Part shown: piece by piece, positions 1 to 64,000 of the stretch
Position numbering within the stretch: the first letter of the stretch is position 1
Layout of the letters: every line of letters starts with the position of its first letter
Source of the DNA: Hydrogenophaga taeniospiralis CCUG 15921
Lineage (GTDB): Bacteria; Pseudomonadota; Gammaproteobacteria; Burkholderiales; Burkholderiaceae_C
Direction of reading: 5' to 3'
Length of the DNA: 64,000 nucleotides
Assembly: GCF_001592305.1 (NCBI RefSeq)
Contig: NZ_BCWR01000011.1
Span: forward strand, 62,001-126,000
Program-made: the position numbers and the translations under genes
Notes under the pieces: model-generated
What the model was told of the DNA's origin: nothing
Seen by the model: only the letters and a program-made list of their open reading frames with translations
The model's database searches: none

Positions 1-3000
1 GCCGTCGACGAAGGCGATCTGCTCCTGCAGGGCCGACCGCCCGGCTTCGCGCAGCGCGCTGCCGCGGGGTTCGGCGACCACCAGCGAGGGCATCAGGTAC
101 TCGAACATCGAGCCCGACCAGGAGCGCAGCACGGCGCGCCGCCCGCTGGCAAAAAACGGCCGGCCCAGCGCCGCCCAGTGGCGCACCGGCAGCTCGCCCT
201 TGGCGATGGCCAGCAGGCTGGTGCTACGCGATTCCGAGGCCAGCAGGTCGTAGTAGCTGGCGTCGAGCTGCTGCTCTTCGAGCCGGTAGCCGATGTGCAG
301 CAGGTGGCGCCTGGGGTTGTAGAGACAGTGGAAGTCCGGCGCCCAGGCCAGCGCCTCCAGCGCGGCGGCGAGGCTGCGCAGGCGCCCGGTGGCGCGCTCG
401 CAGCTGCCCGCGCCCATCGCGGCGGCGTCCTGGCCGGCCGAGTGCAGCGTGGCGAGGTGGTCACTCAGCAGCCAGGCCAGTTCGTCCTGCGGCGTGGTGA
501 CGTGGCTGACGATGGCCGGGTTGCGCAACTGCGTGAGACCGCCCAGCTCGTGGCTCGCTTCCTGCAGCAGGGCGAAGAAGGCGGCGCAGGCCGCGGCCTC
601 GCAGGGCTCGGGCATGGGGGTTTCCAGCAGCCGGCCGATGGCGGTCTGCTCCAGGGGCCGGTGCAGCAGGGTCTGCAGCAGGCCCAGGCGCGGCTGCAGC
701 CGCTGGCGCGACAGGCGCAGTGCCTCGGCGCCGGGCTGTGCCGCGTGCGGCTCGTGGGCCAGCTCGGTGCAGGCCTGGGCCACCGTGAGCAGGTGCGCGC
801 TGAGGTTGCCGCTGTCCACCGTGGACACGTAGCGCGGCGGCAGCGGATGCAGGGTCCGGGTGTCGTACCAGTTCAGGAAGTGGCCGCGGTGGCGCTCCAT
901 CCGCTGCAGGGTGGCGAGCGTGGCTTCCAGGCGCGTGAGCAGGTCCTGCGTGCCGATCCAGCCGAACTGGCGCGCACAGGCGGTGCTCAGCAGGTACAGG
1001 CCGATGTTGGTGGGTGAGGTGCGGTGCGCCACCATCTCGTAAGGCATGGTCTGCAGGTTGTCGGGCGGCAGGTGGTGGTTGTCGGCGTCCACGCAGCGCT
1101 CGAACAGGCGCCAGGTGTCGCGCGCCACGCCTTCGAGCAGTTCGCGGTCGGCCGCGGCCAGCGCGGGGCGGGGCCGCCGCGGGGTGTTGCACAGCCACAC
1201 CAGCAGCGGCGCCAGCGCCCACAGCCCGAGCACGGCCAGCGCCAGCGCGCCGGGGGCCGGTATGAACAGCCACAGCAGGCCCGCCAGGGTGAGCGCGGCC
1301 AGCGACTCGGCGCGGTGGCGCCACAGGGTGGGCAGCAGGCCGGTGCCCAGGCCGGCCTGGGCCGCTTCGGCGGTGGTCCATTCAAGCAGGTGGCGCCGGC
1401 TCAGCAGCAGCCGGTGCAGGGTGCGCAGCACGGCGTCGAGCGCGAGCACCGCCTGCTGCGGCAGCAGCGCCAGGTGCCAGAGCCCGCCGCCCAGCGCGCG
1501 CAGCAGGTCCAGCGTGGCGGCCACCGCATAACGCTGGCCCAGCAGGCGCCAGTGGCGCGGCACCCAGCCCGCCAGCGCGCCCATGAGCGGGCCGGCGGTG
1601 TAGGCGGCCACGGTCAGCGCCAGCGCGGCGGGCAGGGAAACGCCCAGCCCCGCCATGGCCAGCCCGACGAGCAGCAGGCAGGCCGGCGCCACCAGCGAGC
1701 GGCGCAGGTTGTCAAACAATTTCCAGCGGTTGATGGCGCCCAGCGGCCATTGGCGGGACCGCAGCAGGAAGGGCAGCAACTGCCAGTCGCCGCGGGCCCA
1801 GCGGTGCAGGCGCGAGGCGGCGGCGTCCGCGTGGTCGGGCTCGGGCTCGATCAGGGTCACGTCGGTCACCACGGCGCAGCGCACCAGGGCGCCTTCGAGC
1901 AGGTCGTGGCTGAGCACCTGCTCGCTCGGCAGGCGCTTGCCCAGCACGGCGTGCAGCGTGGGCACGTGCAGCAGCCCTTTGCCGGTGAAGCTGCCTTCGC
2001 CAAACAGGTCCTGGTACACGTCGGAGCTCATGGCGCTGTAGGGGTCGATGCCGGTCTGGCCGTCAAACAGCCATTGCCAGGCGGTGCGCACGCCCTCGCC
2101 CGCCAGCGGCTGCACCACGCGCGGCTGCAGGATGCCGTAGCCCTGCAGCACGCGCCGCCCGCTGGCGTCCAGCCGGGGCTGGTTGTCCGGGTGTTCGGCC
2201 ACGCCCACCAGGGTGCGCAGGCGCCCGGGTGGCAGCTGGGTGTCGCTGTCGAGCGTGAAGATGTAGCGCGTGTGCGGCGCCGTGCGCGAGAGCTCACCGA
2301 GCTCGAAGAAGGGCCCGGGCGTGCCGGTGGCGAGCGCGGCCACCAGTTGCTCCAGCTTGCCGCGCTTGCGCTCCCAGCCCAGCCACTGGCCTTGCGTGGC
2401 GCTGTGGCTGCGCGGGCGGTGCAACAGCAGGAAGCGCGGCGGGCTGCCCGGCGCCACCGGGTGGCGCGTGTTGAGCGCGGCGAGCTGGTCCTGGGCGTAG
2501 GACAGCAGGGACTGGTCTTCGGGCCGGTGTTCGGTGTCGGCATCGCACCAGTCGCTGAGCAGGGCAAACTGGGCGTGGGCCTCGGGGTTGGCCAGGTGGT
2601 GCAGGTGCAGCCGGTGCACCGTCTGCGCGATGCCGGCCGGGTGGTTCAACAGGGCCGGCACCACCACCATCACCCGGGCCTGCGGCGGGATGCCCTCGGC
2701 CAGCAGCAGGCGCGGCAGGTGCACGGGTTTCACCGACTCGCCGATCAGGCGGTTGAGCACGGCCACCACGGCCTCGGACGCGGGCAGCAGCATCACCAGA
2801 CCCACCAGCACGCTGCCGAGCTGGGCGGGCCAGCCCGCGTCCAGCCAGCCTGGCCGCTGCAGCAGCCAGGCCACCAGCAGCACCGTGCCCACCCCCATGG
2901 CGCCCAGGTAGGCGGGCGTGCGCGAGACCCCCGCCACCGAGCGCCACAGCCCGGCCACCCGCTGCTTCAGGCCGAGCGCCTGCTCCAGCGTGGTGCGGCC

Positions 3001-4146
3001 TTCGCCGCGCAGCCAGTGGCCGGCCAGCGCGGCGGGGCCGCTGGCGCCGTCCATCAGCACCAGCAGCACCTGGGCCACGGCGGCCTCGCCCTGCCCGCTC
3101 TGGGTGGACAGGCGCTCGATGCCGTGCAGCGTGGCGTCGCGCGTGGCGTCGTCTTCGGCCTTGAACACCGGCGAGCGCAGCATCACGCGGACCACGCGGC
3201 TGGTGCGCGCCACGATGCCGGGCCAGTCGGCCGCGCCGATCAGGCGCAAGGCGGTCACGGCGTTGCCCACGCTCAGGTGGTCGGCGGCCTGGGCGGCGTG
3301 GTGCTGGGCCTGCAGCGCGGCCAGATCGGGCACCACGTCCTGCAGCCACCGGCGCACCTGCGCCAGGGGCGAGTCGGTGGCGGCGGTGGCGTGCCCCACC
3401 AGGCTTTGCGCCAGGTGCGAGAGAAAAACATCGCCCACGCCGCGCTGCTCCATGAGCTCGCGCATCGACGTGACCGCGCCCAGCGAGAGCTCGCCGATCC
3501 GGCTGGCGCACAGGCTGGCGAAGTCGCGCGCGGCCTTGTGGCTGGCGATGCGGTCGGCCAGGCGGCGCAGGTTTTCCACCAGCACCACCCGCAGCGTGGT
3601 GGGCAGCGCCCACAGCTCGCCCTGGCTGAGTTCGCGCGTGTCCTGGTAGGCGTCCAGAAAGTGGCCCAGCAGGGTTTCGTCGAAGGCGCTGTCGGTGTGC
3701 GCGACAAAGGCCCAGGCCACACCGTAGATGCGCGGCAGCCCCACCAGCGGTGCGTCCTGCAGCACCGGCAGCGAACGGTAATAGCGCGCCGGCAGGCCTT
3801 CGCGGATTTCCCGCAGTTGGCTTTCGATCAGGTGGAAGTTGTCAAACAGCCATTCGGCCGCCGGGCTGATGTCGTGCCCGTCGTGGGCCTCGACCGCGAT
3901 GTACTGGTAGGCCGCCCGCAGGCTGCGGATGTTGCTCTGCAGGCGGGGGTAGAACGTGGCCTGGCCGAAGCCTGCACGCCCGGCCCGGTGCGACTCGCCC
4001 AGGCTGCGGCCGTGCTGCTCGAAGCGGGCAACGCCAAAGAGCTCGGAGCGGATCGGTTCGAGGGCGACGCCGCGTGCGGCGTCCAGCATGCGCTCGATCT
4101 TCGGCGGGACCCAGGCCCATTGGGCTTGCAGGCTGCCGGCGGCCAC
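1..4146 (-). CDS. ndvB: Cyclic beta-1,2-glucan synthase (NdvB-like), N-terminal half, cut by left edge
   Basis: About 1,382 codons are open from a GTG at 4146 to base 1. The family is about 2,800 residues, so the C-terminal GH94 phosphorylase part lies outside the window. Visible order: a helical N-terminal region; membrane segments near residues 415-460; a GT84-type glycosyltransferase with FTLDSDTQLP near residue 632 and a RWARGDW (QxxRW-like) motif near 782; more membrane segments near 810-850 and 940-985; then a glycoamylase-like domain (SPTNIGLYLLS near 1040). The family polymerises UDP-glucose into periplasmic cyclic glucan at the inner membrane. The GTG directly follows the TAA of the upstream gene with no clear ribosome site, so translational coupling is likely. 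An ATG 19 codons further in is an alternative start. Family call firm; start uncertain. Confidence 0.88.
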   Translation of the reverse strand, partial: MAAGSLQAQWAWVPPKIERMLDAARGVALEPIRSELFGVARFEQHGRSLGESHRAGRAGFGQATFYPRLQSNIRSLRAAYQYIAVEAHDGHDISPAAEWLFDNFHLIESQLREIREGLPARYYRSLPVLQDAPLVGLPRIYGVAWAFVAHTDSAFDETLLGHFLDAYQDTRELSQGELWALPTTLRVVLVENLRRLADRIASHKAARDFASLCASRIGELSLGAVTSMRELMEQRGVGDVFLSHLAQSLVGHATAATDSPLAQVRRWLQDVVPDLAALQAQHHAAQAADHLSVGNAVTALRLIGAADWPGIVARTSRVVRVMLRSPVFKAEDDATRDATLHGIERLSTQSGQGEAAVAQVLLVLMDGASGPAALAGHWLRGEGRTTLEQALGLKQRVAGLWRSVAGVSRTPAYLGAMGVGTVLLVAWLLQRPGWLDAGWPAQLGSVLVGLVMLLPASEAVVAVLNRLIGESVKPVHLPRLLLAEGIPPQARVMVVVPALLNHPAGIAQTVHRLHLHHLANPEAHAQFALLSDWCDADTEHRPEDQSLLSYAQDQLAALNTRHPVAPGSPPRFLLLHRPRSHSATQGQWLGWERKRGKLEQLVAALATGTPGPFFELGELSRTAPHTRYIFTLDSDTQLPPGRLRTLVGVAEHPDNQPRLDASGRRVLQGYGILQPRVVQPLAGEGVRTAWQWLFDGQTGIDPYSAMSSDVYQDLFGEGSFTGKGLLHVPTLHAVLGKRLPSEQVLSHDLLEGALVRCAVVTDVTLIEPEPDHADAAASRLHRWARGDWQLLPFLLRSRQWPLGAINRWKLFDNLRRSLVAPACLLLVGLAMAGLGVSLPAALALTVAAYTAGPLMGALAGWVPRHWRLLGQRYAVAATLDLLRALGGGLWHLALLPQQAVLALDAVLRTLHRLLLSRRHLLEWTTAEAAQAGLGTGLLPTLWRHRAESLAALTLAGLLWLFIPAPGALALAVLGLWALAPLLVWLCNTPRRPRPALAAADRELLEGVARDTWRLFERCVDADNHHLPPDNLQTMPYEMVAHRTSPTNIGLYLLSTACARQFGWIGTQDLLTRLEATLATLQRMERHRGHFLNWYDTRTLHPLPPRYVSTVDSGNLSAHLLTVAQACTELAHEPHAAQPGAEALRLSRQRLQPRLGLLQTLLHRPLEQTAIGRLLETPMPEPCEAAACAAFFALLQEASHELGGLTQLRNPAIVSHVTTPQDELAWLLSDHLATLHSAGQDAAAMGAGSCERATGRLRSLAAALEALAWAPDFHCLYNPRRHLLHIGYRLEEQQLDASYYDLLASESRSTSLLAIAKGELPVRHWAALGRPFFASGRRAVLRSWSGSMFEYLMPSLVVAEPRGSALREAGRSALQEQIAFVDG

Positions 4147-4389
4147 TTACAGCATGAGCCAGGAGCCGCCGAACAGCAGGGTGAGCACCACCGCCGACGT
4201 GATCACGCGCCCGGCCAGGATGCCCTGGAGCTCGTCGGCCCCGCTCCACAGCAGCTGCAGCCGCCCGCGCTGGGCGCCGCAATGGGCCAGATGGTCGCCC
4301 AGTGCCGTTCGCTCCAGCGCCGAGATGTCCGCGGGATGGCCCAACGACGAGGTGGCCCAGTGGGGGGCCAAGGAAGGATTGGTTGACAT
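4147..4389 (-). CDS. Small protein with C-terminal membrane anchor upstream of ndvB
   Basis: 80 codons. The ATG at 4389 is preceded by GGAGAAG at good spacing. The N-terminal 60 residues are soluble and His-containing, and the last 20 (AGRVITSAVVLTLLFGGSWL) form one hydrophobic helix. The TAA abuts the GTG of the glucan synthase, so the two are almost certainly cotranscribed and probably translationally coupled. I do not recognise a family. A role as a small accessory or regulator of the synthase is inference only. Reading frames that extend further upstream ignore the good ribosome site. Confidence 0.65.
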   Translation of the reverse strand: MSTNPSLAPHWATSSLGHPADISALERTALGDHLAHCGAQRGRLQLLWSGADELQGILAGRVITSAVVLTLLFGGSWLML

Positions 4390-4468
4390 GGTCTTCTCCG
4401 GAATCGGGTTTTGGGGGATTGCCAGGCAGCGCCCCGCATCGCCCTTTGTACCTGCGGGAGCGCCGCGG

Positions 4469-4490
4469 GTCTGTACGTTGACGAACAGAC
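4469..4490 (-). promoter_or_regulatory. Conserved ACAGAC promoter motif, copy A (ndvB operon)
   Basis: On the plus strand the site begins GTCTGTACGTTGACGAACA. The two ends, GTCTGT and ACAGAC, form a perfect 6-bp inverted repeat separated by 10 bp. Read toward the 80-aa gene it is TGTTCGTCAACGTACAGAC, about 80 bp before the ATG. The same motif recurs at 4523, 8106 and 10097. TACAAA lies 18 bp beyond ACAGAC, so the motif sits where a -35 element would be. The binding protein is unknown. Confidence 0.55.
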
Positions 4491-4522
4491 CGACCGTCCC
4501 CCGCCAGCCCCGCGCCCCGGGG

Positions 4523-4541
4523 TGTTCGTCAGCGCACAGAC
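4523..4541 (+). promoter_or_regulatory. Conserved ACAGAC promoter motif, copy A' (glycine-zipper lipoprotein)
   Basis: TGTTCGTCAGCGCACAGAC differs from copy A by only two transitions over 19 bp. It points the opposite way, toward the lipoprotein gene whose ATG is 67 bp downstream. Copies A and A' therefore form a divergent, symmetric control region between the glucan synthase operon and the lipoprotein. Confidence 0.55.
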
Positions 4542-4607
4542 GGCCCCCGATCCGGGGGCCATCCTGAAACCCGACCCACAACGTTTCCCCCCCACCAAGG
4601 ACTCCCC

Positions 4608-5228
4608 ATGCGACACCTCACCCCCCTCTTCACCCTGCGCCAGACCGCCACCTGGCTGGCCGTGGCCACCACGCTGGGCCTGGCCGGCTGCGCCGCGCCC
4701 TACCCGGTCTATGAACAACAGCCCATGGCGCAGGAACCGGTGCAGGTGCAAACCTACCCCAGCCAGCGCGAACAGCGGCGCGACTACCGCCGCCGCCAGC
4801 ACGAAACCCTGTACGAGGCGGAGGTGCTGTCGGTGCGCGCCGTCATGGGCCAGACCGAACAACGTTGCTGGATGGAGCGCGAACAGGTGCAGCAGCGCCC
4901 GCCGGCCAACGTCGGTGGCGCGATCGTCGGCGCGGTCATCGGTGGTGTGATCGGGCACCAGATCGGCGGCGGCAGTGGTCGTGACCTGGCCACCGCCGGC
5001 GGTGTGGTGGCGGGTGCGGCCATCGGCTCACAAGTCGGCCGCGACCGCTACGGCAACCCCGTGAGCACGCAGGAGGTGCAACGCTGCAGCACCGTCAACA
5101 GCCAGAGCGAACCCGCTTACTGGGACGTGACCTACCGCTTCCGCGGCATCACGCACCGCGCGCAGATGCTCTCGCCCCCCGGACGCAGCCTCACCGTGAA
5201 CGGCAACGGCGAACCACGGGAGGAGTAG
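4608..5228 (+). CDS. Glycine-zipper 2TM outer-membrane lipoprotein (SlyB/UmoD-like)
   Basis: 206 residues. The N-terminus has a signal peptide with the lipobox LAGC (Cys about residue 25), so it is probably a lipoprotein. A Gly-rich block near residues 103-145 (GGAIVGAVIGGVIGHQIGGG, then GVVAGAAIGSQVGRDR) is the glycine-zipper 2TM domain, followed by a beta-rich C-terminal domain with VTYRFRG. Family members sit in the cell envelope and respond to envelope or divalent-cation stress. The gene stands alone on the plus strand, divergent from the glucan synthase operon, and shares the ACAGAC motif with it. Confidence 0.85.
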   Translation: MRHLTPLFTLRQTATWLAVATTLGLAGCAAPYPVYEQQPMAQEPVQVQTYPSQREQRRDYRRRQHETLYEAEVLSVRAVMGQTEQRCWMEREQVQQRPPANVGGAIVGAVIGGVIGHQIGGGSGRDLATAGGVVAGAAIGSQVGRDRYGNPVSTQEVQRCSTVNSQSEPAYWDVTYRFRGITHRAQMLSPPGRSLTVNGNGEPREE

Positions 5229-5237
5229 GTCCCCCCC

Positions 5238-5441
5238 GCAGCGCTTCGCGCTACCCCCCCGGGGGGGCGGCACTGGCCGTCCGGCGGAGCCGGCCCGGCG
5301 GTGCCCTGGGTTGGGGGTGCTTCAGGCGTCTGGATCGCGCTCCGTCAGATAGTGCTCCCCCTGCAGCGCTTCGCGCTCCCCCCCAGGGGGGCGGCACTGG
5401 CCGTCCGGCAAAGCCGGCCCGGCGGTGCCCTGGGTTTGGGG
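5238..5441. repeat. Two direct copies of a ~79-bp GC-rich palindromic repeat
   Basis: Copy 1 (about 5238-5317) and copy 2 (about 5363-5441) both begin GCAGCGCTTCGCGCT, pass through a C-tract/G-tract hairpin, then GGCGGCACTGGCCGTCCGGC and end near GGTGCCCTGGGTT. They fill the gap between the convergent lipoprotein and response-regulator genes. The core (CCGGCGGAGCCGGCCCGGCGG in copy 1) is the reverse complement of the core of the repeats near 30143, 32252, 48876 and 50575. No coding sequence seen. Confidence 0.7.
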
Positions 5442-5495
5442 CATGTCGCTCCGGAAGGCGTGGTGTCCTTCACCGCGCCCCTGGAGCTGGGCGTT

Positions 5496-6325
5496 TTACT
5501 TGGTTGAGCCCAGCATTTCGACGCCGAAGCCGCGGTAGCCGATCAGCGTGCAGCGCGAGTCGAACATGGGTGTGCCGCTCACGCGGTACTGCCGGACACC
5601 GCCACCGGGCAGTTCCCGGCTGAGCACCATGTCCAGAAACGGGCTGCGCGCGGCGATGCGGGCCTGCAGCCGTTGGCGCTCGGCCGGGTTCCAGCCATCG
5701 TCGCTGTGCTCGTGGCCGCTGTCGTCGTTCAGGGCCTCCACCTGCAAGCCCAGCATTTCCAGCACCGGTCCCGAGACTTTGGTGAAGCGGCCTTCGCCGT
5801 CCTGCTCCCAGTACCAGTCGGTGGCCAGTTCGGTCAGGCCGCGGTAGCGCGCCTCGCTCTCACGCAGTTCGGCCGTGCGCTCCTGCACCTGCCGCTCCAG
5901 CGCGATGTTGTGCTGCGCCAGCTTGCGGTGCAGCAGGCGCACCTCGATCAGGTTGTGGATGCGCGCCTTGACCTCGACCATGTCGAACGGTTTGCTCACA
6001 AAATCCTTGGCGCCGGCCTGCAACGCGCGCAGCTTGTGGCCTGGCTGGGCGGTGATCACCAGCACCGGCAGGTAGTCGTCTTCGGCGGTGCTGGCCTTGA
6101 GGCTATCCATCACCTGGAAGCCGTCCATGGTGGGCATCTGCAGGTCCAGCAGGATCAGGTCGAAGGGCGTCTTGCGGTGCATCGCGCAGACCTTGTCGGG
6201 CTCCATGGTGCTGGTGACCTGGGTGTAACCGGCCTCCTCCAACATGGCTTCGAGCAGGCTCACGTTGGCTGGCTGGTCGTCCACGATCAGGATGCGGGCG
6301 CCGAGCCGTTCTTGTGCGGTGAGTT

Positions 6326-6329
<4 letters not shown>
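5496..6329 (-). CDS. Response regulator with C-terminal PAS domain
   Basis: 277 residues. The receiver domain covers about residues 12-130 (LIVDDQ, phospho-acceptor Asp62 in LLDLQMP, KPF near 110). A coiled-coil linker (about 140-165) leads to a PAS-like domain (about 170-270). There is no DNA-binding or output enzyme domain, so it probably relays or senses through the PAS module. The ATG overlaps the stop of the upstream hybrid kinase by 4 bp (ATGA), so they form one signalling operon. A longer N-terminal extension is only a shadow of the kinase gene. Confidence 0.85.
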
Positions 6330-8041
<1,712 letters not shown>

Positions 8042-8105
8042 CAATGTCTCTGGTGGGTGCCACCCGCGGCGGCATGAGAAGACACTAGCCGCCCCTGCGG
8101 ACAGC

Positions 8106-8125
8106 GTCTGTACGCTGGCCCACAC
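8106..8125 (-). promoter_or_regulatory. Conserved ACAGAC promoter motif, copy B (hybrid kinase operon)
   Basis: Read toward the kinase gene it is GTGTGGGCCAGCGTACAGAC, ending 65 bp before the ATG. TAGTGT follows after 18 bp, the spacing expected between -35 and -10 elements, and copy C has TACTGT at the identical distance. It shares the core CAGCGYACAGAC with copies A' and C. Confidence 0.5.
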
Positions 8126-8153
8126 AGCCAGCGCACCGGGTGTTTTCTTTTTT

Positions 8154-8303
8154 CTAGAACGGACTGCGCCCGCTGATCACGCGCAGCAGCACCATGACGA
8201 TGGCGACCACCAGCAGGATGTGGATGAGGCCGCCCATGGTGGTGGCGGTGACGAGACCCAGCAGCCAGAGGATGAGCAGGACGACGGCGATGGTGTAGAG
8301 CAT
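8154..8303 (-). CDS. lmo0937-like two-helix membrane peptide
   Basis: 49 residues. The ATG at 8303 is preceded by GGAG (AAAGGAGTCCCC). Nearly the whole sequence is two hydrophobic helices (IAVVLLILWLLGLVTATT and GLIHILLVVAIVMVLLRVI) with a short basic tail, the pattern of the lmo0937 family of small membrane proteins, whose function is unknown. It is last in a four-gene run, 23 bp after the preceding gene. The family is often found with stress-related envelope genes. Confidence 0.75.
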   Translation of the reverse strand: MLYTIAVVLLILWLLGLVTATTMGGLIHILLVVAIVMVLLRVISGRSPF

Positions 8304-8326
8304 GGGGACTCCTTTGAAGGTTGGAA

Positions 8327-8740
8327 TCAGGGAGGGCTGCGGTGCCGACGGCTCCACAGCAGGGCAGCGCCAGCGATGACCCCGACGGCCAGACTGGTCT
8401 TGGGATGGCGACGCACCACGGCCAGTGCGGCGGCGCCCAGTGCCAGGGGTTCCTCCAGCGGCGGCGCGGGCGGGGTGGCCGGCGTGCGCTGCTGCCAGCC
8501 TCGGGCCAGCGCACCGAGCGCGAGCGAGACCACCGGCTGGCTGCCCAGGCCTTGCAGCACGGGCCACAGCGCTCCCGCCAGCCAGCCGCCGGCGCTGCGC
8601 TCGGCCCGGTGGCGGCGGTCCTGTTCGAGCCAGCCGGACAGGCGCTCGCGGTTGCGCGCCAGCCGGTCGCAGGCCAGCACGGCGCGCACTTCGGCCGTCA
8701 GCGGTGGCGGCGCCGCGCCGGGGGCTCGGGCCGGGCTCAT
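8327..8740 (-). CDS. Hypothetical protein with C-terminal hydrophobic segment (YqjK-position gene)
   Basis: 137 residues from the ATG at 8740, which overlaps the previous stop (ATGA). The N-terminal half is Arg/Ala-rich (DRLARNRERLSGWLEQ). The C-terminal half has hydrophobic stretches (VVSLALGALA and SLAVGVIAGAALLW). It occupies the place that yqjK has after yqjD-yqjE in enterobacteria, but I cannot claim homology. Probably membrane-associated. Confidence 0.65.
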   Translation of the reverse strand: MSPARAPGAAPPPLTAEVRAVLACDRLARNRERLSGWLEQDRRHRAERSAGGWLAGALWPVLQGLGSQPVVSLALGALARGWQQRTPATPPAPPLEEPLALGAAALAVVRRHPKTSLAVGVIAGAALLWSRRHRSPP

Positions 8741-9120
8741 GGTGTTCCCGGGATGCGCAGCAGCGCGGCATCCTCGGCCAGTTGCCGGCGCAGGTTGGCG
8801 AACCATTCCACCGCCTCGCGGTCCTGCGCCAGCCACAGGGCCCACAGGCCGAGCACCGCCGGCAGCACGGGCGTGAGCACGAACAGCCAGGGCGCGCGGG
8901 CACCGGCCCCGGGCAACGAGGCCCACAGCAGCAAGGCCACACCCAGCAGCACGGCGGCCACCACCAGGCAGGCAACGCCCGCCAGCTGGAGCGCCAAGCG
9001 CCGCTGCAGGCGCGCGCTGCCCATGGCCAGCTCTTCACCCAGCAGGCCCGCATAGGCCGCCGCGTGCTCCGCCAGCAACTGAGGCTGCGAGGCCGCCAGA
9101 CGGAACACGGGGTGGATCAT
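8737..9120 (-). CDS. Phage-holin-like membrane protein (DUF1469/YqjE-like)
   Basis: 127 residues. A short N-terminal amphipathic region (about 1-45) precedes two membrane helices, about 46-68 (LAGVACLVVAAVLLGVALLL) and 78-100 (LFVLTPVLPAVLGLWALWL), then a charged tail. This is the YqjE/holin-III-like layout; such proteins are inner-membrane companions of DUF883 proteins. It lies 16 bp after the DUF883 gene and overlaps the next gene by 4 bp. Confidence 0.75.
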   Translation of the reverse strand: MIHPVFRLAASQPQLLAEHAAAYAGLLGEELAMGSARLQRRLALQLAGVACLVVAAVLLGVALLLWASLPGAGARAPWLFVLTPVLPAVLGLWALWLAQDREAVEWFANLRRQLAEDAALLRIPGTP

Positions 9121-9136
9121 GGCCAGCGCTCCGGGC

Positions 9137-9541
9137 TCAACGGCCGTTGTGGCCGCCGTGTCGGCTGCTGAACAGGGCCAACAGGCCCATGAGCGCCGCG
9201 CCCACGGCGGCGGCCATCAGCACCGACTTGACCGGCTCGTGCTGGATGTAGCTGGTGGTGGCCTCTTTCGCGTGCAGCGACTTCTCGCGCAGCTGGCCGG
9301 CGCTGTCGCGCACGGCGTCCATGCCACGGTGCGCCAGCGCTTCGGTGTCGCTCTTGAGGTGCTGGAACGCGGTGCTGGCCTGGCCACGCACGTTGCCCAC
9401 GTCGTCGGACAGACGGTCCATGCCCTGCTGTGTCGCGCGCTGGGTGGCGCGCATCGCGTCCCCGGTGGTCTGTGCGACCGCGTGGGCCAGCGAAGAGGCG
9501 TCATCACTCAGGGTGTTGGGGAAGTTGGAAGTCGTGCTCAT
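9137..9541 (-). CDS. DUF883/YqjD-ElaB family membrane-anchored protein
   Basis: 134 residues. A long helical region with heptad-like Ala/Gln/Asp spacing (about 10-100) leads to EPVKSVLMAAAVGAALMGLLALF, the C-terminal membrane anchor typical of DUF883 proteins, then a short basic tail. The E. coli relatives YqjD and ElaB bind ribosomes or the membrane in stationary phase. It is first in the run DUF883, DUF1469-like, unknown, lmo0937-like. No ACAGAC motif is present in its upstream region. Confidence 0.85.
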   Translation of the reverse strand: MSTTSNFPNTLSDDASSLAHAVAQTTGDAMRATQRATQQGMDRLSDDVGNVRGQASTAFQHLKSDTEALAHRGMDAVRDSAGQLREKSLHAKEATTSYIQHEPVKSVLMAAAVGAALMGLLALFSSRHGGHNGR

Positions 9542-9662
9542 GGTTTTCCTTCGGTGAGGTGGTGGGAAAGGCCGCGGGATTCACGCAACGGTGGAGTTCC
9601 GTGTGTTCACGGGACGGCCTCGTCGGGGGAAAAAGGGATGCCAGAGGGCCGAAGCCCGTCGG

Positions 9663-9977
9663 TCATTTCATGCGCATGTCGTTCTTCACCGACTTGACGC
9701 CGGGCACGCCCTGCGTGACCAGCACGGCGCGGTTGATGTCGGCTTGCGAGTTCACGAAACCACTGAGCTGGACCACGCCCTTGAAGGTCTCGACGTTGAT
9801 CTCCGCCGACTTGAGCGAAGCGTCTTTCAGGATCTCGGCCTTCACCCGGGTGGTGATGACGGTGTCGTCCACGTACTGGCCTGTGCTCTCCTGCTTGGCG
9901 TTCGAAGCGCAGCCGGCGATGCCGGTGAAGGCGGCCGCGGCGAGCAGGAGGATGGCGAAGCGTTTGGTGGTTTTCAT
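9663..9977 (-). CDS. BON-domain lipoprotein (OsmY-like)
   Basis: 104 residues. The signal peptide ends at the lipobox IAGC (Cys about 23). One BON domain follows (about 35-102: DDTVITTRVKAEIL, then VQLSGFVNS and GVKSVKNDM). BON proteins bind phospholipid and protect the envelope under osmotic or other stress. E. coli OsmY has two BON domains, this has one. It stands alone between the DUF883 operon and the M48 peptidase gene and carries the ACAGAC motif 120 bp upstream. Confidence 0.88.
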   Translation of the reverse strand: MKTTKRFAILLLAAAAFTGIAGCASNAKQESTGQYVDDTVITTRVKAEILKDASLKSAEINVETFKGVVQLSGFVNSQADINRAVLVTQGVPGVKSVKNDMRMK

Positions 9978-10096
9978 GATCGTCTTTCTGTGGTGCGGTT
10001 AAACGGCGGCCGCATCCCGGGAAGAGGGTGCTCCGCATGGCAGGCTGGCTCGGTTCCAGCGCCAATGGGTCCACAGTAAGCCCGTGAAGCGGGTGC

Positions 10097-10115
10097 GTCT
10101 GTGCGCTGGCGCACC
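10097..10115 (-). promoter_or_regulatory. Conserved ACAGAC promoter motif, copy C (BON lipoprotein)
   Basis: Read toward the BON gene the site is GGTGCGCCAGCGCACAGAC. TACTGT lies 18 bp further on, as in copy B (TAGTGT). It is 120 bp before the ATG, farther than the other copies. The rest of 9978-10226 shows no coding sequence. Confidence 0.5.
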
Positions 10116-10226
10116 ACCGGCCGGCGCGGCCGCAGGGGATGGATCAGACGGGGATGTGCGGCGCTGCCGCGCCGGGTGCCGCCACGAAGCCGAGCGCGGC
10201 GCGGCGCCCGAAACCTGTGTGCGGTC

Positions 10227-11348
10227 TCAGGGGGCCGTGGCCTGCCACTCCCGGAAGAAGCGGATGCGCGCGGCGTGGTCCGGGTGGCTGGAGATGGCGA
10301 TGGGCAGCGGACCGCCTTCGTCCTGCGCCTCGGCGCTTTCCTCGTCCCGGGCCGGGTCTTTGGGGCCTGTGTGCGGCCCCGGTGGGTCGGCGGGCAGGTC
10401 GATGCCCTCCTCCTTCAGCAGGCGCTCGAAGAAGACCGCCATCACCGCCGGCGGTATGCCGCTGCGGTGCAGCATCAGCGCCGAATGGGCGTCGGCCTCG
10501 CGCTCGGCATCGCGCGAGTACGACTGCGTGGCCAGGGTGGCGGGCACGGTGGCCAGGAAGCCACTGGCGTCGCCCAGCACCACGCCCACCAACGCACTCA
10601 CCAGGCTGGCGCGCACCATCAAGTCCAGCCCGTGGCGGTGCTGCACATGGCCGAGCTCGTGCGCGAGCACGCCCACGATGGCATCGGGCTGGTCGTCCAG
10701 CAGTTCGACCAGTTCGTCGGTCATCACGATCGCGCCACCGGGCAAGGCGAAGGCGTTGGCGCCCAGCAGCTCGGAGCGGTGAAACGACAGCTGCCAGGCC
10801 GGTGCATCGCCCTCGGGGTAGGCGCGCTCGACCACTGAGGTGAAGCGCTGGCGCAGGGCGTCCTGCCGGGCCTGGGGCAGGCGGCTGGGCTGGAGGAACA
10901 GCCCGTCGAGCTGCTCCAGGCTTTGCTCGCCGATGGCGACCTCCAGCGAAGCGGGCACCAGCTGGGTCAGGGTCTGGCTGAGCCAGGGCACGCCCCAGAC
11001 CCAGGCGGCGGCGAAAAACGCCACGCTGCCCGCCATGGCCACCAGCGTGGCGCGCCAGCTCTGCATCCAGCCCACCACGGCACTCTCGTGCAGGCCGCTG
11101 GCCTGCCACCACGCATCCCATTCGGCGGCGTTGGCGTGCTGCACCAGGCCACCGTCGGGCAGCTCGGCCTGGCGCTGTCCGTGGGTGGTGCGCTCGGGCC
11201 AGCGCACGGCCTTCACCGGGTAGCGCCGCACCTGGCCATCGTCGGCGCCCAGCAGCAGTTCGTCGCCTTCGATCCGCAGGCTCGCGGGCCGGGCCCGTGG
11301 GCTGCGCCCGTCAAACCAGAGGGTATCGAGCGACCCAGGCGTGTTCAT
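10227..11348 (-). CDS. M48-family zinc metallopeptidase, membrane-anchored
   Basis: 373 residues from the ATG at 11348, whose first base is shared with the upstream stop (TGATG). A GTG one codon earlier is possible. The N-terminal ~90 residues are a small beta-rich domain, a membrane helix follows (about 101-120), then the M48 catalytic domain with HELGH (residues 230-234) and a downstream EREAD third-ligand motif. The C-terminus is acidic and Pro-rich. Such peptidases act in envelope protein quality control. It is coupled to the YjgN-like gene, so the pair probably works together. Confidence 0.87.
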   Translation of the reverse strand: MNTPGSLDTLWFDGRSPRARPASLRIEGDELLLGADDGQVRRYPVKAVRWPERTTHGQRQAELPDGGLVQHANAAEWDAWWQASGLHESAVVGWMQSWRATLVAMAGSVAFFAAAWVWGVPWLSQTLTQLVPASLEVAIGEQSLEQLDGLFLQPSRLPQARQDALRQRFTSVVERAYPEGDAPAWQLSFHRSELLGANAFALPGGAIVMTDELVELLDDQPDAIVGVLAHELGHVQHRHGLDLMVRASLVSALVGVVLGDASGFLATVPATLATQSYSRDAEREADAHSALMLHRSGIPPAVMAVFFERLLKEEGIDLPADPPGPHTGPKDPARDEESAEAQDEGGPLPIAISSHPDHAARIRFFREWQATAP

Positions 11349-12574
11349 CACAGGCCCATGTCAAAACCGAAGAAGTCGCCCGCGGCATCGCCCAGCACGC
11401 CCTGCCCCGGCGTCTGCGCCGCAGCGACCCAGTGGTCCACATCGCCCTGCACCTGCAGCGACATGGCTTCGAGCCGCACCCGCGTGGCGCGCACCTTGGC
11501 AAAAGGCCAGAACAGGCCCAGGGTGACGATGATGAGCAGCCAGTTCACCAGGGTGACGCGAAAGAGCGGGCCGAAGCGCAGCTCGCTCTGGAACTGCACC
11601 TTCGGGCTGCTGGTGTGTTCCCACAGCAGGTTCTGCAGGCGCGAGGTGGTGTAGGGGCCGACGATCAGCGGCAGGATCAGGTAGGCCAGACCGATGACAA
11701 ACACCATCGCGATCATGGCGAAGATGCCCTGCGAGGCGCCGCCCCTGAAGATCTCACCCAGGGTGAACGCACCGAGGGCGATGAACACACCCATCGCCAA
11801 GCCCACCAACACGCCAGCGACCAGCATGGCCAGCAGGATCACCCCCAGCACCTTGAGGAACAGCAGGTAGAAGCGCCCGGCGCCCACGGTGAGTTCGGTG
11901 CGCTCCTGCGCGAAGGCGTAGCCCCCATGCTGGTAGCGCTTGATGCGCGCCATCAGCCAGGGGAACGTGAACAGGAAACCCAGCAGCACCACGGCCTCCA
12001 CCGTCAGTATCTGTTTGATGACTTCGGGGTCCACCTTGTCGCCCTCGGGCATGTCGGGCAGGAACAGCAGGAAGGCCAGACCCGGCAGGAAGAACGGCAA
12101 TATGCTCAGGTAGGCCGACTTCAAATCGCCCAGGAAGGCCAGCCGCACACCGCGCCAGCTGGTGTTGCGCAGACGGAACTGCAGCGAGGCGCGCCACAGC
12201 GCCGGCCACAGGACCATCAGCACCAGCAGCGCCACCCAGGCGAAGGCCGGCATGAAATTCGACACCCCCCAGTACCCCACACCGAGCACCAGCACCAGCA
12301 GGTAGCCACGGAACATCTTCCAGGGGTCGGCGTGAAAACCCAGCGGGTCGCCGCCCACCAGGGTGTTGTTCTGGAAATAGGCCATGCGCCGCGCGCGGGC
12401 GAAGGGCAGGTACAAGGTGAGCGTGACCAGGGTCAGCAGCAGGTTGACGATCCAGATACGGAAATACTCGCTGCCCGATCCGGTGAAGCGGATGTCCAGC
12501 TCCCGGGTTTTGTGCGGTGCGCCGGGCGCGCCGCCCATCCACTCGGTTGGCGCGAAATCGTCGTTTGCCTGCAT
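11348..12574 (-). CDS. YjgN/DUF898-family integral membrane protein
   Basis: 408 residues. The ATG at 12574 has a strong GGAGG site (GAGGGAGGATC). The DUF898 pattern appears twice: the FTGSGSEYFRIWIVNLLLT/LPFARARRMAYF block near the start and the related FGPLFRVTLVNWLLIIVTLG/WPFAKVRATR block near the end, with six or more membrane helices between. Function unknown. A YjgN-type protein next to an M48 peptidase is a pairing common in betaproteobacteria. Its stop overlaps the peptidase start. Confidence 0.85.
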   Translation of the reverse strand: MQANDDFAPTEWMGGAPGAPHKTRELDIRFTGSGSEYFRIWIVNLLLTLVTLTLYLPFARARRMAYFQNNTLVGGDPLGFHADPWKMFRGYLLVLVLGVGYWGVSNFMPAFAWVALLVLMVLWPALWRASLQFRLRNTSWRGVRLAFLGDLKSAYLSILPFFLPGLAFLLFLPDMPEGDKVDPEVIKQILTVEAVVLLGFLFTFPWLMARIKRYQHGGYAFAQERTELTVGAGRFYLLFLKVLGVILLAMLVAGVLVGLAMGVFIALGAFTLGEIFRGGASQGIFAMIAMVFVIGLAYLILPLIVGPYTTSRLQNLLWEHTSSPKVQFQSELRFGPLFRVTLVNWLLIIVTLGLFWPFAKVRATRVRLEAMSLQVQGDVDHWVAAAQTPGQGVLGDAAGDFFGFDMGL

Positions 12575-12743
12575 GGCCGATCCTCCCTCTGTTTGAAATT
12601 GGCGTGCATCGTAACATTTGGCTACATGCACCCTGTCCACACGCCCGCCGCCGCCAAACGGGCACTTGCAACGGGCCGCCAACCGCCCATCCCGAAAAAG
12701 CACCGGCCGACGAAAGGGCGCGCCCGGACCGGGGAAACGGGAT

Positions 12744-13052
12744 ATGCTGCACTGCAACATGAACGCCTCCAACGCACTCTTGCTGCCCGGACTGGAAGAC
12801 CTTCTGGGCGACCTGCAATACGCGCGCCGCAGCGGCGACATGGGCCGGCTGGCCCTGCTGGCCTATTGCGAGGTGCGGCGCTGGGCCCGGCAAGCGGGCG
12901 AACAGGCGCTGGCCGAGCGCTCCACCGAACTGATCACGAACAGCCCGCACACCAGCCGGGAAGAGTTCATGGAACAGGTCGACGAGCTCATCGGCGAGCT
13001 GGAGAAGGTCCACACCCGCATCGCCAGCGCATTGGCACACAGCCACGCCTGA
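12744..13052 (+). CDS. Small helical hypothetical protein
   Basis: 102 residues from the ATG at 12744, preceded by a purine-rich GGGGAAACGGG. The ATG five codons later is an alternative. The protein is soluble and helical with an acidic C-terminal half (SREEFMEQVDELIGELEKVH). I recognise no family. It lies upstream of the ftsH-type gene on the same strand with a 157-bp gap, so cotranscription is possible but not shown. Confidence 0.6.
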   Translation: MLHCNMNASNALLLPGLEDLLGDLQYARRSGDMGRLALLAYCEVRRWARQAGEQALAERSTELITNSPHTSREEFMEQVDELIGELEKVHTRIASALAHSHA

Positions 13053-13209
13053 CCCCTCCCCGCCCGGCAGTGCCCGGGCTGAACCCTCGCCTGCGCGGCG
13101 GGTGGCGCGGCGGCGCCATGACCCCCTAAGATGCATGGACGATGGCCAGCCCCTGGCGCGGCGCCATGGGCGGCGCTTCCCCCGGCGCTCCCGACAGAAA
13201 GGCGATCAC

Positions 13210-15060
<1,851 letters not shown>

Positions 15061-15081
15061 AGGCTGGCCGGTCGCGGGCTT

Positions 15082-15507
15082 TCAGGAAATTTCGAGACGC
15101 TGCGAGGTGGCCGGCGCCTTCTTGGGCAGGGTCAGTTCCAGCACGCCGTCCTGGTACTTGGCCGTGGACTTGCCCTTGTCCACCGGGCTGTCCAGCCAGA
15201 AGCTGCGGCTGGCGTAGCCGTACTGCCGCTCGGAGCGGATGACGCGGTCGCCCTTCTTCTCTTCGCTTTCCTTCTTCATCTCGGCCGAGATGCTCACCTT
15301 GTTCTCATCGATGTTGATCTCGATGTCTTCCTTGCGCACGCCGGGGATGTCGGCCTTGAGCTTGTAGTCGCCGTTGCTTTCGGTGAGCTCGATCTTGATC
15401 TGGGGGGTGTGGCTGGTGCCACGGGCCACCCAGGGGCGCAGGAAATTGCGAAAAGCGTCATCGAAGAGATCGGTGGAGAACGGATCGCGGGTACTGAGTT
15501 CGTTCAT
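15082..15507 (-). CDS. Hsp20-family small heat-shock protein
   Basis: 141 residues with AAGGAG before the ATG at 15507. The alpha-crystallin domain covers about 35-132 (IELTESNGDYKLKADIPGV; the family's closing motif GVLELTLPK is near 121). It is an ATP-independent holdase that keeps unfolded proteins soluble. It faces the convergent ftsH-type gene and is divergent from the groEL-type operon. The TTGA-N6-TCAA box between hsp20 and groEL is 97 bp upstream. Confidence 0.92.
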   Translation of the reverse strand: MNELSTRDPFSTDLFDDAFRNFLRPWVARGTSHTPQIKIELTESNGDYKLKADIPGVRKEDIEINIDENKVSISAEMKKESEEKKGDRVIRSERQYGYASRSFWLDSPVDKGKSTAKYQDGVLELTLPKKAPATSQRLEIS

Positions 15508-15603
15508 GAAGCTTCTCCTTTGGGGTGGTATGCGGGATGACTGGAGCGCAAAGGCAGCAACGCGCCCCGACGGGAATGCTGCTACGCGGCAGCAGCCTGC
15601 GCA

Positions 15604-15617
15604 TTGAGTCTGGTCAA
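15604..15617. promoter_or_regulatory. FNR-type box (hsp20/groEL divergent region)
   Basis: TTGAGTCTGGTCAA fits TTGA-N6-TCAA, the recognition pattern of FNR/ANR/FixK regulators. Toward hsp20, weak -10 candidates (TAGCAG or CAGCAT) fall about 20-28 bp beyond the box, compatible with a class II activator promoter. The groEL-type operon lies on the other side, 152 bp away. An FNR-like protein is encoded at 22743. Confidence 0.65.
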
Positions 15618-15768
15618 TGGCGCGCCACGCGGCGACGCACCGCTGGCGGCGGCCCCAGATGCCACGGCATTGCGCACGCTCAATCGAACCTGCCCCGGGC
15701 GGTGGAAAGATGCGCTGAACGCCGCCATCACACAGATGCCCAGAGATTTGCCGCTGGAGGACTTGGAC

Positions 15769-17403
15769 ATGACAGCCAGACAACTGCTCTTTCGCGAAGA
15801 GGCCCGCGACAAGATCCGCCGCGGTGTCGATGCCCTGGCCGAGGCGGTGAAGGTGACGCTGGGCCCGCGCGGGCGCACCGTGATCCTGGACCGCGACTAC
15901 GGCGCGCCACAGATCGTGAACTCCGGCGTGCTGGTGGCCAAGTCGGTGGAGCTGGAAAACCGCTTCGAAAACATGGGCGCGCAACTGCTGCGCGAGGTGG
16001 CCTCGCGCACCAGCGAGATGGCGGGCGACGGCACCACCACCGCCACCGTGCTCGCGCACGCCATGATCCAGCAGGGCCTGCGCTACCTGGCCGGCGGCAT
16101 GAACCCGATGGACCTGAAGCGCGGCATGGAGCAGGCCATTGAAGCGGTGGTGGCCGAACTTCACCGCATGGCGCGGCCCTGCGCCAGCTCGCAGGAGATC
16201 GCCCATGTGGCATCCATCTCGGCCAACAACGACCGCTCGATCGGCGAGCTGCTGGCGCGCGCGATCGACAGCGTGGGCCGCGAGGGCGCGATCTCCATCG
16301 AAGACGGCTCGGGCCTGAGCAGCGAGCTGGAGGTGGTGGAGGGCCTGCAGTTCGATCGCGGCTTTCTCTCGCCCTACTTCATCAACAACCCCGAGCGCCA
16401 GAGCGCCACGCTGGAGGATGCGGCCATCCTGCTGTACGACAAGCGCCTGTCTTCGCTCAAGGACCTGCTGCCTCTGCTGGAAGAGGTGGTCAAGGGCGGC
16501 CAGCCCCTGCTGGTCATTGCCGAAGACATCGACAGCGATGCCCTGGCCACGCTGGTGATCAACACCATGCGCGGCACGCTCAAGGCCTGCGCGGTGAAGG
16601 CCCCCGGCTTTGGCGACCGGCGCAAGGCCATGTTGCAGGACATCGCCGTGCTCACCGGCGGCACCGTGATCAGCGACGAGCTGGGCCTGACGCTGGCCAA
16701 GGCCCAGCTCTCCGATCTGGGGCGGGCCAAGCGGGTGGAGGTGGGCAAGGACGACACCACGGTGATCGGCGGCGCCGGTACCACGCAGGCGATCCAGGAA
16801 CGCGTGGCCAGCCTGCGCAAGGAGCGCGAGGCCGCCACCAGCGACTACGACAAGGAGAAGCTGGAAGAGCGCATCTCCAGGTTGTCGGGCGGCGTGGCCC
16901 TGATCAAGGTGGGCGCGGCCACCGAGACCGAGCTGAAGGAACGCAAGATCCGCGTCGAAGACGCGCTGCACGCCACCCGCGCGGCGATCGAGGAAGGCAT
17001 CGTGCCCGGTGGCGGCGTGGCGCTGCTGCGCGCGCGGCGTGTGCTGGCGGACCAGCACGGCGGCTCGCTGGACCACGACTCGGGCATCCGACTCATCGCG
17101 CAGGCGCTGGAAGAGCCGCTGCGCTGCATCACCCGCAATGCGGGCGACGAGCCCTCGGTGGTGCTGCAGCGCGTGGACGACTCGGCCGAGCCCGCGTACG
17201 GCTACAACGCGGCCACCCGCAGCTACGGTGACCTGCTGCAGATGGGCGTGATGGACCCGGCCAAGGTGACGCGCCTGGCGCTGCAGAACGCCGGCTCCAT
17301 CGCCAGCCTGGTGCTGACCACCGACTGCATGATCGCCAACGCCCCGGCGCCCAAGGCCCCGCAGGACATGGGCATGCCCGGGGCCACCATGCCGGAGTTA
17401 TAG
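15769..17403 (+). CDS. groEL: GroEL-family chaperonin, orphan copy
   Basis: 544 residues. The ATG at 15769 follows GGAGG at good spacing; the frame is open further upstream but without support. Nucleotide-binding signatures [13 protein letters not shown] and [10 protein letters not shown] are present, and the protein is full length. The C-terminus ends [12 protein letters not shown] rather than a long GGM repeat. No groES is adjacent, so it is not the housekeeping groESL pair. It heads a plus-strand run with an alpha/beta hydrolase (33-bp gap) and two phosphoribosyltransferases. It may depend on GroES encoded elsewhere. Confidence 0.92.
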
Positions 17404-17436
17404 GGTGGAACACCCCCCGCGCCATCAGCCACCGAC

Positions 17437-18084
17437 ATGGCCATGATCAATGAAGCCGTGGTTCTCCAGGCGTCTTCGCTGCAGGGCGATCTGGCGCTGC
17501 CGGCCCAGGCCCGGGGCCTGGTGCTGTTCGCGCACGGCAGCGGCAGCAGCCGCCTGAGCGAACGCAACCGCTGGGTGGCCCGCGCGCTGCAACGGCACGG
17601 GCTGGCCACCCTGCTGTTCGACCTGCTGACCCTGGACGAAGCGCGCGACCGGCGCAAGGTGTTCGACATCGCGCTGCTGGGTCAACGGGTGCAGGAGGCC
17701 CTGCGATGGGCCAGGCAGCGCGAAGACCTCTCGGGCCTGCCGCTGTGCCTCTTTGGCGCCAGCACGGGGGCAGCGGCCGCGCTGGTGGCCGCGGCGGATC
17801 GGCCCCAGGACATCGCCGCAGTGGTCTCACGCGGCGGGCGCCCCGATCTGGCCCCGGAGCACCTGACCCGGGTGCAGGCGCCCACACTGCTGATCGTGGG
17901 CGGCGACGACGAGGACGTGCTGGACCTCAACCGCTGGGCGCTGCGCCAGTTGCGCTGCACCAAACGCCTGGAAGTGGTGCCGGGTGCCACCCACCTGTTC
18001 GAAGAGCCCGGCGCACTGGAGAGCGTGGCCGCGCTCGCCGCCGACTGGTTCCTGAAACACCTGCCTCACAGGCCGGGCGTCTGA
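17437..18084 (+). CDS. Alpha/beta hydrolase (dienelactone-hydrolase-like)
   Basis: 215 residues. The N-terminal core has LVLFAHGSGSSRLSERN (oxyanion region, about 28-45). The nucleophile elbow is LFGASTGAAAAL (Ser near residue 107, G-A-S-T-G type). Later elements are LLIVGGDDEDVLDLN and GATHLFEEPG (Asp and His of the triad). The substrate cannot be told. It sits between groEL and a phosphoribosyltransferase gene, 16 bp before the latter. Hydrolases of this type are fused to or adjacent to phosphoribosyltransferases in several stress loci. ATG at 17443 is an alternative start. Confidence 0.82.
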   Translation: MAMINEAVVLQASSLQGDLALPAQARGLVLFAHGSGSSRLSERNRWVARALQRHGLATLLFDLLTLDEARDRRKVFDIALLGQRVQEALRWARQREDLSGLPLCLFGASTGAAAALVAAADRPQDIAAVVSRGGRPDLAPEHLTRVQAPTLLIVGGDDEDVLDLNRWALRQLRCTKRLEVVPGATHLFEEPGALESVAALAADWFLKHLPHRPGV

Positions 18085-18100
18085 AGCGCGCCGTCACCCC

Positions 18101-18676
18101 ATGAACGACGTTCCAGGCTCCCGAACCTGCCTCTACGACAGCGCCAGCCTGGGCGCTGTGATGGACCGCATGGCACAGCAGGCGACCGGGTTGCTGCACG
18201 GCAGCGGCCCGGTGGCGGTGGTGGGCGTGCTGCGCCGGGGCGCGCCGCTGGCCGACCGCCTGACCCAGCGCATGGTGCAGCGCCATGGCCTGGCCCCGCC
18301 GCTGCGGCTGGACCTGTCGGTCAAGCGCTACGCCGACGACCTCACGCTGTTGTTCCCCGACACGCAGTTCGCCGAAGCGCCGCACCACGCCGCGCTCGAC
18401 CTGCGCGACCACACCCTGCTCGTGGTGGACGATGTGCTCTACACCGGTCACTCCGCGCTGAAGGTGGTGGACTGGCTGACCCGCAAACGCCCTGCGGCCG
18501 TGCACCTCGTGGTTCTGGCCGACCGCTGCGTGACCACTTTGCCGCTGCGTGCCGACGTGGTGGGGCTGCGGCTGGAAGTCGCGCCCACCGACATCGTCGA
18601 ATGCCATGTGCCCCCCTACGAGCCGGACTTCAGCGTCCAGTTGCTGCGGCCAGCGCCCGCGGGCCGGGCCACTTGA
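18101..18676 (+). CDS. Phosphoribosyltransferase-domain protein (PyrR-like), first of two
   Basis: 191 residues. A type I phosphoribosyltransferase fold with the PRPP loop VVDDVLYTGHSA (near residue 109) and an upstream VVGVLRRGAPLADRL segment. The closest familiar family is PyrR/uracil or hypoxanthine phosphoribosyltransferase, but there are no pyr genes nearby and the substrate is unknown. It lies 11 bp before the second phosphoribosyltransferase gene in the groEL-headed operon. Confidence 0.8.
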   Translation: MNDVPGSRTCLYDSASLGAVMDRMAQQATGLLHGSGPVAVVGVLRRGAPLADRLTQRMVQRHGLAPPLRLDLSVKRYADDLTLLFPDTQFAEAPHHAALDLRDHTLLVVDDVLYTGHSALKVVDWLTRKRPAAVHLVVLADRCVTTLPLRADVVGLRLEVAPTDIVECHVPPYEPDFSVQLLRPAPAGRAT

Positions 18677-18687
18677 GAGGACCCACC

Positions 18688-19308
18688 ATGTTCCAGGACC
18701 GCGAAGACGCCGCCCGCCAGCTGGCGACCCGCCTGGGCGCCTACCGGGGCCAGAAACCGCTGGTGCTCGCCATTCCCCGTGGCGCGGTGCCCATGGGCAA
18801 GACCCTGGCCGACCTGCTCCTAGGCGATTTCGACGTGGTGCTGGTGCGCAAGCTGCACGCGCCGTACCAGCCCGAACTGGCCATCGGCGCCATCGACGAG
18901 AGCGGCTGGAGCACCATCGCACCCTATGCGGCCGAGGTCGGCGCCGATCCGGACTACATCGCCGAGGAAAAGCGCCAGCAGCTCCGGGCGCTCGATGCGC
19001 GCCGTGCGATGTATTCGCCGCTGCGCACCCCCATCGACCCGGCCGGGCGCGTGGTGATCGTGGTGGACGACGGCCTGGCCACCGGCGCGACCATGATCGC
19101 CGCGCTGCACAGCGTGCGCCAGCGCCACCCGAAGCGGCTGGTCTGCGCCGTGCCGGTGTCGTCGATCGAAGCACTGGAGCATGTCCAGCCCCTGGCCGAC
19201 GAGGTGGTCTGCCTGCACGCCCCCGAAGACTTCCAGGCCGTCGGCCAGTTCTACCGCGACTTTCCCCAGGTGGAGGACGACGAGGTGATCGCGCAGCTCA
19301 GGGCCTGA
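18688..19308 (+). CDS. Phosphoribosyltransferase-domain protein, second of two
   Basis: 206 residues; the ATG at 18688 follows GAGAGGACCCACC. The N-terminus RDAARQL-like start and VLAIPRGAVPMG, VLVRKLHAPYQPELAIGAI and the PRPP loop VVDDGLATGATM are typical of stress-linked phosphoribosyltransferases often annotated with universal stress proteins. It differs clearly from the upstream enzyme, so this is not a recent duplication. It ends the groEL-headed operon and is convergent with the alcohol dehydrogenase gene 13 bp away. Confidence 0.82.
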   Translation: MFQDREDAARQLATRLGAYRGQKPLVLAIPRGAVPMGKTLADLLLGDFDVVLVRKLHAPYQPELAIGAIDESGWSTIAPYAAEVGADPDYIAEEKRQQLRALDARRAMYSPLRTPIDPAGRVVIVVDDGLATGATMIAALHSVRQRHPKRLVCAVPVSSIEALEHVQPLADEVVCLHAPEDFQAVGQFYRDFPQVEDDEVIAQLRA

Positions 19309-19321
19309 ACCGCCTGCGCAT

Positions 19322-20329
19322 TCAGGCCGGCGCGTCCATGCGCAGCACGGCCGCGCCCTGGAAAGCGCCGCGGCGCAACTGGTCCAGCGCCTCGTTGGCC
19401 TGCTCCAGCGCGAACAGGTGCACCTCGGTCTGCAGCGGCGCCTGCCGCACCAGTTCGAAGAACTCGTCGCCATCGCGCCGCGTCAGGTTGGCCACCGAGC
19501 GCAGCGAGCGCTCGCCCCAGAGCCAGGCGTAGGGAAACGAAGGGATGTCGCTCATGTGGATGCCCGCACACACCACGCAGCCGCCCCGCTCCACGTGCCG
19601 CAGCGCGGCCGGCACCAGCGCGCCCGCCGGGGCAAAGATCAGGGCCGCGTCCAGCGGTTCGGGGGGCGTTTCATCCGAACCACCGGCCCAGGCCGCGCCC
19701 AGGCTGCGGGCAAACGCCTGGCTCTGTGCATCGCCCGGGCGCGTGAGCGCGAACACCTCGCGGCCCTGGCGCCGCGCCACCTGCGTGATCAGGTGCGCCG
19801 CCGCACCGAAGCCGTACACCCCGAGCCGCCGCGCATCGCCCGCCATGCGCAGCGCGCGGTAGCCGATCAGCCCCGCGCACAGCAGCGGCGCCAGGTGCTC
19901 GGGCGCGGTTTCTTCGGGCAGCGCGAAGCCGTAGCGCGCGTCGGCCACGGTGTACTGCGCGTAGCCGCCGGGGATCTGGTAGCCGGTGAAGCGCGCCCGT
20001 TCGCACAGGTTTTCCCGTCCGGCACGGCAGAACCGGCAGTGGCCACAGGTCCAGCCCAGCCAGGGCACGCCCACGCGTTGTCCGGCCTGCCAGCCCTGCA
20101 CGCCGGCCCCCAAAGCCACCACCCGGCCCACGATCTCGTGGCCGGGAATCATGGGCAGCACCGGGTCGGGCAGCTCGCCGTCCACCAGGTGCAGGTCGGT
20201 GCGGCACACGCCGCAGGCTTCCACCGCGATCAGGACCTGACCGACGCCGGGCTCCGGCACCGCGCAGTGCGTCAGGCGCAGGCGGGTACCGGGCCGCTCC
20301 AGCACCATGGCGCGCATCGTGTGGCTCAT
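19322..20329 (-). CDS. Zinc-dependent alcohol dehydrogenase
   Basis: 335 residues, medium-chain dehydrogenase fold. Catalytic zinc ligands are Cys42 (GVCRTDL) and His64 (PGHE). Structural zinc Cys residues are 95, 98, 101 and 109 (CGHCRFCRAGRENLC). The dinucleotide motif is GVYGFGAAAH. The ATG overlaps the stop of the response regulator (ATGA), so it is the third gene of the kinase-regulator operon. It probably interconverts an alcohol and aldehyde with NAD(H), useful as a fermentative electron sink under low oxygen (inference). Confidence 0.9.
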   Translation of the reverse strand: MSHTMRAMVLERPGTRLRLTHCAVPEPGVGQVLIAVEACGVCRTDLHLVDGELPDPVLPMIPGHEIVGRVVALGAGVQGWQAGQRVGVPWLGWTCGHCRFCRAGRENLCERARFTGYQIPGGYAQYTVADARYGFALPEETAPEHLAPLLCAGLIGYRALRMAGDARRLGVYGFGAAAHLITQVARRQGREVFALTRPGDAQSQAFARSLGAAWAGGSDETPPEPLDAALIFAPAGALVPAALRHVERGGCVVCAGIHMSDIPSFPYAWLWGERSLRSVANLTRRDGDEFFELVRQAPLQTEVHLFALEQANEALDQLRRGAFQGAAVLRMDAPA

Positions 20330-21039
20330 CTCGCTGCCCTTTCATTGCCATCGCCGTCCCCGGGCGGGGCCTCCCCCATGAGCTCCCGGCCCAGCCGGTG
20401 CTCCAGCCCGAAGCGCACCAGCGCGGCCGTGGAGTCCAGCCCCAGCTTTTCCTGGATGTGTTTCTTGTGCGTGCTCACCGTCTTGATCGACAGGTGCAGC
20501 GCGTCGGCGATGTCCACCGGGCGCTGGCCGCTCACGATGCGCTGCAGGATGTCGAGCTCCCGGTTGGTCAGGGTCTGCAGATCGTGCAGCGGGTGCTGCC
20601 CATTGAGCTGATGCACCACCCGCTCGGCCAGCGACGCCGAAAGGAAAACACCACCCGACGCCACCTTGCGCACCGCGGCCACCAGCTCGGTGACCGCGCT
20701 GTCCTTGGTGACGTAGCCGTTGGCCCCCGCCTTCAAGGCGCGAATGGCGTATTGCTCTTCGCTGTGCATCGTCAGCACCAGCACCGCCACCGAAGGGAAC
20801 TCGCTCTTGATGCGCTGGATCAGATCCAGCCCGCTCATGCCCGGCAGGGACAGGTCCACGATGGCGAGATCGAAAGCCTGGCGGCGCAGGCATTCCAGCG
20901 CCTGAAAACCGGTGCCGGCCTCGGTGATGCTCCACGGGTTCGCCTGCGGGTCCAGCAGCCGCTTGAGCCCCTCGCGCACCACCGTGTGGTCGTCCACCAG
21001 CAGCAGACTGAGCCCGGCGTGCAATGTGGTGTCGTTCAT
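20326..21039 (-). CDS. NarL/FixJ-family response regulator
   Basis: 237 residues. Receiver domain with LLVDDH, phospho-acceptor Asp62 in IVDLSLPG and conserved Lys in TKDS. The C-terminal LuxR-type helix-turn-helix spans about 160-215 (LTNRELDILQRI, IADALHLSIKTVSTHKKHI). It overlaps both neighbours by 4 bp, so kinase, regulator and alcohol dehydrogenase form one coupled operon. The partner kinase is directly upstream. Targets unknown; other genes of the island are the obvious candidates. Confidence 0.92.
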   Translation of the reverse strand: MNDTTLHAGLSLLLVDDHTVVREGLKRLLDPQANPWSITEAGTGFQALECLRRQAFDLAIVDLSLPGMSGLDLIQRIKSEFPSVAVLVLTMHSEEQYAIRALKAGANGYVTKDSAVTELVAAVRKVASGGVFLSASLAERVVHQLNGQHPLHDLQTLTNRELDILQRIVSGQRPVDIADALHLSIKTVSTHKKHIQEKLGLDSTAALVRFGLEHRLGRELMGEAPPGDGDGNERAAR

Positions 21040-22568
21040 GGCGCATCTCCAGCAACCGAACCGTTGTCCTGCGGCGCCGCCGTGGCCATCGCCGTGTCGT
21101 GTGTCCCGGATATGGGCAACCTCACCACCAGCTTCGCACCACCCTCCGGCAGGTTGCCGATGCTGAGCTGCCCTCCCAGCATGAGCACCCGCTCGCGAAT
21201 GCCGATCAGGCCGAACGAACGCCTCGGGGTCCGGGGCGGGTCATCGGGAAACCCGCTGCCGTTGTCCTCGACGCAGAGATCGATGTGCGATGCCGAGTGG
21301 GCCATCGACACCACCGCGCGCGTGGCGCGCGCGTGGCGAACGATGTTGGTCAGGGCCTCCTGCACGATGCGGTAGAGCGCGGTCAGGGCCTTCTGCGGCA
21401 TCGGGTCCGGCAAAGGGTCGAGCCGCAACACCACCTGCAGCCCCGTGCGCTTCTCGAAATCCTGAGCCAGCCACTCGATGGCCGCGCTCAGGCCCAGGTC
21501 GTCCAGCATCAACGGGCGCAAGTCCATCGAAATCCGGCGCGTGGCGGCCACCGTGTCGTCCACCATCTCGATCATGGATCGCATGTGCGCCGAGGGCCCA
21601 CCCAGCGCCCCGCTCCTCTCCAGCGCGGACAGCTCCAGCTTCAGGGCCGTGAGCCGCTGGCCCAGCTCGTCGTGCAGCTCGCGGGCGATGCGCCGCCGCT
21701 CTTCTTCCCGAGCGTCCACCACGCTCGCGGCCAGGTCCCTGAGGGTGCGCCGCGAGTCCAGCAGGTCGCGCCGCTCCTGTGATTGTTCCGTGACGTCGGA
21801 CAGGACCATCTGGACCAGGGTGCGCGAGTGGTCCGGCAACGCGGCCACCACCATCTCGACATCCCGTGACGATCCGTCGTGCCGGGCAATCTTCCCGTGC
21901 ACGGTCAACACCTCTTCCTGCCAGGCCAGCGCATGGGCCATTTTTTCGCGGACCAGGTCGTGCGCCACGGGAGCCAGGAGCGCGTAGATCGATTGCCCGG
22001 TCAGGCTCTCGCGACGCGCCATGCCAAACAGGCGGGCACATGCCCGGTTGGCGTAGACCACCCGCTCGCCTTGTGCGATCCAGATCGCCACAGGCAGCAG
22101 ATCAAACAGCGAACGCATGCGCCGGTTGAGCTGATCGATCAGCGCCTCCAGCCTGTGTTCGTCGCTCACGTCGCGCAGCAGCGCCGTGACATAGCGCTTC
22201 GCACCCCCAGCGCCCGCAACATCCACCTTGCAGATGGCCGCTTCCAGCGGGAACACCTCGCCGTTGGCCCGCAGGCCCACCAGCTTGCCGCGCTCGGCCA
22301 TCGGGCGCTCCACCACGTCCGATCCCATGAACTGCCGCACGTGATCGGCGTGCGGCGCCCGCAACGCATCCGGAATCAGGATGGACAGATCTCGACCCAG
22401 CGCCTGCGAAGCGCTGCGGCCAAACATGCGCTGCGCGGCGGGATTGATCATCACGATGCGCATCGATTCATCGATGGTGACGATGCCTTCCAGTGCCGCA
22501 TGAATGGCCCCGGTCTCGATGAGCGAATCCATGTCCTGGGCATCCGCAGGAGGACGGTGTTTGTGCAT
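21036..22568 (-). CDS. PAS-PAS sensor histidine kinase (HisKA_3 type)
   Basis: 510 residues. Two PAS domains (about 20-140 and 150-275), then a HisKA_3 dimerisation domain with RRRIARELHDELGQRLTALK (His299) and a HATPase domain with YRIVQEALTNIVRHA and FGLIGIRERV. No membrane helix is seen, so it should sense a cytoplasmic cue; PAS cysteines or cofactors cannot be judged from sequence alone. The family phosphorylates NarL-type regulators, matching the next gene. The gene is divergent from the FNR-like regulator. Confidence 0.92.
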   Translation of the reverse strand: MHKHRPPADAQDMDSLIETGAIHAALEGIVTIDESMRIVMINPAAQRMFGRSASQALGRDLSILIPDALRAPHADHVRQFMGSDVVERPMAERGKLVGLRANGEVFPLEAAICKVDVAGAGGAKRYVTALLRDVSDEHRLEALIDQLNRRMRSLFDLLPVAIWIAQGERVVYANRACARLFGMARRESLTGQSIYALLAPVAHDLVREKMAHALAWQEEVLTVHGKIARHDGSSRDVEMVVAALPDHSRTLVQMVLSDVTEQSQERRDLLDSRRTLRDLAASVVDAREEERRRIARELHDELGQRLTALKLELSALERSGALGGPSAHMRSMIEMVDDTVAATRRISMDLRPLMLDDLGLSAAIEWLAQDFEKRTGLQVVLRLDPLPDPMPQKALTALYRIVQEALTNIVRHARATRAVVSMAHSASHIDLCVEDNGSGFPDDPPRTPRRSFGLIGIRERVLMLGGQLSIGNLPEGGAKLVVRLPISGTHDTAMATAAPQDNGSVAGDAP

Positions 22569-22742
22569 GCAGAACCTCTCTGTTGAATCAGATTTTTCCT
22601 ACACTCCATCAGACAACTTCCCTCGCGCCCCGACCCGGATTCCGACTCCATCCGTGCGCCGAGTCCGATGGATGGATCGTGACATTTGGCACATGCTGAC
22701 GAATGATGAACCTGTTTCGAGGTTTGCAAGCAGGAGCAAGCG

Positions 22743-23585
22743 ATGAGCCGCAGAAATCCGAGCCAGACCCACGGCGGGCAGGCCGATCGCACCGCCCGAT
22801 CCGCGGTCAGCACCATGGCCGATCTGTTGCAGTTGACGGGGACCCCTGTTGAACGTCCGCAGGCCGCCGAGCGGATCCCCGTCGTCCTTCGGCATCTCCA
22901 TGCGGGCGAGTGCCTGGTGCTCGAAGGTGCGCCCGTCGACGCCCTCTTTTTCGTGCGCGCAGGCACGTTCAAGATCTTCCGCACCGACGAAGACGGCTAT
23001 GAGCAGGTGCTGGCCTTTGCCATCCGCGGCGAAGTCCTGGGATTTGACGCACTGTGCATGGCGTCGTATCCGGTGGCCATCTCCGCCCTGGAGGCATCCG
23101 CCGTCCATGTGGTTCCCTGCAGCGACATACCGTCTCTGAGCCAGGCGCTTCCGGCCTTTGGCCAGATGCTGCAGCACTGCGGCAGCCGGACCCTGGCGCA
23201 CAGCCGCGAGCTGGTGGACATCATGGCGGCGGTCGCTTCCGAGGTGCGCCTGGCCCGCTTCCTGATCCAGCATTCCCGGCGCATGGCGGACTGTGGACTG
23301 TCGCCGAGCCGCTTCCTCCTGCGAATGGGGCGGCGCGAGATCGCCAGCCTGCTGGGTGTGGCGCACGAAACGGTCAGCCGCAGCTTCACCACCCTGGCCG
23401 CGCTGGGTCTGATCCAGGTGTGCGACCGAGAAGTCGGGATACGGGACATGGACGGCCTTGCGGCCTTCGCCCGCAGCACCCGGCGGCCGATGGACGCGCC
23501 CCTGATCGTGCGCGCCCGGCTCCCCGCCAACGGCAGCATGCCCGCGCAGAGCCGGCGCCCCACCGTTCACCGGCTCGCGGCCTGA
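22743..23585 (+). CDS. Crp/Fnr-family regulator without the FNR iron-sulfur cysteines
   Basis: 280 residues with GGAG before the ATG at 22743. The cyclic-nucleotide-type sensor domain spans about 45-160. The C-terminal helix-turn-helix contains REIASLLGVAHETVSR; Glu209, Ser212 and Arg213 match the residues FNR uses to read TTGA half-sites. Cys are at 57, 105, 126, 146, 184 and 227, but the clustered N-terminal Cys triad that holds the FNR cluster is absent. So it may recognise FNR boxes while sensing a different signal. Three such boxes lie within 8 kb. A longer Pro/Arg-rich tail follows the HTH. Confidence 0.88.
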   Translation: MSRRNPSQTHGGQADRTARSAVSTMADLLQLTGTPVERPQAAERIPVVLRHLHAGECLVLEGAPVDALFFVRAGTFKIFRTDEDGYEQVLAFAIRGEVLGFDALCMASYPVAISALEASAVHVVPCSDIPSLSQALPAFGQMLQHCGSRTLAHSRELVDIMAAVASEVRLARFLIQHSRRMADCGLSPSRFLLRMGRREIASLLGVAHETVSRSFTTLAALGLIQVCDREVGIRDMDGLAAFARSTRRPMDAPLIVRARLPANGSMPAQSRRPTVHRLAA

Positions 23586-23618
23586 GCTGTTCAGAAAATC
23601 TGAAAATCTGCGGCTGAA

Positions 23619-23632
23619 TTGAGCATGCTCAA
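23619..23632. promoter_or_regulatory. Perfect palindromic FNR-type box (small RNA promoter)
   Basis: TTGAGCATGCTCAA is a perfect 14-bp palindrome of the TTGA-N6-TCAA class, 33 bp after the FNR-like gene. CACACT lies 22 bp beyond it, placing a start site near 23667 with the box centred at about -41.5, the class II activator position. Confidence 0.7.
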
Positions 23633-23666
23633 TGGCCACACGCCCCGGTGGCTGCACACTGCAATG

Positions 23667-23850
23667 GCCAATGGGGGATGTGATGAAAGTCCGCCCGCCA
23701 GCGGCGAGGTGAGGTTTCCCTTTAGGGGGAAAGGTCGTGGTGTCTCCGACACCACGAGGGGTGAAGGCACCCTCAGACCGGCAGGACGGTCGCACGCGAT
23801 GCCGGGGACCTTCACAAGGCCCGCCACCCGTCAGGGTCGGCGGGCCTTCT
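23667..23850 (+). ncRNA. Probable FNR-box-controlled small RNA (or leader of the CBS gene)
   Basis: The 350-bp gap between the FNR-like gene and the CBS gene has an FNR box, a properly spaced -10 candidate, and then hairpin-rich sequence: TTTCCC-TTTAG-GGGGAAA near 23708, the perfect stem TCGTGGTGTC/GACACCACGA near 23735-23757 and a strong terminator hairpin at 23816-23848. No convincing reading frame is present. E. coli FnrS is a known FNR-activated small RNA; I claim analogy only, not homology. Alternatively this is an attenuated leader of the CBS-domain gene, whose start is 88 bp after the hairpin. Confidence 0.5.
23816..23848 (+). terminator. Intrinsic terminator of the candidate small RNA
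   Basis: The stem AAGGCCCGCC (23816-23825) pairs with GGCGGGCCTT (23839-23848), and the enclosed ACCC/GGGT extends it around a GTCA loop with one bulged C. CTTCTTC follows, a weak T-rich tail. Confidence 0.7.
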
Positions 23851-23935
23851 TCATGTTGAAGGGCTGGCCCGTGGCCCCTTGAGCCCAAAAGGCCGGCCAA
23901 GCGCCATCCCCACCCGGCGCACCCAGGAGAAACCC

Positions 23936-24397
23936 ATGCGCGAAAAGATGAACGCCGCCGACATCTGCAACCGGATCGTCACCGTGGCCGAGCGCAGCAT
24001 GCCACTGGGCGAAGCAGCCAGCCTCATGCGAGAAAGGCACGTGGGCAGCCTGATCGTGGTGGACGACACCGGCGCCGGCCGCATCGCCGTGGGCATACTG
24101 ACCGACCGCGACATCGTGACCGCCGTGGTGGCCCAGGGACTGGATCCCGCCGTTCTCGCGGTCGAAGACGTGATGACCCCCAACCTGGTCACGGCGCTGG
24201 AAGAAGACTCGATCAAGGACCTGCTCTCGACCATGCGCCACAAGGGCCTGCGCCGGCTGCCGATCGTCACGCCACAAGGGTTGCTGGTCGGTCTGGTGAC
24301 GCTGGACGATCTGCTGCCACTGATGGCGGACCAGTTGCGCGACATGGCGGCCACCATCGAAGCGCAGTACCTGCATGAACGCAGGGACCGCCCCTGA
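23936..24397 (+). CDS. CBS-domain-pair protein
   Basis: 153 residues; the ATG at 23936 follows CAGGAGAAACCC. Two CBS domains fill the protein (about 8-70: LGEAASLMRERHVGSLIVVDD and VGILTDRDIV; about 80-140: VEDVMTPNLV, RLPIV and LVGLVTLDDLL). Stand-alone CBS pairs bind adenine nucleotides such as AMP or ATP and tune partner proteins. It lies after the small-RNA terminator and is convergent with the universal stress gene. The partner is unknown. Confidence 0.87.
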   Translation: MREKMNAADICNRIVTVAERSMPLGEAASLMRERHVGSLIVVDDTGAGRIAVGILTDRDIVTAVVAQGLDPAVLAVEDVMTPNLVTALEEDSIKDLLSTMRHKGLRRLPIVTPQGLLVGLVTLDDLLPLMADQLRDMAATIEAQYLHERRDRP

Positions 24398-24438
24398 GCA
24401 CCCATTGCCCGGGCTCACGGGGGGTCGGTCCGTCCGCC

Positions 24439-24867
24439 CTACTTCACCAGCAGGACCGGCACCTTGGCCAGGTGAACCACCCGCTGAGCCACCGACCCCA
24501 GGAACAGACTGCCCATCGAGCCCATGCCGCGCGTTCCCATGGCGATCTGGTCAACCCCGAGGTCGTCGGCGGCCCGCACGATCTCCGACGCCGCAGTCCC
24601 GCTGGGGTCCCGTGTGGCGCTCACCGTCAGGCCGCTGGCCCGCGCGTGGGCGGCGGCTTCCTGCAGCACCCGGGCCTGCTGGGTCAGCACGGCGGCCTCC
24701 AGCTCCTGCAAGGCATCGGGCGGCAGCTCGGCGTAGTAGATCGGGTCGTTCCTCACGTTGATGAGGACCACTTCCAGGGGCGCCGGCGCGCGTGCCAGCG
24801 CGGCAACGGCACCGATGGCATTCATCGCGTGCGCGGAACCATCCACGGCGATCAGAAACTTCAGCAT
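24439..24867 (-). CDS. Universal stress protein (UspA family)
   Basis: 142 residues with GGAGG before the ATG at 24867. Starts with the typical LKFLIAVDGSAHAM. The C-terminal ATP-binding signature GTRGMGSMGSLFLGSVAQRV is intact, so it is of the ATP-binding subclass. The family supports survival in stasis and low oxygen. It is divergent from the MgtE-like gene with a TTGA-N6-TCAA box between them. On the USP side a TAGGAT -10 candidate lies 22 bp beyond the box, ideal class II spacing. Confidence 0.92.
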   Translation of the reverse strand: MLKFLIAVDGSAHAMNAIGAVAALARAPAPLEVVLINVRNDPIYYAELPPDALQELEAAVLTQQARVLQEAAAHARASGLTVSATRDPSGTAASEIVRAADDLGVDQIAMGTRGMGSMGSLFLGSVAQRVVHLAKVPVLLVK

Positions 24868-24974
24868 GGCGATACCTCCATCCTCTGCGCCCCGTTGACA
24901 CCAAAGGCCGCGGTACGAAGGCGACAAGCGCACTGCAACCCATCCGATCCTAGGCAGCCCAACACCGCTCCCGA

Positions 24975-24988
24975 TTGAGTCTGCTCAA
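24975..24988. promoter_or_regulatory. FNR-type box (usp/mgtE-like divergent region)
   Basis: TTGAGTCTGCTCAA, one base from the hsp20/groEL box. On the minus strand TAGGAT (24947-24952) follows after 22 bp, so the box would sit near -41.5 of the universal stress gene. The MgtE-like gene starts 119 bp away on the other side with no clear -10 at that spacing. Confidence 0.7.
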
Positions 24989-25106
24989 CCCGGTTCAAAG
25001 CGGTGGCCCCACACGGTGGTGGGGGTGAGCAAGATCGGAACCGGTGGTGAAAACTACACTGCGTACGGAGGACGGGCACACGCACCGCCCACGGACAGGA
25101 GCCCCC

Positions 25107-26141
25107 ATGTCGAACCCCAGCGCCACCGCCATGCCAGTCGCGACCCCGCCACGGACCGAACAGGACCCGCCCGCGCCGCCGCGCCACAATGAAAGCGCGG
25201 GACGCCACGCGGTGGCCGACGTGCCGAGAGCCACACCGGGCCAGACGGTGGCCGAGGTGTTGACCCAGCTGATCGCGCGGCCCAGCAAGTGCATGGACCT
25301 GGTGTGCGTGGTCGGAACCGATGATCGCCTGCTGGGCATCGTGCCGCTGGGGGCCTTGCTCACCCTGCCGCGCGACATGCGCCTGGACCAGGCGGTCACC
25401 GCCCATTTTCCCAAGGTACACCCCGAAACGGACCAGGAGCGCGTGGCATCGCTGGCGCTGCACCATGAGCTCAGTGCGATCCCGGTGACCGACACCCAGG
25501 GGCGCCTGGTGGGCGTGGTGCCGGCCTCGGCGCTGCTGCACATCCTGCGGCGCGAACACGTGGAAGACATCCACCGCTTCGCCGGCATCACGCGCGAGGG
25601 CCTGCACGCCCGCGAGGCGATGGAAGAGCCGCCCATGCGCCGCCTGCGGCACCGCCTGCCCTGGCTGCTGGTGGGGCTGCTGGGCAGCGTCCTGGCCACC
25701 TTCATCGTCGCCCGCTTCGAACACACACTGGCCTTGCACCCGTCGATCGCCTTCTTCGTGCCCGGGCTGGTGTACCTGGCCGACGCCATCGGCACACAGA
25801 CCGAGGCGGTGGCGGTGCGCGGGCTCTCGCTGAGCCATGCGCGCCTGTCCACGCTGATCGGTGGCGAGATGCGTACCGGCCTGCTGATCGGCCTGGTGCT
25901 CGCCGGGCTCACGCTGCCGGCGGTGGGATTGGCGTTTGGCGACTGGCCACTGGCCTTCGCGGTCGCGGCGGCACTGGTGGCGGCCGGCGGCATCGCCACC
26001 ACGATCGGGCTGGTGCTGCCCTGGGTGCTGAGCCGGCTGGGCAGCGACCCGGCCTACGGCAGCGGCCCGCTGGCGACGATCGTGCAGGACCTGCTGAGCC
26101 TGCTGACCTACTTCGTGGTCGTGAGCGCGGTGGTGCTGTAG
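25107..26141 (+). CDS. MgtE-like magnesium transporter/CBS membrane protein, short N-terminus
   Basis: 344 residues; the ATG at 25107 follows ACAGGAGCCCCC. A Pro-rich N-terminal stretch (1-50), two CBS domains (about 55-170), then the MgtE transmembrane domain with about five helices (LPWLLVGLLGSVLATFIVARF, FFVPGLVYLADAIGTQTEAVAVRGL and onward). The ~130-residue acidic N domain of typical MgtE (about 450 aa) is missing. So it probably moves Mg2+ or a related divalent cation with altered gating. It shares an FNR-box region with the universal stress gene. Confidence 0.85.
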   Translation: MSNPSATAMPVATPPRTEQDPPAPPRHNESAGRHAVADVPRATPGQTVAEVLTQLIARPSKCMDLVCVVGTDDRLLGIVPLGALLTLPRDMRLDQAVTAHFPKVHPETDQERVASLALHHELSAIPVTDTQGRLVGVVPASALLHILRREHVEDIHRFAGITREGLHAREAMEEPPMRRLRHRLPWLLVGLLGSVLATFIVARFEHTLALHPSIAFFVPGLVYLADAIGTQTEAVAVRGLSLSHARLSTLIGGEMRTGLLIGLVLAGLTLPAVGLAFGDWPLAFAVAAALVAAGGIATTIGLVLPWVLSRLGSDPAYGSGPLATIVQDLLSLLTYFVVVSAVVL

Positions 26142-26217
26142 TGCGGCAAGCCGGCCACGGCCTCACGCCCCGGGCGAGCTCCGGCAAGGCCAGGCAAAAA
26201 CCCGGCACACTCCTGCC

Positions 26218-28005
26218 ATGAGTGCTGCAGCCCCGACCGAACGCCCAAAAGCCACCACCCCCACCTCGCTGGGCGGCCTGTTGCCGTTCATGCGGCCCTA
26301 CCGGCTGCAGATCGGGCTGGCCGTGGTGTTCCTGATCCTGGCCGCGGTGGCCACGCTGCTGTTTCCACTGGCGCTGCGCCACCTCATCGACGGCGGCCTG
26401 GTCTCGCTGGACCGCGGCGCGCAGACCATGGGCCTGCGCGGGCACTTCCTGCAGCTGTTTGGCGTGGCCGTGCTGCTGGGCCTGTCGTCGGCGCTGCGCT
26501 TCTATTTCGTGAGTTGGCTGGGCGACCGCATCACCGCCGACCTGCGCAACGCGGTCTACAGCCATGTGCTGCGCCAGAGCCCGCAGTTTTTTGAAACCAC
26601 CCAGACCGGCGAAGTGCTCTCGCGCCTGACCACCGACACCACCCTGGTGCAGACGGTGGTGGGCTCTTCGCTTTCCATGGGACTGCGCAACCTGGTCACC
26701 GGCCTGGGCGCGCTGGTGATGCTGGTCTGGACCAACCCCTACGTGATGACGCAGGTGTTGCTGATCCTGTTGCTGGTGGTGCTGCCGAGCATGTGGTTTG
26801 GCCGGCGCGTGCGCAAGCTCTCGCGCGCCAGCCAGGACCGCGTGGCCGATTCGAGCGCGATCGCGGCCGAGGTGCTCAACGCGATCCCCATCGTGCAGAG
26901 CTACACGGCGGAAAACCGCGAAGCGCGGCGTTTCGCCGACGCGACCGAACACGCCTTCAGCACCGCCGTGCGCCGCAGCCGCGCGCGCTCCGGCCTGGTG
27001 GCGTTCATCATCATCAGCACGGCCGCCCTGCTGCTGTGGGGCCTGTACCAGGGCACGCAGGCGGTGATCGCGGGAGACATCAGCGCCGGGCACCTGGGCC
27101 AGACCGTCGTCTACATCATCATCCTGGCCGGCGCGGTGGCGGTGCTGGGCGAGGTCTATGGCGACCTGCTGCGCGCCGCGGGCGCGAGCGAGCGGCTGAT
27201 GGAGTTGCTGAGCCTGGAGTCGCCGGTGCAGTCGCCCGCCCAGCCGGTGGCCGCGGCCCAGCCGCAAGGCGGCAGCGCGCTGGTGTTCGAGCAGATCACG
27301 TTCCACTACCCGTCGCGCCCCGCGCAGGCGGCGCTGGCGGGCTTTTCGCTCGACGTGAAGCCCGGCCAGACCGTGGCGCTGGTGGGGCCGAGCGGCGCGG
27401 GCAAGAGCACGGTGTTCGGCCTGCTGCTGCGCTACTACGACCCGGCCTCGGGCCGCATCGCGCTGGACGGCGTGCCCATCGACCAATTGAGCCTGCACGA
27501 TCTGCGCAGCCGCATCGGCATCGTGCCGCAGGACCCGGTGATCTTCTCCACCAGCGCGCTGGAAAACATCCGCTACGGCAAGCCCGGCGCGAGCGACGAA
27601 CAGGTGCGCACCGCGGCCCACGCGGCCTTCGCGGACGAGTTCATCTCGAAGCTGCCCGAGGGCTATGACACCTTTCTGGGCGAGCGCGGCGTGCGACTCT
27701 CGGGCGGGCAGCGCCAGCGCATCGCCATCGCACGCGCCACGTTGAAGAACCCGCCCCTGCTGTTGCTGGACGAAGCCACCAGCGCGCTGGACGCGCAGAG
27801 CGAGCGCATGGTGCAGGCCGCGCTGGAATCGGCGATGAAGGACCGCACCACCCTCGTGATCGCCCACCGCCTGGCCACGGTGCAGCAGGCCGACCACATT
27901 GTGGTGTTGGACCACGGGCGGCTGGTGGAACAGGGCACACACGCGCAGCTCGTGGCGCGGGGTGGTGTGTACGCGGGGCTGGCGGCGCTGCAGTTCAACG
28001 CATAG
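26218..28005 (+). CDS. ABC exporter, fused membrane and ATPase domains (MsbA/LmrA type)
   Basis: 595 residues. Six membrane helices in the N-terminal ~330 residues, then an ATPase with Walker A GPSGAGKST, Q-loop VPQDP, signature LSGGQRQRIAIARA and Walker B LLLLDEATSALD. It is a half-transporter that should work as a homodimer in the inner membrane exporting a lipid, drug or peptide. The substrate cannot be told. It is monocistronic, convergent with the dipeptide importer. Confidence 0.9.
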   Translation: MSAAAPTERPKATTPTSLGGLLPFMRPYRLQIGLAVVFLILAAVATLLFPLALRHLIDGGLVSLDRGAQTMGLRGHFLQLFGVAVLLGLSSALRFYFVSWLGDRITADLRNAVYSHVLRQSPQFFETTQTGEVLSRLTTDTTLVQTVVGSSLSMGLRNLVTGLGALVMLVWTNPYVMTQVLLILLLVVLPSMWFGRRVRKLSRASQDRVADSSAIAAEVLNAIPIVQSYTAENREARRFADATEHAFSTAVRRSRARSGLVAFIIISTAALLLWGLYQGTQAVIAGDISAGHLGQTVVYIIILAGAVAVLGEVYGDLLRAAGASERLMELLSLESPVQSPAQPVAAAQPQGGSALVFEQITFHYPSRPAQAALAGFSLDVKPGQTVALVGPSGAGKSTVFGLLLRYYDPASGRIALDGVPIDQLSLHDLRSRIGIVPQDPVIFSTSALENIRYGKPGASDEQVRTAAHAAFADEFISKLPEGYDTFLGERGVRLSGGQRQRIAIARATLKNPPLLLLDEATSALDAQSERMVQAALESAMKDRTTLVIAHRLATVQQADHIVVLDHGRLVEQGTHAQLVARGGVYAGLAALQFNA

Positions 28006-28011
28006 GACGTA

Positions 28012-28123
28012 CGCCCCCACGCTCCGCCGCTGCGCGGGTCGCTGCCCCCCAAGGGGGCTGTTTCGCCTTGGGGCGGCCCGGCGGCGAAACTCCGCCCCCA
28101 CGCCCCGCCGCTGCGCGGGTCGC
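28012..28123. repeat. GC-rich intergenic repeat pair between convergent genes
   Basis: Two near-identical 31-bp units, CGCCCCCACGCTCCGCCGCT-type, start at 28012 and 28093 (one base differs: T or C at the 11th position), each followed by GCGCGGGTCGC. Between them is a C-tract/G-tract hairpin (CCCCCCAAGGGGG) and GGGCGGCCCGGCGGCG. It fills the gap between the exporter and dppF stop codons and may act as a bidirectional terminator. No coding sequence. Confidence 0.65.
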
Positions 28124-28129
28124 CTGAAA

Positions 28130-29109
<980 letters not shown>

Positions 29110-29113
<4 letters not shown>

Positions 29114-30084
29114 AGCGTCTCCTGCGCCGTCATGGGGTAGAAGCAGCGCACCAGACCGCCGCCCTGTGCCAGCAGCGCGGGGCGTTCGACGTGGCAGCGG
29201 TCCTGGGCCTTGGGGCAACGCGGCGAGAGCAGGCAACCGGTGGGCCGGTCGAACTGGCCGGGCACGATGCCGGGCAGGGTCTGCAGGCGGCGCGCACCAC
29301 GGCTGTGCTCGGGCACGCTGCTGAGCAGTGCATGAGTGTAGGGGTGTGCCGGTGCGGTGAACAGGCGCTCCACGGCACCTTGCTCCACCTCCTGGCCGGC
29401 GTACATGACCGCGACGCGTTGCGCCACCTCGGCCACCACGGCCAGATCGTGCGTGATGAGGATCAGGGCCATGTTGTGCGCCCGCTGCAGCTGCACCAGC
29501 AACTCCATGATCTGGGCCTGAATGGTCACGTCCAGCGCGGTGGTGGGCTCGTCGGCGATCAACAGTTTGGGGTTGCAGGCGATCGCCATCGCGATCATCA
29601 CGCGCTGCGCCATGCCGCCGGAAAACTGGTGTGGGTAGCTCTCCAGCCGGTGCGCGGCCCCGGGAATTTCCACCATCTGCAGCAGTTCGATGGCGCGCGC
29701 CCGGGCGGCCGCGCCGCGCAGGCCCATGTGTTCGCGCAGCACCTCTTCGATCTGGAAGCCCACGGTGAAGCTCGGGTTGAGCGAGGTCATCGGGTCCTGG
29801 AAGATCATGGCCATGTCCTTGCCCAGGATCTTGCGGCGCTGGCGGTCTGAAATGGTCTGCAGGTCCTTGCCGTCGAACCGCAGGCGATCGGCGCCGACGT
29901 GGCCCTGTCCGGCCAGCAGACCCATGACGGCCATCATCGCGACCGACTTGCCCGAGCCCGACTCGCCCACGATGCCCAGCACCTGGCCCTGGTCCAGCTG
30001 CAGGTCCAGCCCGTCCACCGCGCGAAAGGCACGGCCCTTGGCGCCGAACTCGACGCGCAGGTTTTGAATGTCAAGAAGACTCAT
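29110..30084 (-). CDS. dppD: Dipeptide ABC transporter ATPase (DppD)
   Basis: 324 residues from the ATG at 30084 ([13 protein letters not shown]). Walker [10 protein letters not shown], signature [14 protein letters not shown], Walker [13 protein letters not shown] and the C-terminal extension [14 protein letters not shown]. Pairs with DppF. A 135-bp gap carrying a palindromic repeat separates it from dppC, so its mRNA level may differ from that of the permease genes. Confidence 0.9.
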
Positions 30085-30142
30085 GCCAAATCTCTCAAGG
30101 GTTGCACCGCACCGCCACCGGCGCGAGATGTCTGAGCCAAGG

Positions 30143-30216
30143 ATGCGGCGGAACCGGCTTTGCCGGGCCGCATCGCATCGCCCCATTGAGGGGGTCGCGC
30201 GCAGCGCGGCGGGGGT
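30143..30216. repeat. GC-rich palindromic repeat between dppC and dppD
   Basis: Core GGAACCGGCTTTGCCGGGCC, with CCGGC/GCCGG arms, then GCCCCATTGAGGGGGTCGCG and CGCGCAGCGCGG. Same family as 32252, 48876 and 50575. Confidence 0.7.
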
Positions 30217-30219
30217 GTT

Positions 30220-31077
30220 TCATGTGGCGGATTTGAGTTTCGGATCGAGCGCATCGCGCAAGCCGTCACCCACCAGGTTGATCGCGAGCACCGACCACAG
30301 AATGGTCAGGCCCGGCAGCGTCACCACCCACCAGGCGCTCTCGATGTAGTCGCGCGCCGAGGCGAGCATGGTGCCCCACTCGGGCAGCGGCGGCTGCACG
30401 CCCAGCCCCAGGAAACCCAGCGCCGCGATCTCCAGGATGGCGGCGGAAAAGCTCATGGTGGCGTGCACGATCAGCGGCGCCGTGCAGTTGGGCAACACGG
30501 TCACGAACATGAGCCGCAGCGTGCGCGCGCCCGACAGGCGCGCGGCGGTCACGTAGTCGCGCTGCAGCTCGCCGATGGCCGAGGCGCGCACCAGCCGCAC
30601 ATAGGCCGGCAGCGACACCAGCGCGATGGCGATCATGGCGTTGAGCAGGCCCGGGCCCAGGATGGCCATGATGGCCACCGCCATCAGCAGCGAGGGCAAG
30701 GCCATCACGATGTCCATGGCGCGCATGATGGCGGCGTCCACCCACTTGCCGGCGAACGCGGCCACCAGCCCCAGGATCACGCCCGGAATCATCGCCAGCA
30801 CCACCGACACCAGGCCCACCAGCAAGGACAGCCGGGCGCCGTGGATCAGGCGCGAGAGCAGGTCACGACCGAGCTCGTCGGTCCCCAGCAGGAACTGGCT
30901 GGTGCCACCGGCCCAGACCGGGCCCTGCAGGAAGTGTTCGCGGTATTGCTCGATCGGGTCGTGCGGCGCGACCCAGGGCGCGAAGATCGCCAGCAGGCCC
31001 ACGATGGACATGAACACCAGGCCGGCCACGGCGCCCTTGTTTTGCGAGAAGGCTCGCCAGAATTCCTTGAAGTTCAT
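30220..31077 (-). CDS. dppC: Dipeptide ABC transporter permease (DppC)
   Basis: 285 residues. Six membrane helices and the binding-protein-dependent permease signature around YVRLVRASAIGELQRDYVTA (EAA-like loop). The N-terminal SQNKGAVAGLVFM segment is typical of DppC/OppC. The ATG at 31077 overlaps the dppB stop (ATGA), so the two permeases are made together. Confidence 0.9.
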   Translation of the reverse strand: MNFKEFWRAFSQNKGAVAGLVFMSIVGLLAIFAPWVAPHDPIEQYREHFLQGPVWAGGTSQFLLGTDELGRDLLSRLIHGARLSLLVGLVSVVLAMIPGVILGLVAAFAGKWVDAAIMRAMDIVMALPSLLMAVAIMAILGPGLLNAMIAIALVSLPAYVRLVRASAIGELQRDYVTAARLSGARTLRLMFVTVLPNCTAPLIVHATMSFSAAILEIAALGFLGLGVQPPLPEWGTMLASARDYIESAWWVVTLPGLTILWSVLAINLVGDGLRDALDPKLKSAT

Positions 31078-32102
31078 GCTTGCACCCGGATGCGAGGGTT
31101 GGCCACGCCGTAGAGCAGGTCCACGACGAAGTTGGTACCGACGACGAGCGTGGCCACGAGCAGGATGCCGTTCTGCACCACGGGGTAGTCGCGCCGGCCG
31201 ATGGCATCGATCAGCCACTTGCCGATGCCCGGCCAGGAGAAGATGGTTTCGGTCAGCACCGCGCCGCCCATCAGCGTGCCCACCTGCAGCCCCACCACGG
31301 TGAGCACCGGAATGAGCGCGTTGCGCAGCGTGTGCACAAAGATCACGCGCATGGGCGACAGACCCTTGGCGCGCGCCGTGCGCACATAGTCTTCGCGCAG
31401 CACTTCCAGCATGCTGGACCGCGTCATGCGCGCGATCACCGCCAGTGGGATGGTGCCGAGCACGATGGCCGGCAGGATCAGGTGGCGCACCGCGTCCCAC
31501 AGCGCGCCGCTGTTGAGCTCGGGGTCGGCGCGCTCGGCCAGCCAGGCGTCGATCAGCATGAAGCCGGTCTGCGGCTGCACGTCGAACATCAGGTCGAGCC
31601 GGCCGGACACCGGCGTCCAGCCCAGCCCCACCGAGAAAATCAGAATCAGCAGCAAGCCCCACCAAAAAATGGGCATGGAGTAACCGGTGAGCGCACCCGT
31701 CATGACGGTGTGGTCCAGCCAGCTGCCCCGCTTGACGGCGGCGAGCACGCCCGCCGTCAGGCCCAGCACCAGGGCCAGCAGCAGCGCGCACAGCGCCAGC
31801 TCCAGCGTGGCCGGAAACAGGTCCTTGAATTCGCTCCACACAGGGGACTGCGTCTTGAGCGACTGCCCCAGGTCCCCCTGAGCCAGTTGCCCCAGATAAC
31901 GGCCGTACTGCACGTACAGCGGCTGGTCCAGACCGAGGCGTTTGAGGGCGGCGGCGTGCAGCTCCGGGTCGAGCGTGCGCTCGCCCACCATCACTTCGAC
32001 CGGGTCGCCGGGGATCAGACGGATCAGGGAAAAAGTCAGCAGCGTGACGCCCAGGATCGTGGGAATCAGCACCAGCAACTTCTTGAGGAGGTATCTCAGC
32101 AT
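31074..32102 (-). CDS. dppB: Dipeptide ABC transporter permease (DppB)
   Basis: 342 residues. Starts MLRYLLKKLLVLIPTILGV with the first helix, then a large periplasmic loop and five further helices. The EAA-like loop is in MLEVLREDYVRTARAKGL. Length matches DppB. It follows dppA after a 229-bp gap containing a palindromic repeat. Confidence 0.91.
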   Translation of the reverse strand: MLRYLLKKLLVLIPTILGVTLLTFSLIRLIPGDPVEVMVGERTLDPELHAAALKRLGLDQPLYVQYGRYLGQLAQGDLGQSLKTQSPVWSEFKDLFPATLELALCALLLALVLGLTAGVLAAVKRGSWLDHTVMTGALTGYSMPIFWWGLLLILIFSVGLGWTPVSGRLDLMFDVQPQTGFMLIDAWLAERADPELNSGALWDAVRHLILPAIVLGTIPLAVIARMTRSSMLEVLREDYVRTARAKGLSPMRVIFVHTLRNALIPVLTVVGLQVGTLMGGAVLTETIFSWPGIGKWLIDAIGRRDYPVVQNGILLVATLVVGTNFVVDLLYGVANPRIRVQA

Positions 32103-32251
32103 GAGGGAGCACCCCTTGTTGTTTTCAGAATGCGTAAAAAAGAGCAGACGTCAAGAACTTGACGCCTGCCATCTAACGAAAACCATGCTCGACCGCGTTA
32201 CCTTGGAACGGAGCAGGCTACACGCAGTGAGCCTGCGGCGAGCGAAGTCCC

Positions 32252-32330
32252 AGAACGCGGCGGAACCGGCTCCGCCGGGCCGCTCGCGTTGCCCCCCCGG
32301 GGGGGTGACGCCGCAGGCGGCGCGGGGGGG
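32252..32330. repeat. GC-rich palindromic repeat between dppA and dppB
   Basis: Core CGGAACCGGCTCCGCCGGGC, then a CCCCCCCGGGGGGG palindrome and GCCGCAGGCGGC. It shares the longer flank AGAACGCGGCGGAACCGGCT with the copy at 50575. The remainder of 32103-32331 contains no gene. Confidence 0.7.
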
Positions 32331-32331
32331 A

Positions 32332-33924
32332 TCACTTCACACTGACGCCTTCGAAGTTGTAGTCGCCAAACGGGCTGATCTTGAAGCCGTTGAGCTCCTT
32401 GCGCATGGGCTGGTTCACCGTGGAGTGGGCGATGGTGGACCAAGGCATGTCCTTCTTGAACACCTCCTGGGCCTTCATGTACAGCTCGGTGCGCTCTTTC
32501 TGGTTCACGCTGTTGCGCGCCTTGAGCACGTAGCCGTCGAACTCCTTGCTGCAGTAGCGCGCGTAGTTGGAGCCGCCGATGGCTTCGCAGGTGAGCAGCA
32601 CGCCCAGGAAGTTGTCGGGGCTGGCGTAGTCGCCGGTCCAGCCGATCAGGCCGGTGTCGTGCTCACCTTGCTTCAGGCGCTTGAGGTACTCACCCCATTC
32701 GTACTGCGTGATCTTGGCCTTGATGCCCACCTTGGCCCAGTCGGCCTGGATCATCTCGGCCATCAGCTTGGCGTTGGGGTTGTAGGGGCGCTGCACCGGC
32801 ATGGCCCACAGGGTGATCTCGGTGCCCTCGGCCACGCCGGCCTTCTTCAGCAGCTCTTTGGCCTTTTCGGGGTTGAAGGCGGCGTTCTTCAGCTTGGCGT
32901 TGTAGGACCACAGCGAAGCCGGGAACGGATTGGAAGCCGCCTGGCCCTGCCCCTGGTACACCGCGTCGATGATGGCCTTGCGGTTGATCGCCATGTCCAG
33001 AGCCTGGCGCACTTCGACCTTGTTCAGCGGCGCCTTTTCGGTGTTGTAGCTCAGGTAGCCGATGTTGAAGCCCGGTGCCGTGTCCATCTTCAGCTTGGGG
33101 TCGGCCTTCATGGCGGCGATGTCCTGCGGTTTCGGGTAGGACATGATGTGGCACTCACCGGCCTTGAGCTTCTGGAAGCGCACCGAGGCGTCGGTGGTGA
33201 TGGCGAAGATCAGGTTGTCCACCAGCACGTCCTTGGCATTCCAGTAGTCCTTGTGCTTGACGTAGCGGATCTGAGCGTCCTTCTCGTAGCGGCGCAGCGC
33301 GAAGGGGCCCGTGCCGATGGGCTGCTGGTTGATCATGCTGGCCTTGCCTTCGGCCACCAGTTTGTCGGTGTATTCCTTCGACAGAATCGAAGCAAACGGC
33401 ATGGCGATCTTGACCAGCAGATCGGGGTCGGGCTGCTTGAGCTTGATCACCACCGTCAGGTCGTCGGTCTTGGTCACCGACTCGGTGTTGCTCTCCAGGC
33501 CCACGTCCGAGGCGTAGGGGAACTGGGCCGGATAGGCCTTGTTGAACGGGTGGTCCTTGTTGACCATGCGCTCGAAGGTGAAGATGACGTCGTCGGCGGT
33601 CATGTCACGGCCCGGCTTGAAATAGTCGGTGGTGTGGAACTTGACGCCCTTGCGCAGCTTGAAGGTATAGGTCAGTCCGTCGGCGGACACGGTCCATTCG
33701 CGCGCCAGGCTCGGCTGGACCTCGGTGCCGCCCTTCTTGAACTGGGTCAGGCGGTTGAAGATGGCGTGACCGGCGGCGTCGAAGGTGTTGCCTCCCGTGT
33801 ATTGCGCGGTATCAAAGCCCTCCGGACTGCCTTCGGAACAGAAAATCAGCGTGCCGGCGGCTTGCGAGGCCATCGCCACCGCAGACAGGCCCAGAGCCAG
33901 GGTCAGTTTCTTCAGTTCAAGCAT
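32332..33924 (-). CDS. dppA: Dipeptide-binding periplasmic protein (DppA)
   Basis: 530 residues. A Sec signal peptide (about 1-23, cleaved after ASQA) precedes a family-5 solute-binding protein. The N-terminus LIFCSEGSPEGFDTAQYTGG and AREWTVSADGLTYTFKLRKG are characteristic of DppA. It delivers di/tripeptides to DppBC. It is the first gene of the importer and is divergent from a dipeptidase gene, so uptake and hydrolysis are paired. Confidence 0.92.
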   Translation of the reverse strand: MLELKKLTLALGLSAVAMASQAAGTLIFCSEGSPEGFDTAQYTGGNTFDAAGHAIFNRLTQFKKGGTEVQPSLAREWTVSADGLTYTFKLRKGVKFHTTDYFKPGRDMTADDVIFTFERMVNKDHPFNKAYPAQFPYASDVGLESNTESVTKTDDLTVVIKLKQPDPDLLVKIAMPFASILSKEYTDKLVAEGKASMINQQPIGTGPFALRRYEKDAQIRYVKHKDYWNAKDVLVDNLIFAITTDASVRFQKLKAGECHIMSYPKPQDIAAMKADPKLKMDTAPGFNIGYLSYNTEKAPLNKVEVRQALDMAINRKAIIDAVYQGQGQAASNPFPASLWSYNAKLKNAAFNPEKAKELLKKAGVAEGTEITLWAMPVQRPYNPNAKLMAEMIQADWAKVGIKAKITQYEWGEYLKRLKQGEHDTGLIGWTGDYASPDNFLGVLLTCEAIGGSNYARYCSKEFDGYVLKARNSVNQKERTELYMKAQEVFKKDMPWSTIAHSTVNQPMRKELNGFKISPFGDYNFEGVSVK

Positions 33925-34120
33925 GGGTCATCCTTCGTTGTTGCGGGAGCAGCGACATGCGCCCCCTTGTTAAGGAAAAATTCATTATCAACACAAAACG
34001 TCACGTGTCAGTCACCTGCGTTGGTGCCACCCGTTCAAGGCGCGAAGGCTCCACCGGGCGCCCGTCAACCCTCGCAAAATCGATGCCATCGCACAACGCC
34101 GCACCCAAAGAAGGAAAGCC

Positions 34121-35098
34121 ATGATCCGCTGGGAAGCCCATACCTGCCTGCCCCTGCACCCCGATGCCAGCTTTGAACCTCTGGAGCGCTACCGCACCGC
34201 AGGGGTGCACCACGTCTGCATCAACGTGGGCATGGACATGAATCCGCTGAGCCAGATCCTGCCGGTGCTCGCCGCTTTCCGTGCGCGGCTGCGGGCCGAG
34301 CCCGGGCGCTATCTGATCCCGAGCACTGTGGCCGACATCGAGCATGCGCGCAAGACGGGGAAACTCGCGGTGGGTTTTGACCTGGAGGGCGCCTTGCCCC
34401 TGCTGGAGCGCCCCGAGATGGTGGCGCTGTACCGCGATCTCGGCGTGCGGCAGATCCACTTCGCCTACAACCGCAACAACAGCGTGGCCGGCGGCTGCCA
34501 CGATCAACCCCAGGGCCTGACCGCGCTCGGGCGCCGCATGGTGCAGGCCGTGAACGATGCGGGCGTGCTCATGGACTGCGCCCACACCGAACGGCGCACC
34601 ACCTTGGACATCATGGCCCACTCGCGCCACCCGGTGGTGTTCAGCCACGCCAACCCGCTGGCGCTGGCCGAACACGGCCGCAACATCACCGACGAACAGA
34701 TCCGCGCCTGCGCGGCCACCGGCGGTGTGGTCTGCATCTCCGGTGTGTCGAAGTTTCTGGGCTGCGAAGCACCCCAGGCGAACGACCTGGCGCGCCATGT
34801 GGCCTACGTGGCCGATCTGGTGGGCGCGCAGCACGTGGGCCTGGGCCTGGACATCGGTTTTTCGCAAGCCGAACTGAACGACGATCCGCCCGGGGCTTTC
34901 GATCCGGGCTTCTGGTGGCCCGCGCAGGCGGGCTACGGCCGAGGCATCAGCCAGATGCGCTACGCGCCCATCGAGACCTGGCAAGCCCTGCCCGATGCAC
35001 TGCGGGCGGTGGGTATGGGCTCGAGGGACGTCGATGGAGTGCTGGGTGACAACATGGCGCGTGTGGCACGTCAGGTCTGGGGCGCGGCGACCGATTGA
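34121..35098 (+). CDS. Membrane-dipeptidase-type zinc peptidase (M19)
   Basis: 325 residues with AAGGAAAG before the ATG. M19 (renal dipeptidase) elements: GFDLEGALPL, GVLMDCAHTERRTTLDIM with metal-binding His, VVFSHANP and GLGLDIGFS near the end. The family hydrolyses dipeptides, including D-containing ones. No signal peptide is seen, so it should act in the cytoplasm on peptides imported by the divergent Dpp system. Confidence 0.87.
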   Translation: MIRWEAHTCLPLHPDASFEPLERYRTAGVHHVCINVGMDMNPLSQILPVLAAFRARLRAEPGRYLIPSTVADIEHARKTGKLAVGFDLEGALPLLERPEMVALYRDLGVRQIHFAYNRNNSVAGGCHDQPQGLTALGRRMVQAVNDAGVLMDCAHTERRTTLDIMAHSRHPVVFSHANPLALAEHGRNITDEQIRACAATGGVVCISGVSKFLGCEAPQANDLARHVAYVADLVGAQHVGLGLDIGFSQAELNDDPPGAFDPGFWWPAQAGYGRGISQMRYAPIETWQALPDALRAVGMGSRDVDGVLGDNMARVARQVWGAATD

Positions 35099-35120
35099 GC
35101 GCACCGGCCCGCCGGCAGGG

Positions 35121-35187
35121 TTATGCATTTGCCGCATAAAAGCATGGCAACACAGCCTTGGACAGGTGCCACGGCGCTCCGTACAGT
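35121..35187 (+). promoter_or_regulatory. Candidate operator and sigma-70-like promoter of the glutamate dehydrogenase gene
   Basis: TTATGC-N6-GCATAA (35121-35138) is a perfect 6-bp-arm inverted repeat. About 20 bp downstream, TTGGAC (35158-35163) and TACAGT (35182-35187) are separated by 18 bp. The repeat sits where a LysR-type activator commonly binds; which one is unknown. Confidence 0.5.
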
Positions 35188-35241
35188 CGCATCCGTTGAC
35201 CCACCATTCCGGGCCAGCTCACCCCTAGGAAACAACGCAAC

Positions 35242-36570
35242 ATGTCACAAGCACCGCACCCTACCGGCGCCGCGGCCAACAGCCCGGCCGCCTTCACCAG
35301 CGCCCTGCCCTCGTATCTGGACCCCACCAATCTCGGGCCCTGGGGCATCTACCTGCAGCAGGTGGATCGCGTGACCCCCTATCTGGGCAATCTGGCCCGC
35401 TGGGTGGACACGCTCAAGCGACCCAAGCGCACCTTGATCGTGGACGTTCCCATCCACCTGGACGACGGCTCGATCGCGCACTTCGAGGGCTACCGCGTGC
35501 AGCACAACACCTCGCGCGGCCCGGGCAAAGGTGGCGTGCGCTTCCACCAGAACGTGACCCTGTCCGAAGTGATGGCGCTCTCGGCCTGGATGTCGATCAA
35601 GAACGCGGCGGTGAATGTGCCCTACGGTGGCGCCAAGGGCGGCATTCGGGTGGACCCGCGCCAGCTGTCGATGGGTGAGCTTGAGCGGATCACGCGCCGC
35701 TACACCAGCGAGATCGGCATCATCATCGGCCCGAGCAAGGACATCCCCGCGCCGGACGTGAACACCAACGAACAGGTCATGGCCTGGATGATGGACACCT
35801 ATTCGATGAACGAGGGTTCCACCGCCACCGGCGTGGTCACCGGCAAGCCGGTGGACCTGGGCGGTTCGCTGGGCCGGCGTGAAGCCACCGGCCGCGGTGT
35901 GTTCACCGTGGGCGTGGAAGCCGCCAAACACACGGGCATGGACATCAGCAAGGCGCGCGTGGCCGTGCAGGGTTTCGGCAACGTGGGTGGCGTGGCCGGC
36001 AAGCTGTTTGCCGACGCCGGCGCCAAGGTGGTGGCGGTGCAGGACCATGGCGGAACGATCTACCGTGAAGCGGGTCTGGACGTGCCTTCACTGCTGGCGC
36101 ATGTGTCGCGCGTGGGTTCGGTGGCGGGCTTCCCCCACGCCGAGGTCATTGCGAACGATGCGTTCTGGGAAGTGCCCTGTGACATCCTGATCCCGGCCGC
36201 GCTGGAGCAGCAGATCACGGAAGAGAACGCAGGCCGCATCCAGGCGAAGATGGTGATCGAAGGCGCCAACGGCCCGACCACGCCGCAAGCCGACGACATC
36301 CTGCACGACCGCGGCATCCTGGTGTTGCCCGACGTGATCGCCAACGCCGGCGGCGTGACGGTGAGCTACTTCGAATGGGTGCAGGACTTCTCCAGTTTCT
36401 TCTGGAGCGAAGACGAGATCAACGAACGCCTGGTGAAGATCATGAAAGGCGCGTTCGCCGCCGTGTGGCAGGTGGCCGAAGAGAACAAGGTGAGCCTGCG
36501 CACCGCGACCTTCATCGTGGCCTGCAAGCGCATCCTGCACGCCCGCGACTTGCGCGGTCTGTACCCCTGA
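35242..36570 (+). CDS. gdhA: Glu/Leu/Phe/Val dehydrogenase (glutamate dehydrogenase)
   Basis: 442 residues. Catalytic Lys region [24 protein letters not shown], and the Rossmann nucleotide motif [14 protein letters not shown]. Full length for the hexameric family. It interconverts glutamate and 2-oxoglutarate plus ammonia. Placed after the dipeptide importer and dipeptidase, it probably deaminates imported amino acids. ATG at 35242. A strong terminator lies just downstream. Confidence 0.92.
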
Positions 36571-36605
36571 AGCTCAGCACTTGATCGCCGCCCCGGCGAC
36601 GCAAC

Positions 36606-36637
36606 AAAAAAGGGCCCCGCATGCGGGGCCCTTTTTG
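36606..36637. terminator. Bidirectional intrinsic terminator
   Basis: AAAAAGGGCCCCGC and GCGGGGCCCTTTTT form a perfect stem around AT with A- and T-tracts on either side. It serves both the glutamate dehydrogenase gene (plus) and the convergent helicase gene (minus). Confidence 0.92.
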
Positions 36638-36666
36638 CTGGGTGGTTCGAGACGCTCGGGCGGTGT

Positions 36667-38517
36667 TCAACGCGGGCTGCGACGGGCCACCGGGCGGGCG
36701 GGTGCGCCACCTTCGGAACGGCGCGGCTGGAACTCACCCCCACGCAAGGCGGCGCGTTCCGAGTTGCCGCGGTCGCTGAAGCGATCGGCGCCGCGCTCGG
36801 GAGCCCGGTCGTTGCGACCGAAGCTGGAGAAGCCTGCGGGCTTGGCACCGAAACCTGCGCGGGCCGGGGCCTTGTCGCCAAAACCACGACCGGCCGGACG
36901 GCTGTCGCCACGGTTGTCAAAGCGGTTGTCGCCACGCGGGGCTTCGCGTTCGAAGCGGTTGCCCTCGAAACGGGGCGCGTCGCCGCGACCTTCAAAACGC
37001 GGTGCGTCACCGCGGCCCTCGAAACGCGGACCGCGCGGTGCCGGCGCGCCACGGCGATCGGCAAAGCGGTCGTTGCCACGACCCGCCGGGCGTCCACCAG
37101 GGCCCCCACGGCCAAACGGCTCGGCCTGGGGCGCGCGCTGGCGTGGCTCCAGGCCAGGGATGGTTTCCACGGCGATGCGCTGGCGCGTGAAGGCTTCGAT
37201 GTCGAAGATCTTGCGACGGTCGCGGGTCTCGGCAAACGTGATGGCCTGGCCATCGCGCCCGGCGCGGCCGGTGCGGCCGATGCGGTGCGTGTAGTCCTCG
37301 GCCTTCATCGGCAGGCCGAAGTTGAAGACGTGGGTGATGGTCGGCACGTCGATGCCACGCGCGGCCACGTCGGTGGCCACCAGGATCTGCACTTGGCCCG
37401 CGCGCAGCGCCATCAGTCGGCGGTTGCGGATGCCCTGGCTGAGCGCGCCGTGCAACGCAACGGCGGAGAAGCCTTCCTGCTGCAGGTCGTTGGCCAGGCC
37501 GTCGCACTCGATCTGGGTGCTGGCGAACACGATGGCCTGGTTGATGCTGGTGTCGCGCAGCCAGTGGTCGAGCAGCTTGCGCTTGTGGTCGGCGTTGTCG
37601 GCCCAGAACAGCTTCTGCTGGATGTTGGCGTGCTGTTCCTGCGGGGAATCGATCTGCACCTTCTGCACGTGCTTGCCGCCGTCGTGCATGACACGCATGG
37701 CGAGCTGCTGGATGCGCGGCGCGAACGTGGCGCTGAACATCATGGTCTGGCGGCGCTGGCTGGTCAGGTCGTTGACTTCGGCCAGGTCGTCGGCAAAACC
37801 GAGGTCGAGCATGCGGTCGGCTTCGTCCACCACCAGGAACTGCACCTGGTCGAGCTTGAGCTGCTGCGAGCGCTGCAGATCGAGCAGACGACCGGGCGTG
37901 GCCACCACGAGGTCGGCGTTCTGCAGCTTGGCGATCTGCAACTGGTAGGGCATGCCGCCCACCACGTTGGCGATGCGCAGGCCGCGGCAGTGGCGCACCA
38001 GGTCGATGGCGTCGTTGGCCACCTGCTGGGCGAGTTCACGCGTGGGGCACAGCACCAGAGCGCCCGGGGTGGCGGCCTTGAAGTTGCGCGGATTGGTCGG
38101 GTCCTTGCGCTTGGGGCGCTTGGGCGCGGCCTCGCCACGGGCCAGCGCGTCGGCGCAGGCCTGCTCGAAGTCGGCACGCTCCTGGGCTTCGGCCTGGGCC
38201 TGTTGCTGCAGCAGGGTGTGCAGCACGGGCAGCAGGAAAGCGGCGGTCTTGCCGCTGCCGGTCTGGCTGGAGACCATCAGGTCGGCAAAGCGTTTTTCGC
38301 CTTCGCCCAGCATGGCCTTGGGGACCACGTTGTTCTGCACCTGGGTGGGTTGCACGTAGCCGAGGTCGGCACAGGCTTGCACCAGCTCGGGGGCCAGGCC
38401 CAGCAGCTCAAAGCCGTTGGGTTCGGCCGGGGTGGGGGTGACGGGGGTGTCTGCTTCGGGTTCGGCAGACAGGATTTCGGGCGAGAAATCGCCGCGGGCT
38501 TCAAAAGAGTCGCTCAT
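36667..38517 (-). CDS. rhlE: DEAD-box RNA helicase with RGG-rich tail (RhlE-like)
   Basis: 616 residues. Helicase core about 35-430: Q motif region FELLGLAPELVQACADLGY, SQTGSGKT, PTRELAQQ, ATPGRLLD, DEAD, SAT, and HRIGRTGRAGR. A charged insert (about 105-140) splits the first domain. The C-terminal ~170 residues are Arg/Gly/Phe-rich, with RFEGRGDAP twice in tandem, followed by related RFEGN and FDNRGD units. It remodels RNA, probably in ribosome assembly or mRNA decay. The long 5' leader fits cold-inducible control, though this is not shown. Confidence 0.88.
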   Translation of the reverse strand: MSDSFEARGDFSPEILSAEPEADTPVTPTPAEPNGFELLGLAPELVQACADLGYVQPTQVQNNVVPKAMLGEGEKRFADLMVSSQTGSGKTAAFLLPVLHTLLQQQAQAEAQERADFEQACADALARGEAAPKRPKRKDPTNPRNFKAATPGALVLCPTRELAQQVANDAIDLVRHCRGLRIANVVGGMPYQLQIAKLQNADLVVATPGRLLDLQRSQQLKLDQVQFLVVDEADRMLDLGFADDLAEVNDLTSQRRQTMMFSATFAPRIQQLAMRVMHDGGKHVQKVQIDSPQEQHANIQQKLFWADNADHKRKLLDHWLRDTSINQAIVFASTQIECDGLANDLQQEGFSAVALHGALSQGIRNRRLMALRAGQVQILVATDVAARGIDVPTITHVFNFGLPMKAEDYTHRIGRTGRAGRDGQAITFAETRDRRKIFDIEAFTRQRIAVETIPGLEPRQRAPQAEPFGRGGPGGRPAGRGNDRFADRRGAPAPRGPRFEGRGDAPRFEGRGDAPRFEGNRFEREAPRGDNRFDNRGDSRPAGRGFGDKAPARAGFGAKPAGFSSFGRNDRAPERGADRFSDRGNSERAALRGGEFQPRRSEGGAPARPVARRSPR

Positions 38518-38878
38518 GTTCGTCCATGCGCATTACGCGCAATTGATCGAATAAAGACACTGGTGGCCCGCCTGCCATGTGAGGCGGGAGGCTCCAGCGC
38601 GCCAGATCCGTTCGTGGTTACAAAACATCAACCATCAAACGGTCTACGCGCCATGGGTCCCACTTCACAAGTGGAGGACGCCGGGAGCGAAGGCCCCATC
38701 CGCAACACCAACGGAGAACCGCTGGCGGGCTGGCAAGACATCTATCGAAAGAGGCGCATGCCAGCGCAAAGAATCGGGGAGCCTGGTGTGTGAGGCAGAT
38801 GCACAAATCAGCGCAGTTTCCTGCGCAGCCAACGATTATGGCACGCTTGAGGGAAAACCCCAAGCGATTTGTCGAATT
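38518..38878. other. 361-bp intergenic region upstream of the helicase gene
   Basis: It lies between the start of the helicase gene and the end of the phosphate transporter gene, both on the minus strand. It holds a 7-bp-stem hairpin CCCGCCT/AGGCGGG at 38567-38588 and moderately AT-rich stretches near 38800-38880. I see no convincing gene. A leader with promoter for the helicase is the likely content. Confidence 0.5.
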
Positions 38879-40465
38879 TCAGCCCAGCACGGCCGCCACC
38901 AGGTGGAACAGGATCGCCGCGAGCACGGCCGTGGCGGGCACGGTGACGATCCAGGCCGCCACGATGCGCAGCACGGCCGAGCGTTTGACGATTTCCTTCT
39001 TATAGGCTTTTCTCAACGCCTTCTGTTCCTTCTTGGCGAACACCGCGCCATCGACCGCCTCACGGTCCTTGGTGCGTCGTTTCATATCGGCAAGCATGCG
39101 TTTTTTCTCGTGCACCTCGGCGGCTTCGAAGCGCTGCAGATAGCTCTCGACCTCGGCACGGTCCTGCCCCTGGTGCCCGGCGAACACCACCGCCTCCATC
39201 TTGGCGTAGTTCACCTTGAGCAGCTCGCGCAGAAAGCCCACCCCGAACACCGCACCAATGGAAATGTGGGTGGTGGAGACCGGCATGCCCAGCTGGGACG
39301 CGAAAATCACCGTGAGCGTGGCGGCCATGGCGATGGAGTAGGCCCGCATGTTGTCCAGCTCGGTGATTTCCTTGCCCACCGTGCGGATCAGGCGCGCACC
39401 ATACAGCGCCAGACCCGCCGCCAGGCCCAACGCACCCAGCACCATCACCCACAGTGGGGTGGCGGCCTTGGTCGCGACCGCACCCGCGATCACCGCTTCG
39501 TAGATGGCGGCCAGCGGCCCCACGGCGTTGGCCACGTCGTTCGCCCCGTGCGCAAAACTGAGCAAGGCGGCCGAACACACCAGCGGCCAGGTGAAGAGGC
39601 GGTTGACGCCCTCCTTGGTGTTGGCCTGCTGCCGCGCTTGGCGGGCAACGGGTTTGCGCACCAGCAGCAACACGGCGCCACCAAAGAGTGCACCCAGCAC
39701 GATGGCGAGCCAGAAGCTCACTTTCACCAGTTGCCCCAGACCTTTGAGCAACATGTAGGAGCCAAAGGCCCAGGCCATCACGGCAATCAGCCAGGGCACC
39801 ACGCGGGTGGCCGCCTCGGTCATTTCATTGCGGTAGGTGATGCTGCGCTTGATGATGTACAGGAAGAGAGCGGCGATCGCACCGCCCATGAGCGGCGACA
39901 CCAGCCAGCTGGCCACGATCGATCCGATGGTTCCCCAGTTGACCAGACCCCAACCGCCCGCCGCAATGCCCGCACCCATGACGGCGCCGATGATGGAGTG
40001 CGTGGTGGACACCGGGGCACCAATGGCGGTGGCCAGGTTCAGCCACAGGGCGCCCGCGAGCAGCGCTGCGAACATGACCCAGGCGAACAGCGTCGCATCG
40101 GTGATCTGCTTGCTGTCGATGATGCCGCCCTTGATGGTTCCCACCACCTCGCCGCCCGCCACGATGGCCCCCATGGCCTCGAACACCGCGGCCACCACGA
40201 TGGCCCAGCCCATGGTCATGGCGCCCGACCCCACGGCCGGCCCCATGTTGTTGGCCACGTCGTTGGCGCCGATGTTCATGGCCATGTAGCCGCCCACCAC
40301 CGCCGAGATGATGAGCAACCAGACTGCCGGCCCCGACAGGCCCAGCACGTCGGCGCCCGTCAGGGAGGCATACAGGCCCACCAGAAGCAGAAAACCCAGG
40401 GCTGCGCCCAGTTGCAGCACGTCCTGGTGCTTGGAAATAAAGCGGGAGCGGGATTTTTTCGTCAT
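38879..40465 (-). CDS. PiT-family inorganic phosphate transporter
   Basis: 528 residues with about 10 membrane helices. The duplicated family signature appears as NIGANDVANNMGPAVGSGAMT and HGANDVANAVGPLAAI, and GAPVSTTHSIIGAV / GMPVSTTHISIGAV repeat in both halves. A charged cytoplasmic insert (about 430-490) precedes the last helix. Low-affinity metal-phosphate:proton symport. Monocistronic. Confidence 0.93.
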   Translation of the reverse strand: MTKKSRSRFISKHQDVLQLGAALGFLLLVGLYASLTGADVLGLSGPAVWLLIISAVVGGYMAMNIGANDVANNMGPAVGSGAMTMGWAIVVAAVFEAMGAIVAGGEVVGTIKGGIIDSKQITDATLFAWVMFAALLAGALWLNLATAIGAPVSTTHSIIGAVMGAGIAAGGWGLVNWGTIGSIVASWLVSPLMGGAIAALFLYIIKRSITYRNEMTEAATRVVPWLIAVMAWAFGSYMLLKGLGQLVKVSFWLAIVLGALFGGAVLLLVRKPVARQARQQANTKEGVNRLFTWPLVCSAALLSFAHGANDVANAVGPLAAIYEAVIAGAVATKAATPLWVMVLGALGLAAGLALYGARLIRTVGKEITELDNMRAYSIAMAATLTVIFASQLGMPVSTTHISIGAVFGVGFLRELLKVNYAKMEAVVFAGHQGQDRAEVESYLQRFEAAEVHEKKRMLADMKRRTKDREAVDGAVFAKKEQKALRKAYKKEIVKRSAVLRIVAAWIVTVPATAVLAAILFHLVAAVLG

Positions 40466-40569
40466 GTTTTGTTCACGTGAATTTCACAATTCTGACATGC
40501 CGACGTCTCACGACCGGGCCTTGGCCAGGTCTCTGGCCGAGGAGCCGGACGTCGGCAGAGGGATCAGAC

Positions 40570-41172
40570 TCAGCGCAGGAAATGGGTCCGGTAGTGCTCG
40601 AGTTCGTCGATCGACTCGTGCACATCGGCCAGCGCGGTGTGCTTCTGGTGCTTCTTAAAGCTGTCGTATACCTCGGGACGCCAACGCTTGGCCAGTTCCT
40701 TGAGCGTGCTCACGTCAAGGCAGCGGTAGTGGAAGTACGCCTCCAGCTTGGGCATGTACTTCACCAGAAAACGCCGGTCCTGGCTGATGGTGTTGCCGCA
40801 CATGGGCGAGCCGTTCTTCGGCACGTATTTGCCAATGAACGCCAGCAGTTGTGCCTGCGCCTCTTCTTCGTCGACCGTGCTGGCCTTCACCTTGTCGATC
40901 AGGCCGCTGCGGCCGTGGGTGCCCTTGTTCCAGTTGTCCATGGCGCCCAGCACCGCGTCACTCTGGTGGATCACCAGCACCGGCCCCTCGACACGGGGCG
41001 TGAGCTGCGGACCGGTGATCACCACCGCGATCTCGAGCAGGCGCTCCTTTTCCGGGTCCAGACCGCTCATCTCGCAGTCGATCCAGACCAGGTTCTGGTC
41101 GCTCTTGCTCAAGGTGGGGGTTTCGGGGGCCGCGGTGGCGGTCGGGCTGCTGAGGTCGTTCGGTACTTGCAT
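40570..41172 (-). CDS. orn: Oligoribonuclease
   Basis: 200 residues from the ATG at 41172; an ATG at 41214 (AAAGG ahead of it) is an alternative. DEDDh 3'-5' exoribonuclease: [20 protein letters not shown] (Asp/Glu), [27 protein letters not shown] and [11 protein letters not shown] (His, Asp). It degrades 2-5 nt RNA and pGpG to mononucleotides and is usually essential. Confidence 0.93.
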
Positions 41173-41289
41173 CCGGCGATTTTCGCCGATCGGCCGGACC
41201 GGTCCTTTTGCCATGGAACCTTTGCTCTGGCGACCCGTGTCCAGGCCCTGCCGCGTCAGGGGCCGGTGGTCTTCGATAGACTCCCCGGT

Positions 41290-42561
41290 ATGGACGACAC
41301 CGCCTGGATTTTCACCGCCACCTTTTGTGCACTGATTGTGCTCGGACTGATCACGCGCACCGTGCTGGCCAGCCGCCAGATGCGCCACGTCGCCCGCCAC
41401 CGCGCCACCGTGCCTCCGGCCTTTGCCCAGACCATCACGCCCGAGGCCCACCACAAGGCCGCCGACTACACCATCGCCAAGACCCGGTTCGGCCTGCTGG
41501 AGCTGGCACTGGAAAGTGCGCTGTTGCTGGGCTGGACGCTGCTCGGCGGGCTGGACTGGCTCAACCAGGCCCTGCTTGGCACCATGGGTGGCGGCATGCT
41601 GCAGCAGCTCGCGCTGCTGGCGTGCTTTTCGCTGATCGGTGGATTGATCGCCCTGCCGCTGGCCTGGTGGTCGAACTTCCGCATCGAAGCGCGCTTCGGG
41701 TTCAACAAGATGACGCTGTCGCTCTGGCTGACCGATCTGCTCAAGGGAGCGCTGGTGGGCGCGTTGATCGGATTGCCGATCGCCGCCCTGGTGCTGTGGC
41801 TCATGGGCGCGGCCGGCGCCACCTGGTGGCTCTGGGCCTGGGGCGCCTGGATGGGCTTCAACCTCCTGCTGCTGGTGCTCTACCCGACGGTGATCGCACC
41901 GATCTTCAACAAATTCCAGCCGCTGCAAGACGAAGCCCTCAAGGCGCGCGTGAACGCCCTCATGCAACGCTGCGGCTTCGCCGCCAAGGGCCTGTACGTG
42001 ATGGACGGCAGCAAGCGCAGCGCGCACGCCAACGCCTATTTCACCGGCTTTGGCGCGGCCAAGCGGGTGGTGTTTTTCGACACCCTGCTGCAGCAGCTCA
42101 ACCCGGCGGAAATCGACGCCGTGCTGGCCCACGAACTTGGCCACTACAAACGCCGCCACATCGTCAAACGCATCGTGCTCATGTTCGGCCTGAGCCTGCT
42201 GGGCTTTGCCCTGCTGGGCTGGATATCGGGTCAGGCCTGGTTCTACACCGGGCTGGGCGTCACCCCGTCGCTGGACGCGCCCAACAATGCGCTGGCGCTG
42301 CTGCTGTTCATGCTGGTGGCGCCGCTGTTCACGTTCTTCCTCTCGCCCCTGATGGCGCAGATGTCCCGTGGGCACGAGTTCGAGGCCGACGCCTACGCCG
42401 TGGCCCACACCAGCGGCACCGACCTCGCCAGTGCCCTGCTCAAGCTCTACAAGGACAACGCCAGCACGCTGACGCCCGACCCGGTGTACGCCCGCTTCTA
42501 CTACTCCCACCCGCCCGCCAGCGAACGCCTGTCGCGGCTGCTGGCCGCCGGTCCGGCCTGA
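41290..42561 (+). CDS. M48 (Ste24/CAAX-type) membrane metallopeptidase
   Basis: 423 residues. Several membrane helices ([15 protein letters not shown] near the start, [20 protein letters not shown], then others). Zinc site [10 protein letters not shown] near residue 280 and a third-ligand EFEADAYAV motif near 363. Eukaryotic Ste24 cleaves prenylated CAAX proteins; bacterial members handle membrane-protein turnover. It is divergent from orn and 45 bp before rsgA. Confidence 0.9.
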
Positions 42562-42606
42562 ACGGAAGGACCGGATGAGCACGCCCCACGCCAGCAGGTT
42601 GCCGTT

Positions 42607-43596
42607 TTGAAGCGCAACCACGCCCTGCCCGCCGCGGCCAGCTCCTCACAGCCGGCCGGCACCCTTTCCGGGCTGGTGGTGGCGGCCCACGGACGGCACT
42701 GCCTGGTGGAAAGCCCGGACGGACAGCGCCGCATCTGCCACCCGCGCGGAAAGAAGAGCCAGGTGGTCGTGGGCGACCATGTGCAATGGCAGGCCACGGG
42801 CGACGAAGGCAGCATCGAACGCGTGGACACCCGGCGCAACCTGTTCTACCGACAGGACGAGATGCGCACCAAGTCCTTCGCCGCCAACCTCGACCAGATC
42901 CTGGTGCTGATCGCAGCCGACCCCGAATTCTCCGAACGCCAGCTCGCGCGCTCGTTGATCGCGGCCGAAGCCGAGGGCATCCCGGTGCTGATCGTGCTCA
43001 ACAAGAGCGATCTGCAGCCCGCTTTCGATCAGGCCTGGGACCGGCTGGAAAGCTACCGGCGCATGGGTTGTGATGTCCTGCCACTGCGGCTCAAGGGCCA
43101 GACCGCGGCCGGCAGCGAAGCCGGCCTGGTGGAACTGCAGCAGCGCCTGACCGGCAGGACCACGCTGGTGCTCGGCCCCTCGGGGGTGGGCAAGAGCACG
43201 CTGGTCAACCGCCTGGTGCCGCAGGCCAAGGCACTGACCGGTGAAATCTCGCGCGCGCTCAACTCGGGCAAGCACACCACCACCAGCACCACCTGGTACT
43301 GGGTGGACGAGGCGCGCAGCACGGCGCTGATCGACTCGCCGGGGTTTCAGGAATTCGGCCTCAACCACATCGAGCCGATGCAGCTCGCGCACCTCATGCC
43401 CGACCTGCGCGCGACGCTGGGGAACTGCCGTTTTTACAACTGCACCCATCTGCACGAACCGGGCTGCGCGGTGCTGGCCCATGTGCAGAAAACGGGCGAC
43501 GATCCGGCCAGCGCGGACCCACTGGCCATCGGCGAGAACCGCTACCGGATCTACGGCGAGCTGTTTGCCGAGCTGTCGGACCGCCGCCAGTACTGA
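42607..43596 (+). CDS. rsgA: Small-ribosomal-subunit GTPase RsgA, TTG start
   Basis: 329 residues. The first codon of the only supported frame is TTG (42607), giving MKRN. OB-fold N-domain ([15 protein letters not shown]), then circularly permuted GTPase motifs: NKSD (G4) before GPSGVGKST (G1), with IDSPGF (G3). C-terminal zinc knuckle [14 protein letters not shown]. It assists late 30S maturation. It probably follows the M48 gene in one transcript. Confidence 0.92.
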
Positions 43597-43633
43597 GCCC
43601 TGTTCTGCGGCACCCGCCGGGCTCGTTGTTCCA

Positions 43634-44569
43634 CTATCCCAACAGGCGGGCCAGCGTCAACAGCGCCAGCAGCAGCATCCACAACACCACCGAGCGCCAG
43701 ACCAGGCCCACCACGCTGCCCAGGTGCGCGAGCTGCGGTTCGGGACGCGTGCCGCTCTCGGCGTCATCGGGCAAGGTGGCGCTCTCGGCCAGCGGGGTGA
43801 GCCGCACGTTGAGCGCACCCGAGGTGGCCGCCAGCACCACACCATCGCTGCCCGGCGCAAAACTGTCGGCGTCGCTGCGCCAGCTCGCAACCGCTTCTTC
43901 GAAATTGCCGACGATGGCAAAACCCAGCGCCGTCACCCGGGCCGGCAGGTGGTCCACCCAGTCCCAGGCCCGGGCCGCCGCGTGGCGCAGCGCCGGGCTG
44001 GGCGTGCCATCGGGGCGGGCGCGCCAGTTGCGCGACAGGTACTCGGCCATGCGGTAGAACACCGCCCCGGACGGTCCCAGGCCCAGCACCCAGAACACCA
44101 CGAAACACACCAGCACGCCAAACACATGCCGGTGCGCCGCGAGCACCGAATGTTCGATGACCTGGCGCAGCAGCTCGGTGCGCGGCAGGCTCGACGCGTC
44201 CACCCGAAGCCATTGCGCCAGCTTCTCGCGGGCGGTGGCGTCGTCCCCCACCTCCAGCGCCTGCCGGATGTCGCTGAAATGGTGGCTGAACTGGCGAAAG
44301 CCCAGCGTCACGTACAGCACACCGACCATCCAGACGAACGCAAGCACCGAACTGAAGGCCCACAGACCCCAATAGACCAGCCCGGCGATCAGGGCCGGCA
44401 CACCCACGGCCAGCACCCAGGCGACCCAGCCGTGCGAGACCTGCCCGGCATCCAGGTTGCGCCGCACCGCCCGGGCCCAACCGCGCAGCCCCGCATGCAC
44501 CGGGTTGTCGTGGGCCAGCGGGCGCGCTTGTTCCAGCAGCAAGGCAAGGAGGATGGCGAAAAAACTCAT
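43634..44569 (-). CDS. CobD/CbiB-family (AmpE-like) membrane protein
   Basis: 311 residues. The start MSFFAILLALLLEQARPL, the central helices (VFGVLVCFVVFWVLGLGPSG) and AWDWVDHLPARVTALGFAIVGN match the CobD/CbiB superfamily. The layout is closer to AmpE (envelope signalling) than to cobinamide synthase. No cobalamin genes are nearby, so a B12 role is unlikely. Convergent with rsgA. Confidence 0.78.
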   Translation of the reverse strand: MSFFAILLALLLEQARPLAHDNPVHAGLRGWARAVRRNLDAGQVSHGWVAWVLAVGVPALIAGLVYWGLWAFSSVLAFVWMVGVLYVTLGFRQFSHHFSDIRQALEVGDDATAREKLAQWLRVDASSLPRTELLRQVIEHSVLAAHRHVFGVLVCFVVFWVLGLGPSGAVFYRMAEYLSRNWRARPDGTPSPALRHAAARAWDWVDHLPARVTALGFAIVGNFEEAVASWRSDADSFAPGSDGVVLAATSGALNVRLTPLAESATLPDDAESGTRPEPQLAHLGSVVGLVWRSVVLWMLLLALLTLARLLG

Positions 44570-44620
44570 GGCACCATCATAGCGACGTGCCCCACGGCGA
44601 GACCCCGCCAGCGGCACCCC

Positions 44621-45310
44621 TCAGGCACTGAGCAAGCGGTAGAAGTTGCGCAGCATGCCGGCCGTGGCACCCCAGATGAAGCGCTCGTGCTCGCCGTCCT
44701 GATACGGCATGGAATACCACTCGCGCATCACGCCGCCCCACTCCCAGGCGTGACGGCGGTGGTGCGCGGGGTTCATCAGAAAATCCAGAGGCACCTCAAA
44801 CACCTCGTCCACCTCGTACGGGTTGCGCTGCAGTGTGAAGCCGGGCTGAACCAGACCGACCACCGGGGTCACGATGAACGCCGTCCCGGTGACATACACC
44901 GGCAAGGTGCCCAGCACCTCCACGCGCTCGGGCGGCAGGCCGATCTCCTCCTGCGTCTCGCGCAGGGCCGCCGCGATGGCATCGGCGTCGCCCTCGTCGA
45001 GCTTGCCGCCGGGCAAGGCGATCTGCCCCGAATGGGTGGACAGGTGGGCGGTGCGCTGGGTCAGCAGCAGGGTCGGGCGCTCGTGCATCACCAGTGGCAG
45101 CAGCACCGCTGCCTGCGCCGGCAGGCGGTCGGCAAACTTTTTCTCGCGCAACAACTCGGGCGTCCACACGGGCGGGCGGGCGAACAGCTCGCGCAGCCCA
45201 CCGGCGGTCAGCCGATGGGGCTGCGCGGGCAACAAGCCTTCGTCTGGCGCGGCCGGCAGCACCGGGACCAGGCGAGGGTCGAAAACGGGCAAAGGCAAGG
45301 GCTGGGACAT
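44621..45310 (-). CDS. Nudix hydrolase, CoA pyrophosphatase type
   Basis: 229 residues from the ATG at 45310; ATG at 45322 is possible. The UPF0035/CoA signature LLTQRTAHLSTHSGQIALPG precedes the Nudix box GGKLDEGDADAIAAALRETQ-EEIG. The box has the eight-residue spacing of the CoA subgroup, and Asp replaces the usual first Glu. Probably hydrolyses CoA or acyl-CoA to phosphopantetheine and 3',5'-ADP. Confidence 0.85.
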   Translation of the reverse strand: MSQPLPLPVFDPRLVPVLPAAPDEGLLPAQPHRLTAGGLRELFARPPVWTPELLREKKFADRLPAQAAVLLPLVMHERPTLLLTQRTAHLSTHSGQIALPGGKLDEGDADAIAAALRETQEEIGLPPERVEVLGTLPVYVTGTAFIVTPVVGLVQPGFTLQRNPYEVDEVFEVPLDFLMNPAHHRRHAWEWGGVMREWYSMPYQDGEHERFIWGATAGMLRNFYRLLSA

Positions 45311-45393
45311 GGACAGGAGCATAGGCCAGGTGTGCCAACCCGCGCGTGCCGGGGGTGACCCGGTGAGAGGCGGGCAGCGGCGAACGGGCACAA

Positions 45394-45419
45394 AAAAGCC
45401 GCTCCTGGGAGCGGCTTTT
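45394..45419 (-). terminator. Intrinsic terminator after rplS
   Basis: AAAAGCCGCTCC/GGAGCGGCTTTT stem around TG, with a T-run on the minus strand reading, 57 bp after the L19 stop codon. Confidence 0.88.
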
Positions 45420-45475
45420 CGGGAGGCCAGGGCCGGAGCCGATGAGGCTCCTGGCTTCGGGCGCAAACCCGTCGC

Positions 45476-45832
45476 TTACGCGCCGAGTTTTTCCTTGATA
45501 CGTGCCGACTTGCCGCTGCGCTCGCGCAGGTAGTACAGCTTGGCGCGGCGCACATCACCACGGCGCTTGACTTCGATCTTGGCGATCAGCGGGCTGTACA
45601 GGGGGAACGTACGCTCCACGCCTTCACCGTTGGAGATCTTGCGCACGATGAAGTTGGAGTTCAGGCCACGGTTGCGACGGGCGATCACCACGCCTTCGTA
45701 AGCCTGCACGCGCTTGCGGGTGCCTTCGATCACGTTGACGCTGACGATGACGGTGTCGCCGGGCGCAAACGCGGGAATTTCTTTGTTCAGGCGAGCAATT
45801 TCTTCTTGCTCAAGGGTCTGGATGAGGTTCAT
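45476..45832 (-). CDS. rplS: 50S ribosomal protein L19
   Basis: 118 residues. [20 protein letters not shown] start, [38 protein letters not shown] and [15 protein letters not shown] blocks are all present. Sits at the 30S-50S interface. Last gene of rpsP-rimM-trmD-rplS, separated from trmD by 156 bp. Confidence 0.97.
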
Positions 45833-45987
45833 GGTTTCCTGTTTTCACGATCATGCCCGCGCTGCACTAAAGGCCACGAATCCGGCAGGGGCCCTGTCCA
45901 GAAACACAATGGGGGTTTGCACCCTTGCCTGTGTTTTTGCGGGCTGGCCCGGTCACGGCGGCCGGTCAGAGGATCGAAAAGCTTTGG

Positions 45988-45993
45988 ATTATA
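45988..45993 (-). promoter_or_regulatory. Candidate internal -10 element for rplS
   Basis: A perfect TATAAT on the minus strand overlaps the trmD stop codon, about 155 bp before rplS. TTTCTG lies 16 bp upstream as a poor -35. It could give rplS extra transcription. Weak evidence. Confidence 0.35.
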
Positions 45994-46765
45994 GCTTTTT
46001 TGACTGGCGCAGAAAAGCGTCGTCCGCGGCGCCAATGCGGCCCTGGGCGCGCGCCTGTTCCAGCAGGTCGGGGCGCAGACGGGCGGTGAGCGCCAGGCTT
46101 TGTTCGCGGCGGTAGCGGGCGATGCGTTCGTGGTGACCGCCCAGCAGCACCTCAGGCACCGCCATGGGCCCTGCGGGGCCCTGCCAGATTTCGGGTCGGG
46201 TGTGGTGCGGGCTGTCCAGCAGTCCGTCGAGCGCGGGGTTGAAACTGTCCTGCTGGTGGCTGCCCTCGTCCCCCAGCACACCGGGCAGCAGGCGTGCCAC
46301 GGCGTCGAGCAGGGCCATGGCGGCCACTTCGCCGCCCGAGAGCACAAAGTCACCCAGGCTGATCTGCCGATCGACGCAGGCATCAATGAAGCGCTGATCG
46401 ATGCCCTCGTAACGGCCACAGACCAGCACCGCACCCGCACTGTCGGCCCAGCGGGACACCCCGGCATGGTCCAGCCGCTCGCCGATCGGCGAAAACAGCA
46501 CCACCGGCGCACGGGCCTCGTCGGCTTCGTTGCGGTCGGCGCGCAAGGCCTGCAGGCACCGCCACAGCGGTTCGGCCATCATGACCATGCCCGGGCCGCC
46601 ACCGAACGGCCGGTCATCGACCCGGCGGTAGTTGCCGTCCGCGAAATCGCGCGGATTCCACAGCTTCACCTCCACCAGCCCGGACTCGAACGCGCGCCGG
46701 TTGATGCCGCTCGTGAAAAACGGGGCAAACAATTCAGGAAACAGGGTGATGACGTCGAATCGCAT
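45989..46765 (-). CDS. trmD: tRNA (guanine-37-N1)-methyltransferase
   Basis: 258 residues; the ATG at 46765 gives the family start MRFDVITLFPELF. SPOUT knot motifs LVCGRYEGIDQRFID, SLGDFVLSGGE and EGSHQQDSF are present. Methylates G37 of tRNAs to prevent frameshifting. Confidence 0.96.
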   Translation of the reverse strand: MRFDVITLFPELFAPFFTSGINRRAFESGLVEVKLWNPRDFADGNYRRVDDRPFGGGPGMVMMAEPLWRCLQALRADRNEADEARAPVVLFSPIGERLDHAGVSRWADSAGAVLVCGRYEGIDQRFIDACVDRQISLGDFVLSGGEVAAMALLDAVARLLPGVLGDEGSHQQDSFNPALDGLLDSPHHTRPEIWQGPAGPMAVPEVLLGGHHERIARYRREQSLALTARLRPDLLEQARAQGRIGAADDAFLRQSKKL

Positions 46766-46814
46766 GAGGGCTATTGTCTCCCCCCCTGCGCCGCTGCGCG
46801 GCTTCCCCAAGGGG

Positions 46815-47414
46815 TCAGTAATCAGCCTGCCAGTCCACCGTGATGCGGCGGGCCGTCAGGTCCACGCCATCCACATAGGCGGACACGAAGGGAATCATGC
46901 GTTCGGCGATCTGGGTCTTGCCGTCCACGGTCTCGGTGTATTCGAGCACCAGCACCGAGGTCGGGCCGGTGGGCATGAGGTCGCGCACCACACCCAGGTG
47001 CACACCCTCGCGGTTCACCACGTCCAGGCCGATCAGGTCGACCCAGTAGTACTCACCCTCGGGCGTGGCCGGAAAGGCACTGCGCGGCACGAAGATGCGC
47101 ACGCCTTTGAGCGCCTCGGCCGCGTTGCGGTCGTCCACGCCTTCCAGCCGGGCGACCACGCCATCGGCATGGACCTTGATTTCGGCCACGGTAACGACAA
47201 CGCAGCCCGTGAACGCCGAAAAGCCGCGCGCGAAGCGGGCTTCGGGCGGCTGCAGGAACCATTGGAAAGAGGCAAACAGCGCTTCGGTATCGGCGCTGTG
47301 CGGCAGGATGTGAACCCAGCCTTTGAGGCCCCACGGGTCCTGGATGCGTCCCAACTCCACCGCATCGCCCGGCAGGGACGATGCGCTGAAGACGCCAGGC
47401 GTGGGGCTGCTCAC
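46815..47414 (-). CDS. rimM: 16S rRNA-processing protein RimM, GTG start
   Basis: 199 residues from a GTG at 47414, 13 bp after the rpsP stop; a TTG one codon earlier is possible. VELGRIQDPWGLKGWVHI near the start and EYYWVDLIGLDVVN of the PRC-barrel domain identify it. Assists 30S assembly around S19. Confidence 0.92.
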   Translation of the reverse strand: MSSPTPGVFSASSLPGDAVELGRIQDPWGLKGWVHILPHSADTEALFASFQWFLQPPEARFARGFSAFTGCVVVTVAEIKVHADGVVARLEGVDDRNAAEALKGVRIFVPRSAFPATPEGEYYWVDLIGLDVVNREGVHLGVVRDLMPTGPTSVLVLEYTETVDGKTQIAERMIPFVSAYVDGVDLTARRITVDWQADY

Positions 47415-47427
47415 CAACGGCCTGTGA

Positions 47428-47682
47428 TCAGGCGGCGGCCTTGGCAGCGTGTTGCTTGACCAGGCGGGCCACGGTGTCCGAAGGCTCAGCGCCCACACCG
47501 GTCCAGTAGGTCAGGCGGTCCAGGGCGATGCGCAGGGGCTCTTCACCGCCACGGGCCAGGGGGTTGTAGAAGCCGATGCGTTCGATGAAACGGCCATCGC
47601 GGCGGTTGCGCTTGTCGGCAACCACGATGTTGTAAAACGGACGGGCTTTTGCGCCGCCGCGGGAGAGTCGAATGACGACCAT
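47428..47682 (-). CDS. rpsP: 30S ribosomal protein S16
   Basis: 84 residues: [36 protein letters not shown], then [25 protein letters not shown] ribosome site. First gene of the operon. Confidence 0.97.
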
Positions 47683-47815
47683 GATTTATCCTTCGGGTGG
47701 AGAAGCCCCAAGAGCGGGACTTCAGTGGGTTTTTTTGGCTGAATAAACCCCATTCATTGCGGCGCCTGAGACACACGACTGACCACCCGGCCAGCGAAAC
47801 ACCACAAAACCCGCG

Positions 47816-47843
47816 ATTATAGCCCGTGTGGCACCCTTTTCAA
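47816..47843 (-). promoter_or_regulatory. Sigma-70 promoter of the rpsP operon
   Basis: On the minus strand TTGAAA (47838-47843) and TATAAT (47816-47821) are separated by 16 bp, about 134 bp before the S16 ATG. This is the best sigma-70 consensus match I found in the window. It lies just upstream of the divergent acetyltransferase gene. Confidence 0.75.
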
Positions 47844-47876
47844 CACCAACCTCAACCCTCGCAAAAGCGCCCCGAC

Positions 47877-48416
47877 ATGCCCCTCATCCGTCCCAGCCGC
47901 GACGAAGATCTCGACGCCATCGCCCGCATTTACGGCCACCACGTGCTGCACGGCACCGGCACCTTTGAAACCACACCGCCGAGCCCGGCCGAAATGGGCA
48001 CCCGGCGCGCCGACGTGCTGTCCAAGGGCCTGCCCTGGCTGGTGGCCGAAGAGGATGGACAGGTGCTGGGTTTTGCCTACGGCAACTGGTTCAAGCCGCG
48101 CCCGGCCTACCGCTTCTCGGTCGAGGACTCGATCTACCTGGCGCCCGAAGCCGCGGGCAAGGGACTGGGCCGCGCCCTGCTGGCCGAGCTGCTCGCCACG
48201 CTGGAGCGCGCGGGCGTGCGCAAGGTCATGGCCGTGATCGGGGATTCCGGCAACGCGGGGTCGGTCGGTGTGCACCGCGCGCTGGGCTTCGAGCAGGTGG
48301 GCGTGATCCAGTCCTGCGGCTGGAAGTTCGACCGCTGGCTCGACATCGTGCTGATGCAGAAGACCCTGGGTGCGGGCGACACCACGCCGCCCGAAACCAG
48401 CGGGACCCCCGCATGA
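47877..48416 (+). CDS. GNAT acetyltransferase (phosphinothricin-acetyltransferase-like)
   Basis: 179 residues from the ATG at 47877. LIRPSRDEDLDAIARIYGHHV start, ETTPPSPAEM, acetyl-CoA loop EAAGKGLGRALLAELL and the conserved HRALGFEQVGVI with the late WKFDRWLD. The subgroup acetylates amino groups of phosphinothricin, methionine derivatives or similar amines; substrate unknown. Coupled to the TM2 gene by ATGA. Confidence 0.87.
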   Translation: MPLIRPSRDEDLDAIARIYGHHVLHGTGTFETTPPSPAEMGTRRADVLSKGLPWLVAEEDGQVLGFAYGNWFKPRPAYRFSVEDSIYLAPEAAGKGLGRALLAELLATLERAGVRKVMAVIGDSGNAGSVGVHRALGFEQVGVIQSCGWKFDRWLDIVLMQKTLGAGDTTPPETSGTPA

Positions 48417-48874
48417 GCGCGACCTGGGCGAAGAACAAGACGCTGGCCGCCTGGCTGGCCGTGCTCGGCGGCAGCATGGGTCTGCACCGCTTTTACCTGC
48501 GGGGCCTGGGCGACTGGATCGGCTGGCTGCACCCCATCGCCGCCGCGCTGGGCTGGTGGGGCGTGCAGCGCATCCAGACCCTGGGCCAGGACGACCAGCT
48601 CGCCTGGGTGCTGGTGCCGTTTCTCGGCAGCAGCATCGCGGCCGGCTGCCTGGCGGGCATCGTCTACGCGCTCAGCGATCGCGAAAAATGGAACCGCTGG
48701 TTCAACCCCGGCGCCGAAGACCAGGCCATCGCCGGCGGCACCAACTGGTTGACCATCGGTGCGCTGGTGCTGGCCATGCTGCTCGGCACCGTGGCCTTCA
48801 TGGGCAGCCTCGCCTACGGCATCCAGCACTACTTCGAATACCAGATCGAAGAGGCGCGCAAGATCAGTCAATAA
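48413..48874 (+). CDS. TM2-domain membrane protein
   Basis: 153 residues. TM2 domain at the N-terminus (KTLAAWLAVLGGSMGLHRFYL, WIGWLHPIAAALGWWGV), then two more helices (LVPFLGSSIAAGCLAGIVYA and IGALVLAMLLGTVAFMGSLAY). Function of the family is unknown in bacteria. ATGA overlap with the acetyltransferase. Confidence 0.8.
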   Translation: MSATWAKNKTLAAWLAVLGGSMGLHRFYLRGLGDWIGWLHPIAAALGWWGVQRIQTLGQDDQLAWVLVPFLGSSIAAGCLAGIVYALSDREKWNRWFNPGAEDQAIAGGTNWLTIGALVLAMLLGTVAFMGSLAYGIQHYFEYQIEEARKISQ

Positions 48875-48875
48875 A

Positions 48876-48938
48876 AACCGGCTCCGCCGGGCCGCAGGTG
48901 TTGCCCCTGGAGGGGGTCGCGCGCAGCGCGGGGGGTGG
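48876..48938. repeat. GC-rich palindromic repeat between TM2 and AEC genes
   Basis: Core AACCGGCTCCGCCGGGCCGC, GCCCCTGGAGGGGGTCGCGC and CGCAGCGCG. Same family as at 30143, 32252 and 50575. It lies between convergent stop codons. Confidence 0.7.
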
Positions 48939-48940
48939 AC

Positions 48941-49897
48941 CTAGCCTATCCAGGACATGAGCAACATCACCAGACTGAGCGTGAACAGTGCCATCGCGGT
49001 GGACAGCCCCATGCCGGCGGTGATGGCCTCCTGGGCGACCTCGTAGCGCTGGGCAAACAGAAACACATTGGCGCCCATGGGCAGCGCGGCGGCCACCACC
49101 ATCACGGTCAGCGGCAGACCGTTGATGCCAAAGGCCCAGGCGCTCACACCCACCAGCAGCGGCAGCACCAGGTTCTTGGACGCGGTGATCCACAGCGTGG
49201 TGCGGATCTCGCCGCCCAGCGGGGTGCGCGCCATGGTCACGCCCACCAGCACCAGCGCCAGCGGACCAAAGGCACTGCCCAGCAACTGCAACGGCTTGTC
49301 CACCACCACGGGCAGCACCCAGCCGGTCTGCGCGAACAGCAGGCCGCACAGGATGGGCAGCGGAATGGGGTGGATCAGCGCGCTCTTGAAGGCCGACCAG
49401 GTGGTGGCCAGCACGTGCGGCTGCGCCTGGCCGTTGGCGCGGTTCTCGCGCGCCACGGCGAGTTCGAGCACCACCGTGGCGACGGTCAGCAGCGTCAGGG
49501 CATGGATCGACACCAGGGTGAGCAGCGTCACCAGGCCTTCCTTGCCGTACGCCAACTCGACCAGCGTGATGCCGATCATCACCAGGTTGGAGAACACACC
49601 GCCCAGCGCCAGCACCACGCTGCGCCGGTTGAAACCGCGCCAGGCGATCGAGGCGCCCAGCAGACCGAGCGCGGCCAGGAAATAGGCGGCCAGGGGCCGC
49701 AGGTCCAGCGTTTCGACGTGCACGGCGCTCATGGTGCGAAACAGCAGCGCCGGGATCAGCAGCAGGAACACGAGGTTGGAGAGGTCCTTGACCGCCTCGT
49801 CGCGTATCCAGTGCAGCCGCCCGGCGAGGAAGCCGGCGGCAATCAGCAGGAAGACGGGAGTGAGGGAGGCGACGACGGGGTGGGCAGCAAGGTTCAC
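48941..49897 (-). CDS. AEC-family (auxin efflux carrier-like) transporter
   Basis: 318 residues from a GTG at 49897 (no good ribosome site; a later start is possible). Ten hydrophobic segments in two halves, FSNLVMIGITLVELAYG and the late LPMGANVFLFAQRYEVAQEA being typical of the AEC/malonate-type carriers. Substrate unknown, probably an organic acid or amino-acid derivative. Confidence 0.85.
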   Translation of the reverse strand: MNLAAHPVVASLTPVFLLIAAGFLAGRLHWIRDEAVKDLSNLVFLLLIPALLFRTMSAVHVETLDLRPLAAYFLAALGLLGASIAWRGFNRRSVVLALGGVFSNLVMIGITLVELAYGKEGLVTLLTLVSIHALTLLTVATVVLELAVARENRANGQAQPHVLATTWSAFKSALIHPIPLPILCGLLFAQTGWVLPVVVDKPLQLLGSAFGPLALVLVGVTMARTPLGGEIRTTLWITASKNLVLPLLVGVSAWAFGINGLPLTVMVVAAALPMGANVFLFAQRYEVAQEAITAGMGLSTAMALFTLSLVMLLMSWIG

Positions 49898-49970
49898 CGG
49901 TCGATGGTATCGCCCGGGCGCCCGGCGGTCCGTCGCGGGGTCATTCGCGGCGCTGGCCGCTGGCCCCGCA

Positions 49971-50552
49971 TCACTTCACGCCGACGGCCTCGGTCATGCG
50001 GTAGTACAGGCCGTAGGGGTCATTCTTCAACACGTGGAACCGCCCCTCCACGACCACCGCGCCCTGGCTGTATTTGACCGGCGCCTTGGTGCGCACCTCG
50101 ACCATGCTCTCGGGCCCGCCGGGCGTGCAGAACGCGCAGGTCAGGGGCACCGACGCCAGCAGGAAATGGCGTTGCTGCTCACCCGCTTCGAGCGGCATCA
50201 TGAAGCCCTGGATACGCTGCGTCTTCTGGTCCAGCGTGTTCACGGCCGCGGGGTACACGGGCACGATGCGCCGGTTCTCGATGCGCGTCTTCACATCGGT
50301 GAGCACCGACCAAGGCAGCACGTCTTCGCGTGGCTTGAGCGGCGCAAACGGCGACAGCGGACTGTGCACACCCGCACCCTGGCCCTGCACATGCGGCAAC
50401 CCAGACGATGCCCCGGAACCCGACCCAGCACCCGTCACCGTTGACGGTTTGGCAGCCGGCACAGGCGCACCCAGCGGCGACGACAGCTGAGCGCTGGCCA
50501 GTCCGGAAAAACAAGCCAACAGCAAAAAGGTGCAACGAAAAAGAGGGTTCAT
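49971..50552 (-). CDS. DUF3299 secreted protein of the Zur cluster
   Basis: 193 residues. Sec signal peptide (about 1-21, FSGLASA), a Ser/Gly/Pro-rich linker, then the DUF3299 domain (about 75-193) with VNTLDQKTQRIQGFMMPLEAG and CAFCTPGGPESM (two Cys). DUF3299 genes occur with LolD/FtsX-like ABC transporters in Zur regulons of other proteobacteria. Its position downstream of the ABC genes here fits, but a palindromic repeat separates it from them. Molecular role unknown. Confidence 0.8.
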   Translation of the reverse strand: MNPLFRCTFLLLACFSGLASAQLSSPLGAPVPAAKPSTVTGAGSGSGASSGLPHVQGQGAGVHSPLSPFAPLKPREDVLPWSVLTDVKTRIENRRIVPVYPAAVNTLDQKTQRIQGFMMPLEAGEQQRHFLLASVPLTCAFCTPGGPESMVEVRTKAPVKYSQGAVVVEGRFHVLKNDPYGLYYRMTEAVGVK

Positions 50553-50574
50553 AAAAAAGAGGGGGAACTCCCAA

Positions 50575-50667
50575 CCCAGAACGCGGCGGAACCGGCTCCG
50601 CCGGGCCGCTCGCGTTGCCCCCTTGAGGGGGTGACGCGCCGCCAGTGCGGCGCGGCGCGGGGGTGGG
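50575..50667. repeat. GC-rich palindromic repeat inside the Zur-side operon
   Basis: AGAACGCGGCGGAACCGGCT flank and core as at 32252, then GCCCCCTTGAGGGGGTGACG and a GCGGCGCGGCGCGGGGG tail. It lies between the Cys/His-rich peptide gene and the DUF3299 gene, both on the minus strand. Confidence 0.7.
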
Positions 50668-50673
50668 CCGCAT

Positions 50674-50916
50674 TCAGTGGCTGTGTTTCATCCCGCAGTA
50701 TTTTCCTATCGCCAGACCCTTGCACGCGGCCTGGAGTTCCGCCAAACAGACATTTTCACCCTTGCCCGACTCCAGGCACTTGGCCGCGGCTTCGTGGGCG
50801 GCGGCCATGGCGCGGTGGCGCGCCACGTCTTCCTTGGTCTCCTGATCGGAGTGTTGGGCCAGGGCGGCGGTGCTCATCAGCGCCGCGGCGGCCAGGAACA
50901 GAAAAGTTGGTTTCAT
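50674..50916 (-). CDS. Small secreted Cys/His-rich protein
   Basis: 80 residues. Signal peptide (about 1-20, STAALAQ), leaving a ~60-residue mature peptide with four Cys (AKC, NVC, AAC, KYC) and five His, ending CGMKHSH. The ATG overlaps the permease stop (ATGA). Metal binding or disulfide stabilisation in the periplasm is plausible from composition and context; I recognise no family. Confidence 0.75.
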   Translation of the reverse strand: MKPTFLFLAAAALMSTAALAQHSDQETKEDVARHRAMAAAHEAAAKCLESGKGENVCLAELQAACKGLAIGKYCGMKHSH

Positions 50917-52133
50917 GGGAACGACCTCGAATTCAACAATGACATGACATCCACACGGTAAGCCCCGAGCGCCGGCACCAGCGCCGCCACCAGGGCCACC
51001 CCCAAAGCCAGCACGGGCACCCACACTTCGGTGGACACCCATTGCCAGCCCGCGATGGCGAGCGACTGCTCGGCCATCAACATCCCGCCCAGCAGCGCCG
51101 TCAACCCGTGCGCGGCCAGCAGGCCCAGCCCACAGGCCAGCACGGCCAGCCAGAAGGATTCACACAGCAGCAGCGCGCCCACCTTCCAGGGCGGCGCGCC
51201 CAGCATGCGCAGCATCGCCAGATCGGCACGGCGCTCGCGCACCGCGCTCCAGAGCGCGATGAACACCGACAGCGCCGCCACGCCGAGCAGCACCGCGCCC
51301 AGGCCCCGCAGCACCCGCGTGCCCACGCCCACCATGCCGAGCAGGCGTGTGATCTCCATCGCCGGGGCGGCGGCCTGCAGGGCGGTGCTGTCGTTGACGT
51401 AGCGCGGAAAGCTCAGCGCCGCGATCGGGCTGCGGTAGCGGATGAGCGCGAGCGTGACCTCGCGGTCGGCCTCGATGGCGGCGCGGTCTTCGTCGTCCAT
51501 GTCGTCGCTGGCATGCATGTCGTCGTGCACCCGCCAGACCGATTCGGTGGCGGTGAGGATCAGGCGGTCCAGCACGCAGCCGCAGGGAGCAAGCACGCCG
51601 GTCACCGCATAGTGCGAATCGCCATGCACCGCGCCGCCCGAGCCCAGGCCGTGCGCGCCCACGAAGCCCTGCCCGACCTGCAGGCCGGTGGCGCGCGCCA
51701 CCTGGGCGCCGAGCACCGCGTCCATGGGCCGCGCCCACAACGCGCCCTGGGCCAGCGTGGCGCCGTAGTGCGCCGGGTAGTCGGGCGTGGTGCCCACGAT
51801 GCGAAAGCCCTGCAGGTTGTCGCCCAGACTCAGCGGGATCAGCCGCGCCACCTGCGGGTGTTGGCTCAAGGCCTGCACCTCGGCCAGCGGGATGTTGCCC
51901 GGCGGCACGTCCAGGTGGAACACGCCCGCCAGAATCAGTTGCAGCGGGCTGCCCTTGGCACCCACCACCACGTCGATGCCGGCCAGATCGCGCTCGAACG
52001 CACGGTCGATCTGGTCCTGCGCGATCAGCACGAAGGCCATGGACGCCAGCCCGAGCGACAACAGCAGCAGGTTGAGCAAGGTGGCCAGCGGGCGCGACCA
52101 CAGGTAGCGCCAGGACAGCGTGAACACGTTCAT
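50913..52133 (-). CDS. FtsX-like ABC transporter permease
   Basis: 406 residues. MacB/LolC-type layout: helix at 15-40, a periplasmic domain of ~230 residues (VVVGAKGSPLQLILAGVFHL is a marker of this subgroup), then three C-terminal helices. It contains a His/Asp-rich stretch DDMHASDDMDDEDR in the periplasmic domain. Works with the ATPase next to it, coupled by ATGA. Probably an envelope mechanotransmission or export system within the zinc regulon. Confidence 0.85.
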   Translation of the reverse strand: MNVFTLSWRYLWSRPLATLLNLLLLSLGLASMAFVLIAQDQIDRAFERDLAGIDVVVGAKGSPLQLILAGVFHLDVPPGNIPLAEVQALSQHPQVARLIPLSLGDNLQGFRIVGTTPDYPAHYGATLAQGALWARPMDAVLGAQVARATGLQVGQGFVGAHGLGSGGAVHGDSHYAVTGVLAPCGCVLDRLILTATESVWRVHDDMHASDDMDDEDRAAIEADREVTLALIRYRSPIAALSFPRYVNDSTALQAAAPAMEITRLLGMVGVGTRVLRGLGAVLLGVAALSVFIALWSAVRERRADLAMLRMLGAPPWKVGALLLCESFWLAVLACGLGLLAAHGLTALLGGMLMAEQSLAIAGWQWVSTEVWVPVLALGVALVAALVPALGAYRVDVMSLLNSRSFP

Positions 52134-52792
52134 GGGCCGACCTCGCCGACCCGTTCGCCAAACGCCAGCACCTGCGCATCGGGCAGCGCTTGCCGCACGC
52201 GAGCGTCGTGTGTGGCGATCACCAGCGTGGCGCCGCAGCCCTGTGCGCTGCGCCGCAGCAGGCCGATGGCGGCGGCGCAGGCCGTGTCGTCCAGGCTGGC
52301 CGTGGGTTCGTCGGCCAGGATCACGCGCGGGCGCAGCAGCACGGCGCGCGCGAGCGCCACGCGCTGCGCCTGCCCGCCCGAGAGCTGGTGGGGCCGGCGT
52401 GCCGCGAGCGCCCCCAGCTCCAGCGCCGCCAGCGCCTGGGCGATGGCGGGCCGGTCCACCGGCAGGCCGGCGGCGAAGTGGGCCAGCGCGAGGTTGTCCG
52501 CCACGGTGAGCGCGTCGCTCAGGTGCAGCCGCTGCGGCAGGAACCCAATGCAGCGTGCGCGCCAGGCGTCGCGCGCGCCGCCGGCCAGCGAGGCCAGCGC
52601 CTGATCGGCCACCACCAGCTCGCCCTCGGTGGCCGTGAGCAGCCCCGCCGCCAGCGCCAGCCAGGTGGACTTGCCGCTGCCCGACGCGCCTCGCAGCAGC
52701 AGCGTGCGGCCCTGCTGCACAGTCACATCGTCAAAACGCAGCACCACCTGCCCGCGCGGGTAGGCGTAGGCCAGGCCACGGGTCCGGATCAC
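52130..52792 (-). CDS. LolD-like ABC ATPase, GTG start
   Basis: 220 residues from a GTG at 52792 that overlaps the zur stop as GTGA. Walker A GASGSGKST, signature LSGGQAQRVALARA, Walker B VILADEPTASLD. Partner of the FtsX-like permease. A longer N-terminus would run antisense-like through zur and is not supported. Confidence 0.87.
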   Translation of the reverse strand: MIRTRGLAYAYPRGQVVLRFDDVTVQQGRTLLLRGASGSGKSTWLALAAGLLTATEGELVVADQALASLAGGARDAWRARCIGFLPQRLHLSDALTVADNLALAHFAAGLPVDRPAIAQALAALELGALAARRPHQLSGGQAQRVALARAVLLRPRVILADEPTASLDDTACAAAIGLLRRSAQGCGATLVIATHDARVRQALPDAQVLAFGERVGEVGP

Positions 52793-53310
52793 GCCGACGG
52801 TTCCCGCGCGGGGCCGTCCGCCCCGGGTTGCACGCAGCTCGCGCAGGTGCCGTGCACCGACAGATCGACGCGCTGCCCCTGGTGGCCCAGCAGGGCCAGG
52901 GTACGGAACAGGTCGTCGGCCACGGCGCGTGTGGGTTCGCTGGCCTCGGTCAGGCGGAACTGGCGGTGGCAGGCGTCGCACTCGAAGCGCGGCACCACGC
53001 CCTCCTGCGGCGTGTCGGCCAGGCTGAAGCGCCAAGTGCGGGCGCCGTCGTCGGCGTGGCGCTGCAGCACGCCACAGGCCGCCAGCCGGTCCAGCAGGCG
53101 GTAGAGCGTGACGCGGTTGAGGTCCAGCCCCCGGGCCGTGAGCGAGGCCAGCACCTGGGCGTGGCTGAGCGCGCTCTGGGGGTTGCCCAGAAACAGCCCG
53201 AGCACGGCGCGCGTGGCCAGGGTGCGGCGCAGGCCGGCGCGCTCCAGGCGCGTCTGCAGCTCGGCGGGCACCGTCACCGGTTCTTTGGGGGGGCGTGTGG
53301 ACACGGGCAT
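52789..53310 (-). CDS. zur: Zur-like Fur-family zinc regulator
   Basis: 173 residues. Winged-helix N-domain (RLERAGLRRTLATRAVLGLF, LNRVTLYRLLDRLAACGVLQ) and a C-domain with structural CxxC pairs CDAC and CASC. Neighbouring znuCBA and the operators support Zur rather than Fur. It is the first gene of the minus-strand operon, so it probably controls its own expression as well as znuCBA. Confidence 0.88.
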   Translation of the reverse strand: MPVSTRPPKEPVTVPAELQTRLERAGLRRTLATRAVLGLFLGNPQSALSHAQVLASLTARGLDLNRVTLYRLLDRLAACGVLQRHADDGARTWRFSLADTPQEGVVPRFECDACHRQFRLTEASEPTRAVADDLFRTLALLGHQGQRVDLSVHGTCASCVQPGADGPAREPSA

Positions 53311-53321
53311 GCTTTCATTAT

Positions 53322-53366
53322 CGCAACAAAGTTGCGTTAATATCGACGTTACTGCAATTCAGTTGC
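53322..53366. promoter_or_regulatory. Two candidate Zur operators in the zur/znuC divergent promoter
   Basis: CGCAACAAAGTTGCG (53322-53336) is a perfect palindrome with an AAA centre. GCAATTCAGTTGC (53354-53366) fits the same pattern GCAAY-N3-GTTGC. Their centres are 31 bp apart, about three helical turns, in the 71-bp gap between the zur and znuC start codons. Confidence 0.65.
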
Positions 53367-53381
53367 AACAGTTTAAACCCC

Positions 53382-54200
53382 ATGCCACCACTCTCCCTCG
53401 CCTCGCCCGCCGAACCATCGGCTCCCGCGCTGGAACTGCGCGACCTCACCCTGGGCTACGACCGCCACCCGGCGGTGCACCACGTGAGCTTGCGCATCGC
53501 CCCGGGTTCGCTGGTGGCGCTGGTGGGGCCCAACGGCGCGGGCAAGTCCACCCTGATCAAGGCGCTGGCGGGCCAGCTCAAGCCGCTCAGCGGCGAGCTG
53601 CGCGGGCCGGCCCGCCAGCGCATCGCCTGGCTGCCGCAACACAGCGAACTCGACCGCAGCTTCCCGGTAGCCCTGCGCGACATGGTGGCCATGGGCCTGT
53701 GGCACCGCGTGGGCGCGCTGGGGCGCTTCACCGCCGAACACCGGCGGCTGTGCGACGCGGCGCTGGCTTCGGTCGGCCTCACCGGCTTCGAGCAGCGCGG
53801 CCTGGACACACTCTCGGGCGGCCAGTTGCAGCGCGCCCTGTTCGCACGCCTGATCCTGCAGGACGCGCCGGTGGTGCTGCTCGACGAGCCCTTCGCCGCG
53901 GTGGACAACCGCACCACCGACGACCTGCTCGCCCTGCTGCACCAATGGCACCGACAGGGCAAGACGGTGGTGGTGGTGCTGCACGACCTGGCGCAGGTGC
54001 GGGCGCACTTCCCGCTGACCCTGCTGCTGGCGCGCGAGCTGGTGGCCTGGGGGCCCACGGCGCAGGTGCTGACCGAGCCGCACTGGGCGCGGGCGCAGCG
54101 CATGCAGGAGCCTTTTGACGACGACGCGCCCCTGTGCGAGGCGCCGCCCGCCGAGGCCGCGCGGCCCCACGCCCACCCGGCGCAGGGAGCGCGGGCATGA
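53382..54200 (+). CDS. znuC: Zinc ABC transporter ATPase (ZnuC)
   Basis: 272 residues from the ATG at 53382. Walker A GPNGAGKST, signature LSGGQLQRALFARL, Walker B VVLLDEPFAAVD, and a His-containing C-terminus (HAHPAQGA). Energises ZnuAB. Overlaps znuB by 4 bp. Confidence 0.92.
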   Translation: MPPLSLASPAEPSAPALELRDLTLGYDRHPAVHHVSLRIAPGSLVALVGPNGAGKSTLIKALAGQLKPLSGELRGPARQRIAWLPQHSELDRSFPVALRDMVAMGLWHRVGALGRFTAEHRRLCDAALASVGLTGFEQRGLDTLSGGQLQRALFARLILQDAPVVLLDEPFAAVDNRTTDDLLALLHQWHRQGKTVVVVLHDLAQVRAHFPLTLLLARELVAWGPTAQVLTEPHWARAQRMQEPFDDDAPLCEAPPAEAARPHAHPAQGARA

Positions 54201-55105
54201 ACGACGCCGCCACGCTCTCCACCGGCTGGAGCCTGCTGCTGGCCAACCCGCTGCTCGGCCCTTTTCTCGAATTCGGCTTCATGCGCCGCGCGCTGCTGGG
54301 CTGCCTGGCACTCTCGCTGAGCGCCGCGCCAGTGGGCGTGTTCCTGATGCTGCGCCGCATGAGCCTGACCGGCGACGCCATGGCCCACGCCATCCTGCCG
54401 GGCGCGGCCATCGGCTACCTGGTCAGCGGCCTGTCGCTGGCGGCCATGACGGTCGGCGGCATCGCGGCCGGTCTCACCGTGGCCGTGGGCTCCGGCCTGG
54501 TGGCGCGCAACACCGTGCTGCGCGAAGACACCAGCCTGGCCGCGTTCTACCTGCTGTCGCTCGCGCTGGGCGTGCTCATCGTCTCGGTGCGCGGCAACAG
54601 CGTGGACCTGCTGCACGTGCTGTTCGGCACCGTGCTCGCGCTGGACGATCCCGCGCTGGCCCTGCTCGGCGGCATCTCGGCCGTGACGCTGGTTTCGCTC
54701 GCGCTGCTCTACCGCCCGCTGGTGCTGGAGTGCCTGGACCCGGGCTTCCTGCGCAGCGTGAGCGGCTGGAGCCCGGTGGCGCACTACGGCTTTCTCGCTC
54801 TGCTGGTGATCAACCTCGTGGCCGGCTTCCACGCGCTGGGCACGCTGATGGCGGTGGGCATCATGGTGCTGCCCGCGGCCACGGCGCGCTTCTGGGTGCG
54901 CCGCATCGGCCCGCTGCTGCTCGGCGCCACCGCGATCGCCCTGCTGGCCAGCCTGGCGGGCCTGCTGATCTCGTACCACGCCGACTGGCCCACCAGCCCG
55001 GTGATCGTGCTCAGCCTGGGCACGCTCTACCTCGCCTCCCTGCTCCTGGCTCCACACGGTGTGCTGCGCCAGCAGCGCCCCGCTTCTTCCCACCTACGCG
55101 CCTGA
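54197..55105 (+). CDS. znuB: Zinc ABC transporter permease (ZnuB)
   Basis: 302 residues, about nine helices of the ABC-3 family. MSLTGDAMAHAILPGAAIGY and the late GTLMAVGIMVLPAATARFW are conserved in ZnuB. ATG overlaps the znuC stop (ATGA). Confidence 0.92.
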   Translation: MNDAATLSTGWSLLLANPLLGPFLEFGFMRRALLGCLALSLSAAPVGVFLMLRRMSLTGDAMAHAILPGAAIGYLVSGLSLAAMTVGGIAAGLTVAVGSGLVARNTVLREDTSLAAFYLLSLALGVLIVSVRGNSVDLLHVLFGTVLALDDPALALLGGISAVTLVSLALLYRPLVLECLDPGFLRSVSGWSPVAHYGFLALLVINLVAGFHALGTLMAVGIMVLPAATARFWVRRIGPLLLGATAIALLASLAGLLISYHADWPTSPVIVLSLGTLYLASLLLAPHGVLRQQRPASSHLRA

Positions 55106-56071
<966 letters not shown>

Positions 56072-56144
56072 AGGCCACCACGGGCTTCACCGGCGCTGCC
56101 AGGCCCGCCACTCGCTGGCCATCGGACACTTTTTTTGCACGACC

Positions 56145-57710
56145 ATGACATCCCCCGCAGACTTCCATCATCACCGCCGCCATGTCCTGGGCATGGCGTC
56201 AACGGCCGCCCTGCTACCGTCGGCCTGGCCGCTGCTGTCCCACGCCCAAGGCACACCGCGCCCGCTCAAGGTCGTCTCGCCCTGGGAGGTGTCCAACCTC
56301 GACCCGTCCAAGACCGGCTACGTCTTCACCCGCCTGGAGATCGCCGAAACTCTGGTCGAAGTGAATGGCCAGGGCCTGCTCACCGGCGGTCTGGCGCGCA
56401 GCTGGAGCACGGCGCCCAACGGTCTGGAGTGGCGTTTTGCGCTGCGGCCGACCGCCCGCTTTCACGACGGCAGTGCCGTCACCGCCGAGGCCGTGGCCGC
56501 CTGCCTGCGGCGTGCGCTGGCGCAGCCCGGGGTCTTGCGCAACACCGGCCTGCAGCAGATCCAGGCGCACGGCGGCGAGGTGGTGTTCAGACTCGCCAAG
56601 CCGTTCAGCGCCCTGCCCGCCTTCCTGGCCCACAGCAGCGCGCTGATCCTCGCGCCGGCCGCGTTCGCGGCCGACGGCAGCGTCAAGCGCCTGATCGGCT
56701 CCGGCCCCTACCAGGTGGTCGAAGTGAACCCGCCGCAGTCGATGCGTGTGCGCCGTTTCGACGGCTACGACGGACGCCAACCCGTGATCGAGGCGGTGGA
56801 CTACCTGGGCGCTTCGCGGGGTGAGACCCGCGGCATGCTGGCCAGCAGCGGCCAGGCCGACCTGGTGTTCACGCACGACCCGGTGAGCTTCGGGCGCCTG
56901 CGCCAGAACCGCAAACTCCAGCTGCACATGCAGGCCCTGCCGCGCAGCATCTACCTCAAGGTCAACGCGGACCACCGCTTCCTGTCGGACCTGCGGGTGC
57001 GCCGCGCGCTGAGCCTGGCGCTGGACCGCCCCGGCATGGCCGCCTCGCTGCTGCGCGCGCCCGAAGCCGCCGCCTCGCAGCTGTTTCCGCCCGGCATGGG
57101 CGAATGGCATGTGCGCGGTCTGACACCCCTGACGCAGAACCTTGAACAAGCGCGCCAGCTGCTGCGCGCGGCCGGCTGGCAAGCGGCTGCCGATGGCATC
57201 TTGCGCAACCAAGACGGCCAGCCGTTCAAGCTCACGCTGCGCACCTTCTCCGACCGCCCCGAGCTGCCGCCCATGGCCACCGCCATCCAGGCCCAGTTCA
57301 AGGCCGTGGGCATCGACATGGCGGTCTCCGTCGGCAACTCCAGCGAGATCCCCAGTGGCCACCAGGACGGCACGCTGGAGCTGGCCCTGCTGGCGCGCAA
57401 CTACGGTCTGGTGCCCGACCCGCTGGGCACGCTGCTGCAGGACTTCGGCCCCCAGGGTGGCGACTGGGGCGCCATGGGCTGGCACAGCGCCCAGGTGAGC
57501 CAGACCCTGGCCGACATGAGCCGGTCGGTGGACCCCCAGCGCCGCTCGGCGCTGCGCGGCGCCATCGCCACCGTGCTGCAGGCCGAGCTGCCGGTGATCC
57601 CGGTGGCCTGGTACCAGCATTCGGTGACCGCGAGCCTGCGCCTGAGCAAGGTGAGCATCGACCCGCTGGAGCGCAGCTACCGCATCAGCCGCATGGGCTG
57701 GGCCGCGTGA
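56145..57710 (+). CDS. Family-5 substrate-binding protein of a metal/peptide-type ABC importer
   Basis: 521 residues. The N-terminus HHHRRHVLGMASTAALL looks like a twin-arginine signal. The mature protein is a DppA/NikA/CntA-type binding protein (LDPSKTGYVFTRLEIAETLV, WRFALRPTARFHDGSAV, GSGPYQVVE). It begins 73 bp after znuA with no Zur palindrome of its own, so it probably belongs to the znu transcript. Binding of nickel, zinc or an opine-type metallophore complex is inferred from context. Peptide uptake is the alternative. Confidence 0.8.
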   Translation: MTSPADFHHHRRHVLGMASTAALLPSAWPLLSHAQGTPRPLKVVSPWEVSNLDPSKTGYVFTRLEIAETLVEVNGQGLLTGGLARSWSTAPNGLEWRFALRPTARFHDGSAVTAEAVAACLRRALAQPGVLRNTGLQQIQAHGGEVVFRLAKPFSALPAFLAHSSALILAPAAFAADGSVKRLIGSGPYQVVEVNPPQSMRVRRFDGYDGRQPVIEAVDYLGASRGETRGMLASSGQADLVFTHDPVSFGRLRQNRKLQLHMQALPRSIYLKVNADHRFLSDLRVRRALSLALDRPGMAASLLRAPEAAASQLFPPGMGEWHVRGLTPLTQNLEQARQLLRAAGWQAAADGILRNQDGQPFKLTLRTFSDRPELPPMATAIQAQFKAVGIDMAVSVGNSSEIPSGHQDGTLELALLARNYGLVPDPLGTLLQDFGPQGGDWGAMGWHSAQVSQTLADMSRSVDPQRRSALRGAIATVLQAELPVIPVAWYQHSVTASLRLSKVSIDPLERSYRISRMGWAA

Positions 57711-58696
57711 TGCGCTGGCACCGCTGGAGCCGCCTGCTGTTGCAGGCGGTGTTCGCGCTGCTCGCCGTGGGCACGCTGTGTTTCGTGATGGCCGAGTCGC
57801 TGCCCGGCGATGCGGCCTACCGCATCGCGGCCGGCCGCTACGGTTACGACGTGGTCAGCACCGAGATCGCACAGGCCGTGCGCGCCGAGCTGGGCCTGGA
57901 CCGCCCGCCGGTCGAGCGCTGGGCCGCCTGGGTGGTGCAAGTGGCCCAGGGCCGGCTGGGCAACTCCATGGTGCTGGGCGACCCGGTGGTGGACCTGGTG
58001 CGCCACCAGCTCGGCCACACCGTCTACCTGTCCCTCGTGGCCTGGCTGATGGCGGTGGCGCTGGGGCTGACGCTCGGTCTGTGGACCGCGCTGCGCCCGG
58101 CCGGCTGGCTGCGCCGCGCGGTGGACGGCCTCAACACGGTGCTGCGGGCCAGCCCTTCGTTCCTGCTCGGCGTGCTGCTGTCCACCGTGCTGGCGGTGGA
58201 GCTGGACTGGCTGCCCGTCGCCGGGCACGGCGAGCTGGACCACGTGCTGCTGCCCGCGCTCACGCTGGCGCTCGCGCTGTGCCCGGGCTTCACCCAGGTG
58301 GTGCGCGACGCGGCCCTCAGGCTGCTGGGCTCCGACGCGTTCGAGTTCGCCCAGGTCAAGGGCCTGCCGCTGGCCGCCGCGCTGTGGCGCCACGCGCTGC
58401 CTCAGACGCTGCTGGCCACGCTGGCCTATGCGGGCGTGCAACTCGTGCTGCTGGTCGAGGGCATGGTGGTGGTGGAAACGCTGTTCGCCTGGCCCGGCAT
58501 CGGCCATGCGCTGGTGCACGCCGTCGTCGCGCGCGACGTGCCCATGATCCAGGGCACCGCGCTGGCCATGGCGCTGCTGTTCGTGCTGCTCAACGGACTG
58601 ATCGACCTGCTGCTGCACCGCCTGGACCCGCGCCTGGCCGACGCACAGGCCGCGCGGAAAGGCGGCGCCCCCCAAGCGCAGGAGAACGCCACATGA
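57710..58696 (+). CDS. ABC importer permease 1 (DppB/NikB-like)
   Basis: 328 residues. The ATG at 57710 shares its first base with the binding-protein stop (TGATG); a GTG one codon earlier also fits. First helix LLLQAVFALLAVGTLCFVMAE, then the permease domain with LGSDAFEFAQVKGLPLAAAL. Length and layout match NikB/DppB. Confidence 0.85.
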   Translation: MRWHRWSRLLLQAVFALLAVGTLCFVMAESLPGDAAYRIAAGRYGYDVVSTEIAQAVRAELGLDRPPVERWAAWVVQVAQGRLGNSMVLGDPVVDLVRHQLGHTVYLSLVAWLMAVALGLTLGLWTALRPAGWLRRAVDGLNTVLRASPSFLLGVLLSTVLAVELDWLPVAGHGELDHVLLPALTLALALCPGFTQVVRDAALRLLGSDAFEFAQVKGLPLAAALWRHALPQTLLATLAYAGVQLVLLVEGMVVVETLFAWPGIGHALVHAVVARDVPMIQGTALAMALLFVLLNGLIDLLLHRLDPRLADAQAARKGGAPQAQENAT

Positions 58697-59493
58697 CCCA
58701 TTTTCAACGCGCTGCCCTGGGCCTGCTGCTGCTCATCGCCGCCGTGGCCCTGCTCACCCCGTGGCTGGCCCCCGACCCACACACCCAAGACCTCATGGCT
58801 TCACTGCAATCCCCCGATGCGCGCCACTGGTTGGGCACCGACCACCTGGGCCGTGACCAACTGGCCCGCCTGGGCGAAGGCCTGCGCACCTCGCTCGGCC
58901 TGGCACTGGCCTCTGCCCTGCTGGCGGTGGCCGTGGGCACGGCGCTGGGCCTGCTCGCCGCCGCCCGCGGCGGCTGGGTGGACCGGCTGCTGTCGGTGGC
59001 CGCCGACGCGGTCGCCTCCATCCCCGGCCTGCTCTGGGTGCTGCTGATCGCGGCGCTCGCGCCCGGCCAGAAATGGGCGCTCTACAGCGGCCTGGTGCTG
59101 ACCGCCTGGGTGGAGTTCCATCGCCTGGTGCGCTCGCACGCGCGCTCGGCCCTGCTGGGGCAGCCGGTGCAGGCCGCGCGCCTGCTGGGTTTCGGGCCCT
59201 GGTACGTGATGCGCTGGCATGTGCTGCGGCCCATCGCCGGCGTGCTGGCGCGGCTGTGGGCCTACGCCGTGGCCACCGCCGTGCTGGCGATCGCGGCGCT
59301 CGGTTTTGTCGGCGTCGGCCTGCGCCCACCGCAGGCCGAGCTGGGCCTGATGATGACCGAGGCCCTGCCCTATTACTACGAAGCGCCGTGGTTGCTGGCT
59401 GCGCCGGTGGTGGCGCTGGTGCTGGTGATCGGCTCGCTGCAAGCCCTGGTGGGGCGCGAAGCACACGGTCAAACGGCGGGAGCAGCGGCATGA
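58693..59493 (+). CDS. ABC importer permease 2 (DppC/NikC-like)
   Basis: 266 residues, ATGA overlap with permease 1. HWLGTDHLGRDQLARLGEGL is the NikC/DppC landmark, followed by six helices and an EAA-type loop (SALLGQPVQAARLLGFGPWY). Shorter N-terminus than DppC. Confidence 0.85.
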   Translation: MTHFQRAALGLLLLIAAVALLTPWLAPDPHTQDLMASLQSPDARHWLGTDHLGRDQLARLGEGLRTSLGLALASALLAVAVGTALGLLAAARGGWVDRLLSVAADAVASIPGLLWVLLIAALAPGQKWALYSGLVLTAWVEFHRLVRSHARSALLGQPVQAARLLGFGPWYVMRWHVLRPIAGVLARLWAYAVATAVLAIAALGFVGVGLRPPQAELGLMMTEALPYYYEAPWLLAAPVVALVLVIGSLQALVGREAHGQTAGAAA

Positions 59494-60956
59494 GCGCCAC
59501 ACCCAGCAACGATGTGGCGCTGCGGGTTCAAGAACTCGGCATCACGCTGCTGCCGACCCGTGCCCACCCAGAGGGCCGCCCCCTGCTGCAGGGCTGCAGC
59601 TTCGATCTGCGCGCCGGCGAGCGCCTGACCCTCGTCGGCGAATCGGGCGCGGGCAAATCACTGCTGGCCCAGGCCATCATGGGCACGCTGCCCGCCGTCA
59701 TGCTCGCCAGCGGCCGGGTACAGATCGCGGGCCGCGACACGGATGGCCGGCGCGCGCTCACGCAGCCCTTGTGGGGCCGGCAGATCGTGATGCTGCCGCA
59801 GGAACCCTGGACCGCGCTCAACCCGGTCATGCGTCTGCGCACCCAGGTGGCCGAGGCCGGCCACTTTGCCGCCGGCCGGCCGTGGCCAGCGGCTTTCGAG
59901 CGCGCCGACCTGCACCTGGCCGCGCTCGGCCTGTCCCAGGCCGGGCGGCAGTGGCTGCACCAGGTCTCGGGCGGCATGGCGCAGCGCGTGGGCGTGGCCT
60001 GCGCCAGCCAGAGCGATGCGAGCGTGCTGATCGCCGACGAACCCACCAAGGGTCTGGACGCGGGGGCCTGCGAACAGGTGGCGCAGTTGCTGGCCAACGC
60101 GCAGCGGCAAGGCCAGGCGCTGCTAACCATCACCCACGACCTTGACCTGGCCCTGCGCCTGGGCGGGCGCGTGGCCGTGATGCGGCAGGGCCGGATCGTC
60201 GAACAGGGCGAGGTGCAAACCGTGCTGGCGGCGCCGCAGCACCCCTACACCCAGGAACTCATCGCGGCCCAGCCGCGCCACTGGCCTGGCCTGGCGCCCG
60301 CTCGCCAGCAGGACGGCAGCGAGGCCTTGATCACCACCGAGGCACTGGGCGTCACGCTGGGCGGGCGCACCATCCTGCGCGATGCCACGCTGTGCATCGC
60401 CGCGGGCGAATCGGTGGCGGTGGTCGGCCCCAGCGGTTGCGGCAAGACCACGCTGGGCAACGCGCTGGTGGGTGTGCAGCCACCCACGCAGGGCCGGGTG
60501 CGGCGCCGCGATGGCGTGGAGCGCTGGCGCTTCCAGAAGCTCTACCAGGACCCGGTGGCCTCGTTCGCGCCACAGCAGACCGTGCGCCAGGGCATCAGCG
60601 ACCTGCTGCGCCTGCACCGTCTCGCCCCTGCGCCCATCGCGCACTGGCTGCAACGCCTGCGGCTGGCCGATGAGCTGCTGGACCGGAAGCCCCACGAAGT
60701 GTCGGGCGGCGAGCTGCAGCGCCTGGCCATCCTGCGCGCCATGCTGCTGCAACCGGCCTTCGTGTTCGCCGACGAACCGACCTCGCGACTGGACGCGCTG
60801 ACCCAGCGCGACACCATGCGGGCCCTGTGCGGGGCCATGGCCGAGAGCGGCTGCGCGCTGCTACTGGTCAGCCACGACCCGCACCTGGCGCAGAGCAGCA
60901 CCCAGCGCCAATGGCAGATCCATGGAAGGCAGTTGATGGCCAACGCGGTAAGCTGA
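59490..60956 (+). CDS. Fused double ATPase of the metal/peptide-type ABC importer
   Basis: 488 residues with two complete ABC domains: first [34 protein letters not shown]; second GPSGCGKTT, VSGGELQRLAILRA, FADEPTSRLD. The fusion is like GsiA or YejF. The Cys-rich C-terminal extension of DppD/DppF is absent in both halves. ATGA overlap with permease 2. Ends the znu-linked run. Confidence 0.88.
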   Translation: MSATPSNDVALRVQELGITLLPTRAHPEGRPLLQGCSFDLRAGERLTLVGESGAGKSLLAQAIMGTLPAVMLASGRVQIAGRDTDGRRALTQPLWGRQIVMLPQEPWTALNPVMRLRTQVAEAGHFAAGRPWPAAFERADLHLAALGLSQAGRQWLHQVSGGMAQRVGVACASQSDASVLIADEPTKGLDAGACEQVAQLLANAQRQGQALLTITHDLDLALRLGGRVAVMRQGRIVEQGEVQTVLAAPQHPYTQELIAAQPRHWPGLAPARQQDGSEALITTEALGVTLGGRTILRDATLCIAAGESVAVVGPSGCGKTTLGNALVGVQPPTQGRVRRRDGVERWRFQKLYQDPVASFAPQQTVRQGISDLLRLHRLAPAPIAHWLQRLRLADELLDRKPHEVSGGELQRLAILRAMLLQPAFVFADEPTSRLDALTQRDTMRALCGAMAESGCALLLVSHDPHLAQSSTQRQWQIHGRQLMANAVS

Positions 60957-60986
60957 GCGGTTGTTGTTCACCGCCACCGCCCGCCC

Positions 60987-61862
60987 ATGCCCTTTTCCCA
61001 CCTGTTGCTCGCCCTGGCCGTCGTCTTCGTCTGGGGCACCAATTTCGTGGTGATCCGATGGGGCCTGGACGGTCTGCCGCCTTTCCTGTTCGCCACGCTG
61101 CGCTTCACGTTTTCCGCCCTGCCCTGGCTGCTGTTCGTGCCGCGCCCCACCGCGCCCTGGCGGAAGATGGCCGCGTTCGGCGTGTTGCTGGGCGTGGGCC
61201 AGTTCGGCCTCTTGTTCCTGGCCATGCGCAGCAGCATCTCGCCCGGGCTGGCCTCGCTGGTGGTGCAGGTGCAGGTGTTTTTCACCATCGGCCTGTCGCT
61301 GCTGCTGATGCGCGAACACGTGCGCGGCTTCCAGATCGCGGGCCTGCTGCTGGCGCTGGCCGGTCTGGGCGTGATCGCCCTGAACCTGGACGCCGCCGTG
61401 GTCACGTGGCTGGGTCTGGCCCTGGTGCTGTCGGCCGCCTTCTTCTGGGCCTGCGCCAACCTGGTGATCAAGTCGCTCGGCCCGGTGAACATGCTGCACT
61501 TCATGGTCTGGAGCAGCGTGTTCGCGGTGCCGCCGCTGTTCGCGCTGTCCTGGCTGCTCGAAGGCCCGCAGCTGATGCAGAGCGCCGTGGTGCAGGCCAG
61601 TCCGCTGGTGTGGGCCAGCGTGCTCTGGCAGGCGCTGGGCAACACGCTTTTTGGCTACGGCCTGTGGAACTGGCTGCTGGCCCGCCACCCGGCCGCCACC
61701 GTCACGCCGCTGGCGCTGCTGGTGCCGGTGTTCGGCATGGGGGCTTCGGCCCTGTCGCTGGGCGAATCGCTGCCGGGGTGGAAGCTGGGCGCAGCGGCGC
61801 TCGTGCTCAGCGGTTTGGCCGTGATCGTTCTGTGGCCACGGCTGCGAGCCCGCCTGAACTGA
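60987..61862 (+). CDS. EamA-family exporter (DMT superfamily)
   Basis: 291 residues, ten hydrophobic helices as two EamA repeats (VVFVWGTNFVVIRWGLDGLPPFLFA near the start; ALVLSAAFFWACANLVIKSL opens the second). Relatives export amino acids or metabolites. It starts 30 bp after the fused ATPase; cotranscription is possible. Confidence 0.87.
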   Translation: MPFSHLLLALAVVFVWGTNFVVIRWGLDGLPPFLFATLRFTFSALPWLLFVPRPTAPWRKMAAFGVLLGVGQFGLLFLAMRSSISPGLASLVVQVQVFFTIGLSLLLMREHVRGFQIAGLLLALAGLGVIALNLDAAVVTWLGLALVLSAAFFWACANLVIKSLGPVNMLHFMVWSSVFAVPPLFALSWLLEGPQLMQSAVVQASPLVWASVLWQALGNTLFGYGLWNWLLARHPAATVTPLALLVPVFGMGASALSLGESLPGWKLGAAALVLSGLAVIVLWPRLRARLN

Positions 61863-61868
61863 GTCGGG

Positions 61869-62402
61869 TTACCTGGCCAGGCGAGCGAAGGTCTTGCGGA
61901 ACTTCGCCACCTTGGGCGCGGCCACGGCCATGCAATAGCCCTGGTGCGGGTTGCGTTCGAAGAAGTCCTGGTGGTAGTCCTCGGCGGGCCAGTAGTTCGC
62001 CAGCGGCACGAGTTCGGTCACGACCGGGCGGTCAAAGGCCTTGTCGCGCGCGAGTTCGTCCAGCAGCGCCTGCGCGGTCTCGCGCTGTTCATCGTTGGTG
62101 AAGTAGATGCCGCTGCGGTACTGCGTGCCTGCGTCGTTGCCCTGGCGGTTGAGCGTGGTCGGGTCGTGGATCACGAAGAAGATCTCCAGGATCTCGCGGG
62201 TGCTGATCACGGCCGGGTCGTACACCAGCTTCACTACCTCGTTGCAGCCGGTGCGGCCAGTGCACACGTCTTCGTAACTCGGTCGTTCGGCCTGGCCGTT
62301 GCTGTAGCCCGACTCGACGTCGGTCACACCGCGCACCTCTTTGTAAACAGACTCGGTGCACCAGAAGCAGCCGCCGCCGAGCACGATGGTCGTTAGGGTC
62401 AT
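61869..62402 (-). CDS. msrA: Peptide methionine sulfoxide reductase A
   Basis: 177 residues with AAGGAG before the ATG at 62402. Catalytic GGGCFWCTESVY (the first Cys attacks the sulfoxide), then VESGYSNGQAERPSYEDV and QYRSGIYF. Repairs oxidised methionine. Convergent with the EamA gene. Confidence 0.94.
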   Translation of the reverse strand: MTLTTIVLGGGCFWCTESVYKEVRGVTDVESGYSNGQAERPSYEDVCTGRTGCNEVVKLVYDPAVISTREILEIFFVIHDPTTLNRQGNDAGTQYRSGIYFTNDEQRETAQALLDELARDKAFDRPVVTELVPLANYWPAEDYHQDFFERNPHQGYCMAVAAPKVAKFRKTFARLAR

Positions 62403-62470
62403 GGTTGATTCTCCTTGGCCCGCAGTATGGGACAAGCACCAAGCACCCACCGCCCCTGGGGTCGGCCGCG

Positions 62471-63130
62471 TCAGGCTTGTTTCGGCCAGGCGATGCTCGC
62501 ACCCGCCAGACGGGACCGCAGCGCCTGCAAGTCGTCCGGCGTGTCCAGGTCGGTGACGTAGGCGTCGCGGTCGGCCTGGAGCCACTGTGTCGAGCCGGTG
62601 TGGGCCAACATCCACGCCCGCACCGCATGGGGCCAGGGCTGCCCGGCAACCGCCTGCACGGCCTGCCAGGACAGCAGCACCGGATGACCGCGCACGCCGC
62701 CGACCACGGGCACCTGCGCCTGCGTGTGCGCGGGTCGTTGCGCCCAGGCTCGCAGCAGTGGCCGGATGTCGTCGGCCGCCAGCAGCGGCAGGTCCGCCAC
62801 CAGCAGCATCAGGTCGGTGCCCAGCTGCTGCCGCAGGTGTTCATGCACCGCCAGCCGCTGTGAGGCCGCCAGTTCGTCCGCGGGCCCGCCGTGCCGGATG
62901 ACCTGCACTTCGCAGCGCCGGGCAAGCGCCAGCAGGGTGTCGGCGTACGGGCCGATCACGACGCTGATGGCCTCAATGCCCGACCGGCGCAGCGCGCGCA
63001 CCAGCCGCTCGAACAGGCTTTCCCCATCGATCAGCAACGCCGGTTTGGGCACACCACCCAGGCGACGGCCCAGCCCGGCCGCCAACAGGGTGGCCGCCAC
63101 CGGGGCGCCGGGGTGCACGGGCAGGTTCAT
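62471..63130 (-). CDS. MocA/MobA-like nucleotidyltransferase
   Basis: 219 residues. LLAAGLGRRLGGVPKPALLIDG nucleotide-binding start, LLVADLPLLAADDI and TDLDTPDDLQAL end. Next to XdhC it most likely makes the cytosine dinucleotide form of the molybdenum cofactor for a xanthine or CO dehydrogenase. Starts 4 bp after the xdhC stop. Confidence 0.85.
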   Translation of the reverse strand: MNLPVHPGAPVAATLLAAGLGRRLGGVPKPALLIDGESLFERLVRALRRSGIEAISVVIGPYADTLLALARRCEVQVIRHGGPADELAASQRLAVHEHLRQQLGTDLMLLVADLPLLAADDIRPLLRAWAQRPAHTQAQVPVVGGVRGHPVLLSWQAVQAVAGQPWPHAVRAWMLAHTGSTQWLQADRDAYVTDLDTPDDLQALRSRLAGASIAWPKQA

Positions 63131-63134
63131 CTAT

Positions 63135-64000
63135 TCACACCGGGCAGCTGGCCGGCAGGTCTGCGGGTGCAGCCCCACCGTCCAGCCACGTGGCCTTGCC
63201 TTCGGCCACCGGCACCGGCGTGGCCCGCTGAATGCCGTTCTTCGCCGCCACCACCTCGGCCATGATGGACAGGGCGATCTCGGCCGGCGTCTTGCTGCCG
63301 ATGTACAGGCCGGCCGGCCCGTGCAGCGCGTCCAGCTCCGCCTCGCCCAGGCCGAAGTGTTCGCGCAGGCGCTCGCGCCGCAGCGCGGTGTGGCGTCGCG
63401 AGCCGATGGCGCCCACATAGAAGGCCTCGGACTGCAGCGCGTCGATCAGGGCCAGATCGTCGAGCTTGGGGTCGTGCGTCAGCGCCACCACGGCCGTGCG
63501 CGCGTCGGGCTGGAGGCGCAGCACCAGGTCGTCCGGCATCTCGTGGCTGAGGGTCACGCCGTCGAGTGACCAGCTGGCGCGCTGTTCCTCGCGCGGGTCG
63601 CAGACGATGACTTCGAAATTCAGGCTCAGCGCCATCTGACTCAGGAAGCGCGAGAGGTCGCCCGCGCCGATGAGGATCAGCCGGTGGCGCGGCCCGAAGT
63701 GGGTCACCAGCGCGTCGTCGCTCAGCTCCGGCACGCCGTCGCGCCGGCCCAGTTGCAAGTCCACCGCGCCGCTGTGCAGGTCCAGCCGACGTTCTGTGCT
63801 GCGCCGCTCCAGGTTGGCCTGCAGCAGCTCGGGCAGCTGGCTGTGCGCGGCCACCGGCTCCAGCACCAGTTCCACCGTGCCGCCGCAGGGCAGGCCGAAG
63901 CGGTGCGCCTGGTCGGCCGAGATGCCGTAGCGCAGCGTGGCGGGCCGGCCCTGCGCGCACACCGCGTCCAGGCCCTCTTCGCGCACGCGGCGGATCAGGT
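63135..64000 (-). CDS. xdhC: XdhC/CoxI-family maturation protein, N-terminus outside the window
   Basis: Open to the right edge; the true start is beyond 64000, since LIRRVREEGL is in frame upstream of the first internal Met. N-terminal XdhC_CoxI domain is partial (PCGGTVELVLEP). The Rossmann C-domain has HRLILIGAGDLSRFL and VGAIGSRRHTALRRERL. It inserts sulfurated molybdenum cofactor into hydroxylases. Confidence 0.9.
   Translation of the reverse strand, partial: LIRRVREEGLDAVCAQGRPATLRYGISADQAHRFGLPCGGTVELVLEPVAAHSQLPELLQANLERRSTERRLDLHSGAVDLQLGRRDGVPELSDDALVTHFGPRHRLILIGAGDLSRFLSQMALSLNFEVIVCDPREEQRASWSLDGVTLSHEMPDDLVLRLQPDARTAVVALTHDPKLDDLALIDALQSEAFYVGAIGSRRHTALRRERLREHFGLGEAELDALHGPAGLYIGSKTPAEIALSIMAEVVAAKNGIQRATPVPVAEGKATWLDGGAAPADLPASCPV

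Follow-up and report, generated by a model that had tools for sequence, protein, structure and literature searches.

A predicted free-standing, pseudoknotted small RNA family of Burkholderiales with a conserved FNR-superfamily promoter box

Introduction

Small RNAs (sRNAs) that respond to oxygen have been well documented in enterics, Pseudomonas and Neisseria. FnrS of the enterobacteria is a free-standing sRNA with a terminator that is activated by FNR and serves as a post-transcriptional arm of the low-oxygen response, and PhrS and SicX of Pseudomonas and AniS of Neisseria are induced in low oxygen or anaerobiosis. The Pseudomonas sRNA PaiI belongs to the same low-oxygen and anaerobiosis group (PMC5703892). 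No catalogued oxygen-responsive sRNA was found in the open-licence literature for the Burkholderiales group considered here. In the window, which is the whole 64-kb stretch of Hydrogenophaga taeniospiralis DNA that was analyzed, a gene-free gap following a CRP/FNR-family gene carries a palindromic box, hairpins and a terminator. This locus raises the question of whether the gap encodes an sRNA under FNR-type control and, if so, by which regulator and to what end.

Results

Layout of the locus

The gap between the stop codon of the CRP/FNR-family gene (23585) and the ATG of the CBS-domain protein gene (23936..24397, + strand) measures 350 bp. It carries a CRP/FNR-family activator box, TTGAGCATGCTCAA, at 23619..23632 (+), a perfect 14-bp palindrome that occurs as a single exact copy in the 5.28-Mb genome, where just one more site lies within one mismatch of it. 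The -10-like hexamer CACACT (23655..23660, +) follows 22 nt 3' of the box. Placing the start 7 nt past this hexamer, at ~23667, puts the box center (23625.5) at -41.5, the class II spacing. From this start, the predicted sRNA extends for ~186 nt (23667..23852, +) to an intrinsic terminator (23816..23852, +) formed by a hairpin at 23816-23848 and a U-rich tail. The box, the spacing of CACACT, the gene-free gap, the terminator and a predicted transcript length of ~185 nt had all been put forward in the original prediction and were borne out here. No -35 element is present and the -10 is weak, as expected for class II but no independent proof of a promoter. The promoter scan returned no sigma-70 consensus.

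Relatives of the RNA and their distribution

The original prediction recognized no sequence relative. This was wrong, as relatives are easily found: sequence and covariance-model searches brought the family to 28 Burkholderiales genomes, with 31 distinct loci between them. When 40 relatives were searched at the DNA level, homologs turned up in three other genomes of the same genus, one of them with two copies, and a family-level search added one more distant homolog. A six-sequence covariance model, a pattern scan of named genomes and a second model, R2, built from 23 sequences, completed the set. The pattern scan of genome contigs was too strict for members with GGGGACCUUCAC, so that its count is a lower bound; the hosts it named are all Burkholderiales and include Rhodoferax, Rubrivivax, Leptothrix and Inhella MAGs.

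Within the genus, 9 of 67 genomes gave strong matches. A tenth (G821) gave a weak, truncated match, L066, which keeps the terminator and CCUUCACC with box-like palindromes close by; most of the core is gone, and the locus is apparently what remains of a truncated copy. The RNA is present twice in three genomes (L003 and L005 in G001, L061 and L067 in G803, L019 and L078 in G067), each copy with its own box, and the G067 copies are strongly diverged from one another. Beyond the family, no convincing members were found in 369 class-level and 349 order-level genomes, under strict filters that weak matches can escape. The sole weak match there, L091, coincides in part with a tRNA-like stretch, and the 110 nt preceding it contain no box. 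Matches L073-L077 lack both box and core and were rejected as false.

Against Rfam release 15 (4227 families), neither the window nor the RNA region of 11 relatives gave a match at threshold. The sub-threshold matches, Bp2_287 and ncr1175, are weak and aligned mainly on the terminator hairpin, and the Rfam scans gave no FnrS-family match at E values up to 5. In one relative, an Rfam match to 5_ureB_sRNA (L056:2488-2777, - strand, 106.9 bits) lies near a urease cluster and is probably due to the urease coding sequence. Searches of the open-licence literature turned up no account of this RNA.

A conserved box upstream of the RNA

A TTG(A/C)-N6-(T/G)CAA box stands upstream of the RNA at a near-constant distance in 30 of the 31 loci, the box of L065 being counted from a separate reading of the locus since it lies beyond the distance limit of the automated search. 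Only L017 departs from this, with a degenerate GTGCGTTTGCTCAA in the same position. Every locus with a located box has a -10-like hexamer 21-23 nt past it. The family thus carries the mark of an FNR-superfamily-activated sRNA, a conserved CRP/FNR-type palindrome near -41.5 of a stand-alone RNA gene, as reckoned from the inferred start. Because the models hold the RNA core alone and no promoter, the box provides a test of its own: it was present in all eight loci found only after R2 was built and absent from five sub-threshold false matches. Position 5 is G and position 10 is C in most boxes, and a canonical FNR box (TTGAT-N4-ATCAA) occurs in one member only, L010, as TTGATCTATATCAA. By its letters, the window box fits this consensus, which is of the FixK2 type.

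Folding and covariation

The predicted folding energy of the transcript region is -102 kcal/mol (z = -4.7), and none of 200 dinucleotide shuffles was as stable. Structure was tested on a 31-row MAFFT alignment fitted to no structure. Pairing was found in 89.2% of cells, compared with 82.3% in shuffles, and changes on both sides in 26 of 37 pairs, compared with 13.3; none of 500 shuffles attained any observed pairing measure, in counts that ignore relatedness. When partners were slid by 1-3 columns, pairing fell to 38-57%.

The core common to the 31 loci (23707-23852, + strand, as are all its parts) includes the 5' strand of helix A, UGAGG (23710..23714), followed by hairpin H1 (23715..23732) and hairpin H2 (23735..23757), the loop of which is often C-rich. 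The 5' strand of helix B, GUGAAGGC, lies at 23761..23768, and the 3' strand of helix A, CCUCA, at 23771..23775, with a near-invariant GAC after it. Hairpin C (23778..23805) sits within loop 3 of the pseudoknot, and the 3' strand of helix B, GACCUUCAC (23807..23815), directly precedes the terminator. Helix A (UGAGG:CCUCA) is thus crossed by helix B (GUGAAGG:CCUUCAC) in an H-type pseudoknot. Each helix is 98% paired with compensatory changes, as in L023 (CGGGG:CCCCG in helix A, UGAGAA:UUCUCA in helix B) and L017 (UGAGA:UCUCA and UAAAGG:CCUUUA). Given the slid controls and these independent combinations in distantly related members, the pseudoknot has good support. The covariance check across related genomes proposed in the original prediction came out in its favor, with hairpins and terminator conserved through compensatory change. 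Hairpins H1, H2 and C belong to the conserved core. The three strong hairpins described originally leave out the long-range pseudoknot. To our knowledge, a large conserved pseudoknot is uncommon in a free-standing regulatory RNA.

Three other candidate features were set aside. The first RNAalifold proposal was a nested fold of UGAGG with CCUUCA, which pairs in most members via G-U and was replaced by the pseudoknot because the nested pairing shows no covariation, its one double change equaling chance expectation. A local hairpin, GGAUG:CAUCC, is intact in 15 of 31 members and weakly supported; it is perhaps a folding intermediate. No conserved small ORF was found, as stops and frames are not conserved across members.

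Conservation peaks in the pseudoknot junction, where CAGAC and GG are near-invariant, rather than in an unpaired seed, and the 5' leader shows little conservation from one genus to another. We lean toward an antisense mode of action for the RNA, with somewhat better than even confidence. The conservation peak makes a protein- or signal-binding role a serious rival, according to which the RNA is a protein-binding or ligand-sensing sponge or switch with the pseudoknot junction as its functional site. We hold this rival as a tentative, minority reading. The poorly conserved leader speaks for it; however, the neighboring genes imply no protein partner or ligand, and a structured scaffold with a fast-evolving seed is common among sRNAs. 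A related proposal, unlikely in our estimation, is a low-oxygen-induced structural RNA that captures and titrates a protein or serves as a pseudoknot switch for some signal; it would follow from the conserved crossing helices and from the two partners, CCUCA and CUUCA, with which UGAGG can pair.

The RNA as a free-standing unit

The RNA might instead be the 5' leader or attenuator of the CBS gene, its terminator hairpin switched by the upstream structure. The alternative pairing of UGAGG with CUUCA speaks for this; in the window, the CBS gene does share the orientation of the RNA, and a BON or CBS gene comes next in several relatives. However, the terminator is always kept, the alternative pairing does not covary, and the downstream gene differs by locus. 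Flanking genes as a whole vary widely, and the nearest confident downstream gene, by heuristic gene calls, is convergent on the RNA in L055, L056, L058, L030, L038 and L043. Downstream neighbors that change from locus to locus and often point toward the RNA argue for a free-standing sRNA separate from the CBS gene, and we consider the leader explanation very improbable. Even with no sigma-70 consensus at the promoter, a chance assembly of box, palindrome and hairpins in a GC-rich intergenic gap is refuted by the 31 homologous loci, the covariation and the positionally fixed box, and is given practically no weight.

The neighboring regulator is FixK-like

The original prediction placed an FNR-activated sRNA beside its regulator. 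An FNR-superfamily box on a conserved sRNA is indeed present, but the neighbor is not FNR. This protein (22743..23585, +), a CRP/FNR-superfamily regulator and the candidate activator, has no N-terminal cysteines for an Fe-S cluster, whereas the 4Fe-4S cluster of FNR calls for an N-terminal CxxCx5C motif together with a central Cys. It scores 113.5 bits against the NCBIfam FNR model (cut-off 228), and the true FNR of the genome (L080, with CSSCNLRELC) lies on another contig. It also falls short of the Caulobacter FixK equivalog model (59 bits, cut-off 300). The protein is FixK-like only, cluster-less as FixK is, and not a FixK. Directly upstream of its gene, genes for a PAS-PAS histidine kinase and a NarL/FixJ-type response regulator occupy window positions 20326-22568; by analogy, the row of kinase, response regulator and FixK-like gene is reminiscent of the FixLJ-K cascade.

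The regulator gene adjoins the RNA in a few close relatives only. Across the genus, a close ortholog (55-76% identity) was found in all eight RNA-bearing genomes tested and in none of 15 RNA-lacking ones, which have FNR-level matches only, or none. Common descent could account for part of this co-occurrence. In other genera, a close FixK-like ortholog (42-56% identity) is present in 6 of 12 RNA-bearing genomes; in the remainder the regulator must differ or the drafts are incomplete. FNR possibly acts on the RNA in genomes lacking the FixK-like protein.

Shared boxes in the surrounding island

Upstream in the window, a stress island (13102-17403) holds an ftsH-type protease gene (13102-15060) and divergent hsp20 (-) and groEL (+) genes. 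Two sites lie between hsp20 and groEL, the box-like TTGAGTCTGGTCAA (15604..15617, +) and the same-type box TTGCGCACGCTCAA (15670..15683, +). A second same-type box, TTGAGTCTGCTCAA (24975..24988, +), is found between a usp gene (-) and an mgtE-like gene (+). Strict-type boxes, TTGMGNNNNCKCAA, number three in the window, compared with 0.32 expected, and stand at the RNA, hsp20/groEL and usp/mgtE. Across loci, genes for CRP, CBS, BON, USP, two-component, GroEL and Hsp20 proteins recur near the RNA.

The FixK2 regulon of Bradyrhizobium has the 14-bp consensus TTG(A/C)-N6-(T/G)CAA and includes groEL5, hspC2 and usp (PMC9104804). The box consensus is the same as that found here and the gene set overlaps the window island, although the Bradyrhizobium regulon is alphaproteobacterial and the hosts of the RNA are Burkholderiales. 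With its groEL, hsp20, ftsH, usp and CBS genes, the island appears by analogy to resemble this regulon, and the RNA is most simply read as a member of a FixK-like low-oxygen stress regulon. The open-licence literature yielded no FixK2-controlled homolog of the RNA.

Discussion

Taken together, the data point to a free-standing, FNR-superfamily-controlled, structured sRNA of a new family, a prediction from sequence to which we assign a probability of about 0.8. The organization was originally likened to FnrS. That likeness holds insofar as both are free-standing sRNAs with a terminator at an FNR-superfamily site, with a role in the low-oxygen response presumed for the RNA described here, but this RNA is not an FnrS homolog. 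It is longer and has a conserved pseudoknot, its box is mostly of TTG(A/C)G type, and its likely activator in the clade of the window is FixK-like. The best reading is that it would form a separate, uncatalogued family that works like FnrS.

RydC, an E. coli sRNA of ~64 nt, is likewise built on a pseudoknot and an intrinsic terminator, whereas the present RNA spans ~186 nt, has three further hairpins and matches no Rfam family. PhrS, PaiI, SicX and AniS belong to other organisms and are set apart from it by the absence of any Rfam match at threshold.

We propose that in low oxygen a FixK-like or FNR protein would bind at -41.5 and activate transcription, and that the RNA would be released as a discrete transcript, with the pseudoknot and terminator as its stable scaffold. 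The RNA may then act in trans on mRNAs, probably with Hfq, a protein found in each of the seven genomes examined for it, and contact them via the variable 5' leader or hairpin loops. It would thereby provide the post-transcriptional arm of the groEL/hsp20/ftsH/usp/CBS low-oxygen stress regulon. Target prediction, suggested originally as a further check, was run on the 64-kb window and gave no interaction above the shuffled background.

The presence of this RNA family in at least 28 bacteria, its conserved knotted shape and its FNR/FixK-type site suggest that it is probably a free-standing regulatory RNA induced at low oxygen. The family offers a covariance alignment, a conserved promoter, a candidate regulator and close relatives that lack the RNA, and these resources make the regulation and targets of the RNA directly testable.
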